From Oscillospiraceae bacterium (GTDB lineage Bacteria; Bacillota; Clostridia; Oscillospirales; CAG-382), in NCBI GenBank assembly GCA_015063785.1, contig SVTM01000004.1:38708-102707 (forward strand): 64,000 nucleotides of DNA, in the 5' to 3' direction. Numbering within the stretch: the stretch's first letter is position 1; each line of letters starts with the position of its first letter. The notes beneath the pieces are model-generated. The model was not told where the DNA came from, did no database searches, and saw only the letters and a program-made list of their open reading frames with translations. The position numbers and the translations under genes were made by a program. Of the stretch, positions 1-64,000 are shown in pieces.

Positions 1-458
1 TCGGGCTGAAGATCCTCGTGAACAAGGGGATATTTAACTCCTGCCTCGCGGTCGGTGATAACCGAGAACATGGTTACTTCAGAACCTGTGCCGCTGGTGG
101 TGGGAATGGCAACAAGCTTGATATCCTGCTTTTTGCCCGAACGCTTTGCCATGAGAAGAACAGCTTTTGCGGCATCAATAGAAGATCCTCCGCCGAGAGC
201 CACAACAATGTCTGCATTCGCTTTAAGAAGAAAGTCGAGTCCCTGAACCACAAGTTCAATAGGGGGGTCGGGCTTTACATCGCCAAAAATGCTGACGCTG
301 TTGCAACCGTCAAGCTTTTCTGCTATTCTCTGGGCAACGCCGCTTTTCACCATAAAAGGATCAGTGAAAATGACGGCGTTTACGTTCTTGTATTCACAAA
401 GCTTGTCAAGAGCATTCTGATCAAAACAGACAGTGGTTGGAAGTCTGAAAGTGTTCAT
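1..458 (-). CDS. Iron-containing alcohol dehydrogenase (PduQ/1-propanol dehydrogenase-like), partial; C-terminus beyond left edge
   Basis: Manual minus-strand translation MNTFRLPTTVCFDQNALDKLCEYKNVNAVIFTDPF...ADIVVALGGGSSIDAAKAVLLMA...GTGSEVTMFSVITD; GGGSSIDAAK and GTGSE motifs of Fe-ADH; open to position 1. Confidence 0.88.
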   Translation of the reverse strand, partial: MNTFRLPTTVCFDQNALDKLCEYKNVNAVIFTDPFMVKSGVAQRIAEKLDGCNSVSIFGDVKPDPPIELVVQGLDFLLKANADIVVALGGGSSIDAAKAVLLMAKRSGKKQDIKLVAIPTTSGTGSEVTMFSVITDREAGVKYPLVHEDLQP

Positions 459-479
459 ATACTGCTCCTTGCAAATTTA

Positions 480-1028
480 TCAGAGAATTGTTTCCCAAAG
501 ACGCTTGTCGGGATTGGGAATGACAGAGCTGTCAAGCAGCATACCGTCGTGTGAAACCTCCTGCTGAGCGCGCTCGATAGCAGCAGATACAGCTGCAACG
601 TCGCCGGTGATGAGCATATACGATTTTCCGCACATACCGCGGGCAACTCGGAGCTCGATAAGGTCAACAAGAGATGTCTTTGCTGCGGCGTCTGCCGCCA
701 TGATAATATCGGCGGCGTTGAAAGTTTCAAGAACGCCGAGAGCCTTCACGTCTTCAACCTTGGATGCACCGTAAAGGGCAGGGAAGATCGAATCGTGAGG
801 ATTGCCCAGGACAAAGCTGCCCATTATCTTGGAGTCAAATCTTGCCTTTACCGAATCAACAGCAGCCTTAACAGCGCTGAGATCTCCGGTAATGATAACA
901 ATGTATTTGCCCGGACATACAGGTTGACTTTCAATAACTTCCACTTCCGCAGTCTTGAGCATCATATCAGCGCTCTGAATGCCTGCGGAAACCGTCTGAA
1001 GTTCAACCATTCCGATTGCTTTACTCAT
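480..1028 (-). CDS. BMC shell protein with two BMC domains (BMC-T, PduT-like)
   Basis: MSKAIGMVELQTVSAGIQSADMMLKTAEVEVI...ALGVLETFNAADIIMAADAAAKTSLVDLIELRVA...; two tandem BMC domains; ATG at 1028 preferred to the GTG of the 204-aa ORF. Confidence 0.88.
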   Translation of the reverse strand: MSKAIGMVELQTVSAGIQSADMMLKTAEVEVIESQPVCPGKYIVIITGDLSAVKAAVDSVKARFDSKIMGSFVLGNPHDSIFPALYGASKVEDVKALGVLETFNAADIIMAADAAAKTSLVDLIELRVARGMCGKSYMLITGDVAAVSAAIERAQQEVSHDGMLLDSSVIPNPDKRLWETIL

Positions 1029-1102
1029 TGATAGTAACCGTGAGTTTTCGTCGGTGAAAAGATCACAGACAAAAAGCTTCCTTTCTCCCCACACAAATAA
1101 AT

Positions 1103-1171
1103 ACTTTGAAAATCAAAGTGTACTTGTGAAAGTACCGTATTCTCCGGGTTTTTGTGGGGCAAAATCCCGGA
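1103..1171 (-). other. Three consecutive intercistronic hairpins between the RnfC-like and BMC-T genes
   Basis: ACTTTGA-AAA-TCAAAGT (1103-1119), GTACTT-GTGA-AAGTAC (1120-1135), TCCGGG.TTTTG-TGGGG-CAAAA.CCCGGA (1143-1171). Confidence 0.6.
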
Positions 1172-1196
1172 AGGGTAGAAGAATATCAGATCACGC

Positions 1197-2528
1197 TTAT
1201 GCTTCGATCACAACGAATTTTTCGTTGGCATCGACAACCTTGCCGGAAATAGATGCGTGTACGGGCATCGAGAGCTTGCCTTCGGCGGCCTCACCGATAA
1301 CCTGACCTGCCTTTACCTTGTCGCCCTTCTTGACGATGGCGGCGGCAGGAACACCGATGCTCTGGCTGAGCATGATCTTAACCTTCTTTGCGCCGACTGT
1401 TTCGTCAACAAGCGGTGCGGGAAGGTTGTATTTTGTAAGTCCGAGACGGGCTGTAAGTCTGGGCATGGGTACAAGTCTGTCTGTACGATGCTCGGAAACG
1501 TCAGAGAACTTTGCATCTGCGTGGTTGATCTGAACGCCGTTCTTGCGAAGACCCATCTTGTATTCGCCGATAAGAGTTCTGGGCGAAAGGTTCTGTCCGC
1601 AGGCATAAAGTTCGCAAATGCCGCACTGCGAGCAGTACATTGTGTTGATAAAAGGTCCTACGTCCTTTGTTGCTCCGCTGGTTGCCGAACGCATGAAAGC
1701 GTGGGGCTCGATGGGATGACCGAGAAGATGTCTCGAGCAGAGATCTGTACACATTCTGCACTGACAGCAAGCTGCCATGGCGCGCTTCATGTCGATCTGG
1801 ATCTTTGCGGTTTTCTTGGAGATCAGCGGATGAGTTGTGGGGAGAACGAGGATTGCGTTGGATGTTTTTGTCACAACATCCGAGGGAGAAACCACGCGGC
1901 CTGTCATGGGGCCACCGCCGATAAGAGAATAATCGGCAACAGTTGCACCGCCTGCCAGCTCAATGAGCTCGGCATATGTCATGCCAAGAGGAGCCTTGAG
2001 GGTGATGGGGTTCTTGACCTCACCTGCAATCGTTATGTACTTTGTTGTAACGGGTTCCGACTTGTTAATTGCGTTGTAAACATTGAGAATAGTCTCAACG
2101 TTGAACACAGTAACTCCAACAGTAATGGGGAGTGCGCCGGGAGCCACAACTCTCTTTGTGGTTTCGTAGATAGTGATGACTTCATCACCCGCGGGATAAA
2201 CTTCGGGCAAAAGACCGATGCGTGCCTTGGGGAATCTGTCAAGATTTGCCTTTACGGCATCAACTGCGCCTTTGTAGGCTTCCTTTACGGCGATGATGAT
2301 ATGATCTGCCTCCACAGCCTCGGCGATTGTGTCGAGGGTTGTGAGGATCTCGAGAGCATATTTTTCAAGCACCTGACGGTGAAGCTTGAGCAAGGGTTCG
2401 CATTCAGCACAGTTGAGGATTATGGTGTCCGCACGCTTATCAAGCTTTGCGTAAGAAGGAAATCCGGCTCCGCCTGCTCCGGCGACACCGTTTTTCTTCA
2501 TAATTTCAACAAGTTCTGTCAATACCAT
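1197..2528 (-). CDS. RnfC/PduS-like electron transport flavoprotein (BMC-associated cobalamin reductase family)
   Basis: NGVAGAGGAGFPSYAKL...ILNCAECEPLL... plus CCQCRMCTDLCSRHLLGH and MYCSQCGICELYAC Fe-S motifs; BMC context. Confidence 0.9.
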   Translation of the reverse strand: MVLTELVEIMKKNGVAGAGGAGFPSYAKLDKRADTIILNCAECEPLLKLHRQVLEKYALEILTTLDTIAEAVEADHIIIAVKEAYKGAVDAVKANLDRFPKARIGLLPEVYPAGDEVITIYETTKRVVAPGALPITVGVTVFNVETILNVYNAINKSEPVTTKYITIAGEVKNPITLKAPLGMTYAELIELAGGATVADYSLIGGGPMTGRVVSPSDVVTKTSNAILVLPTTHPLISKKTAKIQIDMKRAMAACCQCRMCTDLCSRHLLGHPIEPHAFMRSATSGATKDVGPFINTMYCSQCGICELYACGQNLSPRTLIGEYKMGLRKNGVQINHADAKFSDVSEHRTDRLVPMPRLTARLGLTKYNLPAPLVDETVGAKKVKIMLSQSIGVPAAAIVKKGDKVKAGQVIGEAAEGKLSMPVHASISGKVVDANEKFVVIEA

Positions 2529-2537
2529 AATGTTTTA

Positions 2538-2813
2538 TTACTCCAGTCCGGTGCCGTCATCAACAATGCCCACAACAGCCGCATCAACGGGAGTGTTTCC
2601 GTCGTTGCATGCCAGTCGTGCCGCACTGCCCTGTGCTACCAAAACAATGTCGCCTATACCGGCGCCCACATTGTCAACGGCTACCATTTTTGTGTTATCA
2701 TTCGTCATGGAGGAAAGGATCTCTACCACAAGGAACTTACAGCCCACAAGAGCTTCGTTCTTGCGTGTGGAAATTACTTTTCCGACGACTTTGCCAATTA
2801 TCATTATAATCAC
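2538..2813 (-). CDS. BMC vertex protein, EutN/CcmL family (BMC-P)
   Basis: MIIMIIGKVVGKVISTRKNEALVGCKFLVVE...VAVDNVGAGIGDIVLVAQGSAAR; typical pentamer sequence. Confidence 0.93.
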   Translation of the reverse strand: MIIMIIGKVVGKVISTRKNEALVGCKFLVVEILSSMTNDNTKMVAVDNVGAGIGDIVLVAQGSAARLACNDGNTPVDAAVVGIVDDGTGLE

Positions 2814-2943
2814 CTTTTGTCCGACTTTGGAATAGTTCCTTTGTCGGGAGTAATTGGATTTTTATGCGGCACGCCGCGGGGCGGAAAGATATATTGCCGC
2901 CCCGAAGAGACGTCGCGTCGAATTTTGAAAAGTTCCCGTTATC

Positions 2944-3222
2944 TTACTTGAGAGCGGGGAGGATCTTTTCAACGTCTGCGTGAGGTCTGGGAATAACGTG
3001 AGTTGCAATAACTTCACCAAGACGCTCAGCAGAAGAAGAACCTGCTTCAACTGCAGCCTTAACTGCGCCAACGTCGCCGCGAACCATAACGCTTACAAGT
3101 CCGGAACCGATCTTTTCGGTGCCAACAAGTTCAACGTTTGCTGCCTTGAGCATAGCGTCAGCAGCTTCAACTGCTGCAACAAGTCCTCTTGTTTCGATCA
3201 TACCTAATGCCTGCTGTGTCAT
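2944..3222 (-). CDS. Putative short isoform (92 aa) of the same BMC-H, from an in-frame internal start
   Basis: Minus-strand ATAACGGAGGTAAAAGTTATGACACAG: SD GGAGG at 3235-3231, 8 nt before in-frame ATG 3222; product colinear with the neighbouring 91-aa BMC-H. Confidence 0.65.
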
Positions 3223-3390
3223 AACTTTTACCTCCGTTATGTTATCAGAAATTTTAGTATTTGTGGTTTTGGTATCTGCAACATTTTGAGCAACTACGCT
3301 CTGAGGCTGTGCAGAAACAGCCGCGCTCTTTTTTGCCGCGGTTCTGCCTCTCGGCTTCTTTTCCGCAGTGTTTTCATTTTTTGCAGCCAT
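2944..3390 (-). CDS. BMC-H shell protein with ~56-aa basic low-complexity N-terminal extension
   Basis: [30 protein letters not shown]... followed by canonical [30 protein letters not shown]...; SD AGAGG upstream of ATG 3390. Confidence 0.88.
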
Positions 3391-3402
3391 TTTTATTACC
3401 TC

Positions 3403-3696
3403 TTATTTCTTAGTCTTTGTAAGTCTCGACGCCGACAACTCGACCATACGCTGAGTTTCTTCGTGCGGGTTTGCAATAACGAAAGACGCACAAGGTGGAG
3501 TTACGCAAGATCTTTTTACGCATTCAACCGCCTCTGTTACGTCAGAAACGTCGCCTGTCACGATGATGGTGACAAGTCTGCCTCCGAGCTTTCGTTCCCA
3601 TGTGACAAAAGAAACGTTTGCGCTTTTGCACATGATGTCAAGAGCATCAACCGCCGCAACGACGCCTGAAACTTCGACGAGTCCCAAAGATTTCAT
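3403..3696 (-). CDS. BMC-H shell protein (divergent)
   Basis: MKSLGLVEVSGVVAAVDALDIMCKSANVSFVTWERKLGGRLVTIIVTGDVSDVTEAVE; BMC domain. Confidence 0.85.
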   Translation of the reverse strand: MKSLGLVEVSGVVAAVDALDIMCKSANVSFVTWERKLGGRLVTIIVTGDVSDVTEAVECVKRSCVTPPCASFVIANPHEETQRMVELSASRLTKTKK

Positions 3697-3728
3697 AGTT
3701 TTCTTCCTTTACGAATTTTATCGGAAAA

Positions 3729-4004
3729 TCAGAACTTGGGGAGAATCTTTTCCACGTCTGCGTGGGGTCTGGGGATAACGTGTGTAGCAACGAGCTCGCC
3801 GAGAGTAGAAGCTGCCTGTCCGCCTGCTTCAACTGCAGCCTTAACTGCGCCGACATCGCCGCGAACCATAACACTTACGAGACCGGAACCGATCTTTTCT
3901 GTGCCGATAAGTGTAACTTCTGCAGACTTAACCATTGCGTCTGCTGCTTCGATTGCTGCTGTGAGACCACGGGTCTCGATCATTCCCAATGCTTCCTGTG
4001 CCAT
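3729..4004 (-). CDS. BMC-H shell protein (PduA/EutM-like)
   Basis: [61 protein letters not shown]...[11 protein letters not shown]; canonical BMC-H. Confidence 0.95.
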
Positions 4005-4040
4005 AATATAAATCCTCCTGAAATGTAGAAAATTTTAAAA

Positions 4041-4355
4041 TTATTTTTTGTCAAGTCCCGAAAGAGCAAGCATTTTGCCTGTTCCGTCCTCGGGGCGAGC
4101 GATTATGTGTTTTGTAACAACGCCCGAAACCTGGTTTGCTGCGATTTCCGCTGCATCGACTGCCGCCGTTACAGAGTCAACAGAGCCTCTGAACTTCACT
4201 GCGACGATGAGGGGAACCTTGAGCTCGTCGGGTTTCTTGGGTTTGTTTTTGTCGAAGGTCTCGGCTGTGACGTTGCCTGCCTTGCATCCCGCATCAAGCG
4301 CGGCAAAGGCTGCAACAAGGCCATAAACCTCGATAATTCCGACTGCCTGTGTCAT
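4041..4355 (-). CDS. BMC shell protein with Lys/Pro-rich insertion
   Basis: MTQAVGIIEVYGLVAAFAALDAGCKAGNVTAETFDKNKPKKPDELKVPLIVAVKFRGSVDSVTAAVDAAEI. Confidence 0.85.
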   Translation of the reverse strand: MTQAVGIIEVYGLVAAFAALDAGCKAGNVTAETFDKNKPKKPDELKVPLIVAVKFRGSVDSVTAAVDAAEIAANQVSGVVTKHIIARPEDGTGKMLALSGLDKK

Positions 4356-4392
4356 CTTCTTATAATCCTTTCGATTTGATCAAATCTTACGG

Positions 4393-5607
4393 TTATTTGT
4401 TGACGACGGCAACCTTCAGACCTTCCATCTTGACGTTTGTGATAAAAGCTTCGCTTGCCTGTTCCAGCGGGAACTTATGTGTGATAAGCTCCTTGATTGG
4501 AAGACCGATGGCGATAGCTCTCTTTAAGAAATCAAAGGTTGTTGCGTAGTCTCTGAGGGTATATACCCACGAGCCGACAGTGGTGATTTCCTTCGAGCAG
4601 ATGTCAAAGTGGGGGTTGATGGTGGCGTCTCCGCCGTTGATAAAGAATCCGAGCTCACAAAGTCCGCCGCCGTTGCGGATGAACTTGTAGATGTTTGCAT
4701 GAGCGATGGGGCTTCCTGTGCACTGGAAAGCGAAATCAGCGAAATATCCGCCGAAAGCGTTCTTGACAGCGTCAGTAAGAGCCTCGATGCCCTTGTGCTC
4801 GGAGAAGTTGACTGTCTGATCTGCACCCATGCGCTTTGCAAAGGCAAGTCTCTTTTCGTTTCCGTCAACGGCAACGATATTTTCGATACCCATTGTGCGC
4901 AATACAGCGATACAGATAAGACCGATAGGTCCGCAACCCTGAACGACTACACGGCTGTTGAATCTGAGAATGCCGGTGGTCTTTGCACGTTCTACCGCGT
5001 GGATAAGAACTGCGCAGGGCTCGATAAGGATTCTCGAATCGAGATCGAGATCGCTTACGTTAAAGATTGTGGAACCCTTTCTGATGAGAATATAGTCTGC
5101 GAACCATCCGTTGAGATGAACGTCGTCATCTGGGAGAAGTCCGTAAACGTCGGCACCGCCAACGTTCTGCTTGTTAAGGTCGAACATGGTGATGTCGGGG
5201 TTGTCCTTGAAGATCATGCAGGAAACAACTTTGTCGCCGACCTTGAGGTCTTTGCCTGCACTGTCCTTCTTGACGTTTTTACCCATCTTAACGATCTCGC
5301 CTGTGCCTTCGTGGCCGAGGGCAACGGGAATGAGACCAAAGGGATCGCGCTTGAATTCGTGTGCGTCTGTTCCGCAAACGCCGCAGCCTTCGACCTTGAC
5401 AAGAATGTCGTCGTCGCCGACTTCGGGCATGGGGAAGGTCTTGAGTTCGATCTTCTCAATACCTGTGAGCATCGCAACACGGCAGGTGGAGGGGATTCCA
5501 CCCGAAACAGATGCCTTTGCGGCAGGGGCGGGAGCAGAGCTTGTTCCGCGCATACCTTCAAGAACCTGTTTTACGATTTCTTCGATATTGTTCTTGTTGT
5601 AATCCAT
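4393..5607 (-). CDS. Zinc-binding alcohol dehydrogenase (MDR family) with N-terminal encapsulation-like peptide
   Basis: MDYNKNNIEEIVKQVLEGMRGTSSAPAPAAKAS... linker then MDR ADH core (GCGVCGTDAHEF, ALGHEGTGEIV, VVVQGCGPIGL). Confidence 0.92.
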   Translation of the reverse strand: MDYNKNNIEEIVKQVLEGMRGTSSAPAPAAKASVSGGIPSTCRVAMLTGIEKIELKTFPMPEVGDDDILVKVEGCGVCGTDAHEFKRDPFGLIPVALGHEGTGEIVKMGKNVKKDSAGKDLKVGDKVVSCMIFKDNPDITMFDLNKQNVGGADVYGLLPDDDVHLNGWFADYILIRKGSTIFNVSDLDLDSRILIEPCAVLIHAVERAKTTGILRFNSRVVVQGCGPIGLICIAVLRTMGIENIVAVDGNEKRLAFAKRMGADQTVNFSEHKGIEALTDAVKNAFGGYFADFAFQCTGSPIAHANIYKFIRNGGGLCELGFFINGGDATINPHFDICSKEITTVGSWVYTLRDYATTFDFLKRAIAIGLPIKELITHKFPLEQASEAFITNVKMEGLKVAVVNK

Positions 5608-5622
5608 TTTTGTAAAACTCCG

Positions 5623-6129
5623 TTACAGGCATTTTTTTGCTTCTTCTTCCACGCATGAGGCACCAAACGCCGCAAGCACGGTGTCCTGCTCCTCACTGCC
5701 TCCGCTGACTCCCAGGCCGCCTATGATCTTACCCGAGAGAACAAGAGGTTCGCCGCCGCCGAAAATAACGATTTTGCCGTCATTTGTCTGCTGGATACCG
5801 TATAAAGGTCCGTGGGGCTGTGAAAGATTTTTGAGCTTGATTGTTGACATTTTCAGCGAAACAGAAGTGAAAGCTTTGTTAAAAGCCACGTCAAAGCTTG
5901 CAATGTAAGAATCATCCATGCATTCGGTAAGCACGGGACGTGCACCTGCACTGCATATCGAAACGACGGCGCGAACGCCCATTTCGGAAGCTTTGTCTTC
6001 GATCCTTTTTGCAATTCGCTTTGCAAGGGCAAGGCTTATGGTGCTTTGGTTGATGATGGCTTTATTTGTTTTCATCTCTGTTGCCACCGCGTCAACTATT
6101 TTTGAAATGTCGGTGTTATGCATAAGCAT
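5623..6129 (-). CDS. GlcG/HbpS-type (PduO C-terminal-like) protein
   Basis: ...IEDKASEMGVRAVVSICSAGARPVLTECMDDSYIASFDVAFNKAFTSVSLKM...GGGEPLVLSGKIIGGLGVSGGSEEQD. Confidence 0.85.
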   Translation of the reverse strand: MLMHNTDISKIVDAVATEMKTNKAIINQSTISLALAKRIAKRIEDKASEMGVRAVVSICSAGARPVLTECMDDSYIASFDVAFNKAFTSVSLKMSTIKLKNLSQPHGPLYGIQQTNDGKIVIFGGGEPLVLSGKIIGGLGVSGGSEEQDTVLAAFGASCVEEEAKKCL

Positions 6130-6138
6130 TACCCGAAA

Positions 6139-6942
6139 TTATTTGCCGAGCTGTGCAAGAACTCTCTTTGTGATCTCTGCAATAACGTCAGAATCGTTGG
6201 AAGAAGAGTGAGATGTCGAGCAGCTGCCATCACAGTTTGGACATCTGGGTCTGCCTGCTGCAACATTGGGGCAGAGGTCAGCAGGGTGCTTACCTGTCAT
6301 GCCGAACTTGCGGCGGATTTCGTAAAGCTGCTGAACCTGTTCTTCTGTGAGTTCCTTGGGTCCGCCGAGCATTGTGGAGATGAAGAGGAGCTGAGCGTAG
6401 AACTCAACAGATTCCATCTTGTGGTATGCCGAGAGAAGCGAATCCGAGAATGCAAGAGCACCGTGGTTTGCAAGAAGAACTGCATCATAGTGCTGGAGAT
6501 ACTTGGAAACTGCATCAGGAATTTCTTCTGTCGAAGGACAGCCGTATTCAGCGATCGGAACACATCCGAGAGCGATAACTGCCTCAGGCATGATCTGAGC
6601 TGTAAGCGGAATTCCTGCAATAGCAAAACCTGTTGCATACATAGGATGAGCGTGAACGACAGACTTTACGTCAGGTCTTTCCTTGTAAACTCTCATATGC
6701 ATCTTGATTTCGGAAGAGGGACGGAAGCCTTCGTTTGCTTCGATAACTTCGCCTCTGCCGTTTACCTTACAGATGTATTCGGGAGTCATGAAGCCCTTGG
6801 ATACACCTGTTGGTGTGCAAAGATACTGATCTTCGCCGACTTTTACGGAGATGTTGCCGTCGTTGGAAGCAACCATGCCGCGGTCATAGATTCTTTTGCC
6901 GATTTCGCACATTTGAACTTTAATTGCGTACTCTGAAGCCAT
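6139..6942 (-). CDS. Class II aldolase (fuculose/rhamnulose-phosphate aldolase-like) with C-terminal encapsulation-like tail
   Basis: GNISVKVGEDQYLCTPTGVSKG...SSEIKMHMRVYKERPDVKSVVHAHPMYATGFA...LLANHGALAF; C-terminal CPNCDGSCSTSHSSSNDSDVIAEITKRVLAQLGK. Confidence 0.92.
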   Translation of the reverse strand: MASEYAIKVQMCEIGKRIYDRGMVASNDGNISVKVGEDQYLCTPTGVSKGFMTPEYICKVNGRGEVIEANEGFRPSSEIKMHMRVYKERPDVKSVVHAHPMYATGFAIAGIPLTAQIMPEAVIALGCVPIAEYGCPSTEEIPDAVSKYLQHYDAVLLANHGALAFSDSLLSAYHKMESVEFYAQLLFISTMLGGPKELTEEQVQQLYEIRRKFGMTGKHPADLCPNVAAGRPRCPNCDGSCSTSHSSSNDSDVIAEITKRVLAQLGK

Positions 6943-7014
6943 TTTTCTTTCTCCTTTGTATAGTATTTTAAATGGTTTGTATATTTAAGCGGGGTTCCCC
7001 CGAGCTTACAAAAA

Positions 7015-7443
7015 TTAACTTTGGCGGAGATAATCGAGAATTTCGGACACTCCGACCGAGTGGGTGGAATCGACGTGAAAAATTTTCTTGCAGCCGCAGA
7101 TTTCAAGCCACCTGTCAGCAAGCGGAATGTTTGCATCGGGATGGTCGATCTTTGTCACGATGCCGATAACGTCGCGGGTTGCCATCGAAACGATGTTGGG
7201 CCCGAAAAGCGAAAAGGGCTCTGTGGCGGATATAAGAAGTCCCACAACGTCCGCTTCGTATGAGTAGATCGCAAGAGCACCACCCAGATGCTTTGTCTGG
7301 ATATATTCACCCGGGGTGTCGATCATAACGTCGTCGCGGTTGACATATTGCGTCTTTTCATAGTGGATCTCCTCACCGCGAAGCGCCTGCATAAGGGTTG
7401 TTTTTCCGCTTTCGCTGCGTCCGATAAGAATCAGCTTTTTCAT
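7015..7443 (-). CDS. EutP/PduV-like GTPase
   Basis: MKKLILIGRSESGKTTLMQALRGEEIHYEKTQYVNRDDVMIDTPGEY; P-loop and DTPGE. Confidence 0.92.
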   Translation of the reverse strand: MKKLILIGRSESGKTTLMQALRGEEIHYEKTQYVNRDDVMIDTPGEYIQTKHLGGALAIYSYEADVVGLLISATEPFSLFGPNIVSMATRDVIGIVTKIDHPDANIPLADRWLEICGCKKIFHVDSTHSVGVSEILDYLRQS

Positions 7444-7449
7444 GTCGTA

Positions 7450-7851
7450 TTATGTTCTTGTGATGGGACAGACGTTAAAGCCGAGCTTTTCCTGCGCATA
7501 TTCGGTGACGGCACGGAAGGCAGCCTCCACGTCCGATATTGATCCTGTGATAACAAGCGTTCCGCTGAAGCGGTCGACAAAGCCCAGTTCAATGCCTGAT
7601 GCCTTCATGCTGATGTCCGCCGCAATTATGGCAGTTTCGGCAGGGCTTACGGTGAGCACACCGATGGCACTGTGGGAATAGTCGATTCTGGGATCAAGAC
7701 CGAGCTTTTTGTGAAGCTCTGTGTCGGGATTTGCGATTATGTGCGCAAGGGTTATCTGTTTTCCGGGGACAAGCTCCTGAATGATGCGGAGCTTTCCGCC
7801 GTCAGATTTGTTTGCCGCGGCAATAATCTGTTCGATGTTGTTTGTGTTCAT
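7450..7851 (-). CDS. EutS/PduU-like circularly permuted BMC shell protein
   Basis: RIIQELVPGKQITLAHIIANPDTELHKKLGL...AIGVLTVSPAETAIIAADISMKASGIELGFVDRFSGTLVITG... Confidence 0.92.
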   Translation of the reverse strand: MNTNNIEQIIAAANKSDGGKLRIIQELVPGKQITLAHIIANPDTELHKKLGLDPRIDYSHSAIGVLTVSPAETAIIAADISMKASGIELGFVDRFSGTLVITGSISDVEAAFRAVTEYAQEKLGFNVCPITRT

Positions 7852-7875
7852 TTTTCCTCTTTGTTTGCGGAATTT

Positions 7876-8673
7876 TTATCCGCCGATTATTACGTCAAGA
7901 CCTTCTTTTGCGGCAGTTGCGCGAAGAAGCTCCATGTGTTCTTTTGTTGGGGAAGGAATATCACCCATGCCGTAGTCCCTTTTCAGACCCACATATTTGT
8001 CATATCCGAGTCTGTGGTATGGGAGAAGGTGCAATTCGTTGACCGTGCCGAGAGATTTTGTGAATTTTGCAATAGACGCGATCTCCTGCGGTGTGTCGTT
8101 GAAGGTCGGAATCACAGGCACGCGGATCACGAGCTTTTTGGCACTCTGTGCGATCTTTTTTGCATTTTCAAGAATAAGCTCGTTGGGCTGTGTGGTGAAT
8201 TCCTTGTGCTTTGCGGAATCGGTGTGTTTTATATCCATCAGAAACAGGTCGCAGACGGGAAGAAATCTTTCGATCACCGAAAACTGCGAGAATCCTGTGG
8301 TTTCGATGGCGGTGTTGATGCCATATTCTTTGCACGCTGAAAGAAGAGCCACTGCAAAGTCGGGCTGTCCCAGGGCTTCGCCTCCCGAAAGGGTGACTCC
8401 GCCGCCCGAGCGTCTGTAATAGGGCATGTCCTTGAGAACCTGCTCCATCACTTCGCCCACAGTGACGTCACGTCCCACAGTTTCTTCCTTACCCGCGCGC
8501 AGCATCTTTTGAATTGCAAATTCCTGCGATTCGGGGTTGCAGCACCAGCGGCAACGCAGAAAGCATCCTTTAAGGAACACGATCGTGCGGATACCCGGAC
8601 CGTCATGGACAGAGAATTTCTGAATGTCAAAAATTCTGCCTGTCACCTTTTCAAACTGTTCTATCATTGGCAC
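7876..8673 (-). CDS. Glycyl-radical enzyme activating enzyme (radical SAM)
   Basis: SVHDGPGIRTIVFLKGCFLRCRWCCNPESQ (CX3CX2C), RRSGGGVTLSGGEALGQPDFA; directly after GRE. Confidence 0.95.
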   Translation of the reverse strand: MPMIEQFEKVTGRIFDIQKFSVHDGPGIRTIVFLKGCFLRCRWCCNPESQEFAIQKMLRAGKEETVGRDVTVGEVMEQVLKDMPYYRRSGGGVTLSGGEALGQPDFAVALLSACKEYGINTAIETTGFSQFSVIERFLPVCDLFLMDIKHTDSAKHKEFTTQPNELILENAKKIAQSAKKLVIRVPVIPTFNDTPQEIASIAKFTKSLGTVNELHLLPYHRLGYDKYVGLKRDYGMGDIPSPTKEHMELLRATAAKEGLDVIIGG

Positions 8674-8689
8674 TCACCTGCGTTTTCAT

Positions 8690-11221
8690 TCAGAAACCAG
8701 CCTGCTCGGTACGGTTGATGATGTCGTCCTGCAGGGATTTTGAAAGGGTGGTAAAGAGTGCGCTGTATCCTGCAACTCGAACGACCAGCGACTTGTACTT
8801 TTCGGGATGCGCCTGGGCATCGCGCAAGGTTTCGCGGCTGACAACGTTGAACTGCATGTGGCTGCCCTTCTGATCAAAGTATGCTCTGATGAGAGCGACA
8901 AAGCTTTCAAGTCCCGAACGTCCTTCAAGAGCAGAGGGGTGGAATTTCATATTGAAAAGTGTTCCGTTGGAAGCGATTCCGTGGTCGAGCTTTGAAACAG
9001 AGTTTGCGCTCGATGTGGGGCCGTGAGTGTCCTTGCCCGCCGAGGGCGAAACACCGTCGGCAACGGGAGTGTAGGCAAGTCTTCCGTCGGGGGTGGCACC
9101 TGTCTGTGCACCGAGGGGAACATTTGCCGAAACAGGATAAAGACCTGCCTGGTAGATACCGCCTCTGGGATTTTTGAATGTTTCGAGCGGACGGGTGTAG
9201 GTATACGCCACGTCGCGGGCAAAAGCGTCGATCTCCGGAATGTCGTTTCCGAATTTCGGAATAGAGTCGATCATTTCGCGCACTTTTCTGTACTTTGTGC
9301 GCTGGAAGGTCTGCATTCCGAGGGTCTTTATTTTGTTGTAGGTTTCAATGATAAGGGCTTCGGTGATGTTCTTTCCTTCCGCGGCAAGTTTTGCAATGGC
9401 TTTCTGTGTCTTTGCGCTTGCGATCTTGTCGGGAATATCTTCGCCGAAGTTGTGGTCGAGAGCGTCCTTAAGCTCTGCCATGGTGATCTTTTTCTGATCG
9501 AAGACCAGTGTCTTTACTGCATAAAGCGAGTCTGCCATGTTTGCAACGCCAAAGCCCTGGGGGCCTGTGAAGTTGTAGATAGCTCCGCCTTCCTGCAGGC
9601 TCTTGCCCTTGCCGATACAATCCTCAACCATGCATGATTGGAAGGGAAGAGGACATCTTTCGCCGTGGGCAACGTCTATGGCGTTGTCCGCGTTGACAAG
9701 AAGCTTGAGCATATAGTTGTTCTGTGCCTTGTAGGCATCGTAGAACTCTTCGAAGGTCTTCATCTTTGTGACGTCACCTGTGTGGACGCCGATGAACTCT
9801 CCGTCGTCGTAACCGTCAGAGAAGACAAGCTCGAGCGGACGGCACATGTTGAAGAACGCCGCATCGTGCCAGCCGTCGGTTTTGCCAGACTTCTGAGGTT
9901 CGACACATCCGATGATGTTGTAATCTCTTGCATCCTCGATGGTAAGTCCGCGACTCAAAAGAGATGGGATGATGACTTCGTCATTATAGTAGGCAGGAAG
10001 ACCGACACCTGTGCGTGTAAGCTCTGCCGCTTTAATCATAAATTCGTGGGGAGTACCGTTCCATACTCTGACCGAGAAGGAGGGCTGAGGAAGAAGAACG
10101 TGCATGGTAGCCTGAATGCACATGAACGAAAGATCGTTTGTAGCATCAAGACCGTCCTTGGTTTGACCGCCGGCAATAAGGTTTTGGAAAAGGCTGTATC
10201 CTGCAAAACCTTCGGCAGAAGCCGCGTCTCTGACTTTGTTGAGGTCGTTGAGCTTTACCCATATGCAGTCCATAAGTTCCTGCGCCGCCTCGTATGTGAT
10301 CTTTCCTGCGTCAAGGTCTGCCTTGAAGTAGGGGTACATGTACTGGTCGAAGCGTCCGGGAGATATGGAATGTCCGCTCGATTCGGTCTGCAGAAGCATC
10401 TGAATGAACCAGAACGACTGGCAGGCTTCATAAAAGCTGCGTGCACCCTCCATGGGAACGCGCGAGCAGTTTGCCGCAATGGCAATAAGCTCGTTCTTGC
10501 GAGAGAGGTTTTGTTCTTTCTTTGCAAGCTCCAGCGCGTGCGCCGCATATCTTGCCGCAAAAACGCCCGCCGCCTTGCAGCTTGTGATGACAGCATTAAG
10601 GAAATGGGTGCTCTTTATGTACGCAGGATCTTCAAACGAAAGCTTTGAAAGCGCATCCTTTGCTTCTTGCATAATGCCCGAAAGGCCGATCTTCAACACC
10701 TTGCCGTAATCTACGGTAACGTGACCGATACCGTTGTAGAAATAGTTGCCCGGGGTGAAGATATTGTGCTCCATGGCTTTAAGGGTTTCTTTTGCCATAT
10801 AGGAGGTGGCAAGCTCGCTCGTGGTCTTTCCGCGCCAGTATTTGTATACCTCGTGAAGGGTAGCCTTTGTGTCTTCCTCAATGCGGAAAGGATCGGCGGA
10901 TCTTGTTTCAACCGTGTCAAATTCAGATTCGAGCCAATCAAAGGAGTATTCGGGGAACACCTGGCATCCTCTGGGGTTCTTTGTGGCAGAACCGACGATA
11001 AGCTCGCCGTCGCGGATGGTGACGGGAAGATTTTCGCAGATGTGATAAAAAGCCTTTGCGCGGCGAGTGATAATGGGTTCACCCTCGGTTGCCATGTAAG
11101 ACTCGGTGAGAAGCACTGCACGGTCTGCTTCGATCACGGGCATTTTTTCATAAAGGTGCTCGATGAGCTTTTTGATTCTTTCGGTTCTTGGAATATCCTT
11201 GACAGTGTACTTTTTGTTCAT
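8690..11221 (-). CDS. Glycyl radical enzyme, B12-independent propanediol/glycerol dehydratase-like
   Basis: 843 aa; YNIIGCVEPQ active-site loop and C-terminal VVRVAGYSALF glycyl radical motif; BMC context. Confidence 0.95.
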   Translation of the reverse strand: MNKKYTVKDIPRTERIKKLIEHLYEKMPVIEADRAVLLTESYMATEGEPIITRRAKAFYHICENLPVTIRDGELIVGSATKNPRGCQVFPEYSFDWLESEFDTVETRSADPFRIEEDTKATLHEVYKYWRGKTTSELATSYMAKETLKAMEHNIFTPGNYFYNGIGHVTVDYGKVLKIGLSGIMQEAKDALSKLSFEDPAYIKSTHFLNAVITSCKAAGVFAARYAAHALELAKKEQNLSRKNELIAIAANCSRVPMEGARSFYEACQSFWFIQMLLQTESSGHSISPGRFDQYMYPYFKADLDAGKITYEAAQELMDCIWVKLNDLNKVRDAASAEGFAGYSLFQNLIAGGQTKDGLDATNDLSFMCIQATMHVLLPQPSFSVRVWNGTPHEFMIKAAELTRTGVGLPAYYNDEVIIPSLLSRGLTIEDARDYNIIGCVEPQKSGKTDGWHDAAFFNMCRPLELVFSDGYDDGEFIGVHTGDVTKMKTFEEFYDAYKAQNNYMLKLLVNADNAIDVAHGERCPLPFQSCMVEDCIGKGKSLQEGGAIYNFTGPQGFGVANMADSLYAVKTLVFDQKKITMAELKDALDHNFGEDIPDKIASAKTQKAIAKLAAEGKNITEALIIETYNKIKTLGMQTFQRTKYRKVREMIDSIPKFGNDIPEIDAFARDVAYTYTRPLETFKNPRGGIYQAGLYPVSANVPLGAQTGATPDGRLAYTPVADGVSPSAGKDTHGPTSSANSVSKLDHGIASNGTLFNMKFHPSALEGRSGLESFVALIRAYFDQKGSHMQFNVVSRETLRDAQAHPEKYKSLVVRVAGYSALFTTLSKSLQDDIINRTEQAGF

Positions 11222-11240
11222 GATATGCCTCTTTTATATT

Positions 11241-12020
11241 TCATTTGGTGTTTGTCTTGTCTATTGTTTTTTCGTCGCACAGACGGATTATCGTGCCAAT
11301 GCAGTCACGGGTGTGGTTTTCGGTAAGGACAAAGACTTTTTTGTCGGCGCAGTAGGTGGTGTAGGACGTGCCGCATTTTTCTATGAGTTCGCGGTCATTC
11401 TCGCCATCTCCAAAAAACAGGATATCTTTGTCCGAAAGACCGTACAGCCCTGCCAGATGTTTTACTGCACCGTATTTTGATGCATTGCGGTTCACAAATT
11501 CGCAGACGCCGCGTGCTTTGTAAGAAAACCTTGCCCCCTGCGGAGCTTCGTACGAATCTGCGCAAGGTCCGTAAAGCGAAACAAAGAAGATGTCGTCAGA
11601 GATCTCGGAAAGCGAGAAGATCTGTTTCACGTTTCCGACTCTTGACGTTTCTTTTGCTTTTACAAGATAAGAGTTTCCGAGTATGTACGAAACGTCGATC
11701 GAATGGAACACAACAGTGTTCTTGCCGTCGCCCGCAAAGCTTTCGAAAAAAGCTTTGACACACCCTGTCGGCAGGGGAAGCGAATAAACAGGAGAGTCGT
11801 TCGAAATAACGTATGCTCCGTCGCAGCAGCAACACCACAGATCGCGGATGCTTTTTCCGAAAAGCTTTTTCAGCTCCCGATAGTGTCTGCCGGTGGCAAC
11901 GGCAAAGGGAACCGACCTTTCCGAAAGCTTTGAAAGCATGACGGGAAAGCGCGTTGTATTCAGATGTGAGCCTTTATATATCAGCGTGCCGTCGACATCG
12001 CTTACAACCATTCCGATCAA
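11241..12020 (-). CDS. HAD-superfamily (Cof-type) hydrolase; first gene of BMC operon
   Basis: MIGMVVSDVDGTLIYKGSHLN...; LYGLSDKDILFFGDGENDRELI; 19-bp gap to GRE gene. Confidence 0.9.
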   Translation of the reverse strand: MIGMVVSDVDGTLIYKGSHLNTTRFPVMLSKLSERSVPFAVATGRHYRELKKLFGKSIRDLWCCCCDGAYVISNDSPVYSLPLPTGCVKAFFESFAGDGKNTVVFHSIDVSYILGNSYLVKAKETSRVGNVKQIFSLSEISDDIFFVSLYGPCADSYEAPQGARFSYKARGVCEFVNRNASKYGAVKHLAGLYGLSDKDILFFGDGENDRELIEKCGTSYTTYCADKKVFVLTENHTRDCIGTIIRLCDEKTIDKTNTK

Positions 12021-12087
12021 ATCGTTTCTCCCTTTGTGCCGATCGTATTCCGACCGTACTCATAAAAATATACCCTTTTACAATATA

Positions 12088-12116
12088 ATGATACATCAAC
12101 TTATCTTTGATGTCAA
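12088..12116 (-). promoter_or_regulatory. Sigma-A-type promoter of HAD-BMC operon with embedded inverted repeat
   Basis: Minus strand TTGACA (12116-12111)-N17-TATCAT (12093-12088); inverted repeat ACATCAA-N7-TTGATGT at 12093-12113. Confidence 0.65.
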
Positions 12117-12212
12117 TAACTAAATCAATTATTTTTGTAAAATCGGCGAAAAAAACAGTTTTTTGCACCACTTTTTTTGAAAAATCATAAATAGTGTGAA
12201 TAAACACCGCCT

Positions 12213-12239
12213 CAAATCATATTCATTCAATATGATTTG
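12213..12239. promoter_or_regulatory. Perfect 11-bp inverted repeat, candidate operator
   Basis: CAAATCATATT-cattc-AATATGATTTG in the divergent intergenic region. Confidence 0.45.
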
Positions 12240-12442
12240 GAATTTGACATTATTTTCACCAAAAAAATCTACGGTATTTTTTGCTTGAAAAAGAGGCTTC
12301 TGACAGTTGATAAAAAATGTTTCGGAGTAACAAAAATCAAATCATACAAAAACGATATGAAATAATTTTTTCTCAAAAAATCACACAGGCTTGAAAAATA
12401 TTTTTCTGTGTGGTAATATATAATAAATGAGGTGATTTTTTT

Positions 12443-13507
12443 ATGCATATGAACTCTGTCCGCGTGGCGCTTACCTTTGCCGGATGTTTTCTTGGTGCAG
12501 GCTATGTGTCGGGGCAGGAGCTGTGGCAGTTTTTCTGCTCGTTCGGAAGCTTCGGATTTTTGGGCATGGTCGTTGCCATGCTGCTTATATTTCTTTTCGG
12601 TGTACTTCTTTTGCGCCTTGCATCAATATCAAAGATGGCGCAGTGCGATAAGCTGATTATTCGTGCCGATAACAAGTTTCTGCGTGCGTTCATCGGTGTT
12701 TCGGAAATATTCTTTCTCGTTGGTATTGCTGTCATAATGACTGCAGGTGTCGGTGCCCTTTTCAGACAAACGCTGGGACTTTCCGAATATCTTACGGGCG
12801 GACTTTTTTCGATTCTGCTTTTCTTTCTTTCACTTGGCGGCCACGAAAGAATGGTTTCGGTCTTTTCGATGACAGTACCTCTGCTCGTTTTGTTCACCCT
12901 TGTTGTTGGCATAGCGTCTGTATCAACGTTTGGTTTTCCCGACATTTCTTCGATCAATGCTTCTTCCGCTTCGGGCGAAAACCCTCTGCTTTCAAGCTGG
13001 TGGATATCTGCCATAACCTTCGTGTGCTACAATCTTTTTTCGTCTGTCCAGATACTTGCTCCCGTGGGAGTTTTGGTAGAGTCGAAAAAGAGAGTGGTCG
13101 TCGGTGTATTTTTGGGAACTCTTTTGCTGTTTGTCATCGCGTCCTGCATATTCCTTTCCATGGCATCTCTTCCGGCGTCGTCTGATGCTCCGCTTCCCAT
13201 GCTTTTTGTTGCAGGCGAATTGTCGGGTGTGCTTGGCGTGATATATTCGTTACTTCTTTTCTTTGGCATGCTTGGCACAGGTCTTTCGTGCCTTGTGGCG
13301 GTTGTTCATTTCGTTACCACAAAGGTGAGAGTTGAAAAAGCAAAGATACCTTTCACCCTCGTTCTTTGTATCTTTGTATATTTCGGAAGCCTTTTCGGAT
13401 TTGGTGATCTTATCGGAGTTGTTTATCCTTTGTGCGGATATCTTGGCGTTCTTGCCATCGCAGCACTTTGCGAGCATTATTTCCACATCAGGAAAAAGCA
13501 AAAATAA
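12443..13507 (+). CDS. YkvI-family membrane protein
   Basis: MHMNSVRVALTFAGCFLGAGYVSGQELWQFF...; about 10 TM segments. Confidence 0.75.
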   Translation: MHMNSVRVALTFAGCFLGAGYVSGQELWQFFCSFGSFGFLGMVVAMLLIFLFGVLLLRLASISKMAQCDKLIIRADNKFLRAFIGVSEIFFLVGIAVIMTAGVGALFRQTLGLSEYLTGGLFSILLFFLSLGGHERMVSVFSMTVPLLVLFTLVVGIASVSTFGFPDISSINASSASGENPLLSSWWISAITFVCYNLFSSVQILAPVGVLVESKKRVVVGVFLGTLLLFVIASCIFLSMASLPASSDAPLPMLFVAGELSGVLGVIYSLLLFFGMLGTGLSCLVAVVHFVTTKVRVEKAKIPFTLVLCIFVYFGSLFGFGDLIGVVYPLCGYLGVLAIAALCEHYFHIRKKQK

Positions 13508-13528
13508 ATAGTTTAAAGGAGAATTTCA

Positions 13529-14542
13529 ATGCCGCTTGAAATAGTGAGAAATGATATAACAAAAATGAAGGTTGACGCCATAGTAAACGCCGCCAACAAT
13601 TCTTTGCTTGGCGGTGGCGGTGTTGATGGTGCCATCCATCGCGCAGCAGGCCGCGAGCTTTTCGAAGAATGCAAAGCTCTTGGCGGATGCGAAACCGGAA
13701 AGGCAAAGATAACATGTGCGTATGCTCTGCCGTCAAAATACATTATACATACCGTTGGTCCCATCTACCGCTATGGCAACCATCTCGAAAAAGAACTGCT
13801 CGAATCGTGCTATCGCGAATCGCTTTTGCTTGCAAAAGAATATTCTTGTGAAAGCGTGGCTTTCCCACTCATTTCCACGGGTGCATATTGCTATCCCAAG
13901 GATCTGGCCCTTAAGATCGCCATAGATACGATAGCGGAATTTCTTCTTGAAAACGAAATGCAGGTTTACATTGTCGTCTTTGATAAGGATTCTTATAACA
14001 TAGGAGAAAAACTCTTCCGCGATATTTCTCAGTTTATCGACGATAATTACGTCGACGAGCATCTTGTTTTGCGCCGCGACATAGAGCGCGAGGCTATGCC
14101 GTTGCCGACGGGCGCAAAAAAGAATTTCTTCGGCTCTCTTTTTTCCGCCGCAACAAAGACTCCATTCGAACAGGAAAGCCTTGAAACAAAGCTTTCAAAT
14201 ATTGACGAAAGCTTTTCGCAGATGCTTCTGCGCAAAATCGACGAAAAGGGCATGACAGATGCCGAATGTTATAAAAAAGCAAATATCGACCGCAAACTTT
14301 TTTCAAAGATTCGCAGCGACGTTCACTACAAACCCAGCAAGCAGACCGCCATTGCATTTGCCATCTCGCTCGAACTCAGCCTTGAAGAAACCGAGGACAT
14401 GCTTAAAAAGGCAGGTTTTGCTCTTTCGCACAGCAACAAGTTTGATATAATCATAGAGTATTTTATAAGCCGCGGAAACTATAATATATTCGAAATAAAC
14501 GAAGCTCTCTTTGCCTTTGATCAAAGTCTTCTCGGCGCATAA
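13529..14542 (+). CDS. Macro-domain (ADP-ribose binding/hydrolase) protein with C-terminal HTH-like domain
   Basis: [27 protein letters not shown]...[23 protein letters not shown]-terminal helical region [53 protein letters not shown]. Confidence 0.92.
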
Positions 14543-14567
14543 AAAATGTCGCCTGCCATGCGACCTT

Positions 14568-14615
14568 ACCTCTCTTTTTTTGGTGTACAATTGGTACATC
14601 AAACGAAAGAGAGGT
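14568..14615 (+). promoter_or_regulatory. Long hairpin with the SD of the vWA gene in its 3' arm
   Basis: ACCTCTCTTT (14568-14577) pairs with AAAGAGAGGT (14606-14615); inner TTTGGTGTAC-aattg-GTACATCAAA; followed by TTTTTATTATG start. Confidence 0.7.
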
Positions 14616-14622
14616 TTTTATT

Positions 14623-15285
14623 ATGAAAAACAACGTAACAGAACTTGTATTTATCCTTGACAGAAGCGGATCGATGTCAGGCCTTGAGAAAGACACCATC
14701 GGCGGCTTTAATGCAATGATCGAAAAGCAGAAAAAGCAGGAAGGAAAATGCTACGTTTCAACAGTGCTTTTTGACAACGTATCAGAAGTGCTTCACGACC
14801 GTGTGCTGCTTGAAAAGATCGAGCCGATGACAGACCGCGATTATACCGTCCGCGGTTGCACTGCTCTTATCGATGCCATTGGCGGCGCCATCCATCACAT
14901 CGGAAATATCCACAAATATGCCCGTCCCGACGATGTGCCGGAGCACACCGTGTTTATCATCACCACCGACGGTCAGGAAAACGCCAGCCACAATTACACA
15001 AGCGAACAGGTGAAGAAGATGATAGTGGAGAGAAAAGAAAAGGATGGTTGGGAATTTTTGTTCATCGGCGCAAATATAGACGCCGTCGAAACCGCTGCGA
15101 GCTATGGCATCGGCAAAGACCGTGCCGTAAACTACAACGCCGATTCGAAAGGAACAAACATTTTGTACAATGCCGTTTCAAAAGTGGTGTGCGGTGTAAG
15201 GGCAAACGCATGCGTTCGCGACAATTGGAGCGAAGAGATAGACAAGGACTACAAGAGCCGCAGAAATAACGGCATAAAAAAATAA
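14623..15285 (+). CDS. vWA-domain protein
   Basis: ELVFILDRSGSMSGLEKDTIGGFNAMI (MIDAS DRSGSMS), VFIITTDGQENASHNYT. Confidence 0.92.
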   Translation: MKNNVTELVFILDRSGSMSGLEKDTIGGFNAMIEKQKKQEGKCYVSTVLFDNVSEVLHDRVLLEKIEPMTDRDYTVRGCTALIDAIGGAIHHIGNIHKYARPDDVPEHTVFIITTDGQENASHNYTSEQVKKMIVERKEKDGWEFLFIGANIDAVETAASYGIGKDRAVNYNADSKGTNILYNAVSKVVCGVRANACVRDNWSEEIDKDYKSRRNNGIKK

Positions 15286-15374
15286 ATGATCAAGAGCTTT
15301 TACACAATATTCACACAATGTCAAAAGACTCGGCCTTCAAATGTGATAAAATAGTCGGAGTTTGTTGAATTGGA

Positions 15375-16781
15375 GTGATAATAATTAGCAGCGAAATCGA
15401 ACAGGTAAAAGAAAATAAAATGGGAGTTATGCCCGTAAACAAGCTTCTTTTGACCATGTCAATCCCCATGATGATATCAATGCTCGTGCAGGCACTGTAT
15501 AATATTGTAGACAGCATATTTGTTTCGCAGGTTTCGGACAAGGCGTTCAACGCCGTATCGCTGGTTTTTCCGATACAAAACCTGATGATCGCCGTAGGCG
15601 TCGGAATAGGCGTTGGTATGAATGCGCTGATATCCAAATCCCTTGGACAGAAAGACCAGAAAAAGGCCGACAAATACGCCATGCAGGGGCTTCTGCTTAA
15701 CATCATAAGTTTTTTGCTTTTCTTTGTTGCAGGTCTTTTCTTGGCCGGCGCGTTTATGAAAACCCAAACCGACAATGCGCTGATTTACGAATACGGAGTT
15801 CAGTATTTCAGGATCTGTCTTGTCTTCTCGGGCGGACTTTTTCTCGAGCTTATCTTTGAAAAAATGCTTCAGGCCACAGGCCGCACCATGTTAAGTATGA
15901 TAGTGCAGGGTACGGGCGCCATACTCAATATCGTTTTTGACCCCATCTTCATCTTTGAAAAAGGCGAAGTGTTGTTCAACGGGGCGTTCGTCATGCCCTT
16001 CGGATTCGGTCTTGAAGTGGCAGGTGCCGCGTGTGCAACGGTTTTGGGTCAGGCGGTTGGCGGTATACTCGGCTTTATCCTTTGCGTAAAGTACAACAAA
16101 GAGCTTAATCTTAAATTCAAAAATTTTGCACCCAGAGCAAAGTATATAAAAGACATTCTTTTCATCGGCGTTCCGTCGATAATCATGGCGTCGATAGGTT
16201 CGGTCATGACCCTTTGCATGAACAAGATCCTCAGCGGATTTTCTTACGTTCACGTAAATGTTTTCGGTGCATACTTCAAGCTGCAAAGCTTTGTTTTCAT
16301 GCCCGTGTTCGGCCTTAACAACGGCATGGTGCCCATCGTGGCATACAACTACGGCGCAAAGAAAAAGCAAAGAATGTACGATGCGATAAAATATTCCACC
16401 ATCTACGCCGTTATCATAATGTTTGTGGGCATTGCCTGTTGCCAGCTTATTCCGGGCGCTCTTCTTTCGGCGTTCAACGCCGACGAGGAAATGTTAAGAA
16501 TCGGCATCCCCGCACTCAGAATAATCAGTCTCAGCTTCATTTTTGCAGGCTTCTGCGTTGTGGCATCTTCTGTTTTCCAGGCTCTCGGAAAGAGCATTTA
16601 CAGCCTCTTTCTGTCGTTTGGCAGACAGCTTGTGGTGCTTGTGCCGGTGGCATATTTCATATCTCTTACCGGCAATGATACACTCGTGTGGCTTTCTTTT
16701 CCGATTGCCGAGATCATGTCGGTGACCCTTGCCGCCGTTTTCCTGCGCAGACTTTTAAAAAATCTCGATTGGGATAAATAA
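15375..16781 (+). CDS. MATE-family efflux transporter
   Basis: NKLLLTMSIPMMISMLVQALYNIVDSIFVSQVSDKAFNAVSLVFPIQNLMIAVGVGIGVGMNALISKSLG; start may be 15420. Confidence 0.93.
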   Translation: MIIISSEIEQVKENKMGVMPVNKLLLTMSIPMMISMLVQALYNIVDSIFVSQVSDKAFNAVSLVFPIQNLMIAVGVGIGVGMNALISKSLGQKDQKKADKYAMQGLLLNIISFLLFFVAGLFLAGAFMKTQTDNALIYEYGVQYFRICLVFSGGLFLELIFEKMLQATGRTMLSMIVQGTGAILNIVFDPIFIFEKGEVLFNGAFVMPFGFGLEVAGAACATVLGQAVGGILGFILCVKYNKELNLKFKNFAPRAKYIKDILFIGVPSIIMASIGSVMTLCMNKILSGFSYVHVNVFGAYFKLQSFVFMPVFGLNNGMVPIVAYNYGAKKKQRMYDAIKYSTIYAVIIMFVGIACCQLIPGALLSAFNADEEMLRIGIPALRIISLSFIFAGFCVVASSVFQALGKSIYSLFLSFGRQLVVLVPVAYFISLTGNDTLVWLSFPIAEIMSVTLAAVFLRRLLKNLDWDK

Positions 16782-16786
16782 ATGTC

Positions 16787-16820
16787 AAAACCGCCTTTTC
16801 TTTGCGAAAAGGCGGTTTTT
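16787..16820 (+). terminator. Rho-independent terminator after MATE gene
   Basis: AAAACCGCCTTTT-ctttgcg-AAAAGGCGGTTTTT. Confidence 0.85.
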
Positions 16821-16843
16821 GTTATCAAAAAACACCGCCGTTG

Positions 16844-16851
16844 CATACAAT
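16844..16851 (+). promoter_or_regulatory. Candidate sporulation sigma-E-type -10 element
   Basis: CATACAAT matches the sigma-E -10 consensus CATACA-T, ~39 nt before the first small ORF; -35 weak. Confidence 0.4.
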
Positions 16852-16882
16852 ACAGTATAAGTGTCGTCGGGAGGCGGAAAAG

Positions 16883-17029
16883 GTGAAAAAACAGTCAAAT
16901 ATGCTTGGGCTTGCTATAATGGCGGCAGGCGCAACTGTGCTTATTTCGTGCTTTATGCCAAAAGGACTTCTGGTGCTGATATTGGCGGCACTGCTGATAG
17001 TTGTGGGATTTTTGTATTTAACCGCGTAG
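16883..17029 (+). CDS. Small membrane protein (48 aa)
   Basis: GTG start after GGGAGGCGG SD: VKKQSNMLGLAIMAAGATVLISCFMPKGLLVLILAALLIVVGFLYLTA; two TM helices. Confidence 0.6.
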   Translation: MKKQSNMLGLAIMAAGATVLISCFMPKGLLVLILAALLIVVGFLYLTA

Positions 17030-17041
17030 GAGGGATGGTTT

Positions 17042-17125
17042 TTGAAAATAGTTGTTTTGCAGCCTGCAGGTCTTTTTAGAAAAATACTTTCGTTTTTTAT
17101 GAAGAATAGGAAAGAAAAGAAGTAA
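17042..17125 (+). CDS. spoVM: SpoVM-like amphipathic micro-protein (27 aa), not in ORF track
   Basis: AGGAGGG SD (17028-17034), 7 nt spacing, TTG start: (M)KIVVLQPAGLFRKILSFFMKNRKEKK; resembles SpoVM MK-hydrophobic-P-amphipathic helix-basic tail; upstream of SipL-like gene. Confidence 0.6.
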   Translation: MKIVVLQPAGLFRKILSFFMKNRKEKK

Positions 17126-17185
17126 TAATAAATAAGTTCTCCGAATACACTTTTATTGAGAAAAAGTAAAAAAAGGAGATCTGTT

Positions 17186-18736
17186 ATGGATTACGAGCTC
17201 AAGCCCAACTCATTCAATACGATATTTTCAGAAAAAAAGGACGTGGAAAACGAAGCGGAATATACCCTGTCTGATTATATGCCCAGCGTTTCGCGCATTG
17301 TCAAGACCGAAGCAAAGCTTAACATAACCGACAAACTCGTAAACGCAGGAAAGCTTGACATTTCGGGAGAAATTGTATATACAGTTCTCTATACTGCCGA
17401 AAACAGCGGCCTTTTGAAATGCGCTCTTTTCAAGGAGGATTTTGACGAGCAGTACGACATGCGCACCGATACCGAGAATGTCGGAAATCTGTGCGTTTTT
17501 GTAAAGTCTGTTCCTATACACGCCACCTCAAAACTTGTGGGGCAAAGGACATTTGCTGCACGCTCAAAGTTTTCGCTGGCAGTTGAGGTGGTAGATATGT
17601 CGGCAGGAGATTTTTATATCGATGAGCGTCACGCCCCCGAATGCGATGTCGAATATCTTCGAAAGGATATCACGGCATCTGCTCTGCGCGTGGCGGAAAA
17701 TGGCAGGGTGGACATATCAGAAAGCTTTGAAATAGATGCCGACATGCCTGAAATATCCGATATAGTTGATGCCGATGCGCAGGTGTTTGTAAAGAGCGTT
17801 TCGGTGTCGGAGGACATGGTTTCGGTATCTGCCGAAATGGAATTTACCTGCATCTATGAGGCAAGGGGAGAAAACGGGGGAGAATACGTAAGCCTTTCAA
17901 AGACAATCACCTTTGGCACGCAGATAGAAATGCCGGATGTTGATGCTGGGTGGAAAGCCGTGTGCGATATAAAGCTTCTGTCGCTCACCTGTGATTGTAC
18001 TGGTGACAATTTCGGAGAGCAGAGAGTGATAGAAATAAATGCTGCGGCAGATATCATGCCCGTTGCGCTTAAGAATACAGAAAGCACTGTGATAGAGGAT
18101 ATGTATTCAACAGAATGTGAGATCATTCAAAAAAGGCAGAACGTTCATATCACAAGCCTTGCAGATATTTATACCGAAACTGTGGCATATTCCGACAGAG
18201 TGCGTTTTGAACTTCGCGGTATAAGCGATATAATATCAAGCTCGCTTGATATAAATTTCGGCAACCCCGAACTTTCACAGGGCGAGGTGGTTATCCCGGC
18301 AAAGGGCATTTTAAGTATACTCGGAATGAAAGAAAACGGTGACACAGACGCGCGGTCTTCTCAAATATCCATAAGAATAAAAGACGGCAATATTCCTCCC
18401 GAGCTTTTCGAGAATAAGCTGCGCTGGATAAACTTTTGCACTGTCTGCCATCACGAATGCAGTATATCAAACGGAGAGCTTGTGCTCGATATTAAAATAA
18501 ACGAAAACCTTGCGGCACTTTACGAGGAAACCGCACAAGTGATAACAGATCACGAAAAAGCAGGAGAGTCGGCGAAAAACACAAAAAAATGCTCGTTCGT
18601 TCTCTACTATCCCGAAAATGGCGAAAGCGTCTGGAAGGTGGCAAAGGACCACGGTGTTTCGTGCGAGAGAGTGTGTGCCGAAAATGACATTGATGGAAAA
18701 ACCTTCGACGGAAAAAAGACCGTGGTTTTAAGATAA
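17186..18736 (+). CDS. sipL: SipL-like spore coat morphogenesis protein (SPOCS/DUF3794 repeats plus C-terminal LysM)
   Basis: MDYELKPNSFNTIFSEKKDVENEAEYTLSDYMPSVSRIVKTEAKLNIT...GEIVYTVLY...; LysM-like VLYYPENGESVWKVAKDHGVSCERVCAENDI at C-terminus. Confidence 0.82.
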   Translation: MDYELKPNSFNTIFSEKKDVENEAEYTLSDYMPSVSRIVKTEAKLNITDKLVNAGKLDISGEIVYTVLYTAENSGLLKCALFKEDFDEQYDMRTDTENVGNLCVFVKSVPIHATSKLVGQRTFAARSKFSLAVEVVDMSAGDFYIDERHAPECDVEYLRKDITASALRVAENGRVDISESFEIDADMPEISDIVDADAQVFVKSVSVSEDMVSVSAEMEFTCIYEARGENGGEYVSLSKTITFGTQIEMPDVDAGWKAVCDIKLLSLTCDCTGDNFGEQRVIEINAAADIMPVALKNTESTVIEDMYSTECEIIQKRQNVHITSLADIYTETVAYSDRVRFELRGISDIISSSLDINFGNPELSQGEVVIPAKGILSILGMKENGDTDARSSQISIRIKDGNIPPELFENKLRWINFCTVCHHECSISNGELVLDIKINENLAALYEETAQVITDHEKAGESAKNTKKCSFVLYYPENGESVWKVAKDHGVSCERVCAENDIDGKTFDGKKTVVLR

Positions 18737-18774
18737 TTATTTGTGCCGCAAAAGCTATATTAAAAGTTTTTTGC

Positions 18775-18932
18775 GAAGCTTTTTTACAAAAAAGCTTCCG
18801 GATTTTCAAGGCAGAGCCTTGAATCGCTCTCGTCAGAGAGCGAAACTTACCGGCGTTCCCAAAGCGCAGGATGGGTGAATTTTCAATTGTGAAACAATTG
18901 AAAAGAGGGAAACCCTCGCCGGGGGTTTCCCT
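18775..18932. repeat. Array of five consecutive hairpins in intergenic region
   Basis: GAAGCTTTTTT/AAAAAAGCTTC (18775-18798); TTCAAGGC/GCCTTGAA (18805-18823); CGCTCTC/GAGAGCG (18825-18842); TTTTCAATTGT/ACAATTGAAAA (18880-18904); AGGGAAACCC/GGGTTTCCCT (18906-18932). Confidence 0.75.
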
Positions 18933-19007
18933 GATTAGTAAAAAACAATTTATCGGCAGTCTGAAGCATGGGAAGATTTTGTCTTTCCATGCTTTTTTGC
19001 GAGTAAG

Positions 19008-19859
19008 CTATTTTTCCGAAATATTTTTGTCCATGTGCGAAACATCGTAAAAACCGCACCTGTAAGCAATCTCGGTTTTCGAAAGATTTCCTGCCGCCAG
19101 AAGATCCTTTGCGGCATTGATGCGGCAATCAAGAATATAGCGCACAGGCGTTTTTCCGACGATCCTTTTGAAATGACGGTTAAAGGTGGGGCGCGAAGTT
19201 TTGGATATATGCACGAGGGTGTCGATGGTTATTTTTTCGGAATAGTGAGAATGGATATATTCAAGCGCTTCGATTATTCCGCTGTCGCTTGCGCCGTTGT
19301 TGTGCTTTTTTGACATCTGATCGTGCATTTTTATGCACAGTTCTTCAATAATGCCCAGCATCGAAACAGATGTGTAAAGAAGGTGCCCTGCAGGATCTTT
19401 TTTTGTGGACTTTTCCAAAAGCTTTTTTATATCCCTGAAGGAGTGCGAGTCAAGGTGAAGATATACGTTTTTGTCATATATCTTGCGAAGCTCGGGCTCT
19501 ATCGAAAACATGGTGTTAAATCCATCGATCTGGTGCAGTTCGTCTCGGTATTTTGTCATAAAGTCCGATTTCAGTTTTATGTGGCAGATCTCAATAGCTT
19601 CGTTCCCGAAATATCCGTGCTTGATAAATGGAGGCACCACAAAAACGTCGCCGACTGTTATTGGAATGCGGTTACCTTCGATATAATGTTCGCCTGCGCC
19701 TCTTGCTACGATATCTATAACGTAAAAATCGTGATAGTATACCCACGCGTTTTCTTCTGTGTGCAAAAAATTTTCAACGTAGCATATATCGCCGTATTTG
19801 AAACAGTGTTCTTCGTCAAAAAAACGCAGGTCGCGTTCAGCTGCTGAGTTTGTAGGCAT
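19008..19859 (-). CDS. AraC-family transcriptional regulator (cupin plus HTH)
   Basis: HYIEGNRIPITVGDVFVVPPFIKHGYF...; C-terminal HISKTSRPTFNRHFKRIVGKTPVRYILDCRINAAKDLLAAGNLSKTEIAYRCGFYDVSHMDK. Confidence 0.93.
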   Translation of the reverse strand: MPTNSAAERDLRFFDEEHCFKYGDICYVENFLHTEENAWVYYHDFYVIDIVARGAGEHYIEGNRIPITVGDVFVVPPFIKHGYFGNEAIEICHIKLKSDFMTKYRDELHQIDGFNTMFSIEPELRKIYDKNVYLHLDSHSFRDIKKLLEKSTKKDPAGHLLYTSVSMLGIIEELCIKMHDQMSKKHNNGASDSGIIEALEYIHSHYSEKITIDTLVHISKTSRPTFNRHFKRIVGKTPVRYILDCRINAAKDLLAAGNLSKTEIAYRCGFYDVSHMDKNISEK

Positions 19860-19970
19860 ACCTTTCTCCTTTTGATGAAAAAATACAAATAAATGATATA
19901 TATTTACTATTATTATATCACAAATTCCTGTATAATGCAAGTAGTAAAATAACAGACGGAGGTATTCACA

Positions 19971-20675
19971 ATGTCAAGAATTGTTCTTATAACAGGTGCC
20001 ACGAGCGGCTATGGCCTTGAGACCGCAAAGCTTTTTAAGGAAAACGGAGATACCGTCATCATCGCATCGAGAAACCCAGAAAAGGTTGAAAAAACAGTTG
20101 CGGAATACGGCTTTGATGCAGGTTTTGCCCTCGACGTAACAAAATACGAGCAGTGGGTGGACGTAAAGAATAAGATCTGTGAAAAATTCGGCTCGGTCGA
20201 CGTACTCATAAATAACGCAGGCGGCGGTGTGAAGCTTGTTTCAACCGTCGAGCAGACAAAAGAGTCGATCGACGAGGCGATATCCCTCAATCTCACAAGC
20301 TCGATCTACGGCTCCAACGTTTTTGCCCCCGGCATGATCGAGAAAAAGGACGGCGTTATCATCAACGTTTCTTCAATCTGCGCACGCCATCAGTGGCCCA
20401 CCTGGACGGTTTACGGCTGTGCAAAGGCAGGGCTTTTGAGCTTTTCAAAGGGCCTTTACACCGAGCTTCAGCCCCATGGCATCCGTGTCACCTGCGTGCT
20501 TCCCGGAAGAGCAGGCACCGGCTTCCAAAGCAATTCGGGCATTGAGGATTGCGAAGAATCCATGAAAGCAAAGGACATTGCAAATGCAATATTCTATTGC
20601 GTAAATCAGCCAAAGGGTGTTGTTGTCGAAGAAATAACCGTGTGGGGTACTTCCCAGGTGGTTCAACCCCTTTAA
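19971..20675 (+). CDS. Short-chain dehydrogenase/reductase
   Basis: VLITGATSGYGLETAKLF, LINNAGGG, YGCAKAGLLSF. Confidence 0.93.
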   Translation: MSRIVLITGATSGYGLETAKLFKENGDTVIIASRNPEKVEKTVAEYGFDAGFALDVTKYEQWVDVKNKICEKFGSVDVLINNAGGGVKLVSTVEQTKESIDEAISLNLTSSIYGSNVFAPGMIEKKDGVIINVSSICARHQWPTWTVYGCAKAGLLSFSKGLYTELQPHGIRVTCVLPGRAGTGFQSNSGIEDCEESMKAKDIANAIFYCVNQPKGVVVEEITVWGTSQVVQPL

Positions 20676-20690
20676 TGAAAGGAATCCGAC

Positions 20691-22856
20691 GTGAAAAAAT
20701 ATGTAAACAGAATAGAACCCTTTGCGGTAGGCTTTCTTGAAAGCGACGCTGAATACATAGGCAAAAAAATCGCCTGCGGAATGCTTGAGGCATCAAAACA
20801 CAGAAAAATAAAGATCGATCCTGCCACCTTCTTTGTTGGCGGCGAATCGAGAAATATCGATGATATCATCGACTATACCTTCGGCGAAGGTATCAGGGTT
20901 TCTGCCGACGCGGTCAAGGCAAAAATTGCCGCCAACCCCGAATATGCCGACGAGCTTTCGGATATCCTTGAAAAAATGTTGCCGCTTAATACAGGAAGTC
21001 TCTATAACGCACTGTTGAATGATGACGAAAAGCACTACAGGGAATTTTCAATTGGTTGGGGAGGCGGCTGGGCAGGCCATGCAAATCCCGATTTTGGACT
21101 GTTGTTAAAGATAGGCACTGTCGGATTGAAAAAGAAAATTTCCGAAATGCGTGCCAAAAATCCCGGAAACGACGAATTTTATGACGCGGCGACAATATCG
21201 GTCGAAGCTTTCGAGGTGCTTTGCGAAAGATACCGAAAGCTTGCGTCAACTATGGCAGAAACAGCCTCGGGAAAAGAAAAAGCACATCTTCTTCGCCTTG
21301 CCGACGCTTTTTCAAACATTCCGCAAAATCCCCCTCGCGACTTTTTTGAAGCCTGCCAGTATTTCTGGATCGAATTTACCTTCGACGGCAAAGATTCTCC
21401 CGGCAATTTCGACCAATATATGATCGAGTTTTATCGCAGATCAGAAGAGCATGACAGAAAAGAATGCCTCGAAAGACTTTGGCAACTGTTTCAGGATTAC
21501 AGAGTGTGGAATCTCTGTATAAGCGGAAGTGACGAAAGCTGGAAGGACGAAACCAACGAGCTTTCGGTGGCAATCCTTGAAACCGCAAGAAAGTATAAGT
21601 ATAACACTCCCAATCTCACCGTCAGAGTACACAGAAATACCCCCGAATATCTTTGGCAGGAGATCGCACAAACGATAGCCACAGGCATCGGTATGCCTGC
21701 AATATATAACGATGAGGTGGTTTGTCCTGCCCTTGAGGCTCTCGGTATTCCGCCGTGTGACTCCCACGATTATTGCATGAACGGCTGTAATCAGATAGAT
21801 ATCTTCGGCAAGAGTCACATGGGGCTCGAGGACGGCGAAGTAAACCTTGCAAAGTGCGTTTCGCTCACTCTTTCGGACGGCGTATGCGCCGTTTCGGGAA
21901 ATCGTTTTGGCACCACAACGGGAGATCCGAGATACTTTGAGAGCTTTGAAGAATTTCTTGCAGCTTACAAGAAAAGGGTCGAGTATTTTGCCGATTCTTT
22001 TACTTGCTGTGCCAACCGTTCGCAGAAGCTATATGCCGAGTACGCTCCCAACCCTTTCCGTTCCAACCTTATTGTTGGTTGTCTTGAAAGCGCAAGGGAT
22101 ATGAAAAACCATGGTCCTTTGTACAATCATGGACAGATGCTCATGGAAGGTGTTGCCGACGCGGTTGATTCGCTGGCTGCAATAAAGCATTTTGTATATG
22201 ACGAAAAGAAATATTCCATGGACGAGCTTATAGCTGCTCTTCAACAGAATTTTGAAGGCTACGACGATCTTTACCGCGACTTTTCCAACTATCATAAATT
22301 CGGTAACGAAGACGAAGAATGTGACGCTATATTCAAAGATATAACCGAGCATTTTTCGAATTATCTTCTCACGATAAAAACATGGCGCGGCGGTGTATAC
22401 GGCGCAGGTTGCTCGCCCTTTAACCGTGCGGCAAACTATGGAAAAGGCACAGGCCCTCTTCCCAACGGAAAGACGCTTGAATCCTCGCTTTTTGCCGATA
22501 GCTTCGGCGCAGTTCCCGGATGCGACAAAAAGGGAGCCACCGCCCTTATCAATTCGGTTTTGAAATACGATCATACGCTTGCAAAGAGCGGCCTTGTTCT
22601 GCAGCTTAAATTTGACAAAAACGTTTTTGAAACACAAAACGGAATGGCGTCTTTCATCGCCCTTGCAAAGACATATGTGGCACGCGGCGGTCAACAACTT
22701 TCGGTAAACGTAGTTTCGGCGCAGGATCTTCTTGAGGCAAGAAAGTTTCCCGAAAAGTACAAGAGCCTTGTGGTGCGTGTCGGCGGATACAGTGCGTATT
22801 TCAACGATCTTTCCCCCGAGCTTCAGGAAAACATTATTGCAAGAACCCTTTTGTAA
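20691..22856 (+). CDS. Divergent glycyl radical enzyme (PFL family), no linked activase
   Basis: SHDYCMNGCNQIDIFGKSHMGLEDGEVNLAK aligned with PDD DYNIIGCVEPQ loop; C-terminal KSLVVRVGGYSAYF glycyl radical motif; 721 aa. Confidence 0.9.
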   Translation: MKKYVNRIEPFAVGFLESDAEYIGKKIACGMLEASKHRKIKIDPATFFVGGESRNIDDIIDYTFGEGIRVSADAVKAKIAANPEYADELSDILEKMLPLNTGSLYNALLNDDEKHYREFSIGWGGGWAGHANPDFGLLLKIGTVGLKKKISEMRAKNPGNDEFYDAATISVEAFEVLCERYRKLASTMAETASGKEKAHLLRLADAFSNIPQNPPRDFFEACQYFWIEFTFDGKDSPGNFDQYMIEFYRRSEEHDRKECLERLWQLFQDYRVWNLCISGSDESWKDETNELSVAILETARKYKYNTPNLTVRVHRNTPEYLWQEIAQTIATGIGMPAIYNDEVVCPALEALGIPPCDSHDYCMNGCNQIDIFGKSHMGLEDGEVNLAKCVSLTLSDGVCAVSGNRFGTTTGDPRYFESFEEFLAAYKKRVEYFADSFTCCANRSQKLYAEYAPNPFRSNLIVGCLESARDMKNHGPLYNHGQMLMEGVADAVDSLAAIKHFVYDEKKYSMDELIAALQQNFEGYDDLYRDFSNYHKFGNEDEECDAIFKDITEHFSNYLLTIKTWRGGVYGAGCSPFNRAANYGKGTGPLPNGKTLESSLFADSFGAVPGCDKKGATALINSVLKYDHTLAKSGLVLQLKFDKNVFETQNGMASFIALAKTYVARGGQQLSVNVVSAQDLLEARKFPEKYKSLVVRVGGYSAYFNDLSPELQENIIARTLL

Positions 22857-22860
22857 ACAA

Positions 22861-22893
22861 AGAATGCTGACCTTTTCGGGTCAGCATTCTTTG
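22861..22893. terminator. Bidirectional terminator
   Basis: AGAATGCTGACC-ttttc-GGGTCAGCATTCTTTGTT between convergent genes. Confidence 0.85.
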
Positions 22894-22901
22894 TTGTATC
22901 A

Positions 22902-23831
22902 TTATTCACTTGCCAAAAGAAGCTCGCATCCGTTCGCCTTTATATCAAAGCTTCCCGTTCCCTTGGGGAACAGATAGCTTTCTCCTTTTTTGAAAGGATA
23001 ACAGATGCCGTTGTGTACAATCTCGCCGCATCCGTCGGTGCAGAGGATAAAGAACATGTCGTCGGGATCGATCTTGTAGCTTCCGTTTTTGATATTCAAC
23101 GAGTGTGCTTTAAAAAATTCGCATTCGCAAAGATTTGTGCGTACGGCGCAGTCTGTTTTTTCGATTATCTTCTTTTCGTTGTCGCCGTGGGGGAGAGATT
23201 TGTCGATAACTTCGATCGCTTTGTCCACATGAAGCTCGCGGCGGTTGCCGTTTTTGTCGCGGCGGTCATAATCGTACATTCTGTAGGTGGTGTTTGAATT
23301 CTGCTGTACCTCGGCAATAAGAATACCTTCGCCGATGGCGTGCACAAGACCTGCGGGAATAAAGAAAACGTCGCCCTTTTTCACTTCGCAATAATTAAGG
23401 TATTTTTCAAGCGTACCGTCGTCCGCTGCCTTTTTGATCTCGCAGTCAGAAAGGGGAATGTCCTTTCTCATGCCGTAAACCAGCTTTGCACCGGGTTTTG
23501 CATCAAGAATATACCACATTTCGGTCTTTCCTGCAGGAAGACCTTCTTTTTTTGCATAGTTGTCGTCGGGATGCACCTGAACCGAAAGCTTGTCGCAGGC
23601 GTCAATAAGCTTGATCAGAAGCGGAAAACTGTCCTTGTCGGGGTAGATTTCTGAAAGAGCCTTTCCCGACAGCTCGCCATTTTCAATAACGTTTTCGCCG
23701 TCGTTTCTGCACGAGAGCACCCATGCCTCGGCGATCTTCTGCCCCTTTTCGCCCTTGCCGTACTGTTCGGAAAGAAGCGTGCCGCCCCAGATTATGTCTT
23801 TGAGAACAGAGCCTAATTTTAATGGATACAT
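22902..23831 (-). CDS. manA: Class I mannose-6-phosphate isomerase
   Basis: MYPLKLGSVLKDIIWGGTLLSEQYGKG...KLSVQVHPDDNYAKKEGLPAGKTEMWYILDAKPGAKL...FIPAGLVHAIGEGILIAEVQQNSNTTYRMYDYDR. Confidence 0.93.
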   Translation of the reverse strand: MYPLKLGSVLKDIIWGGTLLSEQYGKGEKGQKIAEAWVLSCRNDGENVIENGELSGKALSEIYPDKDSFPLLIKLIDACDKLSVQVHPDDNYAKKEGLPAGKTEMWYILDAKPGAKLVYGMRKDIPLSDCEIKKAADDGTLEKYLNYCEVKKGDVFFIPAGLVHAIGEGILIAEVQQNSNTTYRMYDYDRRDKNGNRRELHVDKAIEVIDKSLPHGDNEKKIIEKTDCAVRTNLCECEFFKAHSLNIKNGSYKIDPDDMFFILCTDGCGEIVHNGICYPFKKGESYLFPKGTGSFDIKANGCELLLASE

Positions 23832-23852
23832 TTTGTTTTTCCTCCGTGTCTT

Positions 23853-24983
23853 TCAAGAAAAGTTTGTAACACCGTCGTTCAGCGAATTTATGCCGTAAAG
23901 CACGAGAACGTCGGTTATATTCTCATTTTCGTTAACGTATGCACTTGCTGTTTTGCCCTTAAAATATCTCGGATCGATGACATGCACCTTTTTGTAATGC
24001 TCGGCAAGAAATGGAACGAATGCGTTGGCAAAGCTGTCCTTTACCACAACTATCTCGTTGTCGGTCGCCGCACCTTCGCTTTCAAAGATCACGAGCGGAA
24101 AGTTACCGCCGCCGAAATACGAATAGGTGTCCTTCATTTCCAAGAACTCCTGCGCAAAAAATTCATAGGGTTCGGGAGCTTTGGTGGCGTTTTTTGTCAT
24201 AAACGATTTAAAATCCGCCTTTGGATTTACAAGCCTTACCACCGTGTCATATCTTGCATCGTCAAGAACGGTGGAATAAAGTGTGCCCTTGAAAGTGTCG
24301 CTCAGTGTCATCACCTCTCGATCTTCGAGGGGAAGAACGTTTTCAATGCCGACAGTTTTTGCAAAAAGCTCGTAGGTGTAAAAAGCGGCGTAGGTTGTCC
24401 AGTGGTGGTCGGTGGTGTAAAAGAGGTTGTTTTCTGACTTTTTGTCAAGCATCATATCGGTGGGGTTGATGGCGTTGTCACAAGCGATCTGCGAAAGGAT
24501 GCTGTCAATGATCGCTGTCTCGTCTATGTGTTCTGTGTAGGTCGGAAGTTCTTCCTCATATATTTCGGAAGCCGACGGCAAAAGAATAACACTTTTTGTA
24601 ATATCCTTGTTTTCTATTGCCTCAAAAAGCTTGTTTGCACTTGTAACAAAAGACGATGCATCGGGTTCATCCACCTGTTGAAAAAGACGGTCTTTGCCTA
24701 TGTGTACATCGCCGATGCGCTTGTATCCTGCTGTAAGCTGTGCTTTTGTTTTCAGCTTCATCAAAGGGTCGCGCATGGGAAAATGATCCTTCATATATTC
24801 TTCAAGACCAGCCGTAAAATCGCCGCTTTCAAGCTTTTTGATCGAAAAATCGGGGAATTTTGCAAGGTTCTTGTTTTCATTTTCCGAAAAAGTTTTCTTC
24901 TCGCCGAAAATAAATGCAAACATTCCAAAAAGGATAAACGCGGCGAAAATGATTGAAATTATGCTTTTTGTGATCTTCAACAC
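23853..24983 (-). CDS. DHHW-family (AlgX/AlgJ-like) O-acetylation protein
   Basis: NNLFYTTDHHWTTYAAFYTYELFA; N-terminal TM; adjacent to MBOAT gene. Confidence 0.85.
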   Translation of the reverse strand: MLKITKSIISIIFAAFILFGMFAFIFGEKKTFSENENKNLAKFPDFSIKKLESGDFTAGLEEYMKDHFPMRDPLMKLKTKAQLTAGYKRIGDVHIGKDRLFQQVDEPDASSFVTSANKLFEAIENKDITKSVILLPSASEIYEEELPTYTEHIDETAIIDSILSQIACDNAINPTDMMLDKKSENNLFYTTDHHWTTYAAFYTYELFAKTVGIENVLPLEDREVMTLSDTFKGTLYSTVLDDARYDTVVRLVNPKADFKSFMTKNATKAPEPYEFFAQEFLEMKDTYSYFGGGNFPLVIFESEGAATDNEIVVVKDSFANAFVPFLAEHYKKVHVIDPRYFKGKTASAYVNENENITDVLVLYGINSLNDGVTNFS

Positions 24984-24995
24984 GAGTCTCCTTTC

Positions 24996-26399
24996 TCAGA
25001 AATTAAAATACAAAAACGGATTGTAGGCATTGCCCACAAGAAGAGCGACAGACAGTACGAAAAGTGCCGAATATACCAGGATGGCGCAGGTCGATATCGC
25101 GCTCTTTGCCGCGGTGTTTTTGACGTTCTGTACTTTTTCCTTTATCTTCGGGAAGATCGGAATTGCAAACAGCACTCCGATGAGCATAATGGGAAGATAG
25201 GGAAGCAGATAATAGAAAAATCCGCGGTCGATAACGTTTGTGTTTACAAACATCTTTCCAACATACGCGCTCATGTGAGAAAAATCTTCGATCGAGAAGA
25301 AAGCCCAGCCAAGTGTTACAATAAAAATGGTATAAAGCCTTCCTACGATCTTGGGCAGTTTTGCAAGAAATTTGCCGTAAACCATTTTTTCAAGAATCAG
25401 TATCACGCCGAAATAAATACCCCACAGGGCAAAATTCCAACTGTCGCCGTGCCAAAAACCTGTCAGACACCAAACGATAAGAAGGTTTCTGATCTGCAAC
25501 CCCTTTGAACAGCGCGATCCGCCAAGAGGAAAATAGACGTAATCTCTGAACCATGTGCCAAGAGACATGTGCCATCTTCTCCAGAAATCCGAAACAGAAA
25601 CCGAAATAAGTGGATAGTTGAAGTTCTGTAGGAAATTGAAGCCCAGCATTTTTCCCATGCCGATGGCCATGTCGGAATATCCGCTGAAATCAAAATAGAT
25701 GTGAAGATAAAAGGCAAAAATACCGAGCCAAAGGGTTGCAGCCGATTGGGATGCGGGCGAAACCGCCGTCACGGCGTCAAAAAGCTCGCCGATGGTGTTG
25801 GCGATAAGAACCTTTTTGAAAAGTCCGTGGAGGAAAATGATGGTGCCCTCCGAAAAACTTTCGAAGGATATCGTCCTTTGACGCATTTCGTAGCGAACGG
25901 TTTCGTATCTGACAATAGGTCCTGCAATAAGCTGCGGAAACATCGAGATATAGGTCATCAGAGTGAAAAAGTTTTTCTCGGCAGGCACGTCCCCGCGAAA
26001 AACGTCGATGTTGTAGCTGAGGGTCTGGAAGGTGTAAAAGCTGATGCCGATGGGTATGGTAAGCTTAAGAGGAGCAAGACCAAGACCGAAAATGTCGGAA
26101 AATGTTGCAAGAAGCAGGGGAGCGTATTTGAAAAATACGAGTATAGACAGATTAAAAACCACCGACATCACCATAAGCAGCTTTTTGTGCCGCGGTGTTT
26201 TGAGAATAAGAACACCCATAAGCCAACTGACAAAGGTCGAAAGGATCATGAGGATTATGTACAAAGGTTCTCCCCAGGCATAAAAAATAAGACTTGCGGC
26301 AAGAAGCAAGTAGTTTTTTGCACAAAATGGGACGATATAGTATAAGATCAAGGTGATCGGTAGAAAAAAGAAAAGAAATGGAATGCCGCTGAATACCAT
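24996..26399 (-). CDS. MBOAT-family O-acyltransferase (AlgI-like)
   Basis: YFDFSGYSDMAIGMGKMLGFNFLQNFNYPLISVSVSDFWRRWHMSLGTWFRDYVYFPLGGSR...LTGFWHGDSWNF. Confidence 0.94.
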   Translation of the reverse strand: MVFSGIPFLFFFLPITLILYYIVPFCAKNYLLLAASLIFYAWGEPLYIILMILSTFVSWLMGVLILKTPRHKKLLMVMSVVFNLSILVFFKYAPLLLATFSDIFGLGLAPLKLTIPIGISFYTFQTLSYNIDVFRGDVPAEKNFFTLMTYISMFPQLIAGPIVRYETVRYEMRQRTISFESFSEGTIIFLHGLFKKVLIANTIGELFDAVTAVSPASQSAATLWLGIFAFYLHIYFDFSGYSDMAIGMGKMLGFNFLQNFNYPLISVSVSDFWRRWHMSLGTWFRDYVYFPLGGSRCSKGLQIRNLLIVWCLTGFWHGDSWNFALWGIYFGVILILEKMVYGKFLAKLPKIVGRLYTIFIVTLGWAFFSIEDFSHMSAYVGKMFVNTNVIDRGFFYYLLPYLPIMLIGVLFAIPIFPKIKEKVQNVKNTAAKSAISTCAILVYSALFVLSVALLVGNAYNPFLYFNF

Positions 26400-26567
26400 G
26401 GTGCCTCCGAAAAATATGTAGTCATAGATAGTATACCATTTGATAAAAATTATGTCAATACGTCGGAAAAAATTAACTTTTGATACACTTTTTGCAAAAT
26501 GTGCGTCGTGCTTTGCAAAAGAATCAAAGTTTTTGTGAGATTTAGCAAATTTTTAGGTGTTTACTTC

Positions 26568-26596
26568 TTGAAATGGCTGATATTTTGTGGTATAAT
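26568..26596 (+). promoter_or_regulatory. Sigma-A-type promoter for acidic repeat protein
   Basis: TTGAAA-N17-TATAAT. Confidence 0.65.
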
Positions 26597-26657
26597 TGTG
26601 CTGTTGCAAAGAAATATGACTTTGCGTAAAATACAAAAAACAGGAGGCTATTTAATT

Positions 26658-26966
26658 ATGGCAGGCAGAAAAAGTTCGGATAAAGGTTTTTATGTAATAA
26701 TCGCACTCATCGTTCTCGTTGTTGCGGCGATCGCTTACGTTATCATCAGCGGCAGCTACATCCCCGGAACAAACGACGGCGCGGCAGATGACAACGCAAC
26801 AGTTGAAGGCGAAGCAAACGTTGACAATGAAGCAGACGCTGAAACAGAAGCAGACGCTGAAACAGAAGCAGACGCTGAAACAGAAGCAGGCGCCGAAGCA
26901 GAAGCAGACGCTGAAACAGAAGCAGACGCTGAAACAGAAGCAGACGCCGAAGCAAAGGCTGAATAA
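26658..26966 (+). CDS. Small membrane-anchored protein with acidic ADAETE repeats (102 aa)
   Basis: MAGRKSSDKGFYVIIALIVLVVAAIAYVIISGSYIPG... then (A-D-A-E-T-E)n. Confidence 0.7.
   Translation: MAGRKSSDKGFYVIIALIVLVVAAIAYVIISGSYIPGTNDGAADDNATVEGEANVDNEADAETEADAETEADAETEAGAEAEADAETEADAETEADAEAKAE
26832..26957 (+). repeat. Seven tandem 18-bp repeats (consensus gcagacgctgaaacagaa)
   Basis: Units at 26832, 26850, 26868, 26886 (variant gcaggcgccgaagcagaa), 26904, 26922, 26940 (variant). Confidence 0.9.
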
Positions 26967-26986
26967 TTCAGACGGGATTTTTGTCT

Positions 26987-27988
26987 ATGAATAAAAGAAT
27001 AAAGCTTTGCGCACTTCTTCTCGTGCTTTGTGTTGCGGTTTGTCTTTCGTTGACAGGCTGTCCCAGAGCTTGCGCCCCCAGTATTCTTGATTTTGCCGAT
27101 GACGATTTTGCCCAGCTTTGCGGTGAAATATTCGACAAGGATTACAAGCGCGTCACTGCAGAGGATATGGCGAGCATCGAATCTTTCGGCATACTCACCT
27201 ACGGCGAGGACAACACCGTTTCGGTTGGCTTTACCGGTTCTATCGAAAATCCCACCGACACCAATACCAAGGTCATCGACATCACGGGTCTTATATTCGA
27301 TAGCTTTGACGATTTTGCATATCTCACAAATCTTCGTGTATTTACGTCGACCTATACGACAAACAGCGATTACAGTTTCCTTGCAAACTGCAAAGAACTT
27401 GAGGTCATCAGCATCTACGGCAACTCCGAGTGCCGTGGATTTGATTTTCTCGCCGAGCTCCCCAAGCTTTATAGCTTTACCCTCGAGTCTGGCGTCATCG
27501 AAGATCTTTCGGTGTTCGATTCCATGACGGGGCTGCGTCAGCTTTCTCTCAACTCTGTGTCCACCAAGATTGACCCCGATTATCTTCTTCGCGAAGAGGG
27601 CACCACGATTGAAGAGCTGGGTTATGACGAGGCGATGATAATGGAGCTGTCGTTTTTGAAAAACCTTGTAAACCTCGAGGAGCTCTCAATAACGAGCGGT
27701 CTTATCGACGACCTTTCTCCTCTTACAGGGCTTTCAAAGCTTAGACGTCTTGACCTTTCTTACAACTCGATCGCAGATGTAACTCCCATTGCACAGCTTG
27801 CAGGTAGTCTTGAATTCGTCGATCTCACCCAGAGCATTCTTTCGGATGTTTCACCCCTTGCACAGCTTGACGAGAACAAGATCACAAAGATCATTCTCGA
27901 TCTTTGCTATGGCATCGAGGATTGGTCGCCCCTTGACAAGTTTGATCCTTCACAGATCCAGGGCAGACCCACCGGCAACGAAAAATAA
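26987..27988 (+). CDS. Leucine-rich-repeat lipoprotein
   Basis: MNKRIKLCALLLVLCVAVCLSLTGC lipobox; LRRs NLEELSITSGLIDDLSPLTGLSKLRRLDLSYNSIADVTPIAQL. Confidence 0.87.
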   Translation: MNKRIKLCALLLVLCVAVCLSLTGCPRACAPSILDFADDDFAQLCGEIFDKDYKRVTAEDMASIESFGILTYGEDNTVSVGFTGSIENPTDTNTKVIDITGLIFDSFDDFAYLTNLRVFTSTYTTNSDYSFLANCKELEVISIYGNSECRGFDFLAELPKLYSFTLESGVIEDLSVFDSMTGLRQLSLNSVSTKIDPDYLLREEGTTIEELGYDEAMIMELSFLKNLVNLEELSITSGLIDDLSPLTGLSKLRRLDLSYNSIADVTPIAQLAGSLEFVDLTQSILSDVSPLAQLDENKITKIILDLCYGIEDWSPLDKFDPSQIQGRPTGNEK

Positions 27989-28002
27989 ATTTTCACTTTT
28001 TG

Positions 28003-28040
28003 ACATATCCTGTGCACATTTGCACGGGATATGTTTTTTT
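28003..28040 (+). terminator. Terminator after LRR lipoprotein
   Basis: ACATATCCTGTGCA-catt-TGCACGGGATATGTTTTTTT. Confidence 0.85.
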
Positions 28041-28052
28041 GCAAAAACACTA

Positions 28053-28081
28053 TTGAATTCGTTTTTTTTCCGTGATATAAT
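28053..28081 (+). promoter_or_regulatory. Sigma-A-type promoter of the 28105 gene
   Basis: TTGAAT-N17-TATAAT. Confidence 0.55.
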
Positions 28082-28104
28082 ATAAAAAACTTTGGAGGTA
28101 TGTT

Positions 28105-30024
28105 ATGGAAAAAATATCTCACTTTTCATCAGAAGAAAACCCTTGGGGCAAATCGCGCACCCCAAAGCTTTATATCAGTCCTCCGCTTTCAGAAAACATA
28201 ATAACCCTTTGGCCCAACTCTATGGTGGTCATCGGCGAGATAATGGGCGGTGCCGAGTCGCAGGTATATTCGACGGGAAAGCTTGCCGAGAGCAAATTGC
28301 CATCGTCGGCAATCGCCTTTTTGCACCAAGAACAGCTGCTTGACCGCGAAAAATGCGAATACAAAATAAGGCCCGACGGAATACCTGTACATTCTGTGGT
28401 ATACCGCACCAAAAACGCAGTTTTTGAAACAGAAAATTTTGCGGACACCGCTCGTGTGTCCACTGTTTTTGCACGTCTCACCATAACCAATATTTCGGAC
28501 GAAAAAATCACCGAAACCGCCACCCTTGTTTCAAGAACCGGCCCGGAGTTTGATCTTGTGGGCATTTGTGAACCCGACGGATACACAAGAGCCGAGCCGT
28601 CATATCACCGCATAAAGCTTCTGCCCCGTTGGCAGCATTCGGACGGTCTTATGACCGACGGAACGTATTCTGTATATTATAAGGCAGGCGAAAAGGTGAA
28701 GACGGTCGATTCCGATAGCTTCACCGCAAATTATACCGACAAGGACGGTATTTATTTTAATTTTGATCTCGATCCCGGCGAAAGCGCACACGTCGATGTG
28801 GCTTTCGGCAGGGGAGACGTGAAAAAAGATTTTTCGTATGATAAAGAAAAGGAAAAAGCAATCAGTTTCTGGGAAACCGAGCTTTCGCACATCGAGGTTT
28901 TCCCCAACAAGGATGATCCTTTTACGTACAACGTTTTCCGCGCCCTCGTTGTGCAGGGATTGCAGATGTTTAACTATCCGAAGAATTGCGACTACGTTAT
29001 CATGCGCCAAGGCGGTCTTCAGCGCAGAATGTGGCCGACAGAAAATCGCTCAATGATCGAGGCTCTCGCGCATATCGGCACTTTCGAAAAATTCCACGAT
29101 GCGATCCTTTCTACCTATTTCAATGTGCTCCAGGCGCAAAACGGAGAAATAAACAATTTTGGCGTGCATTGGGCGTCTATTACAGGCGCGGTTCTATATA
29201 GCTTTTCGGCGGCATCACAAAAGCACAAGACGCTTTTTGACAAATACAAGGACGGCGCATACAAGGCTTTCGTTTGGATGCAAGCACAGAGAAAAAAGGC
29301 AGATGAAGACCCCGGTCAGACCTCGGGACTTTTCCCTGCCGATCAGGATTCTGACTATCCTGCCGTTGCTCAAAGCTGGTCACAGACAGACGTCTGGAAT
29401 CTGCAGGCGTATGAAAAGTACGCGCAGGTGCTGGAATTTTATGCCGACGAACACTTCGCAGAAGTGTCTGCCGCGGCAAACGATTACAGAAATATACTTT
29501 GCGGTCTTTTTGCCCGTTTCGCAGACGAGCAGAAGGACAGCGACTATCTGGTTCTCCCCAAGGATCCAAAAAACGATCCCGAGCTTGAGGCATATCTCAA
29601 GCCTCTTCATCCCAACGACGGACAGTTCGGACCGTATATTCTGCTTTTCAGCGGCATTGCGGGCTATGGCACAAAGGATGCCGAAAAGGTGATCCGCTAT
29701 TACGACGAAGTTCTCGGCGATCACAAAAACGGACTTGTTTTGCCCCATAATGAGGTAAATATCACGTCAAAGGGCATCCAGTGGTATCTGAACTGGCTCG
29801 AATATAAATTGTATTTTTATTACAGAAGATCGGGAAGAAACGATCTTGCCCGTCCGCTTTTGCAGGCACAGTTCAAATACGGTATGACAAACGAGTTCTA
29901 TATGGCAGAAAGATACGACGACCACGATGCATACTTTACTCCGTGGTGTCCCAATTGCTCTGCCGCCGCCAGAACCATTCTTATGATCTGCGATTGGTAC
30001 GGCAATAATCTCGGTGATTTATAA
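28105..30024 (+). CDS. Putative six-hairpin (alpha/alpha)6 glycosidase-like enzyme
   Basis: 639 aa without signal peptide; RALVVQGLQMFNYPKNCDYVIMRQGGLQRRMWPTENRSMIEALAHIGTFEKFHDAI...GLFPADQDSDYPAVAQSWSQTDVWNL; family by resemblance only. Confidence 0.55.
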   Translation: MEKISHFSSEENPWGKSRTPKLYISPPLSENIITLWPNSMVVIGEIMGGAESQVYSTGKLAESKLPSSAIAFLHQEQLLDREKCEYKIRPDGIPVHSVVYRTKNAVFETENFADTARVSTVFARLTITNISDEKITETATLVSRTGPEFDLVGICEPDGYTRAEPSYHRIKLLPRWQHSDGLMTDGTYSVYYKAGEKVKTVDSDSFTANYTDKDGIYFNFDLDPGESAHVDVAFGRGDVKKDFSYDKEKEKAISFWETELSHIEVFPNKDDPFTYNVFRALVVQGLQMFNYPKNCDYVIMRQGGLQRRMWPTENRSMIEALAHIGTFEKFHDAILSTYFNVLQAQNGEINNFGVHWASITGAVLYSFSAASQKHKTLFDKYKDGAYKAFVWMQAQRKKADEDPGQTSGLFPADQDSDYPAVAQSWSQTDVWNLQAYEKYAQVLEFYADEHFAEVSAAANDYRNILCGLFARFADEQKDSDYLVLPKDPKNDPELEAYLKPLHPNDGQFGPYILLFSGIAGYGTKDAEKVIRYYDEVLGDHKNGLVLPHNEVNITSKGIQWYLNWLEYKLYFYYRRSGRNDLARPLLQAQFKYGMTNEFYMAERYDDHDAYFTPWCPNCSAAARTILMICDWYGNNLGDL

Positions 30025-30031
30025 GAAAAAC

Positions 30032-30068
30032 AAAAGGCTATGATGCACTATCTTGCATCATAGCCTTT
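30032..30068. terminator. Bidirectional terminator overlapping the end of the AraC gene
   Basis: AAAAGGCTATGATGCA-N-TGCATCATAGCCTTTT. Confidence 0.85.
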
Positions 30069-30926
30069 TCTCATTGCGCCGGGGGTCATGCCAAATTCTC
30101 GCAGAAACAGGCGGTTGAAATATGAAACGTCGCAAAAACCTGTGTCAAGAGCAATGTCAGTTATGCTTTTTTGCGTGTTGCGCAAAAGATAGACCGCTGA
30201 CGAAAGCCGCGTTTTGTTGATGTACTGCGGAAGAGTTATGCCAAAATGCTTTTTGAAAAGGCATCTGAAATGCGAGGTTGAAAGTCCGCATATTTCCGCA
30301 ATATCTGTGCCTTTCATTTTGGCGGGGTCGGTGTAGTTTTCGCGGATATACATTATGGCAGGTTCAAGTTTTCCCAGTCTGTCGCGACTGCGGCTGATGT
30401 TGTCGATATCGCCGATGCGACCCATTTCAAGGATGATGCGTGCTGCAATCAGGCTTTTTTCAAATGCGCCTTGTTCGTCATTGTTGCCGTGCCCGACAAG
30501 CTCGTAAAGAAGCTTTGCAAGAAGCGGATGCTCGCCTTCTTCAAAGATCCCACAGTACCCTTTGGATGCAGCTTTTTGCAGAATGTCTGCAAGCTTTGCA
30601 CTGTCGCAAACAGAAAGGTCAAACGGGTTTATAAAAACCCAGATCCACACACTCTTCACATTTTCGTCGGATCGTGAAAGGTGGGGGACGTTGGTGCTGA
30701 CGCACGAAATATCGCCTTTTTTGAAGCGGTATACGTGGTCTTCAATGTGGCTTTCGCCGCTACCCTCAATGCATACGCCAAGCTCAACACATTGATGATA
30801 ATGAAGCGCGTATATAGGCTCGTCGCAAAGAACAGCGTTCGATCCCACAGAAATGCCGTTTTTTATTTCGATATATCCTTTCTGATAGCAGATCGGAAAA
30901 TTTTGTTTTCGCAGTTCGTATTTCAT
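30048..30926 (-). CDS. AraC-family transcriptional regulator
   Basis: Cupin N-terminus HYHQCVELGVCIEGSGESHIEDHVYRFKKGD; C-terminal ISTSHFRCLFKKHFGITLPQYINKTRLSSAVYLLRNTQKSITDIALDTGFCDVSYFNRLFLREFGMTPGA. Confidence 0.93.
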   Translation of the reverse strand: MKYELRKQNFPICYQKGYIEIKNGISVGSNAVLCDEPIYALHYHQCVELGVCIEGSGESHIEDHVYRFKKGDISCVSTNVPHLSRSDENVKSVWIWVFINPFDLSVCDSAKLADILQKAASKGYCGIFEEGEHPLLAKLLYELVGHGNNDEQGAFEKSLIAARIILEMGRIGDIDNISRSRDRLGKLEPAIMYIRENYTDPAKMKGTDIAEICGLSTSHFRCLFKKHFGITLPQYINKTRLSSAVYLLRNTQKSITDIALDTGFCDVSYFNRLFLREFGMTPGAMRKGYDAR

Positions 30927-31146
30927 AATCCACCTTTTTTTGATGTTTTAACATATTATATTTTATATATCAAACAAAATTGAGAATATATTGATAACAA
31001 ACGGTAAATACAAAAAATATAAGAAAAAATAAAAAAATACTGCAAATAATCAGCGAAAAATCCAAAAAACACCCCTTTTGTCATTGTGGCACTATCAAAA
31101 AACGGCTAATATAGGAATATATACCGACGACAAAAAGGAGATAGTT

Positions 31147-32256
31147 ATGAACAAATATGACATTGCGGCAATCATCTGGCCTGCATACACCGGTGACGAA
31201 CCCAGAACACGCATTTTCTGGCCCGAGGGCTATGGCGAATGGCAGACCGTCAAGGCGGCACAACCGAGATATCCCGGTCATCAGTGGCCAAGAAAACCCG
31301 TTTGGGGTTATGTAAACGAGGCGGATCCATACGTTATGGAAATGGAGATCAACGCCGCCGCAGATCATGGAGTAAACGTTTTCATTTACGATTGGTATTG
31401 GTTTGACAACAGACCTTTTCTCGAACAGTGTCTTGACAACGGCTTTTTGAAAGCCCGCAACTGTGACAGAATGAAGTTTTATCTGATGTGGGCAAACCAC
31501 ACGGCGGATTCCATGTGGGACACACGCACCTCACATTATTGGGACCCCATCTGGGACGGCGCCGTAAACCGCGAAACTTTTAACACAATAGTAAACAGAA
31601 CGATAGAAAAATACTTCTCCCGACCCAATTATTATAAGATAGACGGCAAACCCGTATATATGCTCTTTGACATCATGAATCTTGTCCGCGGACTTGGCGG
31701 AGTGGAAGAAACGTGGGATGCGCTGAACTATTTCCGCGAACAAACGGTAAAGGCAGGTTTCCCCGGGCTCGAACTCCATCTCACTGTACGCCGCGACAGC
31801 CACATGGCACAGAAGATTGATGAAAAAAGCGGCATGACCGTTCTTGAATTTATCAACAAAACCGGCTTTGACGGGGTGACCCATTACGGATTTTTGGATT
31901 TTGTCAACGTAAAGCAAAACTATGCCGACGTTCTTGTTGACGTTGAAAAGGGATATAAAAAGACGGCAGAACAGGTTAATTCCATCTATTACCCCAACGT
32001 TTCCATGGGCTGGGATACCACCCCAAGATACCCCCATCGCGAGGATGACAATATCTGCACCGAAACCACTCCCGAAAACATCAAAAAAGGTTTTGAACTT
32101 GCAAAGAAATACGTTGATGAAACAAAAGGGCTCAAAGCTCCTCTCATCATCGTAAACAGCTGGAACGAATGGACCGAGGGCACATATATACAACCCGACA
32201 ACATCAACGGCTACGGTTACCTGAAAGCTCTTAAAGAAGTTTTTCTTGATAAGTAA
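31147..32256 (+). CDS. GH99-like / WbsX-type protein
   Basis: YDIAAIIWPAYTGDEPRTRIFWPEGYGEWQTVKAAQPRYPGH...MEMEINAAADHGVNVFIYDWYWFDNRPFLEQCL...IIVNSWNEWTEGTYIQPD. Confidence 0.85.
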   Translation: MNKYDIAAIIWPAYTGDEPRTRIFWPEGYGEWQTVKAAQPRYPGHQWPRKPVWGYVNEADPYVMEMEINAAADHGVNVFIYDWYWFDNRPFLEQCLDNGFLKARNCDRMKFYLMWANHTADSMWDTRTSHYWDPIWDGAVNRETFNTIVNRTIEKYFSRPNYYKIDGKPVYMLFDIMNLVRGLGGVEETWDALNYFREQTVKAGFPGLELHLTVRRDSHMAQKIDEKSGMTVLEFINKTGFDGVTHYGFLDFVNVKQNYADVLVDVEKGYKKTAEQVNSIYYPNVSMGWDTTPRYPHREDDNICTETTPENIKKGFELAKKYVDETKGLKAPLIIVNSWNEWTEGTYIQPDNINGYGYLKALKEVFLDK

Positions 32257-32261
32257 AAAAA

Positions 32262-32296
32262 TCTCCCCTTTGGTAATCAGCCAAAGGGGAGAAAAT
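32262..32296. terminator. Terminator between convergent genes
   Basis: TCTCCCCTTTGG-taatcag-CCAAAGGGGAGA followed by AAAATTTTTT. Confidence 0.85.
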
Positions 32297-32318
32297 TTTT
32301 TGCCGTATTACGGCTGTT

Positions 32319-33599
32319 TTACTCTGAAACCATCTCACGAAGCTTTACGTTTTCCATGTGAAGCCCAAAAACGTTCATGGCATCGATCGGAATTTCTGCC
32401 GCAACGTCGATGTCGGAAAGGTAAATGTTTTCAAGATCATATCCGCGCTCGCCGCAAAGCTTTATTCCGCACTTCGCTTTTTCGCATCTGACGCCGGAAA
32501 TTGAAATGTTGCGCATTTTCGGCATGTTTTCAATAGGCTTTGACTGGTCGTCAAGCTTTTCGCCGGTGTAGCGCATGGTTATATAAACGGCGGCAGAGGT
32601 GGTTTTTGTGGCGGTTATATTTTCGCAGTCGATATTTTCAACAACACCGCCTCTGCCTTTCATGGTCTTGAATCTGACGGCGCTGTAAAGGTTGCCGTCA
32701 AAATGGCAATCGTGGATATATGCGTTTCTGATGCAGGCGCTGGTTTCACTGCCCACGGTAAATCCGCCGTGTCCGCCCGACGAAACGATGTTTCGGATCT
32801 CAATATCCTCACATGGCACACCCACGTCCCATGCATCCTCGTCGCGTCCTGCTTTAAGGCAACAAACGTCGTCGCCCGTTTCAACGTCAAGCCGCTCCAC
32901 AAGACCGCGCTTGCACGATTCGAGATTCACTCCGTCGGTGTTGGGGGAATCTACGGGATTTCTTATCACAAGGTCTCTGATAATGATATTTTTGCACCAG
33001 GCGGGATGCACCGTCCACGAGGGGCTGTTTTTCATGGTTATGCCCTCGATCAGCACGTTTTCACATTCCACAAACTGCAACATTCTCGGTCTTACGCCCT
33101 GCTCGGGCTTGTCATAAACTCTTTCGGAAAGGGGAGCGAGCGCCTTGCCCTTTTTCATCAGATCCTGCATGCCGATATTGTGATTTTTCATCGGCCACCA
33201 GACTTTTCCGTGACCGTCAAGGGTTCCTTTTCCCGTGACGGCTATGTTCTTGCATTTGTAAGCATAAAGAAAATGGCTGGGAGAATAGCATCTGTTTCCG
33301 CCGAGTATTCCGTATACAACGGGGAGATAATCGTTAAAATCTTCGCTGAAATGTAAAAGAGAACCTTCTTCAAAATGAAGATCTACATTGTCTTTAAGAT
33401 GAATTGCTCCGGAAAGCCATTGACCGCGCGGCACAACAACGTGTCCTCCACCGCTATACGAGCAGGCACATATAGCGTCGTTTATCGCTTTTGTCGATTT
33501 GAATTCTGTGCCTTCCTTCGCTCCGTAATCTCTGATATCAAAGGAGCGGTCCGGAAAAACGGGAGCGACAGGAAGCTCAAAGGGGGTAAAAAATTTCAT
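32319..33599 (-). CDS. GH28 polygalacturonase/pectinase-like glycoside hydrolase
   Basis: DIRDYGAKEGTEFKSTKAINDAICACSYSGGGHVVVPRGQWLSGAIHLKDNVDLHFEEGSLLHFSEDF...NTDGVNLESCKRGLVERLDVETGDDVCCLKAGRDEDA...GHGGFTVGSE. Confidence 0.93.
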   Translation of the reverse strand: MKFFTPFELPVAPVFPDRSFDIRDYGAKEGTEFKSTKAINDAICACSYSGGGHVVVPRGQWLSGAIHLKDNVDLHFEEGSLLHFSEDFNDYLPVVYGILGGNRCYSPSHFLYAYKCKNIAVTGKGTLDGHGKVWWPMKNHNIGMQDLMKKGKALAPLSERVYDKPEQGVRPRMLQFVECENVLIEGITMKNSPSWTVHPAWCKNIIIRDLVIRNPVDSPNTDGVNLESCKRGLVERLDVETGDDVCCLKAGRDEDAWDVGVPCEDIEIRNIVSSGGHGGFTVGSETSACIRNAYIHDCHFDGNLYSAVRFKTMKGRGGVVENIDCENITATKTTSAAVYITMRYTGEKLDDQSKPIENMPKMRNISISGVRCEKAKCGIKLCGERGYDLENIYLSDIDVAAEIPIDAMNVFGLHMENVKLREMVSE

Positions 33600-33783
33600 T
33601 GGTCGTACCTCAAATCTTTGTTTTGTATATTCATTATACCTCCGCATTATGTAAAAGTCAATCGCGGCATCGGGTTTCGATGTTGCAAAAAACGATCACT
33701 TAAAAATCGTGATTATACAGTGTGTTTACGCCAATTGGACAAATTGTTTGAATTGTTTCTTGATTTTTTGGTGTTTCTCACAG

Positions 33784-33812
33784 TTGACATATTTTGCCGA
33801 GTGTGGTAGTAT
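33784..33812 (+). promoter_or_regulatory. Sigma-A-type promoter of MATE gene
   Basis: TTGACA-N17-TAGTAT. Confidence 0.6.
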
Positions 33813-33867
33813 ACCCTTGAAAGGCAGATCCTTTTTGAAACATAAGCACCGAATCGAGGTGAATGAT

Positions 33868-35253
33868 ATGAGCAAACATCATATCAATTACAAGAAAATT
33901 GACACAGGGCATCTTGCCGTCACTCTTACCATATTTCTGCCCGTATTTATCGAAACGGCCCTTTCGTCGTTCTATGGCGTCATAGATATGATGATGGTCG
34001 GAAAGTACGATGCCGACGGTCTTGCCGCAATTGGCCTTACGTCAAATCCGCTTTCGATCTTTCTTTCACTTTTCCAGGCGATAAACGTCGGAACCACCAC
34101 TCTTGTGGCGTGGAACGTGGGTGCAAAGAAAATGAAAGAAGCCCAGGACATCATGAAAATTTCGCTTATCCTGAACCTTGTTTCGGGTATTGTTATGACA
34201 GTGTTCGGTATGCTTATGTCCCGTCCGATCGTCGCTTTTATGGGCGGCAGGGGAAAGGTGGCACAGCTTGCCATTGATTATTATGACATTCTCGTCGTGG
34301 GCACCACTTTCCAGGCACTGACCTTCAGCGTCACCGCCGCCATGCGCGGAGCAGGTCTTTCCAAGGTGCCGATGATGTACAATACCTTCTCAAATCTTTT
34401 GAACGTTGTAGGCAACTGGATTCTTATCGACGGAAAATTCGGCATTCCTCCACTTGGGGTTCTTGGTGCAGGCTATTCCACCCTTATCAGCCGCATAATC
34501 TGCTGCCTGTGGGCTTTGTGGTATGCTTTCTATTCAAAAGGAAACGGAATTTCTTTCCGCAATAAATACGGAAAATTTGTTTTTCAATGGAAAAAAGTCG
34601 TACAGATGTTGCGAATTGGTATTCCCAGTGCCGTCGAAAACCTCATCATGAACTGCGGCTCGATGTTTTACGTCAAGATAGTCAACAGCCTCGGAAATGC
34701 GGCATTTTCGGCGCATCAGATATGTAACAACGTAAATTCGCTCACATCGGCTCCAAGTATTGCTCTTGGTGTTACGGCAAACACCGTCATCGGTCAATAT
34801 CTTGGTGCAGGTGAATTTGACAATGCAAAAAAATACAAGTCTTATCTTTGCAGGGCATCTCTTGCGATCTCTGTGCTTATGGGAACCATAGAGGTTTTGT
34901 TTGCAAGACAGATTGCAGGACTATACGTCAAACCCGGGGAGACAGAGATACTTGCGCTTGCCTTGCCGATCTTTTATATCGTCGCGGTGCAGTATATCAC
35001 AGGCCACCTCAACGGCGTTGTAATGGGAGCATTGCGAGCGGCAGGCGACACTCAGTTTGCGCTATATCTCAACTCTCTCAGCTTCTTTTTCTGGCGTATT
35101 CCTTTGGCATATCTGTTCGGGGTCGTTTTCGGTTGGGGACTTACGGGCGTGTGGCTTTCGCTTCTTGCCCACAGCTGGTTGAATTTTGTCGTTATCGGTA
35201 TAAGATATCGCTCGGGCAAATGGCTCGGCATATACAAGAAAGCAAATGAGTAA
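33868..35253 (+). CDS. MATE-family efflux transporter
   Basis: LAVTLTIFLPVFIETALSSFYGVIDMMMVGKYDADGLAAIGLTSNPLSIFLSLFQAINVGTTTLVAWNVGAKK. Confidence 0.93.
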   Translation: MSKHHINYKKIDTGHLAVTLTIFLPVFIETALSSFYGVIDMMMVGKYDADGLAAIGLTSNPLSIFLSLFQAINVGTTTLVAWNVGAKKMKEAQDIMKISLILNLVSGIVMTVFGMLMSRPIVAFMGGRGKVAQLAIDYYDILVVGTTFQALTFSVTAAMRGAGLSKVPMMYNTFSNLLNVVGNWILIDGKFGIPPLGVLGAGYSTLISRIICCLWALWYAFYSKGNGISFRNKYGKFVFQWKKVVQMLRIGIPSAVENLIMNCGSMFYVKIVNSLGNAAFSAHQICNNVNSLTSAPSIALGVTANTVIGQYLGAGEFDNAKKYKSYLCRASLAISVLMGTIEVLFARQIAGLYVKPGETEILALALPIFYIVAVQYITGHLNGVVMGALRAAGDTQFALYLNSLSFFFWRIPLAYLFGVVFGWGLTGVWLSLLAHSWLNFVVIGIRYRSGKWLGIYKKANE

Positions 35254-35300
35254 GGTCGTTTTGGCTTTTTCAAAAAAATAAGTTTTGGCGTTTTGAGCAA

Positions 35301-35337
35301 AACAGTGCCCCGTTTCTTTTGAAACGGGGCTGTTTTT
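35301..35337. terminator. Bidirectional terminator
   Basis: GCCCCGTTTC-tttt-GAAACGGGGC flanked by A and T runs. Confidence 0.85.
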
Positions 35338-35340
35338 TAA

Positions 35341-36348
35341 TTATTTCACGGTGATTATAAGCGCGTGGCCTTTGTCGTACATATTTCCTGTCAGAACGTA
35401 CTGGGGGATGAATGTGTCAACCTTGTTGCCGTTTTCGTCTTTGTAGGAGGCGACGATTTCGGTGTAGTAATCAGAATGCCAGTGTCCGCAGAAAATACCT
35501 TTTACAACATCGGCGTTTTCGGTCATCAATTTGTAAAGGCGCATGGTTGTCTCGTCGGATTTTGCGCTGCCGATAAAGTTGTCGCAGAAGTTGCGGCTGC
35601 CCGAACCGTCGTTGATGCGGATGGGGTTTACGTTCTTTTCTTTTTCGTTGTGGGTACAGATCTGCTCGTGCTGGAAAACAAGAATTATGTGTTGGTCGCG
35701 TCGTGCATCGGCAAGCTCTTTTTCAAACTTTTCTACCTGGTGATCAAAATATCTCGACTGTCCGTTGTTAAGAACCACAACGCGAACCTTGTCGCCAAGA
35801 ACTTTAGAAACGTAATGAACGTCGTGGCGCCAGTTTTCCTTTACAAGATCATATCTCGATTCAAGGGTGGTGTCGTCGGCAACTTTGCCCTGCATTACAC
35901 GGGTGATATCGTGTCCGCCGAGCGAAACGAGAGTGTCGGGATAGGGCTTCCAGATCAACTCGTCCATCAGATCAAAGGTGCCCCAGGTGATATAGTCGAT
36001 GGTGTCACCCGTTATAATGGTCTGGTCGAAAAACTTCGAAAGTTCCATGGTGCGGATAGTGTTGGGTACGGTGCGGCCGTCGCGGAAAGCCATGCGATAA
36101 TCTCGTGTAGAGAGAATGCACGGACGCATTTCGATACAGTCGCGGGCGTTCAGACAGTTAAGATGAAAGTCTGTGGAATGAAGAATTTCCACGGGCTCAC
36201 CGCCGCGTCCCGAGTCGATCACAGCCTCACGGAACATAATTCCGTCTTCGCCGAGCTTGTAGATATATGTGTTCATATCATCAGCAGTGCCGACGATATC
36301 AATCTTTTCCTGCGCAAAGTATTCTTGCTTTTCCTTAGAGTTTATCAT
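35341..36348 (-). CDS. Metallophosphoesterase-like protein
   Basis: EILHSTDFHLNCL, TIITGDTIDYI, LVSLGGHDITR, GIFCGHWHSDYYTEI. Confidence 0.85.
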   Translation of the reverse strand: MINSKEKQEYFAQEKIDIVGTADDMNTYIYKLGEDGIMFREAVIDSGRGGEPVEILHSTDFHLNCLNARDCIEMRPCILSTRDYRMAFRDGRTVPNTIRTMELSKFFDQTIITGDTIDYITWGTFDLMDELIWKPYPDTLVSLGGHDITRVMQGKVADDTTLESRYDLVKENWRHDVHYVSKVLGDKVRVVVLNNGQSRYFDHQVEKFEKELADARRDQHIILVFQHEQICTHNEKEKNVNPIRINDGSGSRNFCDNFIGSAKSDETTMRLYKLMTENADVVKGIFCGHWHSDYYTEIVASYKDENGNKVDTFIPQYVLTGNMYDKGHALIITVK

Positions 36349-36518
36349 ATCAAAAACCTCCGAAAAATGTTTTCTTATTTGAGTTTATAGCAAAAAACAG
36401 CAAAAGTCAAGCAATTTGATAAAATTGTCCCAAAAGTTCTGCAAGTTTCGAAAAACACCTTGAAAAGCAAGGCTTTTTTTGGTACAATATATAAAAATTC
36501 AGTTAGGAGATTTTAATC

Positions 36519-37265
36519 ATGGATCAGTTACAAATTCTTGCAAGAGTAAACGGACATCCCATCACTTCTGCCGAAGTTGATGCGGCGATTATTCAGATGG
36601 GTGCAAACGGTCAGCGTTACAACAACCCCGAGGGCAGACGCATGGTGCTCGAGCAGCTCATCAACAAAAAGCTTTTCCTTGCCGACGCCGCAAAGAACCT
36701 TTATGAATACGACCCCAAATTTAAGGCAGAATTCCAGAAGCTCAAGGAAGAAATGCTTGCAAACTTTGCCATTGCAAAGGCTGTCGAGGGAGTTAAGGTC
36801 ACCGACGACGAAGCAAAGGCTTTCTTCGAAGAAAACAAGGGCGAGCTTGTTTCGGGCAAGACCGTGAATGCAAGCCATATTCTCGTTGATTCCGAAGAAA
36901 AGGCAACAGATATCCTTGCAAAGATCAACGCAGGCGAAATTTCTTTTGAAGACGCCGCAAGACAGAACAGCTCCTGCCCCTCGAGCGAGCAGGGCGGAAA
37001 CCTTGGCGAGTTTACCCGCGGTCAGATGGTTCCCGAGTTTGACGAAGCATGCTTCTCAATGGCAGTGGGCGAGATCGCAGGCCCCGTAAAGACACAGTTC
37101 GGCTTCCACCTCATCAAACTCAATGACAAAAAAGAAGCTGCCCCCATCGCTTTTGAGGACATTGCAGACCAGATCAAAGAAAAGCTTGTGTCCGACAAAC
37201 AGCAGGCGGCATATAAGTCCAAGATCAACCAGCTCAAGATCCTTTACCCTGTTGACATCCTTTAA
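36519..37265 (+). CDS. Parvulin-type peptidylprolyl isomerase (PpiC/SurA-like), no signal peptide
   Basis: VNASHILVDSEEKATDILAKINAGEISFEDAARQNSSCPSSEQGGNLGEFTRGQMVPEFDEACFSMAVGEIAGPVKTQFGFHLIKL. Confidence 0.95.
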   Translation: MDQLQILARVNGHPITSAEVDAAIIQMGANGQRYNNPEGRRMVLEQLINKKLFLADAAKNLYEYDPKFKAEFQKLKEEMLANFAIAKAVEGVKVTDDEAKAFFEENKGELVSGKTVNASHILVDSEEKATDILAKINAGEISFEDAARQNSSCPSSEQGGNLGEFTRGQMVPEFDEACFSMAVGEIAGPVKTQFGFHLIKLNDKKEAAPIAFEDIADQIKEKLVSDKQQAAYKSKINQLKILYPVDIL

Positions 37266-37291
37266 TTTGTTTACTCTAAGGAGGATAACAA

Positions 37292-38584
37292 ATGTCTGTC
37301 AAAGTAAAAAGCGAAGTCATTGTCAACTGTTCGGGCACCGAAGTGAACGAGACGCGAAATCATGTGTATCTTACTCACGATGGCCTTTTGCGCCGCGAAT
37401 ACCGCGAGCATCAGAGCCAAAGCGACACTTCCGATTACACCGAATACCGCGACAGTCCCGACAACGGAAAGACCTGGGGCCAGTGGGTGCGCACAGCGCC
37501 GAAGACCAAGGAGCAGGTCGGGGAGGACGAAATAGCGTGGGGAGCATACCCAAGAGCCTTAAATGTCTGGAATCCCGTCCACCGCCATTATATCGATGTA
37601 AGATACAACATGATATATATTGGCGGATATGATGGGGCAACGGCAAACTTTTGGAAACATGGCTTGCTTCGCGAGATGCCGCACACCTATATTGACGTAT
37701 ATGATGAAAACAGAAACCCCGTTTGCCATCAGCTTGTAAGATACGAGGATGGCGACGGATTTGACAAGGAAAACTACCGCGCATCAAACTATATTTCCAC
37801 AAATATCGGCATAGGGTCTGATATATACGTTATGAAAAACGGTGATATTCTCATAAGCTTTTGTGCTCCCGTTGATGTTTGCTGCAAAAGAGCAGGTCTT
37901 GACGTGAGCAAGCTTTGTCCCTCAAATCCCACGCAGACCAACGCTTTTATGGCTTGCCGAGGTTCGTGGAATAAAGAAAAGCATGAATATGATCTTACAT
38001 TTTCCGATCCGCTGGTGCTTGATGACAGACAGAGCTCCCGTGGAATAAACGAGCCGATAATGGCAGAACTTTCGTCGGGAAAGATTCTTCTTGTTTTCAG
38101 AATGTCGAACGTTCTGTACACCGAATGGAACTCGCGCATTTCGCCGTATGCTCCAAGCTACAAGATGTTCAGTATTTCAGAGGACGGCGGAAAAAGCTTT
38201 TCGGTTCCCATGCCCTGGCATTTTGACAGCCGCGAGGTTATATATTCTTCTGCCACCTATTCACTTTTTGTCAGAAGCGAAAAAAGCGGAAAGCTTTATT
38301 GGTTTGGAAACATAACCGATCCCACAAAGACCGACGGAAATATGCCGCGATATCCTCTTTGCATAGTCGAGGTGGACGAAGATTGGGGATGCGCCAAAAA
38401 AGCTTCTCTCGACGTAATTGATACTCGCGCAGAGGGCGAAACCGAAAGGGTGCAGCTCAGCAATTTCGGAATTATTCAAGACAGAGAAACGGGTAATTTT
38501 GAACTGTATCTCACAAAGTACGAGCAGTTTCCCAACAAGCATCTTCGTGATTGCGAAGTGTGGAAATATACAATAACAGAGTAA
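37292..38584 (+). CDS. Sialidase-fold (BNR/Asp-box) glycan-active-like protein, no signal peptide
   Basis: SPDNGKTWGQWVRTAP and SISEDGGKSFSVPMPW Asp-box-like motifs. Confidence 0.7.
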   Translation: MSVKVKSEVIVNCSGTEVNETRNHVYLTHDGLLRREYREHQSQSDTSDYTEYRDSPDNGKTWGQWVRTAPKTKEQVGEDEIAWGAYPRALNVWNPVHRHYIDVRYNMIYIGGYDGATANFWKHGLLREMPHTYIDVYDENRNPVCHQLVRYEDGDGFDKENYRASNYISTNIGIGSDIYVMKNGDILISFCAPVDVCCKRAGLDVSKLCPSNPTQTNAFMACRGSWNKEKHEYDLTFSDPLVLDDRQSSRGINEPIMAELSSGKILLVFRMSNVLYTEWNSRISPYAPSYKMFSISEDGGKSFSVPMPWHFDSREVIYSSATYSLFVRSEKSGKLYWFGNITDPTKTDGNMPRYPLCIVEVDEDWGCAKKASLDVIDTRAEGETERVQLSNFGIIQDRETGNFELYLTKYEQFPNKHLRDCEVWKYTITE

Positions 38585-38590
38585 TAAAGA

Positions 38591-38622
38591 AAACAGTCTT
38601 GCAAAAAAGCAAGACTGTTTTT
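38591..38622. terminator. Bidirectional terminator
   Basis: AAACAGTCTTGC-N6-GCAAGACTGTTTTTT. Confidence 0.85.
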
Positions 38623-38628
38623 TGTATG

Positions 38629-40035
38629 TCAGAATCTGAAATAGATAAAGGGATTGTAGCTTGAGCTTATGCTGAAAATGATGCACACGGCAAAGAGAAG
38701 AAGATGCACAAGGTTTGCCGCAATTGTTGCTCCTGTTCCCGAAAACTTGTCAAACCGCTTTCTTATCGGTAACATAAAGAGGATGGCGACGGGGATAAAG
38801 CATAGCTCAAAAAGCTTGTCGCTGTGGGTTGTCATTATCTGCGCGAGATTTGTGGGCACGCCGGAAAACATGGTCTTTAGCGCAAGCAAAAGCTTTGAAA
38901 AATCGGTGAGATTGAAAAGCACCCATCCGATGATGACAAAAAACATGGTGTATATCCATCCGAATATTTTGGGCAACTTTTTAAGCAGTTTGCCGAGAAG
39001 AAATTTTTCAACAAGAAGCAAAACTCCGTAGTATATACCCCAAATGATAAAATTCCATTGCGCTCCGTGCCAAAAGCCTGTCAGCGCCCAAACCGTCATG
39101 ATGTTTATGATGTGGCGCACTTTGCCCACGCGGTTTCCGCCCATGGGGATGTAGATGTAATCTCTGAACCATGTGGACAGCGAAATGTGCCATCTGCGCC
39201 AGAATTCGGTGACAGAGCAGGAAATGTACGGATGATCGAAATTTTCAAGAAAATGAAAACCGAATATTTCGCCAAGACCTATCGCCATGTCGGAATAACC
39301 CGAAAAGTCAAAGTAAAGCTGCAACGAATATGCAATAGCAGCAAGCCAATAGAATGCTGTGCCAAACACCTGCACTTCGCCGGCATACACTGTTTCGCAG
39401 ATGACGGCAACGTTGTTGGCAAGAAGTATCTTCTTTGCAAGACCTCTGATAAATCTGCGAAGTCCGTGGGCAAAGCTTTCGATATTTGTGCTTCTTTCGT
39501 GTATTTCCTCCTCCACCGTCTGATAGCGGACAATTGGGCCTGCGATAAGCTGGGGAAAAAACGAAACGTAAAGGGTGAGGTAAAAGTAGTTTTTCTGAAC
39601 CTTTACGTTTCCGAGATAAAGATCGAAAACGTAGGAGAGGATCTGAAAAGTGTAAAAACTGATACCGATAGGAAGAACGATCTGAGGTATAGTTATGTCA
39701 TGTGTCAAAAGAAGATTGACGTTGTCAATGGCAAAATTGAGATATTTGAAGATAAACAGGTTGAGCACGAGGAGCACGGTGGTTGCAACAAACACCGTAC
39801 GGCAAAGTACTTTTCTGCCTTCGTTTTTAAACTTTTCTATCAAAAGTCCGCCGATATATGCCACAAGCGAAGCCAAAAGCATGAGGGCAATTCTTTTCGG
39901 CTCGCCCCATGCATAGAAAATCAGCGAAAAAACGAGAAGAACGCTGTTTCTCCACACAAGGCTTTTGCATGGGAAATACAGAGTCAGCACCAACGGCAGG
40001 AAAAAATACAGAAAATCAAGATCACTGAAAACCAT
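38629..40035 (-). CDS. MBOAT-family O-acyltransferase (AlgI-like), second copy
   Basis: YFDFSGYSDMAIGLGEIFGFHFLENFDHPYISCSVTEFWRRWHISLSTWFRDYIYIPMGGNR. Confidence 0.94.
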   Translation of the reverse strand: MVFSDLDFLYFFLPLVLTLYFPCKSLVWRNSVLLVFSLIFYAWGEPKRIALMLLASLVAYIGGLLIEKFKNEGRKVLCRTVFVATTVLLVLNLFIFKYLNFAIDNVNLLLTHDITIPQIVLPIGISFYTFQILSYVFDLYLGNVKVQKNYFYLTLYVSFFPQLIAGPIVRYQTVEEEIHERSTNIESFAHGLRRFIRGLAKKILLANNVAVICETVYAGEVQVFGTAFYWLAAIAYSLQLYFDFSGYSDMAIGLGEIFGFHFLENFDHPYISCSVTEFWRRWHISLSTWFRDYIYIPMGGNRVGKVRHIINIMTVWALTGFWHGAQWNFIIWGIYYGVLLLVEKFLLGKLLKKLPKIFGWIYTMFFVIIGWVLFNLTDFSKLLLALKTMFSGVPTNLAQIMTTHSDKLFELCFIPVAILFMLPIRKRFDKFSGTGATIAANLVHLLLFAVCIIFSISSSYNPFIYFRF

Positions 40036-40038
40036 ATA

Positions 40039-41232
40039 TCAATACTCCGGAATAAATTCTTCGTTTATGAAAAAGTCAATGTTTCCGATAAGAAGCACCT
40101 TGTCGATCGAGTGCTGTTTGACGTATTCGGAAATGTTGAAATCTTTGCCCATATATGCGTTGTAAAAGCGCATGTCGATGGAATATGTCTTGTAAAAATG
40201 AGAGGCAAGAAGCTTGAGTATTGCATTGTCATACGACTCGCCGACAATCAGAATGCTGTCCTTTTCGGTGTTGCCCGTGTCAAAGATTATCTCGCCCATG
40301 TCGCCGCCGTAAAAATTTCCGTAGGTAACGTGGGGAAGATCGGCTTTTTTCTCAAAATATTCGCTTTGCATCCCGAAATCTTTTGTTTCTTCTCCGTTTT
40401 GTGTTATCGTCATTTCGGGGTACGAAAGCTTGTAGGCATAAAAATCCTCTTTGAAGGAGGAAACGCCGGGAGACTGGGTTTTTGAACCTGCAAAGGAACC
40501 GGAAAGCTTGATTTTTTCTCCTTTTTCGATAGCCTTTTCGTTAATTCCGAGAAGATCAAGCAGCTGAATATATCCGCGATACGAGCCTTCTTGGTTCCAG
40601 TGGTGGTCGGTGCGGTAGAAGCACTTTGAAAACTCTGCAAAATCTGATACTTCAAAGCGAGCTTCTCTTTCTGCCGGAATATTGATGTTTTCCGAAAGAT
40701 ATTCGAATATTCCCGATTTTTCCCCTGTCACAAAGTTTATGTCTGTTTCTTTTTCAACGTAGTAAAGGTAAAAATCGGTTTCGGGAAGAGCTGAAATAAT
40801 ACCGTTGAACCCCTCGATATTCACGTTGAGCATATCAACCACCCATTCAAAAACAGTGGGATTGTAGAGGATGTGGTCGTAGTTTTCGCCGTAAAGGTTC
40901 ATGTCGTCCACTTTTATGTATTCGCGCACCTCGCTCATCACAGTGCTTGACGCAGCAGACGAAACCGAAAGCTTTACAAATGCGGAATTTACTTTGTTGT
41001 AAAGCTCTTTCATATTTTCTGCAAAGAAAACCTGGTCGGAAAGAGCATCTCTTACGCCCCCCTGATAGCTTCCGTCAAGAAAAGCCGATAAAGAGAGTGT
41101 GGGCAGCTTGTTTGCCTTGCGGTTTTCAAGCTTGTTTATATCATTTGGAAAAAACGCGGTTTTTAAAAGACCGGCAGAAAGAAATATCAAAACCAGTGAA
41201 ATAAAAACGGCGTTTATGATTCTTTTTGCCAT
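40039..41232 (-). CDS. DHHW-family (AlgX/AlgJ-like) protein, second copy
   Basis: CFYRTDHHWNQEGSYRGYIQLLDLLG; N-terminal TM; 3 bp from MBOAT gene. Confidence 0.87.
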   Translation of the reverse strand: MAKRIINAVFISLVLIFLSAGLLKTAFFPNDINKLENRKANKLPTLSLSAFLDGSYQGGVRDALSDQVFFAENMKELYNKVNSAFVKLSVSSAASSTVMSEVREYIKVDDMNLYGENYDHILYNPTVFEWVVDMLNVNIEGFNGIISALPETDFYLYYVEKETDINFVTGEKSGIFEYLSENINIPAEREARFEVSDFAEFSKCFYRTDHHWNQEGSYRGYIQLLDLLGINEKAIEKGEKIKLSGSFAGSKTQSPGVSSFKEDFYAYKLSYPEMTITQNGEETKDFGMQSEYFEKKADLPHVTYGNFYGGDMGEIIFDTGNTEKDSILIVGESYDNAILKLLASHFYKTYSIDMRFYNAYMGKDFNISEYVKQHSIDKVLLIGNIDFFINEEFIPEY

Positions 41233-41317
41233 AAAAAATCTCCTTGTCAAGATCATATAAAACACCATCATATCATCTACCATTATACAACAGAAAAAGA
41301 CAAAAAGCAACAAAAAA

Positions 41318-41342
41318 ATCAAGGGCAAAAAATGCCCTTGAT
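41318..41342 (-). terminator. Terminator at end of the BlaI-M56 operon
   Basis: ATCAAGGGCA-N5-TGCCCTTGAT; minus-strand T-run follows; overlaps the end region of the 41349 gene. Confidence 0.8.
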
Positions 41343-41348
41343 AAATTG

Positions 41349-42524
41349 CTATTCGGTCACAACTCCGTCTTTCGAATAGGTGACCTTCGAAAGCTTTTCG
41401 GGAAAGATTTGTCCGACATTTTCGATTTCTATCCATTCCTCGCGCGGATTTTGTACAGGCATGTTGGTCACAATCTGACCTGCATTGTACGAAAGTTCAA
41501 CGCAAGACGTGTCGATCCGCATCAGCTTGTCAAGCTTAAAACGTATTCTGATCTGCGGTATCATGCCGTGGATAAAAACGTTTCTGTCATCTTGGTAGGT
41601 CAGCCTGTTGTAATCACCCGATGCAATACTGTCGCGGATATACGAAAGCGTTTCTTCGTCTGTGTACTTTTCGGTGTAGGTGAGCTGTACGTATATCGTA
41701 TAGTCATATATACCCACAGCTTCGTCAAAAAACGATCTTCCGGGGAATAATCCGATCTTGTCGATCATAATGTTGTCAAATTTGTCGTCGGCATACTTTT
41801 TGATCTCTTTTTCAAGATAATCGTATATAGGTGGATACACCCGCATCTCGCCTTCGATAATGCCGATATCGGTTCTTGCCATATCAAACTTTTTGCCGTT
41901 TGTAAGGCAGGTGACGGTAAAGATGTTTTCGTTTCTGCTTTCTATTTTCAAGGTGTCGCCTGCGGCAACTCCAAGATCGGGCATATCGCAAAGCGCCTGA
42001 GCATAGTCGTAATCCTCGTCGCCAAAGCTGAAGTTCAGGTTTTCCGCTTTCGTGTATCCGTAAAGTCCGCCGTGGAAAGCCGGCAACGATACAAAATAGA
42101 TATCGTCACGCCCGTCAACAAGTCCGTCGGCAGGATAAACGTTGGCAAGTGTCGCCATCTCGGGTGTGGTGATGTAATCCCTGTTTTGATAAAGCATGGC
42201 TTTGTCATAATACAAGGGTGCGTGGGTGGATATGGCGGCAACAGGAACAACATATCCGTGATCGTCCCAAACATACATCAGCGTCGGTTTGTCGGAGCCG
42301 CCGATGACAACGTTTGTGTTTTCAAGATCGTCTGCTATTTTTTCTGTTGATTCTCCCGTGCAGGCAATCAGAAATTCTGCGGCAACAATGGCGGCAAGAA
42401 GTGCCACCACAAGAAATATGGCGCGTTTTTTTGATTTTGAAAGAATGTTTTCAAAACGGCTTTTGGCTTTTTTGCCGTCCTCCGAAAAAGCCGTTGAAAG
42501 ATAGGGTGTGCAAAGCTTTTTCAT
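41349..42524 (-). CDS. Stand-alone M56/BlaR1-type C-terminal 'tail' protein (copy 2, 391 aa)
   Basis: MKKLCTPYLSTAFSEDGKKAKSRFENILSKSKKRAIFLVVALLAAIVAAEFLIAC...; N-terminus matches copy 1 and the post-peptidase segment of BlaR1/MecR1-like proteins; SD GGAGG. Confidence 0.65.
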   Translation of the reverse strand: MKKLCTPYLSTAFSEDGKKAKSRFENILSKSKKRAIFLVVALLAAIVAAEFLIACTGESTEKIADDLENTNVVIGGSDKPTLMYVWDDHGYVVPVAAISTHAPLYYDKAMLYQNRDYITTPEMATLANVYPADGLVDGRDDIYFVSLPAFHGGLYGYTKAENLNFSFGDEDYDYAQALCDMPDLGVAAGDTLKIESRNENIFTVTCLTNGKKFDMARTDIGIIEGEMRVYPPIYDYLEKEIKKYADDKFDNIMIDKIGLFPGRSFFDEAVGIYDYTIYVQLTYTEKYTDEETLSYIRDSIASGDYNRLTYQDDRNVFIHGMIPQIRIRFKLDKLMRIDTSCVELSYNAGQIVTNMPVQNPREEWIEIENVGQIFPEKLSKVTYSKDGVVTE

Positions 42525-42542
42525 TTTTTACCTCCATTTCGT

Positions 42543-43058
42543 TTATCCGGCAAAGGCAAGGGCGGTGGTGCTGTATGGATCAAAGAGAGTAAGAGTTGAG
42601 TCGAGACCGTTGTAGTATTTGTATATATCTCCCGTCGCCTTTTCAACCCAAAATTCAAATATAACCGAATATTTGTAGAATCTTTCGTCTTCATCTTTCA
42701 GATCAAGGTTTGCAATGGCATATCTTAGATATTCCGCATCGTCTGTGGGGGATGGGTCTTCGTCAAGTGGGGTGTATTCTCCGTAGGTGTTTTCGTATGC
42801 CTTTGTCAGCTCATCGCAAAGGTGCTCTGCCGCTTCCTCCTGTGTCAGGCTTCTTTGCTCCTGCTCCCACAAGGGACGGGTGTCCTTTTTGGAGCAAGAT
42901 ATCAGAAACTCCGCTGAAAGCATGACGAAAACGAGAAGGACGATAAGAAAAGAAGATCTTCTTTTCTTTGCAGAAAGGATGTTTTCAAATCTGCTTTTTG
43001 CTTTTTTTCCTTCGTCGGAAAAAGCTGTGGAAAGGGTTGGGGTGTGGATCTTTTTCAT
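42543..43058 (-). CDS. Stand-alone M56/BlaR1-type C-terminal 'tail' protein (copy 1, 171 aa)
   Basis: MKKIHTPTLSTAFSDEGKKAKSRFENILSAKKRRSSFLIVLLVFVMLSAEFLISCS...; ATGA overlap with M56 gene stop; strong SD GGAGGAG inside M56 3' end. Confidence 0.7.
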   Translation of the reverse strand: MKKIHTPTLSTAFSDEGKKAKSRFENILSAKKRRSSFLIVLLVFVMLSAEFLISCSKKDTRPLWEQEQRSLTQEEAAEHLCDELTKAYENTYGEYTPLDEDPSPTDDAEYLRYAIANLDLKDEDERFYKYSVIFEFWVEKATGDIYKYYNGLDSTLTLFDPYSTTALAFAG

Positions 43059-43885
43059 GTTTGCTCCTCCTTTTTTGTGTCGTGGTACATAAAGCGTAAA
43101 AGTGTAAGTGAGTATTCTTTCTTTTCATCGGGTGTCATTTGGCCTGTCACAGTATCGTCGCAGGAATATTCAAGATCTCGGTTTGCCATTTTAACCATGA
43201 GATAGGCAAATGGGTTGAACCAGTGCATGGCGTTTGCCGCCACAAGTATCAGTTTGTACCACATATCGCCTCTTTTGGCGTGGGCGTTTTCGTGAAGCAG
43301 TATCAGCTCAAGCTCGCGTTCCGAAAGGGGCACGTCGGGTATGAGTACTCGTTTTTTGAAAAATCCTGTCATCATGGGACTTTCGATAAGTGAGCTTATG
43401 TATATGTTGTCTTTCAGATTTACCGCTCCCTTTTTTACCTTCGCGTTAAATAGCGCCAGCACGGTGATATGATAAGCGAGAAAAACGATCGCACCTGCCG
43501 ACCATACTATGGTTAAAATTTGAGAAAGTGAAATGACAACACTTTTGTCCTTTTTGACTTCACCTTTATCCAAAATCGAAAGCTCGCTGTTTTCGCTGTT
43601 TTGCGATCTGTCATTTTCGGGGAGTTGGTCGGTTTTGTCTGTGTATTCGTTGTTGGGGGTAGTTGATATTATCGGTCTTGAAAGAGCGTCGGGTTCTTCA
43701 AAAACCAGCGGCGCTGTTGTCATATCAAACCTTGCAGGCACAAGCAGCCGTAATGCCACAAGCAGCCAGGCTATGTATCTGTATTTTGCCTTGTATCTTT
43801 TTCCCAAAATGCTTGAAAAAAGCAACAGAAGCAGGATTATAAGCGACATGGTCAGCGAAATGACCGCGAGATCTACGATAATCAT
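43055..43885 (-). CDS. M56 family (BlaR1/MecR1-like) zinc metalloprotease, truncated after the peptidase domain
   Basis: SPMMTGFFKKRVLIPDVPLSERELELILLHENAHAKRGDMWYKLILVAANAMHWFNPFAYLMVKMANRDLEYSCDD; HENAH zinc motif. Confidence 0.92.
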   Translation of the reverse strand: MIIVDLAVISLTMSLIILLLLLFSSILGKRYKAKYRYIAWLLVALRLLVPARFDMTTAPLVFEEPDALSRPIISTTPNNEYTDKTDQLPENDRSQNSENSELSILDKGEVKKDKSVVISLSQILTIVWSAGAIVFLAYHITVLALFNAKVKKGAVNLKDNIYISSLIESPMMTGFFKKRVLIPDVPLSERELELILLHENAHAKRGDMWYKLILVAANAMHWFNPFAYLMVKMANRDLEYSCDDTVTGQMTPDEKKEYSLTLLRFMYHDTKKEEQT

Positions 43886-44253
43886 TTTGCCTCCTCAATG
43901 AACTTTTTCAGCTCGTCAATGTCGTCTTTTGACAGGCTTTTTCCGTCGTACAGTGAAGAAAGAAGGCTTGTAAGCGACCCGTGATGCATTCGCTTAAAGA
44001 AACTTTCGCTCTCGCTTTTCAGATAGTCGTCTTTGTCAACGGCAGGAGTGTATAGGTTTATCCTGTGCTCCTTTTTGCAGGTCAAAAAGCCTCTGTTGCA
44101 CAGCCTTGTCAAAAAATTAAGCACAGTGGTCTTTGTCCAGTCGCGATCGAGCTTTTCCATAATATCGTCGCACGAAACGGCGCCGCCTGTAACCTCTGCC
44201 ATGTCCCATATGGTCATCATGATGTCGTGTTCACATTCGGGAAGTCTGTTCAT
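43882..44253 (-). CDS. BlaI/MecI/CopY-family repressor
   Basis: LPECEHDIMMTIWDMAEVTGGAVSCDDIMEKLDRDWTKTTVLNFLTRLCNRGFLTCKKEHRINLYTPAVDKDDYL. Confidence 0.93.
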   Translation of the reverse strand: MNRLPECEHDIMMTIWDMAEVTGGAVSCDDIMEKLDRDWTKTTVLNFLTRLCNRGFLTCKKEHRINLYTPAVDKDDYLKSESESFFKRMHHGSLTSLLSSLYDGKSLSKDDIDELKKFIEEAK

Positions 44254-44269
44254 TATTGCACCTCGTTGT

Positions 44270-44323
44270 TTTACAATTGTCGAATTACAATTATATTTTA
44301 CACTTGTCGAACAACTTTGTCAA
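44270..44323 (-). promoter_or_regulatory. Promoter and candidate BlaI-type operators of the BlaI-M56 operon
   Basis: Minus TTGACA (44323-44318)-N17-TAAAAT (44300-44295); repeated tttacaattgtcgaa (44270-44284) and tttacacttgtcgaa (44297-44311), 27 bp apart. Confidence 0.65.
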
Positions 44324-44344
44324 GGGTTTTTTGCAAAAAAACAA

Positions 44345-44372
44345 AAAAGTCCCGAAAAAATTCGGGACTTTT
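44345..44372 (-). terminator. Terminator of polC
   Basis: AAAAGTCCCGAA-aaaa-TTCGGGACTTTT. Confidence 0.85.
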
Positions 44373-44381
44373 GCTGTTTTA

Positions 44382-47300
44382 TCAGAAAAACGATATCTGA
44401 TTTGTCTCGGGCAGAGAATCAAGAACTCCGTTTCGCGAGAGTATTTCGATAACCGCTTTTGTAACTCCGCCTTTCTGGCGAAGCTCTTCCTGCGATATGA
44501 TGTTGTTTTCTTTCATAACAGTTTCAAGGTTGAGTGCCGCCGTTTCTCCAAGACCCGGCAGGGAGGAGAAGGGCATTCTGATGGCGCCGTCCTCGGGCAA
44601 AAAAGCTTTTGCGGCAGACTTGTTCAGGTCAACAGGCAAGAACTTTATCTTTCGCGCCAACGCTTCGTTGACAAGCTGCATGGTGGCAAGAGTTTCGTGA
44701 TCCTTCTGTTTTGCGGCAGTGCCCATTTCTTCAATAGATCTGATGGTGCGCTCAACTTCGCCCTTGCCCTTGCCGACGATCTCGGCATCAAAGCCTCCGG
44801 GTGCCACCGAGAAGAAGGCGGCATAGAATTCAAGAGGCATATGCACCTTGAACCAGCCGAGACGAAGAGCAGAAATAACATAGGCTGCGGCGTGGGCCTT
44901 CGGGAACATATACTTGATCTTCTCGCAGGATTCAATATACCAATCGGGAACTTCGTGAGCTTTCATTTCTTCCTTCCAGCCATCCCATTTGTCGCAAGCA
45001 CCTTTTGCGACCTTTCCTTTTCGGACATCCTCCATGATCTTGAAGGCGGTGCCGTTTTCAAGCCCGTGATAGATCAGATACACCATGATGTTGTCTCGTG
45101 TTCCGATAACCTGCGAAATGTCGCAGATGCCGTTTTTGATGAGATCCTGGGCATTGCCCAGCCATACATCTGTGCCGTGGGAAAGCCCTGAGATCTGAAG
45201 CAGGTCGGAAAATGTCTTTGGCTTTGCATCAACGATCATCTGACGGACAAACTTTGTGCCAAATTCAGGCAAACCAAAGGTGCCCACGGGGCTTCCGATG
45301 TCTTCGGGGTTTACGCCAAGGGATTTTGTCGAAGCAAACAGCTCCATAACACCCTCGTCTGAAAGGGGAGTATCAAGGATATTTCTGCCCGAATATTTTT
45401 CGAGCATTCTGTATTTGGTCGGCACATCATGACCGAGCATGTCAAGCTTCAATATCGTGTCGTGCAGATATTCAAAAGCGAAATGGGTAGTGATGATGTT
45501 AGAGTTCGGGTCGTCGGCAGGATGCTGGATTGGGGTGAAATCGTATACCTGGTACTGCTTTGGTATAACGATGATGCCGCCGGGATGCTGACCTGTGGTG
45601 CGCTTTACACCTTCGCAACCCTTCGAAAGACGGGCTTCTTCGGCTTTGTTCAGGACAACTCCGTGTTCTTCTGCGTATTTTTTAACGTAGCCGTAGGCGG
45701 TCTTTTCGGCAAGAGTGCCAAGCGTTCCTGCACGAAATACGTTTTCTGCACCAAACAGAACTTCTGTGTATTTATGGCATTCACCCTGAACGTCGCCTGA
45801 AAAGTTGAGGTCGATATCGGGCGATTTGTCGCCGTAGAAGCCAAGAAAGGTTTCAAAAGGAATGTCGTGACCGTCGTGTATCATTTTTGGCGCGCCGCAT
45901 TTTGGACAATCCTTGTCGGGCATGTCAAATCCCGAGCCCACTGAACCGTCTGTGACAAATTCGGAATACTTACACTTTGTACATCTGTAATGCGGGGGCA
46001 GTGGGTTAACTTCAGTTATGCCTGCCATCGTTGCAACAAAGGAAGAGCCAACAGAACCGCGCGAGCCGACGAGATATCCTTTGTCCTCGCTGTATTTAAC
46101 AAGGCGTCGGGCGATGATATATAGCACGGCAAAGCCGTTTTTGATGATGGAAGTAAGCTCTTTTTCAAGACGCGACTGTACAATCTCGGGCAGGGGATCT
46201 CCGTACCATTCGTGGGCAAGATCATAGCAGAAGTTTGTAAGTTCTTCTTCGGTTCCCTCCATCGACGGCGGATAGTTTCCGTCGGGAATGGGCAGTATCT
46301 CCTCCACCATGTCGGCGATCTTGCGTGTGTTTTCAACGACGACCTCATACGCCGTCTGCTCGTCGAGATAGTCAAACTCTGCAAGCATTTCCTCGGTGGT
46401 CCTCATGTAAAGAGGGATGTGCTTGTCCGCATCCGAAAACTTCTGACCTGCAAGAAGTATTTTTCTGTATACCTCGTCCTCGGGATTTTGAAAATGCACG
46501 TCACCCGTGGCAACAACAGGCTTTCCAAGTTCTTTTCCGAGCTTTATTATCTGTTTGTTTATCTCGATAAGGGCGTTTCTGTCGGCCAGCTGTCCGCCGT
46601 CAATAAGGAATTGGTTGTTTCCGAGGGGCTGGATCTCAAGATAGTCATAAAAGTCTGCAATTGCCTTCAGATCATTCCACGGACGGTTTTCAAGAATGGC
46701 GCGATAAAGCTCGCCTGCCTCGCAGGCAGAACCGATGATAAGACCTTCGCGGTATTGCGAAAGTAGGTTTTTCGGTATTCTCGGTGTTCTGTGGTAGTAT
46801 TTGAGGTAGGACTCTGAAACAAGTTTGTACAGGTTTTTAAGGCCCACAAGATTTTTGACAAGGATGATCTGATGATAGCTTTTCAGCTTTTTCGGATCAG
46901 AGCTCTGGCTCATCAGGTGGCTCAGCTGGTCAGTGTTGATGATACCCTCGGATTTCAACTTTTCGCCCATGGCGTTGAATATCAGTGCCAGCATGTGGGC
47001 ATCCTCAAAGGCTCTGTGGTGGTCAAAATCGCCGAGATTAAAGTAGTCTGCAAGAGTGTCAAGCTTGTGGTTCTTGAGATCTGAATTGACCTGACGCGAC
47101 ATCGAAACTGTGTCGATAAACGATGGGTTGAAGGGAATCGAGCATTTTTCTGCCGCGGCTCTGATAAAGCTGATGTCAAACGACGCATTATGCGCCACCA
47201 GGGTGTCGTCGCCGACAAAGGCAAGAAATTCCGGCAACACTTCGCTTATGCTTCTGGCGTCTTTTACCATATCGTCGGTGATGCCGGTGAGCTTTACTAT

Positions 47301-48869
47301 CTCGGCAGGTATCGGAACGCCGGGGTTTACGAAGGTCGAATATTTTTCTGTTACCTTGCCTTTTTTGTACCTGACTGCACCAATCTCGGTGATCTCGCAG
47401 GTCTGGGGCGAAAGTCCCGTGGTTTCAATATCAAAGATAACAAAGCTGTCGTCGAGGAAGCTTACGTTGTTTTCGCCGTAGATGGCGCGTGCCGTATCGT
47501 CAACAAAATACGCCTCAAGTCCATAGATGACCTTGATATCTCCTGCCTTGCGTGCTGCCTTCATTATCTGAGGATATGCCTGCAGATTTCCGTGGTCTGT
47601 GACGGCAATGGCGTTCTGTCCCCAGTCGCGTGCCTGCTTGATAACGTCGGCAGGCTCAATGGTGGCGTCCATCTGCGACATTTTTGTGTGAAGATGAAGC
47701 TCAACGCGTTTTACGGGCGCATTGTCCTTGCGCTTTATCAGCTTGATTTTTGATGCCCCCAGCGGCTTCACAACAAGCGTTCCGTCGTATCTGTCGGGCG
47801 ACGTTTGTCCGTGCATCATCACAACCGGCGAATCCGCAAGAGCGGCGTATTTGCCGTCGTCTTCGGCGTTGTATAAAAACTTTGCAACGATCGACGAATC
47901 GTTGTCTGTGATAAAGAAGGAAGCGATGTATTTGTCTCCGCTTTTTGTCAGCTTTTTTTCAAATCCAAAAACTTTTCCGCAGACGGTGAAGGTCTTGGTA
48001 TCAAAATTCACCGCTCGTATGGGGATAATTTCTTCTTCGGGAAGCTTGCCAAAGAGCAATTCGGCGTCTTTCAGATCAAATTTCATTCTGCCTGACACGG
48101 CAGTTTCGTTATCGTGATCCACCGAGGCAAAAGCTTCGTCGGTAAAAACCGAATTTGCTGTTTCAACAGGATCTGGGGTGGGTTGACGGCGGAAATTTCC
48201 GCCTCCACCTGCGCGAAATCCGCCCTCCTGCACAGGGGGAGGATCGCGATGCACAAAGGCCTGTGGATCGATCTTTGGCGGCTTTATAAGCTCTTCGAGC
48301 TCGGATAGGTTCATCTCGCATTTTCCGCCAAAGCTGATGTTGCGCGATATCGAAAACCAATCGCGGATTATGTCCGAAAGCTCTCTGTCACAACCCGATA
48401 TCTGCAAAAGAGCTTTTCCGCCATTGTGCAGTTCAACAGATATACAGTTTTCTCCCTGTTGTTTCAGGTTTGCAATAAGCTCGTTGTCGCTTGTAACAAG
48501 GTCGCTTTCGGTATCGTAGTTTACAACATGAAGGTCTTCCGAAAATTTTGCATTGTCAAAAAAACCGTAGCCCAAGGGATTGCGCCTTTTCAGCTCGCAA
48601 AGAATGTCCGGAAATACAGAAAGTGAAAAGCATGAGCTTTCAAAATGGGGCAATATCCGCATGAAGTTGAGGTCATACGCTTCTTTTATTCCCTCTTCGA
48701 TGGAATTTATAGTGTCAAAAGATATGTATTCGGAAAAATAAACGTCACATAGTATCCGCCTTGTCTCCTGGTCAAGCCTTATTTTGTAGTCGGCGATCTT
48801 GGAGCAGGCGTTTTTTTCAAGATATTCGGGTTGGTATTTTCCGAATTTTTCAAGAAAGGATTTTGCCAT
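44382..48869 (-). CDS. polC: DNA polymerase III PolC-type alpha subunit
   Basis: 1495 aa; PHP domain VKRVELHLHTKMSQMDATIEPADVIKQA, exonuclease FVIFDIETTGLSPQTCEITEIGAVRYKKGKV, PolC core HYRCTKCKYSEFVTDGSVGSGFDMPDKDCPKCG. Confidence 0.98.
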   Translation of the reverse strand: MAKSFLEKFGKYQPEYLEKNACSKIADYKIRLDQETRRILCDVYFSEYISFDTINSIEEGIKEAYDLNFMRILPHFESSCFSLSVFPDILCELKRRNPLGYGFFDNAKFSEDLHVVNYDTESDLVTSDNELIANLKQQGENCISVELHNGGKALLQISGCDRELSDIIRDWFSISRNISFGGKCEMNLSELEELIKPPKIDPQAFVHRDPPPVQEGGFRAGGGGNFRRQPTPDPVETANSVFTDEAFASVDHDNETAVSGRMKFDLKDAELLFGKLPEEEIIPIRAVNFDTKTFTVCGKVFGFEKKLTKSGDKYIASFFITDNDSSIVAKFLYNAEDDGKYAALADSPVVMMHGQTSPDRYDGTLVVKPLGASKIKLIKRKDNAPVKRVELHLHTKMSQMDATIEPADVIKQARDWGQNAIAVTDHGNLQAYPQIMKAARKAGDIKVIYGLEAYFVDDTARAIYGENNVSFLDDSFVIFDIETTGLSPQTCEITEIGAVRYKKGKVTEKYSTFVNPGVPIPAEIVKLTGITDDMVKDARSISEVLPEFLAFVGDDTLVAHNASFDISFIRAAAEKCSIPFNPSFIDTVSMSRQVNSDLKNHKLDTLADYFNLGDFDHHRAFEDAHMLALIFNAMGEKLKSEGIINTDQLSHLMSQSSDPKKLKSYHQIILVKNLVGLKNLYKLVSESYLKYYHRTPRIPKNLLSQYREGLIIGSACEAGELYRAILENRPWNDLKAIADFYDYLEIQPLGNNQFLIDGGQLADRNALIEINKQIIKLGKELGKPVVATGDVHFQNPEDEVYRKILLAGQKFSDADKHIPLYMRTTEEMLAEFDYLDEQTAYEVVVENTRKIADMVEEILPIPDGNYPPSMEGTEEELTNFCYDLAHEWYGDPLPEIVQSRLEKELTSIIKNGFAVLYIIARRLVKYSEDKGYLVGSRGSVGSSFVATMAGITEVNPLPPHYRCTKCKYSEFVTDGSVGSGFDMPDKDCPKCGAPKMIHDGHDIPFETFLGFYGDKSPDIDLNFSGDVQGECHKYTEVLFGAENVFRAGTLGTLAEKTAYGYVKKYAEEHGVVLNKAEEARLSKGCEGVKRTTGQHPGGIIVIPKQYQVYDFTPIQHPADDPNSNIITTHFAFEYLHDTILKLDMLGHDVPTKYRMLEKYSGRNILDTPLSDEGVMELFASTKSLGVNPEDIGSPVGTFGLPEFGTKFVRQMIVDAKPKTFSDLLQISGLSHGTDVWLGNAQDLIKNGICDISQVIGTRDNIMVYLIYHGLENGTAFKIMEDVRKGKVAKGACDKWDGWKEEMKAHEVPDWYIESCEKIKYMFPKAHAAAYVISALRLGWFKVHMPLEFYAAFFSVAPGGFDAEIVGKGKGEVERTIRSIEEMGTAAKQKDHETLATMQLVNEALARKIKFLPVDLNKSAAKAFLPEDGAIRMPFSSLPGLGETAALNLETVMKENNIISQEELRQKGGVTKAVIEILSRNGVLDSLPETNQISFF

Positions 48870-48877
48870 TTTACACC

Positions 48878-49933
48878 TTACATTTTTTCAATTTCATTCA
48901 TCAGAGTTTCAATAACTCGGTCTTCGGGGATCTTGCCGATAACCTCGCCTTTTTTAAATAACAGAGCGTCGTTCACACCGCCCGCAATGCCGATATCTGC
49001 ATCCTTTGCCTCTCCGGGTCCGTTTACTGCGCAACCCATAACGGCAACCTTTATGTCCTTCGGACAGTTGTCAAGCAGCTCGTGAAGCCTTGTGGCAATG
49101 CCAATAACGTTTATGTTGGTTCTTGCGCAGGTGGGGCACGAAACAATGTTTACGCCGTGGATAAGCCCCAGCGATTTCAAAAGATCGCGTCCTGCCGCCA
49201 CTTCTTTTTCAACCTCGTCGGTAAGCGACACGCGAAGGGTGTCGCCGATGCCGTCAAGCAGCATGGCACCAATGCCTGCGGAGGATTTGATGATACCCAT
49301 GCGCTCTGTGCCGGCTTCTGTAACTCCTAGATGCAGGGGATATTCTGTGCGACTTGCAAAAAGTCTGTTGGCCTCGACAGTGCCTTTTACGTCAGAGGAC
49401 TTTATCGAAACCACAATATCGTGAAAGTCAAATTCTTCAAGAAGTCTGACGTGGAACATCGCACTTTCAAAAAGTGCCTCGGGGCAGGGGACGCCGTATT
49501 TTTCAAGAATGTGCTTTTCAAGCGAACCGCCGTTCACACCTATTCTGATGGGAATGCCGCGTTTTTTGCACTCGTCGGCAACAGCCTTAACTCGGTCGCG
49601 GTCGCCGATATTTCCGGGGTTTATGCGGATCTTGTCAATACCCTGTTGTGCGGCAATAAGCGCCAGACGGTAGTTAAAATGAATGTCTGCCACAAGGGGA
49701 ATGCTTGAATGCTCTTTGAAATAAGAGATATTCTTCGCCGATTCCTCGTCGGGCACAGAAAAACGGACTATGTCGCAGCCCGCCTTTTCAAGCGACAGTA
49801 TCTGCTCTAAGGTCTTTTCCTTGTCGGAGGTTTTGGTAAAGGTCATCGATTGTACGGCAATGGCGTTGTTTGCACCGATAGCAACTTTGCCGATCTTCAC
49901 TTCTCTGGATTTTCTTCTTGTTATTTCAGCCAT
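48878..49933 (-). CDS. ispG: 4-hydroxy-3-methylbut-2-en-1-yl diphosphate synthase
   Basis: RRKSREVKIGKVAIGANNAIAVQSMTFTKTSD...ADIHFNYRLALIAAQQGIDKIRINPGNIG...VAVMGCAVNGPGEAKDADIGIAGG. Confidence 0.97.
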   Translation of the reverse strand: MAEITRRKSREVKIGKVAIGANNAIAVQSMTFTKTSDKEKTLEQILSLEKAGCDIVRFSVPDEESAKNISYFKEHSSIPLVADIHFNYRLALIAAQQGIDKIRINPGNIGDRDRVKAVADECKKRGIPIRIGVNGGSLEKHILEKYGVPCPEALFESAMFHVRLLEEFDFHDIVVSIKSSDVKGTVEANRLFASRTEYPLHLGVTEAGTERMGIIKSSAGIGAMLLDGIGDTLRVSLTDEVEKEVAAGRDLLKSLGLIHGVNIVSCPTCARTNINVIGIATRLHELLDNCPKDIKVAVMGCAVNGPGEAKDADIGIAGGVNDALLFKKGEVIGKIPEDRVIETLMNEIEKM

Positions 49934-49945
49934 GGTATACCTCCG

Positions 49946-50506
49946 TTATTTCAGTTTGGTAAAAATCTCGGGCGAAAGCATTGCCGCGGCGCGAAGGATT
50001 GCACTTTGGGTCTTTCCGTCGCGAAATGTTCCGTCAAGTGCGCTTTTTACTGCGTCGGCAAGCGGGATTTTTGTTACTTCAAGAAACTCGTCTTCGTCAA
50101 GATGCTGTTCTTTAAAAGAAAGGCCTGTGGCAAGATACATATGTATTTTTTCGCCCATGATAGCAGGTGAGCCGTAGTATATTCCTAAGGGAATGATGTT
50201 TTCAGCTATCGCTCCCGTTTCTTCCAAAAGTTCACGCTTTGCGGCAGAAAGGGGATCTTCACCTTCAAAATCAAGCTTTCCTGCAGGTATTTCGGTCAAA
50301 ACTTCGCCCACGGCATATCTGTATTGCTTTACGAGGATCACCTCGTTTTCGTCGGTCACGGGAATAACGCACACGGCGCCAAGATGCTTCACGTATTCGC
50401 GAAAAGAAGTACTTCCGTCGGGAAGCCCGACCTTGTCTTTATATAAATGAACTACTTTTCCGTCAAAAATAAGGGTTGAATCCAGCTTTTTTTCAAAAAG
50501 TTCCAT
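49946..50506 (-). CDS. NUDIX hydrolase (ADP-ribose pyrophosphatase-like)
   Basis: Nudix box GKLDFEGEDPLSAAKRELLEETGAIAENI. Confidence 0.93.
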   Translation of the reverse strand: MELFEKKLDSTLIFDGKVVHLYKDKVGLPDGSTSFREYVKHLGAVCVIPVTDENEVILVKQYRYAVGEVLTEIPAGKLDFEGEDPLSAAKRELLEETGAIAENIIPLGIYYGSPAIMGEKIHMYLATGLSFKEQHLDEDEFLEVTKIPLADAVKSALDGTFRDGKTQSAILRAAAMLSPEIFTKLK

Positions 50507-50523
50507 TTTCGGTTTCTCCTTTT

Positions 50524-51564
50524 TCAGAATAGTGAAATAACGTCTTTCACAGTGACAAATATCATAAGTGTCAGAAGCATTGCAAGTCCTGCAAAATTTA
50601 CTGCTGTTTCGATTTTTTTGTTCACTGGGCGTCTGATGACCGCCTCTATTGCAATAAAAAGTATCCTTCCGCCGTCAAGGGCAGGAAAAGGCAAAAGATT
50701 GAACACACCGATATTGATGGCGATAAGAGCCAGCAAAAACAACACCGAGCCAGCACCGTATTTTGCACTTTCTCCGATCTCGCTGACCACTCCCACAGGT
50801 CCCGACACCGCCTCAACCGAATACTTGCCGCTTACAAGATCCACAAGCGAATATACGACCATTTTCACGGAAGCTGTGGTTTGCCCAAATGTCTCGAAAA
50901 TACAGTTGAAAAAGTTTTTGTTTTTTTCCTGCGGTATAAAGAACGACGGATTTGCAAAAGTTATGCCGTCGGACGAGTCGGTTGGGAAGCGGAAGTTTTC
51001 GATTATTATTTTTTCTCCGCCTCGGCGCACAGTTATTTCAACCGGTCTTGCGTCAAGGCGCATAGCGGTGAAAACGTAGTCGTATCTCACGCCCACTTTG
51101 TGCCCGTCGACAGAGATGATCTCGTCTCCGGCGCGAAGCCCTTGGTATTCTTCAACTATCTCGCCGTTCGTATCAGCCACAAGAAAAGATTCGATCTTGT
51201 TCGAATAAAGCCTGTCGCTCGATACAACGCAGACGAACATGATGATAAATCCCAAAACAAGGTTCATAAAAGCGCCTGCAAACAGTATTATAAATCGCGC
51301 AAGCTTTGATTTCTTTTCAAAAGAATTCGGGTCGTCGCTTTCCTCGTCCTCTCCTGCCATGCTGACAAAGCCGCCGACAGGCAAAAGTCGCAGAGAATAC
51401 AGAATCCCGTCTTTTGATTTTTTTGAAAATATCTTCGGTCCCATACCGATGGAAAACTCGTTAACCGTCACACCGAAGAAGCGTGCCGTCAAAAAATGCC
51501 CCAGCTCGTGGACGAAAATGATCACGCCAAAGCCGAGAATTGCGATGATTATGCCTAAAGCCAT
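50524..51564 (-). CDS. rseP: RIP metalloprotease RseP (site-2 protease)
   Basis: GVIIFVHELGHFLTARFFGV (HELGH), PDZ region, NLLPFPALDGGRILFIAIE. Confidence 0.95.
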   Translation of the reverse strand: MALGIIIAILGFGVIIFVHELGHFLTARFFGVTVNEFSIGMGPKIFSKKSKDGILYSLRLLPVGGFVSMAGEDEESDDPNSFEKKSKLARFIILFAGAFMNLVLGFIIMFVCVVSSDRLYSNKIESFLVADTNGEIVEEYQGLRAGDEIISVDGHKVGVRYDYVFTAMRLDARPVEITVRRGGEKIIIENFRFPTDSSDGITFANPSFFIPQEKNKNFFNCIFETFGQTTASVKMVVYSLVDLVSGKYSVEAVSGPVGVVSEIGESAKYGAGSVLFLLALIAINIGVFNLLPFPALDGGRILFIAIEAVIRRPVNKKIETAVNFAGLAMLLTLMIFVTVKDVISLF

Positions 51565-51626
51565 TTTATATCTGTTCCTCCGTGGGGAGATGCACAATAG
51601 ATTTTATGCCGAAAAAGGGGTATATA

Positions 51627-52781
51627 TCAGCACTTTACGGCAGAATAAACGAACTCCCTCGCCCTTTTGTCAGCATCAAGAATATCTGTAAAAGAAGGAG
51701 TGTTGCTGTTGGGTACGATGCTTGAAATAGCATCGGAAATGAGCGAATAAATGTCGTAGAATGCTATTTTTTTGTTAAGATAAAGATCCACACACGCCTC
51801 GTTTGCCGAGTTGAAAACGCACGGGCTGATGCCGCCGAGCGAAACTGCCTTTTTCGCCAGTGTAATGCCGGGAAAAACGTCGTGGTCAACAGGGAAGAAG
51901 GAAAGCCCGGCAAGCTTTGAAAAATCAAGCTCGGGAGTAAGACCGTCTTTTTTTGCAGTTCCTGTCAGAGCATACTGAATGCAAAGTCGCATATCTGGCA
52001 CCGCAAGCTGCGCCATAACCGAATTGTCGCGGTATTGCACCATCGAGTGAATAATGCTTTCGCGGTGGACGATAATGTCTATCTTGTCGCAGGGCATATC
52101 AAAAAGCCACATGGCTTCGATAAGTTCGAGTCCTTTGTTCACAAGGGTGGCACTGTCAATTGTGATCTTTCGTCCCATGCTCCAGTTCGGATGCTTCAAA
52201 GCCTGCTCGGGAAGAGCGTTTGCTACAAAATCGCGATCTTTGCCAAAGAAAGGTCCTCCCGATGCGGTGAGTATCAGCTTTGATATCTCGCTTTTGTCGT
52301 TTTTGCCGATGCACTGATGAATGGCACAATGCTCGCTGTCAACCGGAAGCAGGCGAATTCCGTTTTTCTTCACTTCATCCATAACGATACTGCCTGCGGC
52401 AACAAGAGTCTCCTTGTTGGCAATGGCAAGGTTTTTCTTTGCACGGATGGCGCGAAGTGTGGGCGCAAGTCCTGCAAACCCGATTATTGAATTAAGCACG
52501 GTGTCTGCGTCTGTTTTTTCAATTATTTCGCAGGACGCTTCCTTTCCCGAAAGCACAGTGCAGTCAGTATCTGCCACAGCAATCTTCAGCGCTTTTGCGG
52601 CATCCTCGTCGGTCACGGCGCAAAAGCGCGGGGAATATTTGCGTATCTGCTGTTCAAGAAGCTTTGTGTTAGAGTTTGCGCTGATGGCATCGACTTTTAT
52701 ATCCAGATGGCTTGCCACTTCCAGCGCCTGGGTGCCGATAGACCCTGTGGAGCCGAGAATGCAAAGCTTTTGTGTGTCCAT
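51627..52781 (-). CDS. dxr: 1-deoxy-D-xylulose 5-phosphate reductoisomerase
   Basis: LGSTGSIGTQALEVASHLDIKVDAISAN...LLPVDSEHCAIHQCIG...LTASGGPF...HPNWSMGRKITIDSATLVNKGLELIEAMWLF. Confidence 0.97.
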   Translation of the reverse strand: MDTQKLCILGSTGSIGTQALEVASHLDIKVDAISANSNTKLLEQQIRKYSPRFCAVTDEDAAKALKIAVADTDCTVLSGKEASCEIIEKTDADTVLNSIIGFAGLAPTLRAIRAKKNLAIANKETLVAAGSIVMDEVKKNGIRLLPVDSEHCAIHQCIGKNDKSEISKLILTASGGPFFGKDRDFVANALPEQALKHPNWSMGRKITIDSATLVNKGLELIEAMWLFDMPCDKIDIIVHRESIIHSMVQYRDNSVMAQLAVPDMRLCIQYALTGTAKKDGLTPELDFSKLAGLSFFPVDHDVFPGITLAKKAVSLGGISPCVFNSANEACVDLYLNKKIAFYDIYSLISDAISSIVPNSNTPSFTDILDADKRAREFVYSAVKC

Positions 52782-52797
52782 TTTGTTCTCCTTGGAT

Positions 52798-54831
52798 TTA
52801 TTTTTTGTTGACCTTTATTTTTTCAAGAACCGCGCAGCTTCGGCAGGGCAGATATATCTCGAATCCGAGTCCGTGGGTAGTTTTTTTCGTATGGTAAATG
52901 TAGTCGTTCGAAATTCTGTCATATCCGCCGTAGTCTTTTTTGTCAGAAGAAAAGACCACCTTGTATGCTCCGGATCTGGGGCAGCTTACAAAAACAGATT
53001 CCTGCGACTGTGTGGGGTGCAAATTGAAAACGAAGAGAAGCCCGTTTCTTTCAAAAACAAGAACCTTCTTTTGGTCGTCAATAAAGATACTTTTTGTTTC
53101 GCCTTTTTCATACAGATTGTGCTCTGTTACGAATTCTGTCATATCGCGGTCAAAATCCGAAAGCCATTCGTATTTGTAATTGGGATTATCCACCAGCGAC
53201 CATTGACGCCGTGCATAATGATAGCTCCATCCGTTGCCTTCCCGCGGAAAGTCGATCCATTCAGGATGTCCGAATTCGTTACCCATAAAGTTAAGATAAC
53301 CATTTCTTGCACATGCAGCTGTGATAAATCGGATAAGCTTGTGCATATCAATGGCGGTGTCGATGGAGGGGGTGTGATACTCCTTCATCATACCGGTGTA
53401 CATTTCGGCGTCGGCAAGACGGAAAATTATCGTTTTGTCTCCTACCATTGCCTGATCGTGAGATTCTGCATAGCTTATGGTTTTTTCACCGTATCTGCCG
53501 CCCGTCAGCTCGTGCCAAAGATAAAACATGTTCCAGTTTTCGATGGACGATTCTTTTATCAGCTTTATCCACATATCGGGAATACCCATCGAAAGGCGGT
53601 AGTCAAAGCCAAAACCTGCGCAGGATATGGGCAGGCACATTCCTGGCATGCCGCTCATGTCCTCGGCTATGGTAATGGCGTTTTTGTTGATCGAATGTAT
53701 AAGCTCGTTGGCAAGGGTAAGATATACCCTTGCATCAACGTTTGTGTTCAAAGAATAGTATTGTGAATAGTCAGTAAATGCAGTACCGAGCCCGTGATCT
53801 TCGTATAGCATAGAGGTCACGCCGTCAAAGCGGAAACCGTCAAAGTGAAATTCGTACTGCCAATATTTGAGGTTTGAAAGAAGAAAATGCAAAACCTCGG
53901 TTTTTCCGTAGTCAAAGCATCTTGTTTTCCATGCATTGTGCCAGCCTCTGTTGCTTTCGAGAAAATATTGTCCGTCGGTTCCGTCCTGCTTATTAAGTCC
54001 TTCGCTTTCGTTGGGGCAGGCGTGGCTGTGTACTACGTCAAGAATAACTGCAATGCCCATTTCGTGGGCCTTGTTGATCAAATATTTCAGATCTTCAGGC
54101 TCACCGAAGTGATGAGAGGGAGCAAAAAAGTTTGTCACCTGATATCCAAACGATGCGTAGTACGGATGCTCCTGTATTGCCATCAGCTGTACTGCATTGT
54201 AGCCTGCTTTTTTGATCCGGGGCAGGATGATATCTGCAAACTCGCGATAGGTGCCAATGCCGTATTTGTCCTGAGCCATGCCGATGTGCGCCTCGTATAT
54301 CAATGGATTCTTGATAGCGGTCTTGCTGTAAAATGCATCGTCGGTCCACTCAAAATCTTTTTCGGGCATCCAGATTCTGCCGCAGAGCATATGGGTGGTA
54401 TCATCAAGCTGTGCATACCTTACGTACGCAGGCAAACGCTCAAAGAAATACCCCTTGTGCTTTACAAATAGTTTGACGTACTGTCCGTGCTTCAGGGCAT
54501 CCTTGCCCGAAAGTTTGACCTCCCACACGCCGTTGCCGATTTTTGAAAGGGGAGTGTCGCTTTTGTTCCATCCGTTGAAATCGCCGAAAAGCCACACAGC
54601 GTCTGCTCCCGGCAACCACTCGCGAAAGACCCATCCGTCGCATGTCTTGTGAAAACCGAAATACAGATGTCCGTTTATGGCATCCGAAAGCTTCTTGTTT
54701 TTGGCAAGGGTATACCTTGCCTTTTTGTATCTTTCAAGATGCATTTTTATATCTTTGAAAAAGGGCTCGAGCATGGCGTCCTTTTGTTTCAGGTTCAAAA
54801 GAGCTTTTTCAACGTTGAGCATCTGTCCCAT
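52798..54831 (-). CDS. glgB: 1,4-alpha-glucan branching enzyme (GH13)
   Basis: VIYEAH-type start (LIYEAHIGMAQDKYGIGTYREFADIILPRIKKAGYNAVQLMAIQEHPYYASFGYQVTNFFAPSHHFG), FDGFRFDGVTSMLY, NFMGNEFGHPEWIDFPREGNGWSY. Confidence 0.95.
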   Translation of the reverse strand: MGQMLNVEKALLNLKQKDAMLEPFFKDIKMHLERYKKARYTLAKNKKLSDAINGHLYFGFHKTCDGWVFREWLPGADAVWLFGDFNGWNKSDTPLSKIGNGVWEVKLSGKDALKHGQYVKLFVKHKGYFFERLPAYVRYAQLDDTTHMLCGRIWMPEKDFEWTDDAFYSKTAIKNPLIYEAHIGMAQDKYGIGTYREFADIILPRIKKAGYNAVQLMAIQEHPYYASFGYQVTNFFAPSHHFGEPEDLKYLINKAHEMGIAVILDVVHSHACPNESEGLNKQDGTDGQYFLESNRGWHNAWKTRCFDYGKTEVLHFLLSNLKYWQYEFHFDGFRFDGVTSMLYEDHGLGTAFTDYSQYYSLNTNVDARVYLTLANELIHSINKNAITIAEDMSGMPGMCLPISCAGFGFDYRLSMGIPDMWIKLIKESSIENWNMFYLWHELTGGRYGEKTISYAESHDQAMVGDKTIIFRLADAEMYTGMMKEYHTPSIDTAIDMHKLIRFITAACARNGYLNFMGNEFGHPEWIDFPREGNGWSYHYARRQWSLVDNPNYKYEWLSDFDRDMTEFVTEHNLYEKGETKSIFIDDQKKVLVFERNGLLFVFNLHPTQSQESVFVSCPRSGAYKVVFSSDKKDYGGYDRISNDYIYHTKKTTHGLGFEIYLPCRSCAVLEKIKVNKK

Positions 54832-54891
54832 CCTTTCGTTACAAGAAAACGTGTTTTTATGTCGGATGACGTTTAAGAGTACAAAAACGCC

Positions 54892-54917
54892 GATTCGGAT
54901 AAGAAACGGCGCTTTTA
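54892..54917 (-). terminator. Terminator-like hairpin between cdsA and glgB
   Basis: Minus strand AAAAGCGCCGTTTC-N-GAATCGGCGTTTTT. Confidence 0.6.
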
Positions 54918-54954
54918 TGTATGATTATATTTAGCAAAAAGCACTGCTTCCCGA

Positions 54955-55818
54955 TCAAAGCATCTGGAAAACGGTGATAAAATCAGGGTTTTCCATAAGC
55001 ATATAGAGGAAAGGCGCAACGGCGAGAATACTGTCAAAGCGGTCAAGAACTCCGCCGTGTCCGGGGAAGATCTTGCCATAATCCTTGATGTCGTAATCAC
55101 GCTTTATGGCAGACGCCGCAAGGTCGCCAAACTGGGATATGACCGAGATAAAAGCGCCGATAAGAGCGATTATCGCATAGTTCGGGACAATGTTTTCGAG
55201 ACGCGCGATGATCATCGAATAAAGCACGAAGAAAAGCGCACAGAAAAGAATGCCCGAAACAGCACCTTCAACAGTCTTTTTTGGACTGACTTTGGGGCAA
55301 AGCTTGTGCTTGCCGAAAAATCTGCCGCCAAAATATGCGAAAATGTCTGTTACCCAGGCGCCGATGAAGATGAACATATATACATAGTCGCCGAGCACCT
55401 GCGCATTTCTTAAAAGAACGATGCAGGTGAACGAAACGGTTATGTATACCGACGTGGTGAAAACCACAGATATATCCCGAGTATTGATCTTTCCTGCTGC
55501 AAAAACGTGGATAAAGAGCAGATAGAAAAGAAAAATGAGGGTTATGGACAACAATACTCCATAAGATGTGGCGACGGGACTAACCGCTAGAAGCGGACCT
55601 GCCGCCGCATACAACATTGCAGGGATAGTAAGTGCAAGCTTTTTGACCTGACCGGTACAGGTCAGCATCTCGTGTACGGCAATCGTTGACATAAGCGACG
55701 CCGCAACAACAAAGACGATCGGGTACGGATATGACAGAATGATTATGGGAATAAAAATCGCCAGCAAAACCAGACCTGTCACTATACGCTGTTTCATGAC
55801 GAAATCCTTTCGAATCAA
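54955..55818 (-). CDS. cdsA: Phosphatidate cytidylyltransferase
   Basis: VTDIFAYFGGRFFGKHKLCPKVSPKKTVEGAVSG...SQFGDLAASAIKRDYDIKDYGKIFPGHGGVLDRFDS. Confidence 0.96.
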   Translation of the reverse strand: MIRKDFVMKQRIVTGLVLLAIFIPIIILSYPYPIVFVVAASLMSTIAVHEMLTCTGQVKKLALTIPAMLYAAAGPLLAVSPVATSYGVLLSITLIFLFYLLFIHVFAAGKINTRDISVVFTTSVYITVSFTCIVLLRNAQVLGDYVYMFIFIGAWVTDIFAYFGGRFFGKHKLCPKVSPKKTVEGAVSGILFCALFFVLYSMIIARLENIVPNYAIIALIGAFISVISQFGDLAASAIKRDYDIKDYGKIFPGHGGVLDRFDSILAVAPFLYMLMENPDFITVFQML

Positions 55819-56540
55819 AGACCGCCGAATCTGCGGTGTGTTTTTGCAAATTTATGGAACGCTTTGTAAAGATCCTTTTTGCCAAAATCCGGCCATAGGG
55901 TGTCTGTGAAGTAGAATTCGGCATAGGATGCTTGCCACATAAGGTAGTTTGAAAGCCGTATTTCGCCGCCTGTTCTGATGATGAGGTCAGGGTCGCCGAC
56001 GGGAGCGGTGTAAAGACGCGAAGAAATGTCCGCCTCGGTAATCTCTGTCTTGCCGTCGGCAATAAGGCTGTTCACTGCGTGGCATATTTCGGCACGCGAG
56101 CCATAGTTTATGGCAACGTTGAGGTTGTAATGGAGATGAGCGGTTTTTTCTTCCGAGTCGTTCATTTTCTGAATCATTTCGGCAGGGAGTATCGATCTGT
56201 CTCCGATGATGCGCATACGTATGCCCTTTTTAAGACATTTTTCCACGCAAATATCAAGATATTCATCAAGAAGCTTGAGAATATACTGAACCTCGCTGTC
56301 GGGTCTTTTCCAGTTTTCGGTGGAAAAGGCGTAGACTGTAACGGTGTTGACTCCTGCCGTAAAGCACATTTCCACCACGTCCTCAAAAGTTTTTACACCC
56401 TTGCTGTGGCCTGCAGTGCGGGGGAGTCCTCTTTTTTTTGCCCATCTGCCGTTTCCGTCCATGATAATGGCAACATGCCCCGGAAGAGTTTCCGGGAGCA
56501 TATTTTCATTCAGATGGTTCTTTGAGGAAAATATTCCCAT
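55815..56540 (-). CDS. uppS: Isoprenyl (undecaprenyl) diphosphate synthase
   Basis: PGHVAIIMDGNGRWAKKRGLPRTAGHSKGVKTFEDVV...VYAFSTENWKRP...PDLIIRTGGEIRLSNYLMWQASYAEFYF. Confidence 0.97.
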   Translation of the reverse strand: MGIFSSKNHLNENMLPETLPGHVAIIMDGNGRWAKKRGLPRTAGHSKGVKTFEDVVEMCFTAGVNTVTVYAFSTENWKRPDSEVQYILKLLDEYLDICVEKCLKKGIRMRIIGDRSILPAEMIQKMNDSEEKTAHLHYNLNVAINYGSRAEICHAVNSLIADGKTEITEADISSRLYTAPVGDPDLIIRTGGEIRLSNYLMWQASYAEFYFTDTLWPDFGKKDLYKAFHKFAKTHRRFGGL

Positions 56541-56541
56541 G

Positions 56542-57096
56542 TCAGATAGCCATTATTTCCTTGTTTTTCTTGTCGGTGATAACATCGACTTCCTTGGTGA
56601 ACTTTTCTGTGAGATCCTGAACATTCTTTTCAGAAATCTTCTGTTCATCCTCGGTCATTTCCTTCTTCTTCGCCATATCCTTTGCCTTGTCGTTGGCATC
56701 GCGGCGGATGTTGCGCAGAGCAACCTTTGTATTTTCAGCAAGCTTGGAAACATGCTTTGTGAGCTCACGTCTGCGCTCTTCTGTGGGCTGGGGGAAGGAG
56801 ATGCGGATCACCTTGCCGTCATTCTGGGGAACAAGACCAAGGTCTGCCACCTGGATAGCCTTTTCAATAGCCTTGAGCATAGAAGCGTCGTAGGGCTGGA
56901 TAACGATTGTTCTTGCATCAGGAAGCTTAACTGTTGCAACCTGGTTTACAGGTGTTTCCATACCATAGCATTCAACGGTGATCTTGTCGAGAATCTGGGG
57001 ATTTGCGCGGCCGGCGCTGATGGTTGCAAGCTCGGATTCATAAGCCGAGATGCTCTTTTTCATTTTTTCTTCGTAGTCCTTTGTGTTGAGTAACAT
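56542..57096 (-). CDS. frr: Ribosome recycling factor
   Basis: ISAGRANPQILDKITVECYGMETPVNQVATVKLPDARTIVIQPYDASMLKAIEKAI...RISFPQPTEERRRELTK. Confidence 0.98.
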   Translation of the reverse strand: MLLNTKDYEEKMKKSISAYESELATISAGRANPQILDKITVECYGMETPVNQVATVKLPDARTIVIQPYDASMLKAIEKAIQVADLGLVPQNDGKVIRISFPQPTEERRRELTKHVSKLAENTKVALRNIRRDANDKAKDMAKKKEMTEDEQKISEKNVQDLTEKFTKEVDVITDKKNKEIMAI

Positions 57097-57130
57097 AGCG
57101 GTTCTCCTTTGTATTATAGAATTGTATTTT

Positions 57131-57838
57131 TTAATAATTGTTTACGATAGTGCCAAGCTTTTCGCCCATAACGGCTTTAACGATATTTTCAGGCTCGTTG
57201 AGACCAAAGAGAAGAATGGGAAGATTGTTTTCTCTACCCATGGCAGCGGCAGTGCTGTCGATTACTGCCAGGTCGTTTTTGAGTATGTCGTTGTAGCTTA
57301 CGGTGTCAAGCTTCTTTGCATCGGGATCCTTTTTGGGATCGGCGGTGTAAACACCGTCTATGTTCTTTGCAAAGAACGCCGCGTCAGCATCAAGCTCTAC
57401 TGCGCGAAGGACGGCAGCCGTATCTGTCGAGAAGAAGGGGCTTCCCGTGCCGCAGGCAACAATAACTGCCTTGCCATTTTCAAGATGTTCCACAGCCTTG
57501 TCGCGAACGTATGGCTCGGCGATCTGGATCATGGGAATGGCGGTCATGGTAACGGCGGGAAGACCTGCGTTTTCAAGCCCTGTCTGCATTGCAAGCGAGT
57601 TGATGGTGGTGGCAAGCATTCCGATATGATCCGAACGACTGCGGGTGATCTGTGTGCCTTTTTTTCCTCGCCAGATATTTCCGCCGCCGACAACAATGGC
57701 AATCTGTGCGCCTTTGTCTGCGCATTCTTTGATCTTTTCTGCTACCTTTGCAATAAAGTCAAAGTTGAGAATGCCGTCTGCTCCCGTCGAAAGAGCTTCG
57801 CCCGAGAGCTTTAAGAGTATTCTTTTGTACTTAGGCAT
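57131..57838 (-). CDS. pyrH: UMP kinase
   Basis: YKRILLKLSGEALSTG...IAIVVGGGNIWRGKKGTQITRSRSDHIGMLATTINSLAMQTGLENAG. Confidence 0.98.
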   Translation of the reverse strand: MPKYKRILLKLSGEALSTGADGILNFDFIAKVAEKIKECADKGAQIAIVVGGGNIWRGKKGTQITRSRSDHIGMLATTINSLAMQTGLENAGLPAVTMTAIPMIQIAEPYVRDKAVEHLENGKAVIVACGTGSPFFSTDTAAVLRAVELDADAAFFAKNIDGVYTADPKKDPDAKKLDTVSYNDILKNDLAVIDSTAAAMGRENNLPILLFGLNEPENIVKAVMGEKLGTIVNNY

Positions 57839-57884
57839 AATATATAATTCCTTTCAGAGACCGTTTGGTCTGATAATACGTGAT

Positions 57885-58814
57885 TCAGTTTTCGCGGATA
57901 AACGCGATAACCTGCTCTTCGGTGGGAAGAGAGGGGAGAGCTCCGTTTTTGGTAACGGTGAGAGCACCGACTGCGTTGGCATAACGACAAGCGCTCTTGA
58001 TATCGCCCGAGCGCAGATATTCGTAAGTCATGGCGGCGGTAAAAGCATCACCTGCCGCGGTGGTGTCGACCGCTGTTACGTAGTACGACGGGATGGCGAT
58101 ACCCATCTTGCCGTCATAGACATAGCAGCCTCTGTGACCAAGCTTCAGTACCACATACTTGGTGTCAAGCTTAGAATAAAGGTCAAGACAGATTCTTATA
58201 TAACTTTCGGGATCGTATGGCTTGATACCTGTCAAAGCCTCTGCTTCACTTTCGTTGGGCGAGAATATCTCAATCTTTCCGAATTTAGAAAGATCAAGCC
58301 CCGGAATAATAGGACCTGCGTCGATGATAACGGGCACATTTCCTTTGTTTGCCTGTTCCACCGAATAGTAGACGGTGTCAAGAGGTATTTCAAACTGCAC
58401 GAGAAGCGCATCGGGATAAGATGTAAGAGCTTCCTCCACATCCTCGCGGCAAAGAGCACTGTTAGCACCGGGGAAAACGACGATGCGGTTTGCACCGTTG
58501 CTTTCAACGAAGATTGCGGCAAGACCTGTGGGAAGGGATTTGTCGGTGGTAAGATATCGAGTGTCTATCTTTTCTGACTCGTAGGTGGCACGTAGCATTT
58601 TTCCGTTGCTGTCGTTGCCGATTCTTGCACAGAAAACCACATCAGCGCCAAGTCTTGCGGCGGCAACTGCGGCATTTGCACCCTTTCCGCCGGGGACAAA
58701 GCTGTATGAACCGTCGGAAATTATAGTCTCTCCTGCGTTTGGAACAACATTGACCTTAGCTACAAAATCGGTGTTGGTGCTTCCGACTGCGAGTATTCTG
58801 GGTTTTGGTGCCAT
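57885..58814 (-). CDS. rbsK: Ribokinase (PfkB family)
   Basis: VGSTNTDFVAKVNVVPNAGETIISDGSYSFVPGGKGANAAVAAARLGADVVFCARIGND...VDTTAAGDAFTAAMTY. Confidence 0.94.
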   Translation of the reverse strand: MAPKPRILAVGSTNTDFVAKVNVVPNAGETIISDGSYSFVPGGKGANAAVAAARLGADVVFCARIGNDSNGKMLRATYESEKIDTRYLTTDKSLPTGLAAIFVESNGANRIVVFPGANSALCREDVEEALTSYPDALLVQFEIPLDTVYYSVEQANKGNVPVIIDAGPIIPGLDLSKFGKIEIFSPNESEAEALTGIKPYDPESYIRICLDLYSKLDTKYVVLKLGHRGCYVYDGKMGIAIPSYYVTAVDTTAAGDAFTAAMTYEYLRSGDIKSACRYANAVGALTVTKNGALPSLPTEEQVIAFIREN

Positions 58815-59007
58815 TGTATCAACCTCTTTCGCGCAAATTGGATATGTCTACCTAATCATATACATTATATACGAAAAGAAGCGATATGTCAAACATAATC
58901 GATGCATTTTAGGATATTTTTTCTGTTTTTTGCAAAAAAATATACAAATTATTTATTTTCCTCTGTAAAAAACAAAAAAGACAGCAGATAGTATTTTTGG
59001 CGAAAAA

Positions 59008-59035
59008 AATATCCCGCAGTTTCCTGCGGGATATT
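59008..59035 (-). terminator. Terminator of giant surface protein gene
   Basis: AATATCCCGCAG-tttc-CTGCGGGATATT; minus-strand T-run follows. Confidence 0.85.
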
Positions 59036-59074
59036 CTTGTAAAAGATCGCATTCAGCGGATCTTTATGATCTGA

Positions 59075-62000
59075 TTATTCAGCTTCAACAGATTCGATGA
59101 TAGTGGTGAGGAATTCAGCTGTTTCGCCGTCAGCCACTGCAACCTTTGCAACATCATAGATGCTTGTGGAGTAGTCCTTTGTAGTAAGAGTATGGATAAC
59201 TCCGTTGGCATCGAGATAGTCGATGTAGCCGTATACAGTGAAGTCTCTGTCATAGCTGCCTTCCTTGATATTGATAAGGCAAACTGTGTACTGAGTTACT
59301 TCTTCTTCTTCAGCATAAAGCTTGTATGCAGGAACTTCTGCATGGTCAGCAGAATCATAAAGGTCAGCAGGGATAACGTATGTGCCGAAGTGAGGTTTTT
59401 CGCCCTCAACAAGTTCTGCGGAATACTGAGTAAGAGCAGCGTAGAACTCATTGTCCATTTCAACAATGTAACGCAAGCCTGCGGGTTCTTCAAGACGTAC
59501 CTGAACACCCTTGATAAAGAAGTCGCCTGCGGTGCCTTCTTCGTTTTCTGTAGCAAAGTCAATGAACTTAGCGCAAAGCTTGTCACCTGCGTTGAATTCT
59601 GTTTCTTCAGCCTTGGGAGCTGTGCCGTCAGCATATACCCAACCAAGGAAGAACTTGCCATCAGCTTCAGGAGCTTCAAGCTCTGCAACATCAAGAGTTA
59701 CTGTGTTGTAGAAGTCGTAAACGCCGTTTTCATAAACATAGTCTGTGTAAACGGTGTATACACCTGCTGCGGGAACAGTGAGGATGTTGTTGGAGGAAAC
59801 GTAACGGTTGCCTTCAGCGTCAACAGCGATAGCCACAACGCCTGCGGGAACAGTGTACTTACCTGCGATTTCAGTTACATCAAGCTCTGCCGCACCGATA
59901 ACGGTGAGGTCGTAAAGGTTAGCCTTAAGAGAATCAGCAATTGTCTGTACCTTAACGTTTGCGTTGTTCTTGATGATCTGGAGAGCGCCGTTAATAACTG
60001 TGCCTGTGGTTTTTCCGCCGTCAGAGAGAAGGTTGCCAACAGTTGTTCCGTTAAGAACGATGTTAACGTTCTTCTTAAAGAGTGCTCCACCGCCGTTCAT
60101 GTTGTCAACGATGATCTTGGGAACTGTGCTGTTACCAAACTTGAAGTTAACTTCTTCGTTGAATGTCATTGTGCCGGAAGTGTTGTAACCGGAAAGGGTG
60201 ATACCGTTCGATGTCTGATCGAGGTTTGCACCGTCTGCAAATTCAACTGTGAAAGCGGTGTTGAATGTCTTTGTCGAACGAGAACCGCCGTGGATACCGG
60301 ACATTCTTGCCTTGCCGTTAAGAGTAAGAGTGTTGTTTGCGTATGTAGGCTGATACCATGTTACGCCTTCACCGATAGTGAAGTTTGTAGCGTTTACATA
60401 GAAATCGCCGTACCAGTCCATTCTGGGGTCAACAATCTTGATGTTCTTGAATGTGAGAGGACTTGTGATTTCAACGTTTGTCGAAATATATCCGCTTGTA
60501 GCATAAGCCTGGTGAGTTGTGAGCCACGAGAGGTTTTCTGCGTCAGCACTCTCAATCACAAGCATTGCTGTGTGGTTGGGGATGTCCTTGATGCAAGCAA
60601 GAGCGATTGTGGAAAGATCTGTGTAAGTGTCTGCTTCGTTTGCAGCCTTTACAACCTTAATGGTAACTTCGTCGCCTGCGCCGTACTTCTTGTTGATGTC
60701 TTCAACAACAGTTGCGAACGAACCGGGATTTTCAAGCGAGAGACCGTCGCCTGTTGCGCCATGCTGTACATAGTATACAACAGCTTCACCTGTGAGGGTG
60801 TAGTCTGCAGTAAGCTTGCCTGCGCCGTCATCGATCCAGCCCTTGAACTTCATGGAAGCATCCTCAAAAGGAGTAACTGCTGCCTTGACGTCAACAAGTG
60901 TATCTGCGAACTTAACTGTGTATGTGCCTTCGGGAAGAGTGAGCAGACCGTCTACGCTGTAGAGGATTTCCTTTGCATATTCTGCGTCTGTTGCATACGC
61001 AACCTTTCCTTCGGGAACTGCAAATGTACCGTCTGTTTCTGTAAGAGCAAGATCTGCGCCTACAGCAGTAACGATCCATGTCTTGTCTGCAGCAATGTTA
61101 GTAACCATTTCGGTCATCGAACCGCCGTCGTTGACGAGAACCTGGAAACCACCGTTGATAGTAATAGTCTTGCCCTTGTTTGTGTTCTTAACATTACCGT
61201 TCTCGATAACAATGTTAAGACCGTTGCTGAATGTGGAAGCTGCGTCACCCCAAGCAATCTGACCCTTGAAGTCTTCGTGGTTGATGGTAACGTTTACTTC
61301 GTTCTGGAATGTCGAGCCCTTTGTACCGGAGATGTTAAGACCGTATCTTGCGTCGGTCTGATTTGTCATAACAGAGTTGATAACAACATTTCCGCCGGGA
61401 CGTGTACCTGCGCCGACAGAGTCGAGCATTACGCGTTCGTTACCGGTAACGAGAGCTGTGAAACCGGCGCCTTCATAGATACCACAGTTTTCGTATGCAA
61501 ATCCGCAGTTGTTGAATGTAACGTTGCGGCCGCCTGTGAAGAATTCACGGTCGTACATACGACAAGCAACAATTGTGATATCGTCAAAGATAAAGTCGCC
61601 TGCAAGACATACGTTGCCGTTGTTACCGAGTATTTCACCGTATGCGAGATATGTGGTAACAGAGGTGTCATAAGCCTTTACATTGATTGTACAGTTGTGT
61701 GCGGGGAGTGTACCGCCCTGATCAGGCATAAATGCTGTGATTCTGCCGTAGTAGTATTTGCCATCAACAGGCTTCATCGACTTGTTGTAGATGTCGTTGC
61801 CGTCTTTGTCGTAGAAGTAGAATTCTCTTGTTGCGCCTTCGGGAGCCACACCGTTGAGAACGTAGATTGTAACGTCGTCTTCAGCGGTTGCGCCTGCAGC
61901 GTTGATAAGGTCGATAGCTGCCTTGATTGTTGCAACAGGGGATTCAGCCGAGAGACCGTTACCTGTAGCATTTGCCTGAACGTAGTATGTGAATGTAGGC

Positions 62001-64000
62001 TTTTCAACGATCTTTGCTGTAAGAACGCCTGCAACAGAATCGTCCCAACCTCTGAAGACATAACCTTCGGGAATTTCGGGAGTTTCAGCTGCTTCGATGA
62101 TAGCTTCAAGGCTTTCTGCGCCTGTGAGAGCGTATGTGCCTTCAGCAAGAGTGATTGTGCCTGTGTAGTAGTTGATTGTCTTCTTGTCTTCGGAAACAGT
62201 GTAGACATACTTGCCGTCTTCGATAGCAAATGTACCTGCTGTGTCTGTTACGTCAAGGTTAGCGCCTGTTGTCGAAACGATCCACTTCTTGTCTGCAGTA
62301 ACGTTTGCAGGAAGATCGTTCATCGAAGCGCCTTCGTTGATAACAACCTGAAGACCGCCGGTAACTGTAACGTTGCCGCCCTTGCCGGGATCAACGTTGT
62401 TAACTGTACCGTTGTTGAGAACGAGAGCAAGGCCGTTGTTGAATGCGCCTGCGCCTCTGCCCCAGATAACTGTACCTGCAAAATCTTCGTGATCGATGTA
62501 AACATTTACTCTGCCTGTGTAGGTTGCAGAATATGTACCCGAGATTTCAAGACCGTATGTAGTATTGTTTGTGGTCATGGGAGATTCGATGCGAACGGTA
62601 GAACCTGCGAAGTTGCCGTTGTTTGCAGCACCACCGACCTGAACTCTTTCGTGACCGTTTGAAATACCTGTGAACTTGCTGTTGTCGTTGGAATGGCTGC
62701 AGTTCTGATACTTGAAGAGACAGTCTGTGATTGTCACATCTTTGCCGTTTACAAAGAGTTCACGGTCATACATTCTGTTTGTGAGGATTGTAAGACCTTC
62801 GAATACTGTAGGACCGCCGAGAGTAAAGCCGGAGTTCTGACCGATAACAGGATGCTGAGCGATAAATGTTTCAACTTCTGTGTTATAAGGCTTCAGAACG
62901 ATGGTTGCGGTATGCGCGGGAACCGCGTATCCGCCGGGAGCCCAGTAAGTGAATCTGCCGTAAATTGCATCAGCATTTTTGCCTGCATTTGCATTCTGAA
63001 TGTCGTTGCCGTCTACATCGTAGAAGTAGAATTCCTTTGTTGCACCTTCGGGAGCGTCGCCGTTCATGATGAAGATTGTAACTTCGTCTTCAGCGTCGTA
63101 ACCTGCTGCGTTGATGGCAGCAACTGCATCGTAAACATGACCGATAGGAGATTCAGCCGAAAGACCGTCGCCTGTTCCGCCGTTCTTTACATAGTAGATA
63201 GGATCAACTTCAATGGGAGCATCTTCGATGATAGCTGTGATAATGCCGTCAACAGATGTGTCCCAACCCTTGAATACCTTGTCAACTGTGACTGCGGGGT
63301 CTTCAAGAGCTTCAACGATAGCATCAACAGATGCTGCAGGGAGAACTGTCCATGTGCCGGGCTCGAGGGCGATTTCGCCTTCGCCGTAGTAAACAGTCTT
63401 GCCGTCAGCAGCTATTGCGTATGCAAGAGCAGCTGTATCAACTGCGAATTCGCCGGCTGTTGCTGTAACGTCGATTGCAAGACCTTCAGCACCTGCAACG
63501 AGGTTGTAGTAAGGAGCCTTTGTATCCTTGGCAGATGTTGCCCAAGGAGTTGCTGTGTAAGCAGGAATTGTTGCACCGTAGTTCTGGATAAGATTTACAG
63601 TGCCTGTAACAACAGGAATAGAACCTGTTTCGATCTTCTTGACTGTAACGCCTTCGCCAAGAATGATGGAGAGGTCGCCGCCGATGGTTTCGGTTGCCCC
63701 TGCGTTTGTTCCGCAGATTTTGAGGTTCTTAAGTGTGCCTGCACCGATTTCGAGAGTAACGTCGCCATTAACGCCCTGAGCTTTGTCGGCATCGGTGTAA
63801 CCTGTGATATTGACGTAATCGCCGATGATGTCAGCATTGTCAAGGTAAACGTACTGATCGCGTTCAACGGTCTTGTTGCCGCGGATCATACCCATTGCAA
63901 AGTGGGTGGACGAGGGATAGAATACTGTACCTGTTGTGTACTGTGTTTCGTTAACACCGCGGAGATCGCCGAACTTAACGTTGTGGAACTCAACAGGATA
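59075..64000 (-). CDS. Giant repetitive surface-type (beta-helix/adhesin-like) protein, C-terminal part; N-terminus beyond right edge
   Basis: Reading frame open to 64000 (upstream ...GDLRGVNETQYTTGTVFYPSSTHFAMGMIRGNK); three ~400-aa modules each with GW-D/F-K/R-GW and YYVxxxxTGxGLSxExP segments; no LPXTG seen. Confidence 0.85.
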   Translation of the reverse strand, partial: YPVEFHNVKFGDLRGVNETQYTTGTVFYPSSTHFAMGMIRGNKTVERDQYVYLDNADIIGDYVNITGYTDADKAQGVNGDVTLEIGAGTLKNLKICGTNAGATETIGGDLSIILGEGVTVKKIETGSIPVVTGTVNLIQNYGATIPAYTATPWATSAKDTKAPYYNLVAGAEGLAIDVTATAGEFAVDTAALAYAIAADGKTVYYGEGEIALEPGTWTVLPAASVDAIVEALEDPAVTVDKVFKGWDTSVDGIITAIIEDAPIEVDPIYYVKNGGTGDGLSAESPIGHVYDAVAAINAAGYDAEDEVTIFIMNGDAPEGATKEFYFYDVDGNDIQNANAGKNADAIYGRFTYWAPGGYAVPAHTATIVLKPYNTEVETFIAQHPVIGQNSGFTLGGPTVFEGLTILTNRMYDRELFVNGKDVTITDCLFKYQNCSHSNDNSKFTGISNGHERVQVGGAANNGNFAGSTVRIESPMTTNNTTYGLEISGTYSATYTGRVNVYIDHEDFAGTVIWGRGAGAFNNGLALVLNNGTVNNVDPGKGGNVTVTGGLQVVINEGASMNDLPANVTADKKWIVSTTGANLDVTDTAGTFAIEDGKYVYTVSEDKKTINYYTGTITLAEGTYALTGAESLEAIIEAAETPEIPEGYVFRGWDDSVAGVLTAKIVEKPTFTYYVQANATGNGLSAESPVATIKAAIDLINAAGATAEDDVTIYVLNGVAPEGATREFYFYDKDGNDIYNKSMKPVDGKYYYGRITAFMPDQGGTLPAHNCTINVKAYDTSVTTYLAYGEILGNNGNVCLAGDFIFDDITIVACRMYDREFFTGGRNVTFNNCGFAYENCGIYEGAGFTALVTGNERVMLDSVGAGTRPGGNVVINSVMTNQTDARYGLNISGTKGSTFQNEVNVTINHEDFKGQIAWGDAASTFSNGLNIVIENGNVKNTNKGKTITINGGFQVLVNDGGSMTEMVTNIAADKTWIVTAVGADLALTETDGTFAVPEGKVAYATDAEYAKEILYSVDGLLTLPEGTYTVKFADTLVDVKAAVTPFEDASMKFKGWIDDGAGKLTADYTLTGEAVVYYVQHGATGDGLSLENPGSFATVVEDINKKYGAGDEVTIKVVKAANEADTYTDLSTIALACIKDIPNHTAMLVIESADAENLSWLTTHQAYATSGYISTNVEITSPLTFKNIKIVDPRMDWYGDFYVNATNFTIGEGVTWYQPTYANNTLTLNGKARMSGIHGGSRSTKTFNTAFTVEFADGANLDQTSNGITLSGYNTSGTMTFNEEVNFKFGNSTVPKIIVDNMNGGGALFKKNVNIVLNGTTVGNLLSDGGKTTGTVINGALQIIKNNANVKVQTIADSLKANLYDLTVIGAAELDVTEIAGKYTVPAGVVAIAVDAEGNRYVSSNNILTVPAAGVYTVYTDYVYENGVYDFYNTVTLDVAELEAPEADGKFFLGWVYADGTAPKAEETEFNAGDKLCAKFIDFATENEEGTAGDFFIKGVQVRLEEPAGLRYIVEMDNEFYAALTQYSAELVEGEKPHFGTYVIPADLYDSADHAEVPAYKLYAEEEEVTQYTVCLINIKEGSYDRDFTVYGYIDYLDANGVIHTLTTKDYSTSIYDVAKVAVADGETAEFLTTIIESVEAE
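59560..63201 (-). repeat. Three ~1.2-kb coding repeats within giant surface protein
   Basis: YYVKNGGTGDGLSAESP (~63201), YYVQANATGNGLSAESP (~61993), YYVQHGATGDGLSLENP (~60779); spacing ~1.2 kb. Confidence 0.75.

Follow-up and report, generated by a model that had tools for sequence, protein, structure and literature searches.

It is still a matter of debate how an extracellular signal leads to release of the BlaR1 protease within the cell. The window analysed here, a stretch of 64,000 nucleotides from an Oscillospiraceae bacterium, contains genes for a BlaI-type repressor and a short M56 peptidase, followed by two stand-alone open reading frames (tail 1 and tail 2) that resemble the remainder of a BlaR1-type receptor. 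This raises the question of whether the locus is a receptor gene broken by error or decay, or a receptor divided between one protease and several sensor subunits.

Operon layout and regulatory signals

All genes of the locus are encoded on the minus strand, in the order promoter with two BlaI-type operators, blaI, M56 protease, tail 1, tail 2 and terminator:

44295..44323, minus strand: sigma-A promoter of the operon, TTGACA-17-TAAAAT, 11 of 12 matches
44296..44310, minus strand: predicted operator copy 1, TCGACAAGTGTAAAA, overlapping the promoter spacer and -10
44269..44283, minus strand: predicted operator copy 2, TCGACAATTGTAAAA
43882..44253, minus strand: blaI-type repressor, 123 aa, Penicillinase_R (PF03965, 2.5e-25)
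43055..43885, minus strand: M56 gluzincin protease, 276 aa, Peptidase_M56 (PF05569, 1.2e-44)
42543..43058, minus strand: tail 1, 171 aa, autocleavage-type loop, alpha9, last transmembrane (TM) helix and an ectodomain without known family
42975..43058, minus strand: head of tail 1, residues 1-28, MKKIHTPTLSTA/FSDEGKKAKSRFENIL (the slash marks the predicted cut), predicted P1-P1' A12/F13; R23
41349..42524, minus strand: tail 2, 391 aa, head like that of tail 1, different ectodomain without known family
42441..42524, minus strand: head of tail 2, residues 1-28, MKKLCTPYLSTA/FSEDGKKAKSRFENIL
41318..41342, minus strand: intrinsic terminator, ATCAAGGGCA-TTTTT-TGCCCTTGAT and a T run, after tail 2 at the operon end

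As the preliminary description had stated, blaI and the M56 gene overlap by 4 nt (ATGA), the M56 frame ends soon after the peptidase domain and overlaps the next frame by ATGA (43055-43058), and each tail is preceded by a strong Shine-Dalgarno (SD) sequence (AAGGAGG for tail 1, GGAGG for tail 2); that of the M56 gene (GAGGAGG) is also strong. Tail 2 starts 18 nt beyond the end of tail 1. Judged from these signals, blaI, the M56 gene, tail 1 and tail 2 are a single predicted operon. The same layout is shared by a second species of the genus, Clostridia bacterium RGIG7446 from water buffalo colon (G003; L039, L178), in which the M56 protein is 80% identical, both window tails are retained with high similarity, and the equivalent of the operon promoter reads TTGACA-17-TAGAAT.

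The operator-like repeats TCGACAAGTGTAAAA and TCGACAATTGTAAAA lie 27 bp apart upstream of blaI, and two exact copies of the operator 15-mer were found in the whole genome, both at the window promoter. Copy 1, which is also present in the congener, fits the TACAnnTGTA-type core of BlaI/MecI operators. Binding of the repressor is predicted, and an autoregulated signalling operon is a probable part of the overall explanation favoured below. The sole further operator-like site in the genome, with one mismatch (TCGACAACTGTAACA, G000:C58:1006-1020, L168/L296; also G003:C49:7631-7645, L294), sits 26-27 nt before a gene for a large secreted protein (open frame of about 2300 aa in G003), a weak candidate for a BlaI target. 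Since the identical site of the congener lies in a promoter that is conserved throughout, this site is treated as a lead only. Downstream of the operon terminator, a pair of O-acyltransferase-type genes, MBOAT (PF03062) and DHHW (PF14286), occupies window positions 38629-41232 on the minus strand, with synteny also in the congener (L039).

The window genome contains a second split operon, located about 5-8 kb before the first base of the window (L042, G000:C47:29000-36000), consisting of blaI, a 275-aa M56 gene and two tails with FFTTKMS and FYTTKMS heads (M-type), the second tail having an M23-like domain in which HxH reads NLH. Its operator, present in two copies (TGTAGCTACA), differs from that of the window, and the two loci therefore look insulated from each other. 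A third M56 protein of this genome retains TM4 and has no tail.

The repressor and the M56 protease

The blaI product passes the PF03965 cut-off (89.5 bits vs 22.6) and scores under the NCBIfam cut-offs for true BlaI/MecI; the PF03965 match and the two operator-like repeats over its own promoter, where binding is predicted, place it in the BlaI/MecI family. The M56 half is a true member of the M56/BlaR1 peptidase family (153.1 bits vs a PF05569 cut-off of 31), and its score with the curated blaR1_generic model is 91 bits vs a cut-off of 400. It comprises three predicted TM helices and the catalytic domain, and the frame ends after helix alpha8, with a match to the PF05569 profile just to position 271 of 296. 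All catalytic residues are retained (H198, E199 and H202 of H198ENAH202, D207, E239/D243 and Y258) and are invariant in alignments A4 and A5; among the split M56 proteins of the survey, HExxH is found in 39/39 and HExxHx4D in 38/39. When the AF2 model of the M56 protein (pLDDT 86.7) was searched with Foldseek, the significant PDB matches were all S. aureus BlaR1, with E 4.5e-7 to 8exs.

Position of the cut

In S. aureus BlaR1, the loop of residues 271-289 between alpha8 and alpha9 enters the protein's own active site and is cut at Ser283/Phe284; alpha9 and alpha10 (the last TM helix) are domain-swapped in the dimer, and Asp246 of one chain forms a pair with Arg294' on alpha9 of its partner (PMC9834060). 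Work on B. licheniformis argued for an inhibitory C-terminal propeptide in the autocleavage-loop region (PMC3356374). With the site numbering of PMC9834060 applied to the tail heads, LSTA/F of the tails corresponds to L280-S-H-S283/F284 of S. aureus, and a fused Clostridia homologue (L165) can be aligned to BlaR1 (8exp) across the loop (...ILSHSFNGKKSLLKRRLINI... vs ...MLSTYFSGGKKDMKERIANI...).

The tails start 4-12 residues ahead of the predicted cleavage site. Because the window tails begin with MKKIHTPTLSTA/FSDEGKKAKSRFENIL and MKKLCTPYLSTA/FSEDGKKAKSRFENIL, the gene is split at the loop where a receptor of this type cleaves itself; in effect, the pair of genes encodes the same two fragments that BlaR1 yields on autocleavage. 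The earlier placement of the second frame at the usual post-peptidase segment holds with one refinement: the cut precedes the last TM helix instead of following it, so that the tails carry TM4 besides the sensor. The autocleavage loop with its bulky P1' residue and the alpha9 Arg294 equivalent are present in the sequence and located in the tails; protease, TM4 and sensor do not share one polypeptide, TM4 and the ectodomain being encoded by separate frames.

No Pfam family was detected in either window tail, and a PDB sequence search with the tail ectodomains returned no significant match. A penicillin-binding sensor domain was found neither in the window tails (Pfam, NCBIfam) nor in the 71 tails of the survey (Pfam). 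The single-sequence AF2 model of tail 2 has a pLDDT of 36, too low for use as a fold; just its secondary structure, with helices 15-28 and 35-56, is compatible with alpha9 and the TM helix.

Distribution and evolution of split loci

The survey of M56 loci for split tails that had been proposed for this locus was carried out with a tail-head profile, which matched in 81 of the 392 genomes of the class, some of the matches being fused M56 proteins. Reading 46 loci at the DNA level with custom HMMs yielded 36 split loci. One tail is present in 16 of them, two in 12, three in seven and four in one, such that 20/36 have 2-4 tails, these counts being lower bounds where contigs end. All tails are encoded on the M56 strand, and the gap from M56 to tail ranges from -11 to +26 nt in 32/36 loci. 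Locus L095 has one tail between blaI and M56 and two more after M56, and locus L148 (G318:C65) consists of blaI and a tail without M56, in a genome that also has a complete split locus (L147). An orphan tail whose head lacks the AFSxxG part was observed on a contig without M56 or blaI (L272, G312:C100:8089-8673). In two further split loci (L043, L090), the tails are separated from M56 by a DUF1287 (CHAP-like) gene.

In an even draw of the class with the window genome included, split M56 genes, as judged by match end and frame length, occur in 11/108 genomes (about 10%). Matches outside the class in a phylum-wide draw were mostly in long frames, and those read at the DNA level were fused, except for one orphan tail on a short contig. 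A tblastn search with tail 1 revealed no plasmid-borne relatives, and all split loci with a record title come from metagenome-assembled genomes (MAGs).

It is very improbable that errors in sequencing or assembly, or the decay of a fused gene, turned a single BlaR1-like frame into this layout with tail 2 as debris: the M56 and tail 1 frames do touch at ATGA and broken M56 loci exist elsewhere (L139, L161), but the independently assembled congener has the same 4-nt overlap and two tails, a second two-tail split locus is present in both the window genome and the congener, dozens of split loci are intact, with tails in tandem and once before M56 (L095), each tail has its own start and SD, and M56 lengths fall into distinct classes, ending past HMM position 273 by -2 to +10 in split, about +51 in TM4-only and above +80 in fused proteins. 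On the congener layout, the tandem tails and the number of intact split loci, a frame error was rejected for the family. The two broken loci are frameshifted fused M56 loci, apparently decaying receptors. The preliminary description had named a fused frame in close relatives among the findings that would refute its reading; this does not apply to the genus, in which G003, the sole congener with an ortholog, carries the split form, and fused forms are present in more distant relatives.

By parsimony, at least seven changes of the split state are needed on a tree of 111 M56 domains, at least two of them forced by starred branches, although this is a quick tree with long branches on which the exact number of split origins is unsure. 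A single split clade was rejected on this quick tree (AU test, p = 9e-11). The split may have arisen repeatedly, or re-fusion may have occurred instead. In a Peptococcaceae MAG (L183), the M56 frame continues into a degenerate remnant that resembles the loop and lacks TM4, and a sound stand-alone tail comes next; this arrangement may be a snapshot of the fused-to-split transition.

Constant heads and variable ectodomains

Among the 71 tails, which share the head pattern [LFY]-[ST]-T-x-[FM], the Arg294 equivalent is the only invariant column, and P2 Thr and P2' Ser are conserved at 90% or more. The two window tails are 86% identical in the loop and alpha9, 46% in the TM helix and 26% in the ectodomain. 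Thus, the earlier observation that tail 2 has the same N-terminus and another C-terminal part stands, whereas a single duplication does not account for it, since heads are constant and ectodomains unrelated across loci. For 41 pairs of tails from the same locus, identity is 80% in the loop and alpha9, 50% in the TM helix and 24% in the ectodomain, and the values between loci are 40%, 26% and 22%, respectively. With 24% within vs 22% between loci, ectodomains of the same array are no more alike than random ones.

At the DNA level, tails of L144, L147, L151, L153 and one pair of L129 share about 83-100% of their nucleotides over the stretch between the start codon and the end of the TM helix near nt 180, beyond which identity drops abruptly to chance; some pairs lose similarity already inside the TM helix. 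In older arrays (L132, L134, L137 and window/L039), the loop and alpha9 alone remain similar, and the TM helix and ectodomain diverge. The drop in head-DNA identity and the pattern of older arrays argue that a head cassette was joined to new ectodomains on repeated occasions and that the head is under selection; diversification of the sensor subunits by ectodomain replacement would be the best reading of these sequences. The two proposals made for this locus, one peptidase paired with two interchangeable tails and a split followed by duplication and diversification of the tail, both fit the data and are probably the same story, with the two tails predicted to share one protease.

The tails might also be alternatives that do not act simultaneously, or only one might be functional, with the likeness of heads resulting from duplication and gene conversion without a shared protease. 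The single tail in 16/36 split loci agrees with this, and near-identical head DNA could be due to recent conversion alone. It is nevertheless improbable, because the older arrays indicate selection on the head and because the congener keeps both window tails.

The ectodomains named by Pfam in the 71 tails are Cu_amine_oxidN1 (17), M23 (9), DUF4825 (4), LytR-CpsA-Psr (2) and LprI (1), and are largely envelope-related (M23, LytR-CpsA-Psr, LprI and Cu_amine_oxidN1). The H-x-G-x-D and HLHFE motifs are intact in at least three of the M23 tails, and others have lost the HxH histidine, a mixture compatible with use either as enzymes or as sensors. A lipobox-like motif follows the TM helix in 18/22 F-type tails vs 1/47 M-type tails; tails with this motif may be processed to lipoproteins, which would break the rigid link between TM helix and sensor.

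Proposed mechanism

The explanation that we consider probable is that exchangeable sensor subunits act in trans on one BlaI antirepressor protease, both completing and restraining it. A BlaR1-type receptor would be divided into a protease subunit (TM1-TM3 and the gluzincin domain) and stand-alone sensor subunits, each bringing the autocleavage/autoinhibitory loop, alpha9 with the active-site Arg, the last TM helix and its own ectodomain. By the structure-based logic of BlaR1, the head would contribute its Arg to the active site and also block that site with LSTA/F: the constant head would dock the tail onto the M56 subunit, supplying Arg294 in trans, and the LSTA/F segment would plug the M56 active site. 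A signal at the ectodomain would then shift the head, and M56 would cleave BlaI, possibly with cleavage of the head, so that the operon and possibly other genes are derepressed. Because the tails share the head but not the ectodomain, one protease could report several envelope signals, which suggests a single signalling hub read by several interchangeable sensors. The single tail of 16/36 split loci implies that multi-input sensing is not universal. We hold it slightly better than an even chance that this is a modular hub, an M56 protease completed in trans by an array of sensors, each with a constant 180-bp head and an unrelated ectodomain, which arose more than once, controls a BlaI regulon by multiple signals and shares an active-site Arg between two gene products.

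The main rival, which we regard as unlikely, casts M56 as a processing protease with the tails as its clients or effectors, namely envelope proteins such as M23 or LCP enzymes, the cytoplasmic head being a recognition tag and BlaI setting expression only. Several ectodomains are enzyme-like (the M23 and LytR-CpsA-Psr tails), with motifs kept in some M23 tails and lost in others, a likely cleavage site lies in the head, and the tails are encoded in a repressed operon. However, removal of 12 cytoplasmic residues should hardly affect an ectodomain, the head keeps the alpha9 Arg that completes the BlaR1 active site and is needless for a mere substrate, and the known logic of BlaR1 ties the head segment to control of the protease.

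Comparison with known systems

No earlier description of a split M56 protease with tandem tails was found in the open-access literature, the scope of this search. As a design found in nature, the split system could serve for fitting different sensors to one protease, and with the inhibitory loop and sensor in a separate protein, the release step of BlaR1 becomes directly testable. M56 systems of gut Clostridia appear as a large sensor family, mostly unrelated to beta-lactams.

Fused Clostridia M56 receptors with non-PBP ectodomains (L158, L162, L164 and L165) belong to the same M56 branch as the window protein, and their head segment directly follows the protease, but they consist of one frame with one sensor, and no tandem tails were found. 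TM4-only M56 proteins without a sensor (L003/L041) resemble the window protein in the BlaI neighbour and the M56 fold and differ from it in having TM4 inside the protease frame, no tail and a separate clade. This class, to which the third M56 protein of the window genome and its orthologs belong (L003, L041, L044), forms one clade of 12 rows with support 99, and in the loci read, the gene after M56 encodes a conserved multi-TM protein (about 325 aa) that belongs to no Pfam family and may be used as the sensor.

With BlaR1/MecR1-BlaI/MecI of S. aureus and Bacillus licheniformis, the window system shares a BlaI-type repressor beside an M56 gluzincin with all catalytic residues, the autocleavage-loop sequence, the alpha9 Arg, the last TM helix and an autoregulated promoter with paired operators, here predicted from sequence; by analogy, it may work like BlaR1-BlaI. 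Unlike BlaR1/MecR1, the receptor is divided at the autocleavage loop into at least two polypeptides, with several sensors per protease, and there is no beta-lactamase or PBP2a gene nearby. Since it has no penicillin-binding domain, is not one polypeptide and scores far below the curated BlaR1/BlaI cut-offs, the window system is outside the beta-lactam receptors in the strict sense.
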